Assembly (NCBI GenBank): GCA_003488965.1
Contig: DNJW01000083.1
Location: 22,870-34,539 of the forward strand
From: Lachnospiraceae bacterium
GTDB lineage: Bacteria > Bacillota > Clostridia > Lachnospirales > Lachnospiraceae
Direction of reading: 5' to 3'
Length of the DNA stretch: 11,670 bases
The notes under the pieces are model-generated. The model saw only the letters and a program-made list of their open reading frames with translations. It had not been told where the DNA came from and made no database searches. Made by a program: the position numbers and the translations under genes. This document shows, piece by piece, positions 1-11,670 of the stretch; within the stretch, counting starts at the first letter, position 1; each line of letters begins with the position of its first letter.

Positions 1-1047
1 ACGCCTGTCAATGACGACCATACGCCGGATTTGACGCCGGTAGAAGGAGCCAGCCGTCTGTTGGGACAGAATCTGGTAAAAGGCTCTGTGGTGGTTTTTG
101 AGTCTACCGTATATCCCGGCGTAACGGAGGATATCTGTGTGCCTATTCTGGAAGCGGAATCGGGACTGAAATGCGGGGTGGATTTTAAAATCGGTTATTC
201 GCCGGAAAGGATTAATCCGGGGGATAAAGTGCACAGGCTGGAGACGATTACGAAGATTGTATCCGGTATGGATGAAGAGACTTTGGACACTGTGGCAAAG
301 GTGTATGAGCTTGTGGTGGAGGCAGGGGTTTACCGTGCGGAATCCATTAAAGTGGCGGAAGCGGCGAAGGTAATTGAAAACAGTCAGAGAGATATCAATA
401 TTGCATTTATGAATGAACTGTCCATTATTTTCCATAAAATGGGAATTGATACGAAAGCAGTACTGGATGCGGCGGGAACAAAGTGGAATTTCTTAAAATT
501 TTCCCCGGGTCTGGTGGGCGGACACTGTATCGGCGTAGACCCTTATTATCTGACATATAAAGCGGAGGAACTGGGCTACCATTCCCAGATTATACTTTCG
601 GGAAGACGGATTAATGACGACATGGGCAGATATGTGGCGGAAAGCCTTGTAAAGAACCTGATTAAGAGCGACATTCCGGTAAAAGGGGCGAAAGTGGCTA
701 TCCTGGGCTTTACTTTTAAGGAGAACTGTCCGGATACAAGAAATACAAAAGTAATTGATATTTATAAGGAACTGGGAGAATACGGGATAAAGCCGGCAGT
801 GGTAGACCCGGCGGCGGATGCGGATGAAGCAAAAAGACTTTATGGAATTACTTTCTGCGATGTAAAAGAGATAAAGGATATGGACGCAGTAGTAGTGGCA
901 GTGGCGCATTCCCGTTTTTTGGAGCTGTCCAAAGAGGATATTGCAGCATTTTTCAATCCTCAGCATAAGGTAAAGGTGCTGATGGATATTAAGGGTTTGT
1001 TCGATAAGAAGGACTTTCAGGAAGATTATTTGTATTGGAGATTATAA
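1..1047 (+). CDS. UDP-N-acetylhexosamine 6-dehydrogenase (WbpA/WbpO/TviB family), 5' partial
   Basis: The NAD-dependent enzyme oxidises C6 of a UDP-HexNAc (UDP-GlcNAc or UDP-GalNAc) in two steps to the uronic acid. The frame is open from base 1, beginning TPVNDDHTPDL, which is the family's 'TP' segment after the Rossmann NAD domain, so roughly the first 80 residues lie upstream. The TTG at 31 is internal and is not a start. Visible marks are the STVYPGVTE segment, the YSPERINPGD segment, the central helix QRDINIAFMNE, and the catalytic motif GGHCIGVDPYY with Cys codon 526-528. The C-terminal NAD/UDP-binding domain follows (AILGFTFKENCPDTRN). These features favour the WbpO/TviB branch over UDP-glucose dehydrogenase. 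Its stop overlaps the next gene's ATG by one base, and its natural partner, the 4-epimerase, lies two genes downstream. The exact sugar (GlcNAc or GalNAc) cannot be read from the sequence. Confidence 0.93.
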   Translation, partial: TPVNDDHTPDLTPVEGASRLLGQNLVKGSVVVFESTVYPGVTEDICVPILEAESGLKCGVDFKIGYSPERINPGDKVHRLETITKIVSGMDEETLDTVAKVYELVVEAGVYRAESIKVAEAAKVIENSQRDINIAFMNELSIIFHKMGIDTKAVLDAAGTKWNFLKFSPGLVGGHCIGVDPYYLTYKAEELGYHSQIILSGRRINDDMGRYVAESLVKNLIKSDIPVKGAKVAILGFTFKENCPDTRNTKVIDIYKELGEYGIKPAVVDPAADADEAKRLYGITFCDVKEIKDMDAVVVAVAHSRFLELSKEDIAAFFNPQHKVKVLMDIKGLFDKKDFQEDYLYWRL

Positions 1048-2447
1048 TGACGAAAAAGGCAAGGTCGGGCGCGCTTCTCCTGCTGCTTTTGGCGGTATTT
1101 CTCGGAATGTTCGCCATTTTCGGTCCGGGGATATACAATGATTCGGATCAGTATTTAAAAATGCATATTCATCGGGAACCCTTATATCCGTTATTTTTAG
1201 CTGCTCTCAGGGGAATTTTTCAGGAGGGGTGGCTGATTGCCATGGGGATTATCCAGAATGTGTTTGCGGCAGTGAGCATATGGCTGTTTGCGGAGTATAT
1301 AAGCGAAAGGTTTGAACTGAGCTTATGGCAGGAAATCATGGTGATAGTGATTCACCTGATGCCCCATATGGTAACTAAGTACATTTCTTCCCTGCATCTT
1401 TTTATTACGAATTCGGTAATGAGCGAAGCCCTTTGCCTGCCGCTGTTTACCTTGTTTCTTCTGGAATGTTTTAAGATGTTTACCCAAAAGAAAGAAAAGG
1501 AGTTCTGGAAAGCGGCGGCGGCAGGACTTGTTTTTGCTTTTGTCATATCCCTTGCCAGAACACAGATGATAGTGACAATTCTTATATGGCTGGCAGTATT
1601 TGCTGCCAGAATCCTGTTATGGCCCAGGGAACGCTGGAGGCGCAGGACATGGCAGAAAGTCAGGGACGGAAAATGGAAGGCGGTTCGTCTGCTGACAGCC
1701 ACAGCTGTAGTTGCCGGTATATTTGCGGTACGGCTGTTGGCGGTGAAAAGCTATAATTTGGTATTTAACGGGCATTTTATCAATAATACTTATGGAACTG
1801 TCAATACGCTGACCAATATTCTTTACGCATCGGACAGAGAGGACGGCGTAAGGATTAGGGACGGGCAAGCCAGAGAGTTCTTTTATTATATGTATGATTT
1901 GACGGAGGAAAGGCAGGCAAATTACAAATATGCGGGCAGTTCCTTTACGGAAAAGGCGGAGCATATCGAAGCATGGCATGACACCATCAAATACGAGATG
2001 ATAGAGGACGTATTTTATCAGACCTATGATAAGACAGTGACCAGCGACTATATTATCCAGAACCTGATGGCGGATGAAACGGCGGGAAAAATTATCCGTG
2101 GGATTTTGCCGGCCTGTTTCTGGCGGTGGGCAGGAAACTATCTGCTGATTGCCGGCTATGGCCTAATCCGCAGCATTGCTGTAGTCCATCCGGTAATCAA
2201 TTGGATAGCGGTTCTTATCTATCTGTCCGCACTGGCGCTTACTGTGTTTGTTTACCGGAAAGAACCGGAGAGTCCGGCGGTTCCTGTTATGCTGATTTCC
2301 ATACTGGCGATATTGGCCAATGTGGGAGCCGTATCGGTGACCATTATGTGTCTGTCAAGATATATGATTTATGGATTTGCACCGTTCTATACGGGATATT
2401 TTCTGCTGCTGGCGGAGGGGAGGAGAAAGGTATGGGTACGAAGATAA
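1047..2447 (+). CDS. Multi-pass membrane protein, probable GT-C-type polyprenyl-phosphate glycosyltransferase
   Basis: This 466-residue protein has about nine or ten hydrophobic segments (about 9-25, 62-82, 95-115, 122-143, 157-192, 212-233, 355-378, 382-403, 411-434, 440-456). A large hydrophilic loop at about 236-355 is probably extracytoplasmic. The first loop carries an acidic motif, NDSDQY (31-36), followed by REPLYPLF, and a later helix starts with SEAL (126-129). This acidic first loop and multi-helix layout resemble GT-C enzymes (PMT/ArnT type), which transfer a sugar from a polyprenyl phosphate on the outer face. A Wzy-like role cannot be excluded. The ATG at 1047 was chosen because GGAG at 1037-1040 sits six bases upstream; the in-frame TTG at 1035 lies within that site. 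The start overlaps the dehydrogenase stop. It shares an RY-containing C-terminal segment (LSRYMIYGFAP) with the larger membrane protein at 7645. The exact family is not recognised. Confidence 0.8.
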   Translation: MTKKARSGALLLLLLAVFLGMFAIFGPGIYNDSDQYLKMHIHREPLYPLFLAALRGIFQEGWLIAMGIIQNVFAAVSIWLFAEYISERFELSLWQEIMVIVIHLMPHMVTKYISSLHLFITNSVMSEALCLPLFTLFLLECFKMFTQKKEKEFWKAAAAGLVFAFVISLARTQMIVTILIWLAVFAARILLWPRERWRRRTWQKVRDGKWKAVRLLTATAVVAGIFAVRLLAVKSYNLVFNGHFINNTYGTVNTLTNILYASDREDGVRIRDGQAREFFYYMYDLTEERQANYKYAGSSFTEKAEHIEAWHDTIKYEMIEDVFYQTYDKTVTSDYIIQNLMADETAGKIIRGILPACFWRWAGNYLLIAGYGLIRSIAVVHPVINWIAVLIYLSALALTVFVYRKEPESPAVPVMLISILAILANVGAVSVTIMCLSRYMIYGFAPFYTGYFLLLAEGRRKVWVRR

Positions 2448-2498
2448 AGGGTGTGACAGCTTAGAATTTTGCAATTGACTAATATATCTTTAAGGAAA

Positions 2499-2522
2499 GG
2501 AGATTTGCGTTTATGCGCAAAG
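2499..2522 (+). promoter_or_regulatory. Hairpin element between strong Shine-Dalgarno and epimerase start
   Basis: A strong ribosome site, AAGGAAAGGAG (2492-2502), is followed at once by a stem-loop. TTTGCG (2504-2509) pairs with CGCAAA (2516-2521), with a possible extra T-G wobble (2510/2515). An ATG of a nine-codon mini-ORF (MRKEKQHGI, stop 2540-2542) starts at 2513 within the loop, in a frame different from the epimerase. The real epimerase ATG at 2532 has no good site of its own. Either the hairpin folds to bring the Shine-Dalgarno near 2532, or ribosomes start on the mini-ORF and reinitiate. The element is closely similar to the one at 4483-4505. The pairing is seen; the regulatory role is inferred. 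Confidence 0.45.
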
Positions 2523-2531
2523 AAAAACAAC

Positions 2532-3506
2532 ATGGGATATAAAGAACTGAAATTTGATGAAAACAGCGTATTCTTAGTAACCGGCGGCGCCGGATTTATA
2601 GGCTCCAATCTTTGCGAAGCCCTTCTGTCCATGGGTTATACGGTCAGATGCCTGGATAATCTTTCCACCGGCAAGTATGAAAATATAGAACCTTTTACCA
2701 AGCTGGACAGGTTCACGTTTATCAAAGGAGATATCCGTGAACTGGATACTTGTATGGATGCCGTGAAGGGAGCGGATTATGTGCTGAGCCAGGCGGCATG
2801 GGGAAGTGTGCCCAGAAGCATAGAAATGCCGCTTTTATATGAAGAAATCAATATCAGGGGGACACTGAATATGATGGAGGCAAGCCGCCAGAATGGGGTG
2901 AAAAAGTTTGTATATGCTTCCAGTTCTTCTGTTTACGGGGACAATCCCCAGCTTCCCAAAAAGGAAGGAGTGGAAGGAAAAGTGCTGTCCCCTTATGCCC
3001 TGACGAAAAAGGTGGACGAGGAATACGGCAGACTGTATAAGGAGTTATACGGCTTGGACACTTATGGGCTGCGCTATTTTAATGTATTTGGCAGAAGGCA
3101 GGACCCGGACGGGGCATATGCCGCCGTGATTCCTAAGTTTATCAGGATGCTGATGAACGGAGAGGCGCCTACGATTAACGGCGACGGAAAGCAGTCCCGT
3201 GATTTTACGTATATTGATAATGTGATTGAGGCGAATTTAAAAGCATGTCTTGCCCCCGGCGAAGCAGCAGGAAATGCGTTCAATATCGGAGCAGGCGGCA
3301 GGGAATACCTGATTGACGTTTATTACGACCTTTGCAAGGCTCTGGGAAAAGAAATGGAGCCGGTTTTCGGACCGCCCCGGTTGGGAGATATCAGGGATTC
3401 CAACGCGGATATATCAAAAGCAAGGAAACTGTTGGGATATGACCCGGAATATGATTTTGCAGAGGGAATCCGTCTGGCAATTGACTGGTATAAGGAGAAT
3501 TTATGA
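2532..3506 (+). CDS. UDP-N-acetylglucosamine 4-epimerase, WbpP/TviC family (extended SDR)
   Basis: This NAD-dependent epimerase inverts C4 of a UDP-hexose derivative, here probably UDP-GlcNAc to UDP-GalNAc or the matching uronic acids. The 324-residue protein is normal length for the family. It shows the Rossmann motif TGGAGFIG (17-24), DNLSTG (42-47), the GSVPRSI segment (91-97) typical of WbpP-like enzymes, the catalytic serine region ASSSSVYG (129-136), YALTK with Tyr155/Lys159, and RYFNVFGRRQ (181-190). The ATG at 2532 was chosen because MGYKELKF is a usual N-terminus just before the Rossmann strand. The in-frame upstream frame (TTG at 2505, ATT-rich before it) would add unconserved residues, and that TTG is only two bases from the Shine-Dalgarno. 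It overlaps the formyltransferase gene by four bases. Together with the dehydrogenase it can supply UDP-GalNAcA. Confidence 0.93.
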   Translation: MGYKELKFDENSVFLVTGGAGFIGSNLCEALLSMGYTVRCLDNLSTGKYENIEPFTKLDRFTFIKGDIRELDTCMDAVKGADYVLSQAAWGSVPRSIEMPLLYEEINIRGTLNMMEASRQNGVKKFVYASSSSVYGDNPQLPKKEGVEGKVLSPYALTKKVDEEYGRLYKELYGLDTYGLRYFNVFGRRQDPDGAYAAVIPKFIRMLMNGEAPTINGDGKQSRDFTYIDNVIEANLKACLAPGEAAGNAFNIGAGGREYLIDVYYDLCKALGKEMEPVFGPPRLGDIRDSNADISKARKLLGYDPEYDFAEGIRLAIDWYKENL

Positions 3507-4435
3507 AATATAAAGTGGTAGTATTCGGGGTAAAAGATACCTCCGAAAATATTGTAGAATTTATTCATCAGAAAATATGTCCGGTAGATTTGGTGATTAC
3601 CATAAGCAAAGAGGTGCTGAATAAAAATCAGGTTTCCGGCTTTAAGGGTCTGTCGGTACTGACGGATAAATATGGGATTCCGGTTTTTGAAGCGGACAGC
3701 TACTTTCTGACCGATGACAAGACAAGAGTTTTTATGGAAAAAAATGAATTTGAGATTGCCGTTTCCATGGGCTGGCAAAGGCTGATTCCCAAATATGTAT
3801 TGGATAAATTTGAATATGGCGTATATGGGTTTCATGGAAATTGCGGATATCTTCCTTTCGGCAGGGGCAGATCGCCTCTTAACTGGTCGATTATTCAGGG
3901 GGATACCAGATTCAATCTGAATCTGTTCCGCTATGACGAAAAGGCGGACAGTCCGAATGTCTTTGCCACAGAGATGTTTGCCATTACATGTCATGACGAT
4001 ATAAGGACCGCCCAGTATAAAAATATGATTTGTTCCAAAAATCTTATCCGCAGGCTGCTGAAGGCTTATGAAACGGGAAATATTGTGATACGGACGGAGT
4101 CTAAGGATTTTGATTCCTGGTATACCAAGAGAACAGCGGCGGACGGCAAGATTGATTTCCATGCACGGACAAGGGATATTTATAATTTAATCCGGGGTGT
4201 GGCGGCACCTTTTCCCGGAGCGTTTGCCATGTGTATAAAAGGGGCTTCGCAAGAGAAAGTAACTATATGGGAGGCGCATCCCTTCGACGAGATAATAGAT
4301 TTTTCGGCTTATGCGCCGGGGGAGGTAGTGGATGTGTTTGACGGGAAGCCGGTAGTGCGCACCGTGGATGGTTCGCTGCTGATTGACAGATATGAATGCA
4401 GCTGTCAGATAGAAACGGGAGACATTCTGGAATAG
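3503..4435 (+). CDS. Formyltransferase family protein, ArnA-N-terminal-like; probable amino-sugar N-formyltransferase
   Basis: The 310-residue protein has a formyltransferase N-terminal domain (about 1-205) and a smaller C-terminal domain. It probably moves a formyl group from N10-formyl-tetrahydrofolate to the amine of a sugar. RGRSPLNW (121-128) is nearly the ArnA sequence RGRAPLNW, the downstream EKADS (146-150) supplies the conserved Asp149, and RTAADGKIDFH with IRGVAAPFPGAF (210-241) matches the hinge region of Fmt/ArnA. It is not the housekeeping methionyl-tRNA formyltransferase: it is embedded in a sugar operon and diverges at the active site. There, the usual N-x-H-G-S-L-L-P reads G-F-H111-G-N113-C-G-Y-L-P, with Gly at the catalytic Asn position and two extra residues before LP. 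AAGGAG (3492-3497) lies five bases before the ATG, which overlaps the epimerase stop. The substrate is unknown; a deacetylated aminouronic acid is a reasonable guess. Confidence 0.85.
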   Translation: MKYKVVVFGVKDTSENIVEFIHQKICPVDLVITISKEVLNKNQVSGFKGLSVLTDKYGIPVFEADSYFLTDDKTRVFMEKNEFEIAVSMGWQRLIPKYVLDKFEYGVYGFHGNCGYLPFGRGRSPLNWSIIQGDTRFNLNLFRYDEKADSPNVFATEMFAITCHDDIRTAQYKNMICSKNLIRRLLKAYETGNIVIRTESKDFDSWYTKRTAADGKIDFHARTRDIYNLIRGVAAPFPGAFAMCIKGASQEKVTIWEAHPFDEIIDFSAYAPGEVVDVFDGKPVVRTVDGSLLIDRYECSCQIETGDILE

Positions 4436-4455
4436 ACGGATACAGGAATGGTGAA

Positions 4456-4482
4456 AGATTGAAAATTAGAAATTTTCAATCT
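4456..4482 (+). repeat. Perfect 12-bp inverted repeat (stem-loop) before deacetylase
   Basis: AGATTGAAAATT (4456-4467) and AATTTTCAATCT (4471-4482) are exact reverse complements around a three-base AGA loop. The stem starts 20 bases after the formyltransferase stop. It is AT-rich and not followed by a T-run, so it is not a convincing intrinsic terminator. It could protect or process the mRNA, or be part of a dispersed repeat that also includes the next hairpin. Confidence 0.6.
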
Positions 4483-4525
4483 GGAGATTTGTGCTACGCA
4501 CAAAGTCTCCGGACTTTGAAAGGAG
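4483..4525 (+). promoter_or_regulatory. Overlapping alternative hairpins next to the deacetylase Shine-Dalgarno
   Basis: Fold one: GGAGA (4483-4487) pairs with TCTCC (4506-4510) and TTTGTGC (4488-4494) pairs with GCACAAA (4498-4504), with one bulged G at 4505. Fold two: CAAAGTC (4501-4507) pairs perfectly with GACTTTG (4512-4518) around a TCCG loop. The folds share 4501-4507, so they cannot both form. The deacetylase Shine-Dalgarno AAAGGAG (4519-4525) follows directly. CTCC at 4507-4510 could also pair with GGAG in that site. The layout suits a translational switch or a mobile palindromic repeat. The pairings are seen; the function is inferred. Confidence 0.5.
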
Positions 4526-4538
4526 CATAATTATAACG

Positions 4539-5294
4539 ATGAAAATAGCAGTCCGGATGGACGATATTACGCCGGAAATGGATTGGAAAAAATTTAATGA
4601 TTTTAAGGCTCTTCTGGATGAATATGGAATCAGGCCGCTGATAGGGGTAGTACCGGATAATCAGGATCCGCTGTTGAACAGAGGAAATGAAAATTATGAG
4701 CAAGAAAGCCGTCTTGTGCCGGCGGATTTCTGGGAATATGTGAGAAGACTGCAAAAGCAGGGATGGATCATTGCCATGCATGGATACCGGCATGTATATA
4801 CACAGAAAAAGGGGGGATTGTTCCCCCTGAATCATTTTTCGGAATTTGCCGGCCTGCCTTATTCCGTGCAGCTTGCCATGCTGGAAAAAGGGAAAAATAT
4901 TTTAAAATCCCACGGGATAGAAACAGATATTTTTATGGCACCGGCTCACTCTTATGACAAAAATACATTGAAAGCCCTGAAACAGACGGGATTTTCTAAG
5001 ATAACGGACGGATTTGGAACCGGTCCATATATCTGGAACGGAATGAGTTTTTATCCCATTTCCTTCCGGCTGGAAAACAGCCTGAAAAGAAAGAGCGGGA
5101 TGACTGCCATGGTGGTTCATGCCAATACAATGAGCGAAAAAGATATGGACAGATACCGCAGGATTTTCAAGGAAAAGGACATGATTTCCTACGGGGAATA
5201 TTTAAATGCAAAAGCAGTCAAAAGAGGAGCCATAGGGCGTGGCATGGAATATATGCTGGCATGGATAAAGTATATGCTGGTGAAGCTTTTGTAG
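4539..5294 (+). CDS. DUF2334-family polysaccharide deacetylase
   Basis: This 251-residue protein belongs to the metal-dependent carbohydrate esterase/deacetylase fold. It probably removes N-acetyl (or N-formyl) groups from an amino sugar in the cluster product. Motifs are RMDDI (6-10, metal Asp pair D8/D9), GVVPDNQDP (36-44), the zinc-type HGYRH (81-85), SEFAGLPY (101-108), MAPAHSYD (133-140) and VVHANTM (192-198), all in family order. There is no N-terminal signal peptide, so it likely acts in the cytoplasm. The last 20 residues form an amphipathic, hydrophobic helix that may touch the membrane. The ATG at 4539 is set by AAAGGAG at 4519-4525 (spacing 13, rather long) and by the usual N-terminus MKIAVRMDD. 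The frame extends upstream to 4491, but only through the hairpin region. It lies directly after the formyltransferase gene, suggesting linked acyl exchange on the same sugar. Confidence 0.88.
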   Translation: MKIAVRMDDITPEMDWKKFNDFKALLDEYGIRPLIGVVPDNQDPLLNRGNENYEQESRLVPADFWEYVRRLQKQGWIIAMHGYRHVYTQKKGGLFPLNHFSEFAGLPYSVQLAMLEKGKNILKSHGIETDIFMAPAHSYDKNTLKALKQTGFSKITDGFGTGPYIWNGMSFYPISFRLENSLKRKSGMTAMVVHANTMSEKDMDRYRRIFKEKDMISYGEYLNAKAVKRGAIGRGMEYMLAWIKYMLVKLL

Positions 5295-5329
5295 TGACTA
5301 ATAAAAAAGAAGTGAAAAGGAGAATTCCA

Positions 5330-6502
5330 GTGGGAAAACCAGTGCGTGTATTGCATGTGCTCGGCGGGCTTGGCCTGGGCGGGGCGGAAAGCCGTATTAT
5401 GGATTTGTACCGTTGTATGGACAGGGAAAAGGTGCAGTTTGATTTTCTCGTGCATCAGGACGGCGCCGGGCAAGGCCGGGAGCAGGAGCAGATGGTCCGC
5501 TGTCCCGAATTTTATGATGAAGAGGTGAAGTCCTTGGGCGGAAACATTTACCTTCTGCCTAAGTTTAAGGTATATAATTATTTTGCATATAAAAAAGCGG
5601 CCAGACGCTTTTTTAAAGAGCATTCCCGTTTCTGTGCGGTGCAGGGACATATGACAAGCACTGCGGCCATTTATCTGCCGGAGGCGGGAAAAGCGGGAAT
5701 CAGAATTCTGGCGGCTCATGCCAGAAGTGCAGGGGTGGATAAAGGAATTAAAGGAACCCTGACAAGAATATTGAGGATTCCTTTGCTGAGACGGGCGGAT
5801 TATTGTTTTGCCTGTTCGGAGGAAGCGGGCGAGTCCGTATTCGGGAAAAAATGGAAGAATTCGGCAAAAGCGAAGATAATTCCTAATGCGGTGGATGCGC
5901 AGAAATTTGTATATCAGGAAGACGTAAGGATAAAAACAAGAGAGGAACTGGGGATTTCCGATTGCTATGTGCTGGGGCATGTGGGCAGGTTTCATTATGC
6001 GAAAAACCATGAATTTTTATTGGAGATTTTCGCGGCTTTCCGGGACAGGATGAACCGGGAAGGAAAAAGAACGGTGCTTATGCTGTTAGGAGAGGGCGCG
6101 GGCATGGAAGCGTCAAAGCAGCAGGCACAGCGGCTGGATATCGATAAGGATATACTGTTTATGGGGAATCAAAAGGAGGTCTGGAAATATTATCAGGCTA
6201 TGGACTATTTTGTGTTTCCTTCCAGATTTGAAGGGCTGCCGGGTACCGTAGTGGAGGCACAGGCCGCCGGGCTTAGATGTATGATATCCGACCGGATTAC
6301 ACGGGAAGCGGGATTCAGCAGTCTGGTGCATTATGAGGATATTGCTCTTCCGGCCAGGGATTGGGCGGAATATATTATGAGAAACATGTTTTATGAGAGG
6401 AAAAACATGTGCCAGACGGTGAAGGATGCCGGTTTCGATGTGGGAGAACAGGCAAAAAGGATGGAGCGGTTCTATATGACAGGGGAATGGGAAAGCATCT
6501 GA
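5330..6502 (+). CDS. Glycosyltransferase family 4 (EpsF/CapM-like)
   Basis: This is a cytoplasmic retaining GT-B glycosyltransferase of about 390 residues that adds one sugar to the growing lipid-linked repeat unit. The N-terminal domain begins RVLHVLGGLGLGGAE (6-20), the acceptor-side glycine loop. The nucleotide-sugar domain has GHVGRFHYAKNHEFL (216-230), LLGEGAGM (252-259), and the EX7E motif from E301 to E309 in FEGLPGTVVEA. The GTG at 5330 is preferred over the in-frame ATG at 5261: AAAAGGAG (5315-5322) is seven bases before it, and 5261 would overlap the deacetylase by 34 bases and add a lysine-rich tail. A glutamine- and glycine-rich insert, GAGQGREQEQ (46-55), sits in the N-terminal domain. 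It lies 35 bases after the deacetylase gene. Donor and acceptor sugars are unknown. Confidence 0.92.
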   Translation: MGKPVRVLHVLGGLGLGGAESRIMDLYRCMDREKVQFDFLVHQDGAGQGREQEQMVRCPEFYDEEVKSLGGNIYLLPKFKVYNYFAYKKAARRFFKEHSRFCAVQGHMTSTAAIYLPEAGKAGIRILAAHARSAGVDKGIKGTLTRILRIPLLRRADYCFACSEEAGESVFGKKWKNSAKAKIIPNAVDAQKFVYQEDVRIKTREELGISDCYVLGHVGRFHYAKNHEFLLEIFAAFRDRMNREGKRTVLMLLGEGAGMEASKQQAQRLDIDKDILFMGNQKEVWKYYQAMDYFVFPSRFEGLPGTVVEAQAAGLRCMISDRITREAGFSSLVHYEDIALPARDWAEYIMRNMFYERKNMCQTVKDAGFDVGEQAKRMERFYMTGEWESI

Positions 6503-6523
6503 GAAGTTTGCGGGGGGATATTT

Positions 6524-7642
6524 ATGAAAAAAAAGATTATGTTGATTGTTCCTATGCTTCACCAGGGCGGTTTTGAACGAGTCTGTGTGACGACGGCAAG
6601 GCTGCTGGAATCTTATTATGACGTATATATAGTGATGTTCGATTCCAAAGATATCGCCTATGATATTAAAGGGCTGAACGTAGTGGATTTGCATCTGGGT
6701 GTGAGAGAAGGAAAAATAGGAAAAATTCTGAATGTATTCAAAAGAAGTCTGGCAGTCAGAAGGCTGAAAAAGGAATGGAAAATTGACATTGCGTACAGCT
6801 TTGGACCGTCCGCCAATATGGTAAATGTTTTTTCGGGGACGGAGAGCCAGGTCTGGACAGGTATCCGCAGTTATATGGATATGGGCAATAAGCAATTGAT
6901 AAAGCTGTTTTCCAAAAGGGCGGACAAGCTTTTATGCTGTTCTAAAAGAATAGAGAAAGAGATTACAGAAAAGTACCATTGCCGGAAAGCGGTTACCTTA
7001 TATAATCCCTTGGATGTGGAAACGGTAAGGAAAAATGCGGTTTCGGAAGAGATAAGGCTGCCATGGGAGGAAGAAGGAAACATCATTGTATCCATGGGAC
7101 GGGAGGATGATGTGAAGGGCTTCTGGCATCTGCTCAAAAGTTTTTCCGTAGTAAGAAAAGAGATTCCCGATGTCCGGCTGATGATTATCGGGGACGGGGA
7201 ATTTGAAGAATACAAGGTATTGGCAGGCAGGCTGGGTATTGCCGCGGATGTCTATTTTACAGGAATGAAGAAGAATCCCTTTCCCTATCTAGGGAAGGGA
7301 AGGGTCTATGTATTGACCTCTTATAACGAGGGCTTTCCCAATGCCTTGATTGAGGCGATGGCGCTGGGAATTCCGGTTATTGCCACAGACTGTCTGACGG
7401 GACCGGGGGAAATACTGCGGAAGGAAGATAGGACTTACGGCATATTAATCCCTAATATGAGTCCAGAAAAGAACATGGATGCTTCCTGCATCAGCGGGGA
7501 AGAGATGGGGCTGGCGGATGAGATAAAAAGGATGCTTACGGACAAGGAATATTATGAGACTTATCAAAGGGCATCGGAAGAGCGGGCAAAGGATTTTTCA
7601 AATGAGCATTATGTAGAACGTATGATGCGATGGATTGGATAA
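6524..7642 (+). CDS. Glycosyltransferase family 4
   Basis: This is a 372-residue GT-B enzyme of the retaining GT4 group, most likely a cytoplasmic step in repeat-unit assembly. It begins KIMLIVPMLHQGGFERV (4-20), has a domain-linking NPLDVE region (161-166) and a nucleotide-sugar domain with VSMGREDDVKGFWHLL (189-204), IIGDGEFEEY (221-230) and the EX7E motif E269 to E277 in NEGFPNALIEAMALG. VIATDCLTGPGEIL (285-298) is the usual sequence after the motif. The ATG at 6524 follows a G-rich site (CGGGGGGAT, from 6511) and lies 21 bases after the previous stop. It is a different subgroup from the preceding GT4 and is closer in its EX7E region to the GT4 at 10464, suggesting a related donor. Specificity is not readable. 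Confidence 0.92.
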   Translation: MKKKIMLIVPMLHQGGFERVCVTTARLLESYYDVYIVMFDSKDIAYDIKGLNVVDLHLGVREGKIGKILNVFKRSLAVRRLKKEWKIDIAYSFGPSANMVNVFSGTESQVWTGIRSYMDMGNKQLIKLFSKRADKLLCCSKRIEKEITEKYHCRKAVTLYNPLDVETVRKNAVSEEIRLPWEEEGNIIVSMGREDDVKGFWHLLKSFSVVRKEIPDVRLMIIGDGEFEEYKVLAGRLGIAADVYFTGMKKNPFPYLGKGRVYVLTSYNEGFPNALIEAMALGIPVIATDCLTGPGEILRKEDRTYGILIPNMSPEKNMDASCISGEEMGLADEIKRMLTDKEYYETYQRASEERAKDFSNEHYVERMMRWIG

Positions 7643-7644
7643 AA

Positions 7645-9579
7645 ATGGATAAGATAAAGAACTGGAAAGAAGTTGCAAATAATAAGAAAGAGACAGAGGG
7701 AAAAACCGTGCTGGGGTATAAGGCAGGGAGTATTTTGTTTGCCTATTTTTCAGCTTCGGCGCTGACCACAAAACTGGATGTAGGGGATGTGGTGGAGGCA
7801 GGAATAGAAATCGGTTTTTATCAGAGGATTTACAAGCTGTTGGAGGTAATGGGACAGGGGCTGAGGGAAAGGGGGTTCCTGCTTTTTGTGCTGACGCTGC
7901 TGTTTCTGGCGCTATACTGGGATTTCTGGCTGATAAAAGGTACGGCTGCGGTGAAATACAGCAAGGGACTGTCCCTTTTCCTTGCAATTATGTACACGGC
8001 GGGAATGGGATTTGCGTATGGCGATACGCTGTCGGTGTTTACAACCTCTGCCATCCGGCTGCAGCGGGCAGAAGTGGCTGTCTGCGGTTTTTATGCGATT
8101 TATTTGACTATAATAAACATGATGTACTATTTTTTGAATTCGGGCTGGGATATCAGTCTGAGAGAAAACAGGATAATCAGGTTATATGATAAGAACCCCT
8201 TTTTATTCCAGTGGGCGGTTATTATGGGAATATGGCTGATTCATCTGATTCTGCGTTATCCGGGAATTATGTCTTATGATAATGCACAGCAGCTGGAATT
8301 CTATTTCGGATATGAAACTTTTACGACGGCACAGCCGATTTTTCATACGGTGCTGTTCGGATTTTTTGTCCAGCTGGGACTTTGGATGGGCAGCGCCAAT
8401 ATAGGGCTGTTTCTGTTTGTGGTGTTCCAGTCGCTGGTGATGTCCTGTATTCTGGCATACTCTTTAACTGTGATGGAAAAGTCAGGTATTCCGTGCTGGC
8501 TCAGGCTACTGTCTCTTGGCATCTATTGTTTTGTTCCGTATTATGCGGGATATGCTTCTTTTCCCATCAAGGATTATCTGTATACGGCATTTTTTGTGCT
8601 GCTTCTGCTGCTTTATATAGAATGGTTTCTGGACGGCGGAGACGCATGGACAAAAAAAAGAATCGGGGTCTGGACACTGGCGGGCTGTCTGGTGATTTTG
8701 CTCCGCAATAACGGAATCTATATTTACGTGCCGGTGGCGGTATATATAGCTGCGGCAGAACTGAAACATATCGGCAAAAAGGAAAAGCAGGAAAGAGGCA
8801 GGATGGCGGGAAAAGTGATTCTGGGGCTTATTCTGCCGCTGGCAACGGCATGGACCATGAATACGGCAGTTACCGTCTGCTGGAATGTGCAGAAGGATTC
8901 GCCCAAGGAAATGTTTTCCCTTCCTTTCCAGCAGACGGCAAGATATGTCCGGGATTATGGGAACGAGGTAACGGAAGAAGAGAGGGAGGCGATAAGTGCG
9001 GTTCTGGATTACGAAACGCTTCCTGATATCTATATGCCGATGACCGCCGACCCGGTAAAAACTACATATCATGCGGGCGGTACGGAGGAACTTGCGGCAT
9101 ATTTTAAGACATGGTTTGCCCAGTTTCTAAAGCACCCTTTCTGTTATGTGGAGGCTACATGGAACCAGAATTATTATATTTTTTCTCCTAATATTGACAA
9201 TATCGTATATAACAAGGACTGTACCGTGGCAGGAGACGATATGGAGGACAAGGGGATAAAGGAGCTGATTGAATTTAAGGTTCCGGAAAAAATGCACGGA
9301 TTATGTGCTATCATGGTCAGCTTCTATTCACTGCTGCACCGGCTTCCTGTGATAAATATATTAAGCAATGTGGCATTTTATATTATTTTGCTGTTTGTTT
9401 TTACATTCTATTTTTTAAGGGATAAACAGAATAAGGCTTTATGGGTGCTGATGCCGTTATGGCTGACGCTTTTGATTATTCTTGCATCCCCCCAGATACA
9501 GAATCAGCCCCGGTATGCATTTCCGATTATCTATTCCATGCCAAGTGTTGCGGCATTTTATTATAAGATAGGAAATTAA
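7645..9579 (+). CDS. Large multi-pass membrane protein, DUF6020-like, probable GT-C glycosyltransferase
   Basis: This protein of about 644 residues has ten or more hydrophobic segments (for example 27-42, 78-97, 108-125, 145-163, 187-203, 233-275, 286-300, 312-328, 342-370, 388-408, 570-590, 598-614) and a hydrophilic region at about 415-560, probably external. Recognisable stretches are RYPGIMSYDNAQQ (204-216), SFPIKDYLYT (305-314), RNNGIYIY (354-361) and QPRYAFPIIYSMP (621-633). They fit the DUF6020 group of Firmicutes membrane proteins, which I believe have a GT-C-like architecture; that name is from memory. The acidic residue D212 after the first external segment parallels the acidic loop in the membrane protein at 1047. 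The start is uncertain: ATG 7630 overlaps the previous gene, ATG 7645 has a weak GGAT two bases after that stop, and GTG 7708 has GAGGG upstream. The role is likely sugar transfer from polyprenyl phosphate, or polymer processing. Confidence 0.75.
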   Translation: MDKIKNWKEVANNKKETEGKTVLGYKAGSILFAYFSASALTTKLDVGDVVEAGIEIGFYQRIYKLLEVMGQGLRERGFLLFVLTLLFLALYWDFWLIKGTAAVKYSKGLSLFLAIMYTAGMGFAYGDTLSVFTTSAIRLQRAEVAVCGFYAIYLTIINMMYYFLNSGWDISLRENRIIRLYDKNPFLFQWAVIMGIWLIHLILRYPGIMSYDNAQQLEFYFGYETFTTAQPIFHTVLFGFFVQLGLWMGSANIGLFLFVVFQSLVMSCILAYSLTVMEKSGIPCWLRLLSLGIYCFVPYYAGYASFPIKDYLYTAFFVLLLLLYIEWFLDGGDAWTKKRIGVWTLAGCLVILLRNNGIYIYVPVAVYIAAAELKHIGKKEKQERGRMAGKVILGLILPLATAWTMNTAVTVCWNVQKDSPKEMFSLPFQQTARYVRDYGNEVTEEEREAISAVLDYETLPDIYMPMTADPVKTTYHAGGTEELAAYFKTWFAQFLKHPFCYVEATWNQNYYIFSPNIDNIVYNKDCTVAGDDMEDKGIKELIEFKVPEKMHGLCAIMVSFYSLLHRLPVINILSNVAFYIILLFVFTFYFLRDKQNKALWVLMPLWLTLLIILASPQIQNQPRYAFPIIYSMPSVAAFYYKIGN

Positions 9580-9607
9580 GCCACAGCATTGTGAGAAGCC
9601 AACAAGA

Positions 9608-9622
9608 ATTTGCAAGGCAAAT
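9608..9622 (+). repeat. Short inverted repeat in the 9580-9717 gap
   Basis: ATTTGC (9608-9613) and GCAAAT (9617-9622) pair around an AAG loop. CAACA (9600-9604) and TGTTG (9634-9638) could add an outer stem, and the latter overlaps the -35 box of the candidate promoter. There is no T-run, so it is not a terminator. The AACAAGAATTTGC left flank is longer than the matching right arm, which may mean a shortened copy of a longer palindromic repeat. Evidence is weak. Confidence 0.3.
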
Positions 9623-9635
9623 GCCGCGAGGGCTG

Positions 9636-9664
9636 TTGACTTGCGCTTATATGATTAATATGGT
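9636..9664 (+). promoter_or_regulatory. Candidate sigma-70/SigA promoter upstream of the GT2 gene
   Basis: TTGACT (9636-9641, five of six consensus) and TATGGT (9659-9664, four of six) are separated by exactly 17 bases. Transcription would begin near 9671, leaving a leader of about 47 bases before the GT2 start. The 138-base gap is the longest in the window, and an internal promoter would let the last two glycosyltransferases be made independently of the upstream operon. It is a prediction from sequence only. Confidence 0.5.
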
Positions 9665-9717
9665 AGACTATAACCGTATGCAGGAAAATATGGGAAGATG
9701 CAAAAGGACGAATGAAA

Positions 9718-10467
9718 ATGAAAAAAACAATCATTGTAATGCCGGTGGCCAATGAAGAGTCTACGATGGGCAGGATTATAGAATCAATACTGGCATTGCC
9801 ATATGATAATTTGTACCTGTATCCGGTGATGGACAATTATTCCACGGACGGAACAAGGGCTGTTATAGAAGAGTACGAGAAAAAAACGGACAAGGTAAAA
9901 CTGATTTATTATAAGGAATCCTATGGAGTTATCAGCTGTTATCTGGAAGGCTTCCGTCATGCGCTGAAGGATGGGGCGGAGCGTATTATAGAGATGGACG
10001 GGGGAGGAAGCCATCTGCCGGAAGAAATTCCCCAGTTTATTGACAAGCTGGAGGAAGGCTATGACTGTGTCTGGGGTTCCCGTTTTGTGGAAGGCGGCGG
10101 TATCAGTAACCATCCTTTATATAGAAGGATATTGAGTTCCGGGGGAACGGTTCTGGCCAACATAGTGCTGGGAACAAAGCTGAAGGATATGACCAGCGGA
10201 TTTGAGGGTTTCCAAAGATATGTGCTGGAAAATCTGCGGCTGGATAAATTTTTGTCCACAGGGCATATGTATCAGACAGAAATGAGATATTACTGCAGAA
10301 ATTATAGAACCGTAGAAGTTCCGATTCATTATGTGGGTTCCAAATCCAGTTTCCGCTTCAAAGTCGTGGTGGAAGCGTTAAGAATACTATTCCAGCTGAA
10401 AGAGTCGGGAAAAAATATCCAGAAATGTCCTGAGGATAGGGCAGAGAAAATAGGAGTTTCGGAATGA
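9718..10467 (+). CDS. Glycosyltransferase family 2, DPM1-like polyprenyl-phosphate sugar synthase
   Basis: This is a 249-residue GT-A enzyme resembling the catalytic domain of dolichyl-phosphate mannosyltransferase, with no transmembrane tail. It would place a hexose or derivative on undecaprenyl phosphate at the inner membrane face. Motifs are IIVMPVANEE (5-14), the nucleotide-binding region MDNYSTDGTRAV (38-49), EMDGGGSH (92-99) where the usual DXD reads DGG, WGSRFVEGGG (119-128), MTSGFEGFQ (158-166) and a late basic strand. The ATG at 9718 has AAGGA nine bases upstream; the in-frame ATG at 9712 has only three bases of spacing and would add MK. The gene lies behind the candidate promoter and overlaps the next gene by four bases. 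Its product could feed the two GT-C-like membrane proteins. A plain transferase to a lipid-linked glycan is the alternative. Confidence 0.88.
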   Translation: MKKTIIVMPVANEESTMGRIIESILALPYDNLYLYPVMDNYSTDGTRAVIEEYEKKTDKVKLIYYKESYGVISCYLEGFRHALKDGAERIIEMDGGGSHLPEEIPQFIDKLEEGYDCVWGSRFVEGGGISNHPLYRRILSSGGTVLANIVLGTKLKDMTSGFEGFQRYVLENLRLDKFLSTGHMYQTEMRYYCRNYRTVEVPIHYVGSKSSFRFKVVVEALRILFQLKESGKNIQKCPEDRAEKIGVSE

Positions 10468-11576
10468 AACGTAAAATCGCATTTCATTTAAATTGTCTGG
10501 AGCAGGGTGGTGCGGAGAGGGTTGTGTCCAATCTGGCAAATCAGTTTTCCAGGGAGGGATACGAGGTTCTTCTGGCTACCGAGTGGTACGGGGAAAACGA
10601 GTTTGGGATTGAGGATGAGGTCCGGCGGGTGCATGTGGGGCTTAAGGAGAAGGATAAAAAGAAATCCCGTATTGCGCAGTTTCTGCTCAGGGTAAAATAT
10701 TTAAGGGAATTTATGAAAAGGGAGCGGCCGGATATCCTGATTGCGTTTGCCCAGAGAGCCAATTACCGGGCATTAATGGCGGCGCCCGGAACAAAGGTTC
10801 CGGTGCTTATATCTATTCGGACGGACCCTATAGGGCATTATGATGCTTTATCGGATAAAATACAAATTCCCGTTTTGTTTCCCAGGGCGGCGGGATGCGT
10901 ATTCCAGACGGAGGGACAGAGAGAATTTTTTGCCCCCTATCTTCAAAAAAATTCCAGAATTATATTGAATCCGATTCATGATAAATACATCGGCGTTCCG
11001 AGGCCGGAAAAAAGAAAAAAGGAAATCGTTCAATCCGGCAGGCTGGTGGACTTTAAAAATCAGCCCATGCTTTTGCAGGCATTTATTCAGGTACACAGAA
11101 AACACCCGGATTATATCCTGAAAATCTATGGCGGCGATTCCTTTGACGGTACAAAAGAAATCCTGGAATCCATCATCGCCCAAAACGATGCCGGGGATTA
11201 TATCAGGCTGATGGGTGCAAGCGACAGTCTGGAAAAGGATTTGAAGGATGCGGCGGTCTACGCTTTTTCTTCCGACTGGGAGGGGCTGCCTAACGCACTT
11301 TTGGAGGCCATGGCGCTGGGGCTGCCTATTGTGGCCACCGACTGTCCCTGCGGCGGTCCCCGTACGGTAATGGAGGACGGTGTGAGCGGGCTGCTGATAC
11401 CCATAAAAGACCCTAAGGCTTTGGAGGAAGGAATCAATAAACTGATTGAAAATCCGGCATTGGGGGAAGAACTTGGAAGAAACGCCAGAAAAATAGGAGA
11501 GATTGCAAACGGGGCAGCTATTTTTGAGCAATGGCGGGATTATATTGATGAGATATGCGGGAAAAAGAAACGATGA
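10464..11576 (+). CDS. Glycosyltransferase family 4
   Basis: This is a 370-residue retaining GT-B enzyme, probably cytoplasmic, of the broad group that includes GalNAc-transferring GT4 enzymes such as PglH/PglJ. The N-terminal domain starts KIAFHLNCLEQGGAERVV (4-21). The linker contains RIILNPI (165-171). The donor domain has SGRLVDFKNQPMLLQAF (191-207), the EX7E motif E273 to E281 in WEGLPNALLEAMALG, and the usual C-terminal ATDCPCGGPRTVMEDG (291-306). TAGGAG (10451-10456) lies seven bases before the ATG, and the start overlaps the GT2 stop (ATGA), showing coupling. It is the last gene in view; the next 94 bases hold only short palindromes. Specificity is unknown, but the HexNAc-uronate genes upstream make a GalNAc-type donor plausible. 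Confidence 0.93.
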   Translation: MKRKIAFHLNCLEQGGAERVVSNLANQFSREGYEVLLATEWYGENEFGIEDEVRRVHVGLKEKDKKKSRIAQFLLRVKYLREFMKRERPDILIAFAQRANYRALMAAPGTKVPVLISIRTDPIGHYDALSDKIQIPVLFPRAAGCVFQTEGQREFFAPYLQKNSRIILNPIHDKYIGVPRPEKRKKEIVQSGRLVDFKNQPMLLQAFIQVHRKHPDYILKIYGGDSFDGTKEILESIIAQNDAGDYIRLMGASDSLEKDLKDAAVYAFSSDWEGLPNALLEAMALGLPIVATDCPCGGPRTVMEDGVSGLLIPIKDPKALEEGINKLIENPALGEELGRNARKIGEIANGAAIFEQWRDYIDEICGKKKR

Positions 11577-11670
11577 GTTGAGAGAATATTCTGATAATAT
11601 ATCGGCTTTACAATTGATTAATGGTTATAGGCAATTGCGAAACTGTTATTTTCCAATTACGAATTGTGCA
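11577..11670 (+). repeat. AT-rich tail with short palindromes, possible start of a dispersed repeat
   Basis: No ORF, terminator or clear promoter is visible. The stretch holds AGAATATTCT (11583-11592), CAATTG (11611-11616), GCAATTGC (11631-11638) and a small stem CAATT-ACG-AATTG (11654-11666) that runs toward the window edge. CAATTGATTAAT (11611-11622) differs by one base from CAATTGACTAAT (2473-2484) upstream of the epimerase. This hints at a shared intergenic repeat family, cut by the window end. Confidence 0.3.

What the first reader, a model, noticed from the sequence alone, without database searches (positions are those of the whole stretch)
1..5294. Possible N-formyl aminouronic acid cassette in a Gram-positive polysaccharide cluster
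A WbpO/TviB dehydrogenase, WbpP/TviC epimerase, ArnA-like formyltransferase and DUF2334 deacetylase are encoded within 5.3 kb. The first two are known to make UDP-GalNAcA. A deacetylase exposes an amine and a formyltransferase can re-acylate it, which would give a 2-formamido-2-deoxy-galacturonic residue, a sugar reported in Pseudomonas aeruginosa O-antigens. An alternative is ArnA/ArnD-like logic, where the formyl group is a temporary blocking group. I am not aware of this four-gene set being described in gut Clostridia.
Basis: partly seen in the sequence, partly recalled or inferred. Interest (0 to 1): 0.72.

Follow-up and report, generated by a model that had tools for sequence, protein, structure and literature searches.

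The report
Gut-bacterium sugar formylation gene module

Summary
The formyltransferase-DUF2334 pairing fails: DUF2334 is missing from 34 of 69 loci with enough flank and from 30 of 33 whole genomes behind loci lacking it, and occurs without the formyltransferase in 5 of 144 genomes.

The constant partner starts 356 bases past the window: a protein without Pfam match (C239:34895-35641; 'CE4b') with a predicted CE4/NodB fold. In 150 genomes of the window's family, formyltransferase and CE4b occur in exactly the same six. GT4c (10464-11576) and an asparagine-synthase-type amidotransferase give the same six at 55% and 60% identity. In one genome all four are neighbours. Formylation of bacillosamine's 4-amine looks unlikely.

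Best reading: CE4b frees an amine on a hexosamine or hexosaminuronate, the formyltransferase caps it, the amidotransferase amidates the acid. Caveat: the catalytic Asn is replaced in 205 of 205 orthologs, by Gly in 204, so formyl transfer itself is unproven.

The parts
1..1047 (+). UDP-HexNAc 6-dehydrogenase, TviB/WbpO type (5' end outside the window)
   Evidence: PF00984, PF03720, PF03721; NF011729 TviB 424.7 bits, cut-off 592
2532..3506 (+). UDP-HexNAc(A) 4-epimerase, TviC/WbpP type
   Evidence: NF011728 289.5 bits, cut-off 760; WbpP 1sb8 E 6e-94
3503..4435 (+). ArnA-N/Fmt-fold formyltransferase-like protein with altered motif GxHxN (canonical NxHxS); start overlaps the epimerase stop
   Evidence: co-occurrence
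4436..4538 (+). intergenic stretch with imperfect inverted repeat GGAGATTTGTGC-TAC-GCACAAAGTCTCC (4483-4510)
4539..5294 (+). DUF2334 (PF10096) CE4-like deacetylase; optional gene, not the formyltransferase's constant partner
   Evidence: 176.7 bits; absence and independent occurrence
5294..6502 (+). GT4 glycosyltransferase (GT4a), next recognised gene after DUF2334 in 28 of 44 DUF2334 loci
6524..7642 (+). GT4 glycosyltransferase (GT4b)
7630..9579 (+). DUF6020 membrane protein, variable part of the cluster
   Evidence: 144.3 bits; close relative (50%) in 1 of 80 loci, more distant DUF6020-like hits (about 21-30%) in many
9712..10467 (+). GT2 polyprenyl-phosphate-sugar-synthase-like; variable, seen in 3 of 80 loci (flanks not always long enough)
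10464..11576 (+). GT4 glycosyltransferase GT4c, member of the co-occurring module; followed outside the window by CE4b (G000:C239:34895-35641) and the AsnB-type amidotransferase (C239:35716-37599)
   Evidence: neighbours

Best explanation
The formyltransferase-like gene is one member of a four-gene module: GT4c, CE4b, formyltransferase, AsnB-type amidotransferase. The module is embedded in a Lachnospiraceae surface-polysaccharide cluster with a bacillosamine-type reducing end (PglF, PglE, PglC). Most likely order: the TviB/WbpO and TviC/WbpP enzymes make UDP-GlcNAcA and UDP-GalNAcA; GT4c adds the hexosamine or hexosaminuronate to the growing lipid-linked oligosaccharide on the cytosolic face; CE4b removes the N-acetyl; the formyltransferase caps the amine with formyl from 10-formyl-THF; AsnB turns the carboxylate into the amide. 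The result would be an N-formyl hexosaminuronamide. DUF2334 belongs to another, optional step. Shown: gene content, co-occurrence, adjacency in one genome, predicted fold of CE4b, altered motif. Inferred: every catalytic step, substrate, order and product.
Against: The formyltransferase lacks the catalytic Asn in 205 of 205 orthologs (204 Gly, 1 Cys); a published comparison calls this Asn crucial in FMT, ArnA and GART, while the FDH hydrolase has Ile there (PMC4388273, passages). Sugar formyltransferases such as WbtJ act on nucleotide sugars whose amine comes from an aminotransferase (PMC10924466, passages); acting after a CE4 deacetylase would be unusual. CE4b has no Pfam or NCBIfam match, its first motif is RHDVE, and the three best Foldseek hits are a CE4 pseudoenzyme and its mutants. 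CE4b is not always close: seen in 21 of 63 loci with 9.5 kb downstream, and after GT4c in 19 of 33 loci with 4 kb of room. The epimerase is absent at E<=1e-80 from G072, so the sugar need not be GalNAcA. Other DegT-family aminotransferases exist in 8 of 8 genomes looked at. The six co-occurrence genomes are one family, so not independent; the AsnB and GT4c cut-offs were chosen after seeing the hits.
Confidence: 0.4

Rival explanations
1. Arn-like transient formylation: an aminotransferase-made amino sugar is formylated at the nucleotide level, transferred, and CE4b then removes the formyl (as ArnD does), leaving a free amine.
Against: L052 has no PglE-type aminotransferase in the locus (1 of 43 loci with PglF and PglC visible) and only 34% and 32% homologs in its genome, yet keeps the formyltransferase (81%) and CE4b (75%). 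The window's GT2 is in only 3 of 80 loci.
Confidence: 0.2
2. The protein has the formyltransferase fold but does not make a formamide: with Gly for Asn it hydrolyses 10-formyl-THF or passes the C1 or acyl unit to another nucleophile.
For: Asn replaced in 205 of 205 orthologs, His and Asp kept in 205 of 205; the genome's own Fmt keeps Asn. In the FDH hydrolase domain the position is Ile and changing it to Asn cuts activity to <10% (PMC4388273, passages).
Against: The ArnA-like stretch RGRxPLNW and the C-terminal domain are retained; the pairing with a CE4-fold protein fits amine chemistry.
Confidence: 0.2
3. The formyltransferase caps an aminotransferase-made 4-amino sugar (UDP-QuiNAc4N from PglF/PglE, or another one), as WbtJ does, and the formyl stays.
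For: PglF and a LegC/PglE-type aminotransferase lie upstream; classical chemistry; Qui4NFm made by WbtJ and the uronamide GalNAcAN co-exist in the Francisella O-antigen (PMC10924466, passages).
Against: An ATP-grasp enzyme is in 58 of 62 loci with PglC and the following GT4 visible (10 of them diverged, below 40% identity); in L051 and G072 a PglD/NeuD acetyltransferase above its curated cut-off sits there instead (175.3 and 200.1 vs 160.8 bits); L052 lacks the aminotransferase. What fills the place in L055 and L073 was not examined. This rival does not explain the constant CE4b.
Confidence: 0.12
4. One reading: DUF2334 deacetylates the uronate and the formyltransferase re-acylates it.
For: The two are neighbouring recognised genes in the window and in 40 of 44 DUF2334 loci; Fisher p 0.0019 in the 150 genomes (phylogeny ignored).
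Against: DUF2334 absent in 34 of 69 loci and 30 of 33 genomes; only 3 of 6 formyltransferase genomes have it, 5 others have it without formyltransferase; in L027, L035, L042, L059 it sits next to GT4a and away from the formyltransferase.
Confidence: 0.05

Closest known systems
ArnA N-terminal formyltransferase / sugar N-formyltransferases (WbtJ, VioF type)
   Same: ArnA chains are the best PDB matches (E 7e-25 to 4e-21); His111, Asp149 and RGRxPLNW kept.
   Different: Gly (204 of 205) for the catalytic Asn, Asn (203 of 205) for the Ser two after His, two-residue longer loop; partnered by CE4b, GT4c and AsnB rather than by a dedicated aminotransferase.
WbpO/WbpP and TviB/TviC, UDP-GalNAcA pathway
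   Same: Dehydrogenase and 4-epimerase best match these.
   Different: Scores are below the equivalog cut-offs; the epimerase is missing from one formyltransferase genome at E<=1e-80.
CE4/NodB deacetylases: PplD, IcaB, Bordetella WbmS, ArnD
   Same: Predicted fold of CE4b; conserved Asp and His residues.
   Different: No match to any Pfam or NCBIfam model and no confident PDB match by sequence; first motif RHDVE.
Arn lipid A modification (ArnA/B/C/D/T)
   Same: Formyltransferase, CE4-fold protein, ArnC-like GT2 and ArnT-like GT-C fold all occur in one cluster.
   Different: The co-occurring transferase is a GT4; the window's GT2 and GT-C genes are variable.
Bordetella wbm O-antigen locus
   Same: Predicted formyltransferase, aminotransferase and asparagine-synthase genes in one locus (PMC12243275, passages); WbmS (3hft) is among the fold matches of CE4b.
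   Different: No Bordetella sequence was compared here apart from the fold match.
P. aeruginosa O-antigens with 2-formamido-galacturonic residues (recalled, not from a call)
   Same: WbpO/WbpP plus an amidotransferase (recalled: WbpS) and N-formyl uronate.
   Different: No sequence of that locus was compared here.

Membership tests
10-formyl-THF amine formyltransferases (Fmt, ArnA, GART) | Formyl_trans domains | tested here: met
   PF02911 52.7 bits, over its cut-off; PF00551 24.8 bits, just under its cut-off of 26.1; best PDB relatives are ArnA
10-formyl-THF amine formyltransferases (Fmt, ArnA, GART) | catalytic Asn two before the His | tested here: not met
   Gly in 204 of 205, Cys in 1; role of the Asn from PMC4388273 passages
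10-formyl-THF amine formyltransferases (Fmt, ArnA, GART) | catalytic His and Asp | tested here: met
   His111 and Asp149 in 205 of 205
10-formyl-THF amine formyltransferases (Fmt, ArnA, GART) | formyl transfer to an amine | not testable with these tools
   needs enzyme assay
UDP-GalNAcA pathway (WbpO/WbpP, TviB/TviC) | both enzymes encoded and best-matching these families | tested here: met
   scores below equivalog cut-offs
UDP-GalNAcA pathway (WbpO/WbpP, TviB/TviC) | epimerase present wherever the formyltransferase is | tested here: not met
   missing in G072 at E<=1e-80; otherwise 71 of 72 loci
CE4/NodB fold (CE4b) | NodB fold | tested here: met
CE4/NodB fold (CE4b) | metal-binding Asp/His/His and general base | tested here: inconclusive
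   R47 H48 D49 V50 E51, H106, H143, H213 invariant in 41 sequences; geometry not inspected
DUF2334 as partner of the formyltransferase | co-occurrence | tested here: not met
Arn-type pathway | ArnB-type aminotransferase feeding the formyltransferase | tested here: inconclusive
   ortholog of the cluster's DegT absent in L052's genome, distant DegT homologs present
GT-C glycosyltransferases (1047-2447) | GT-C fold | tested here: met

The most novel reading that the evidence does not exclude
A formyltransferase-fold enzyme with a rebuilt active-site motif (GxHxN instead of NxHxS) and a constant, probably cytosolic CE4-fold partner carry out an acetamide-to-formamide exchange on a lipid-linked hexosaminuronate in Lachnospiraceae: N-formyl sugar formation without a nucleotide-sugar aminotransferase.
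Probability: 0.3. Interest if true: 0.68.

Novelty: new variant of a known kind. Interest (0 to 1): 0.52.

Why it matters
N-formyl sugars are described in Gram-negative O-antigens, and the routes I recall make the amine with an aminotransferase. A gene module in gut Lachnospiraceae that would make the amine by deacetylation and cap it with formyl would be a second route. It would also give a function to an unannotated CE4-fold family and test whether a formyltransferase works without its catalytic Asn. The co-occurrence makes the substrate question testable: the four proteins have no strongly hydrophobic 19-residue segment, so they should be expressible together.

Tried and rejected
DUF2334 as constant partner: rejected. 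4-amino-bacillosamine as formyl acceptor: judged unlikely. Fmt paralogy: G000's second hit (C262) is a normal Fmt with NxH, so the window gene is not the housekeeping copy. In the 150-genome search the other listed hits are at most 30% identical; I read them as Fmt-like from that and did not inspect them one by one, and the match list was cut. Relatives elsewhere in the phylum: none at E<=1e-30 (formyltransferase) or E<=1e-25 (CE4b) in 397 other genomes sampled.

Sequence search of CE4b in the PDB gave nothing usable, hence the fold model. The DUF2334 search of the PDB gave only chance matches. Paper searches: 26 found none, 27 (DUF2334) one paper, unrelated by its listing, 45 (WbmS) unrelated papers, and 29, 30, 46, 55, 57, 79 showed no listed title or abstract on this module; the lists were capped (for example 12 of 208 papers, 12 of 41) and the library holds open-licence papers only. 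Passages of PMC7725333 held nothing of use. VIA does not separate deacetylase from deformylase: PplD, IcaB, WbmS and ArnD are within 1 Z. The hairpin in the gap 4436-4538 was not found elsewhere in the held loci except one arm in L007.

Weak points: the ORF caller is greedy and drops some real genes; gene counts therefore come from tblastn. The 80 loci are the best 80 of 178 relatives. Of the 80, 72 were used for upstream counts, 69 for DUF2334 and 63 for downstream counts, by flank length. In one search, 33 of the 36 loci without DUF2334 (80 minus the 44) were searched, 50 of the 80. Contig identity was judged by coordinates and strand only; the 8 not placed downstream are L019, L033, L038, L040, L057, L066, L070, L084. 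The tool counts one stop in G072's GT4c; one search has an open frame of 365 aa over the same place, so I take it as the terminal stop. Fisher values ignore phylogeny and include the window's own genome. The 205 orthologs are not all from different organisms.
Full report

SURROUNDINGS. Upstream on the same contig lie PglF (4,6-dehydratase), a LegC/PglE-type aminotransferase, a PglC-type initiating transferase, a PylC-like ATP-grasp enzyme and a GT4. Downstream of GT4c, starting 356 bases past the window's end, lie a 249-aa protein with no Pfam or NCBIfam match (C239:34895-35641, here CE4b) and an asparagine-synthase-type amidotransferase (C239:35716-37599). So this is a slice of a large surface-polysaccharide cluster.

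CONSERVATION. The formyltransferase found 178 relatives in GTDB species genomes, of which the best 80 were kept; 68 of the 80 are titled Lachnospiraceae. The order PglF, DegT, PglC, ATP-grasp, GT4, ugd, (GT-C), epimerase, formyltransferase, GT4a, GT4b recurs. Of 72 loci with at least 5 kb upstream, 70 show ugd, 71 the epimerase and 60 the GT-C gene. DUF2334 is absent from 34 of 69 loci with 3 kb on both sides. In 33 genomes whose locus lacks it, PF10096 was found in 3.

THE CONSTANT PARTNER. Over one sample of 150 genomes of the window's family (149 others at >=90% completeness plus the window's own, each a different genus) I compared presence gene by gene. Formyltransferase orthologs (66-100% identity; other listed hits at most 30%) are in six: G000, G002, G032, G049, G072, G090. 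CE4b (60-100%) is in exactly those six and none of the other 144. GT4c at >=55% and AsnB at >=60% are again those six; lower hits exist (GT4c 44, 44, 41 and 39%; AsnB 59 and 55%), and these cut-offs were set after seeing the hits. The epimerase is in 15 genomes, five of the six (not G072) and ten others. DUF2334 is in eight, three of the six and five others. Fisher values without correction for phylogeny: CE4b 7e-11, epimerase 3e-5, DUF2334 2e-3. In 50 genomes picked because they carry the formyltransferase (one of them, L049's, is G049 again), CE4b is present in 50 of 50 at >=69% identity, and by coordinates lies 3.5-24 kb downstream on the same strand in 42. It is not always near: within the 9.5 kb or more held downstream it is seen in 21 of 63 loci, and after GT4c in 19 of 33 loci with 4 kb of room. 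In the phylum-wide sample of 398 both genes appear only in the window's own genome. In G072 AsnB, formyltransferase (inverted), CE4b and GT4c are neighbours; in G032 formyltransferase and CE4b are on different contigs. G083 has the same type of cluster with neither formyltransferase nor CE4b, and there the GT4c relative is only 44% identical.

THE ODD ACTIVE SITE. Aligned to the genome's own Fmt and to ArnA, the residue two before the catalytic His is Gly in 204 of 205 orthologs and Cys in one; His111 and Asp149 are kept in 205 of 205; the Ser two after the His is Asn in 203 and Ser in 2. PMC4388273 (passages read) states that this Asn is crucial for catalysis in FMT, ArnA and GART, that the FDH hydrolase domain has Ile instead, and that Ile-to-Asn drops its activity to <10%. 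PMC6802093 (passages) names His, Ser and Asp as the conserved triad. So the window protein fails one tested defining feature of amine formyltransferases, and N-formyl transfer is an assumption.

WHICH AMINE. The obvious rival acceptor is the 4-amino group made by PglF and the aminotransferase. Three observations speak against it. (a) In 58 of 62 loci with PglC and the following GT4 visible an ATP-grasp enzyme is present, in 10 of them a diverged one below 40% identity. (b) In L051 and in G072 a PglD/NeuD acetyltransferase above its curated cut-off sits there instead. (c) L052, 1 of 43 loci with PglF and PglC visible, has no aminotransferase there and its genome only 34% and 32% homologs. The formyltransferase is kept in all of them; CE4b was seen in G072 and L052 and was not looked for in L051's genome. 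Other aminotransferases exist in these genomes, so an amine from elsewhere is not excluded.

MECHANISM. I favour exchange: CE4b de-N-acetylates a hexosamine or hexosaminuronate placed by GT4c, the formyltransferase caps the amine, AsnB amidates the carboxylate. The Arn-like alternative, in which CE4b removes a transient formyl, uses more classical steps and is not excluded. DUF2334's next recognised gene is GT4a in 28 of 44 loci, and in four of these the formyltransferase lies elsewhere, so it probably serves another sugar; against that, the formyltransferase is a neighbouring recognised gene in 40 of 44 loci.

KNOWN VERSUS NEW. Each enzyme type is known. The Francisella O-antigen, for example, combines Qui4NFm (made by aminotransferase WbtI, then formyltransferase WbtJ) with GalNAcAN (PMC10924466, passages), and Bordetella wbm loci hold predicted formyltransferase, aminotransferase and asparagine-synthase genes (PMC12243275, passages). 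The P. aeruginosa comparison rests on recall. I saw no paper on this module in the capped listings of ten searches of an open-licence library. I class it as a new variant of a known kind; the co-occurrence result is firm, the chemistry open.

Noticed in passing
window 1047-2447: A 466-aa protein without Pfam match has a GT-C fold and is found in 60 of 72 loci with 5 kb upstream, mostly between dehydrogenase and epimerase, yet diverges fast (median 44% identity).
   Followed up: partly
L051:3701-4348, L101:7153-7836, L019:2578-3591, L052:4210-5073: The genes around PglC swap between ATP-grasp, PglD-type acetyltransferase, a PALP enzyme plus ATP-grasp, or an SDR: the reducing-end sugar appears to vary in modules.
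   Followed up: partly
L040:2761-4392: A diverged ATP-grasp enzyme fused to a HAD-type hydrolase domain replaces the usual ATP-grasp.
   Followed up: no
L022:9102-9878: A metallo-beta-lactamase-fold protein sits directly before the formyltransferase.
   Followed up: no
window 4483-4510: Imperfect inverted repeat between formyltransferase and DUF2334; one arm recurs in L007 at 14853, also near DUF2334.
   Followed up: partly
L030:9064-9981, L022:8204-9124: A GT10-like (fucosyltransferase family) gene lies after the epimerase in these relatives (29.2 bits over the cut-off in L030, 23.1 just under it in L022); unclassified genes of similar length occupy that place in other loci.
   Followed up: no
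L005:4818-5975 and L005:6140-8023: A protein without Pfam match and, by eye, a second asparagine-synthase-like gene follow the module.
   Followed up: no
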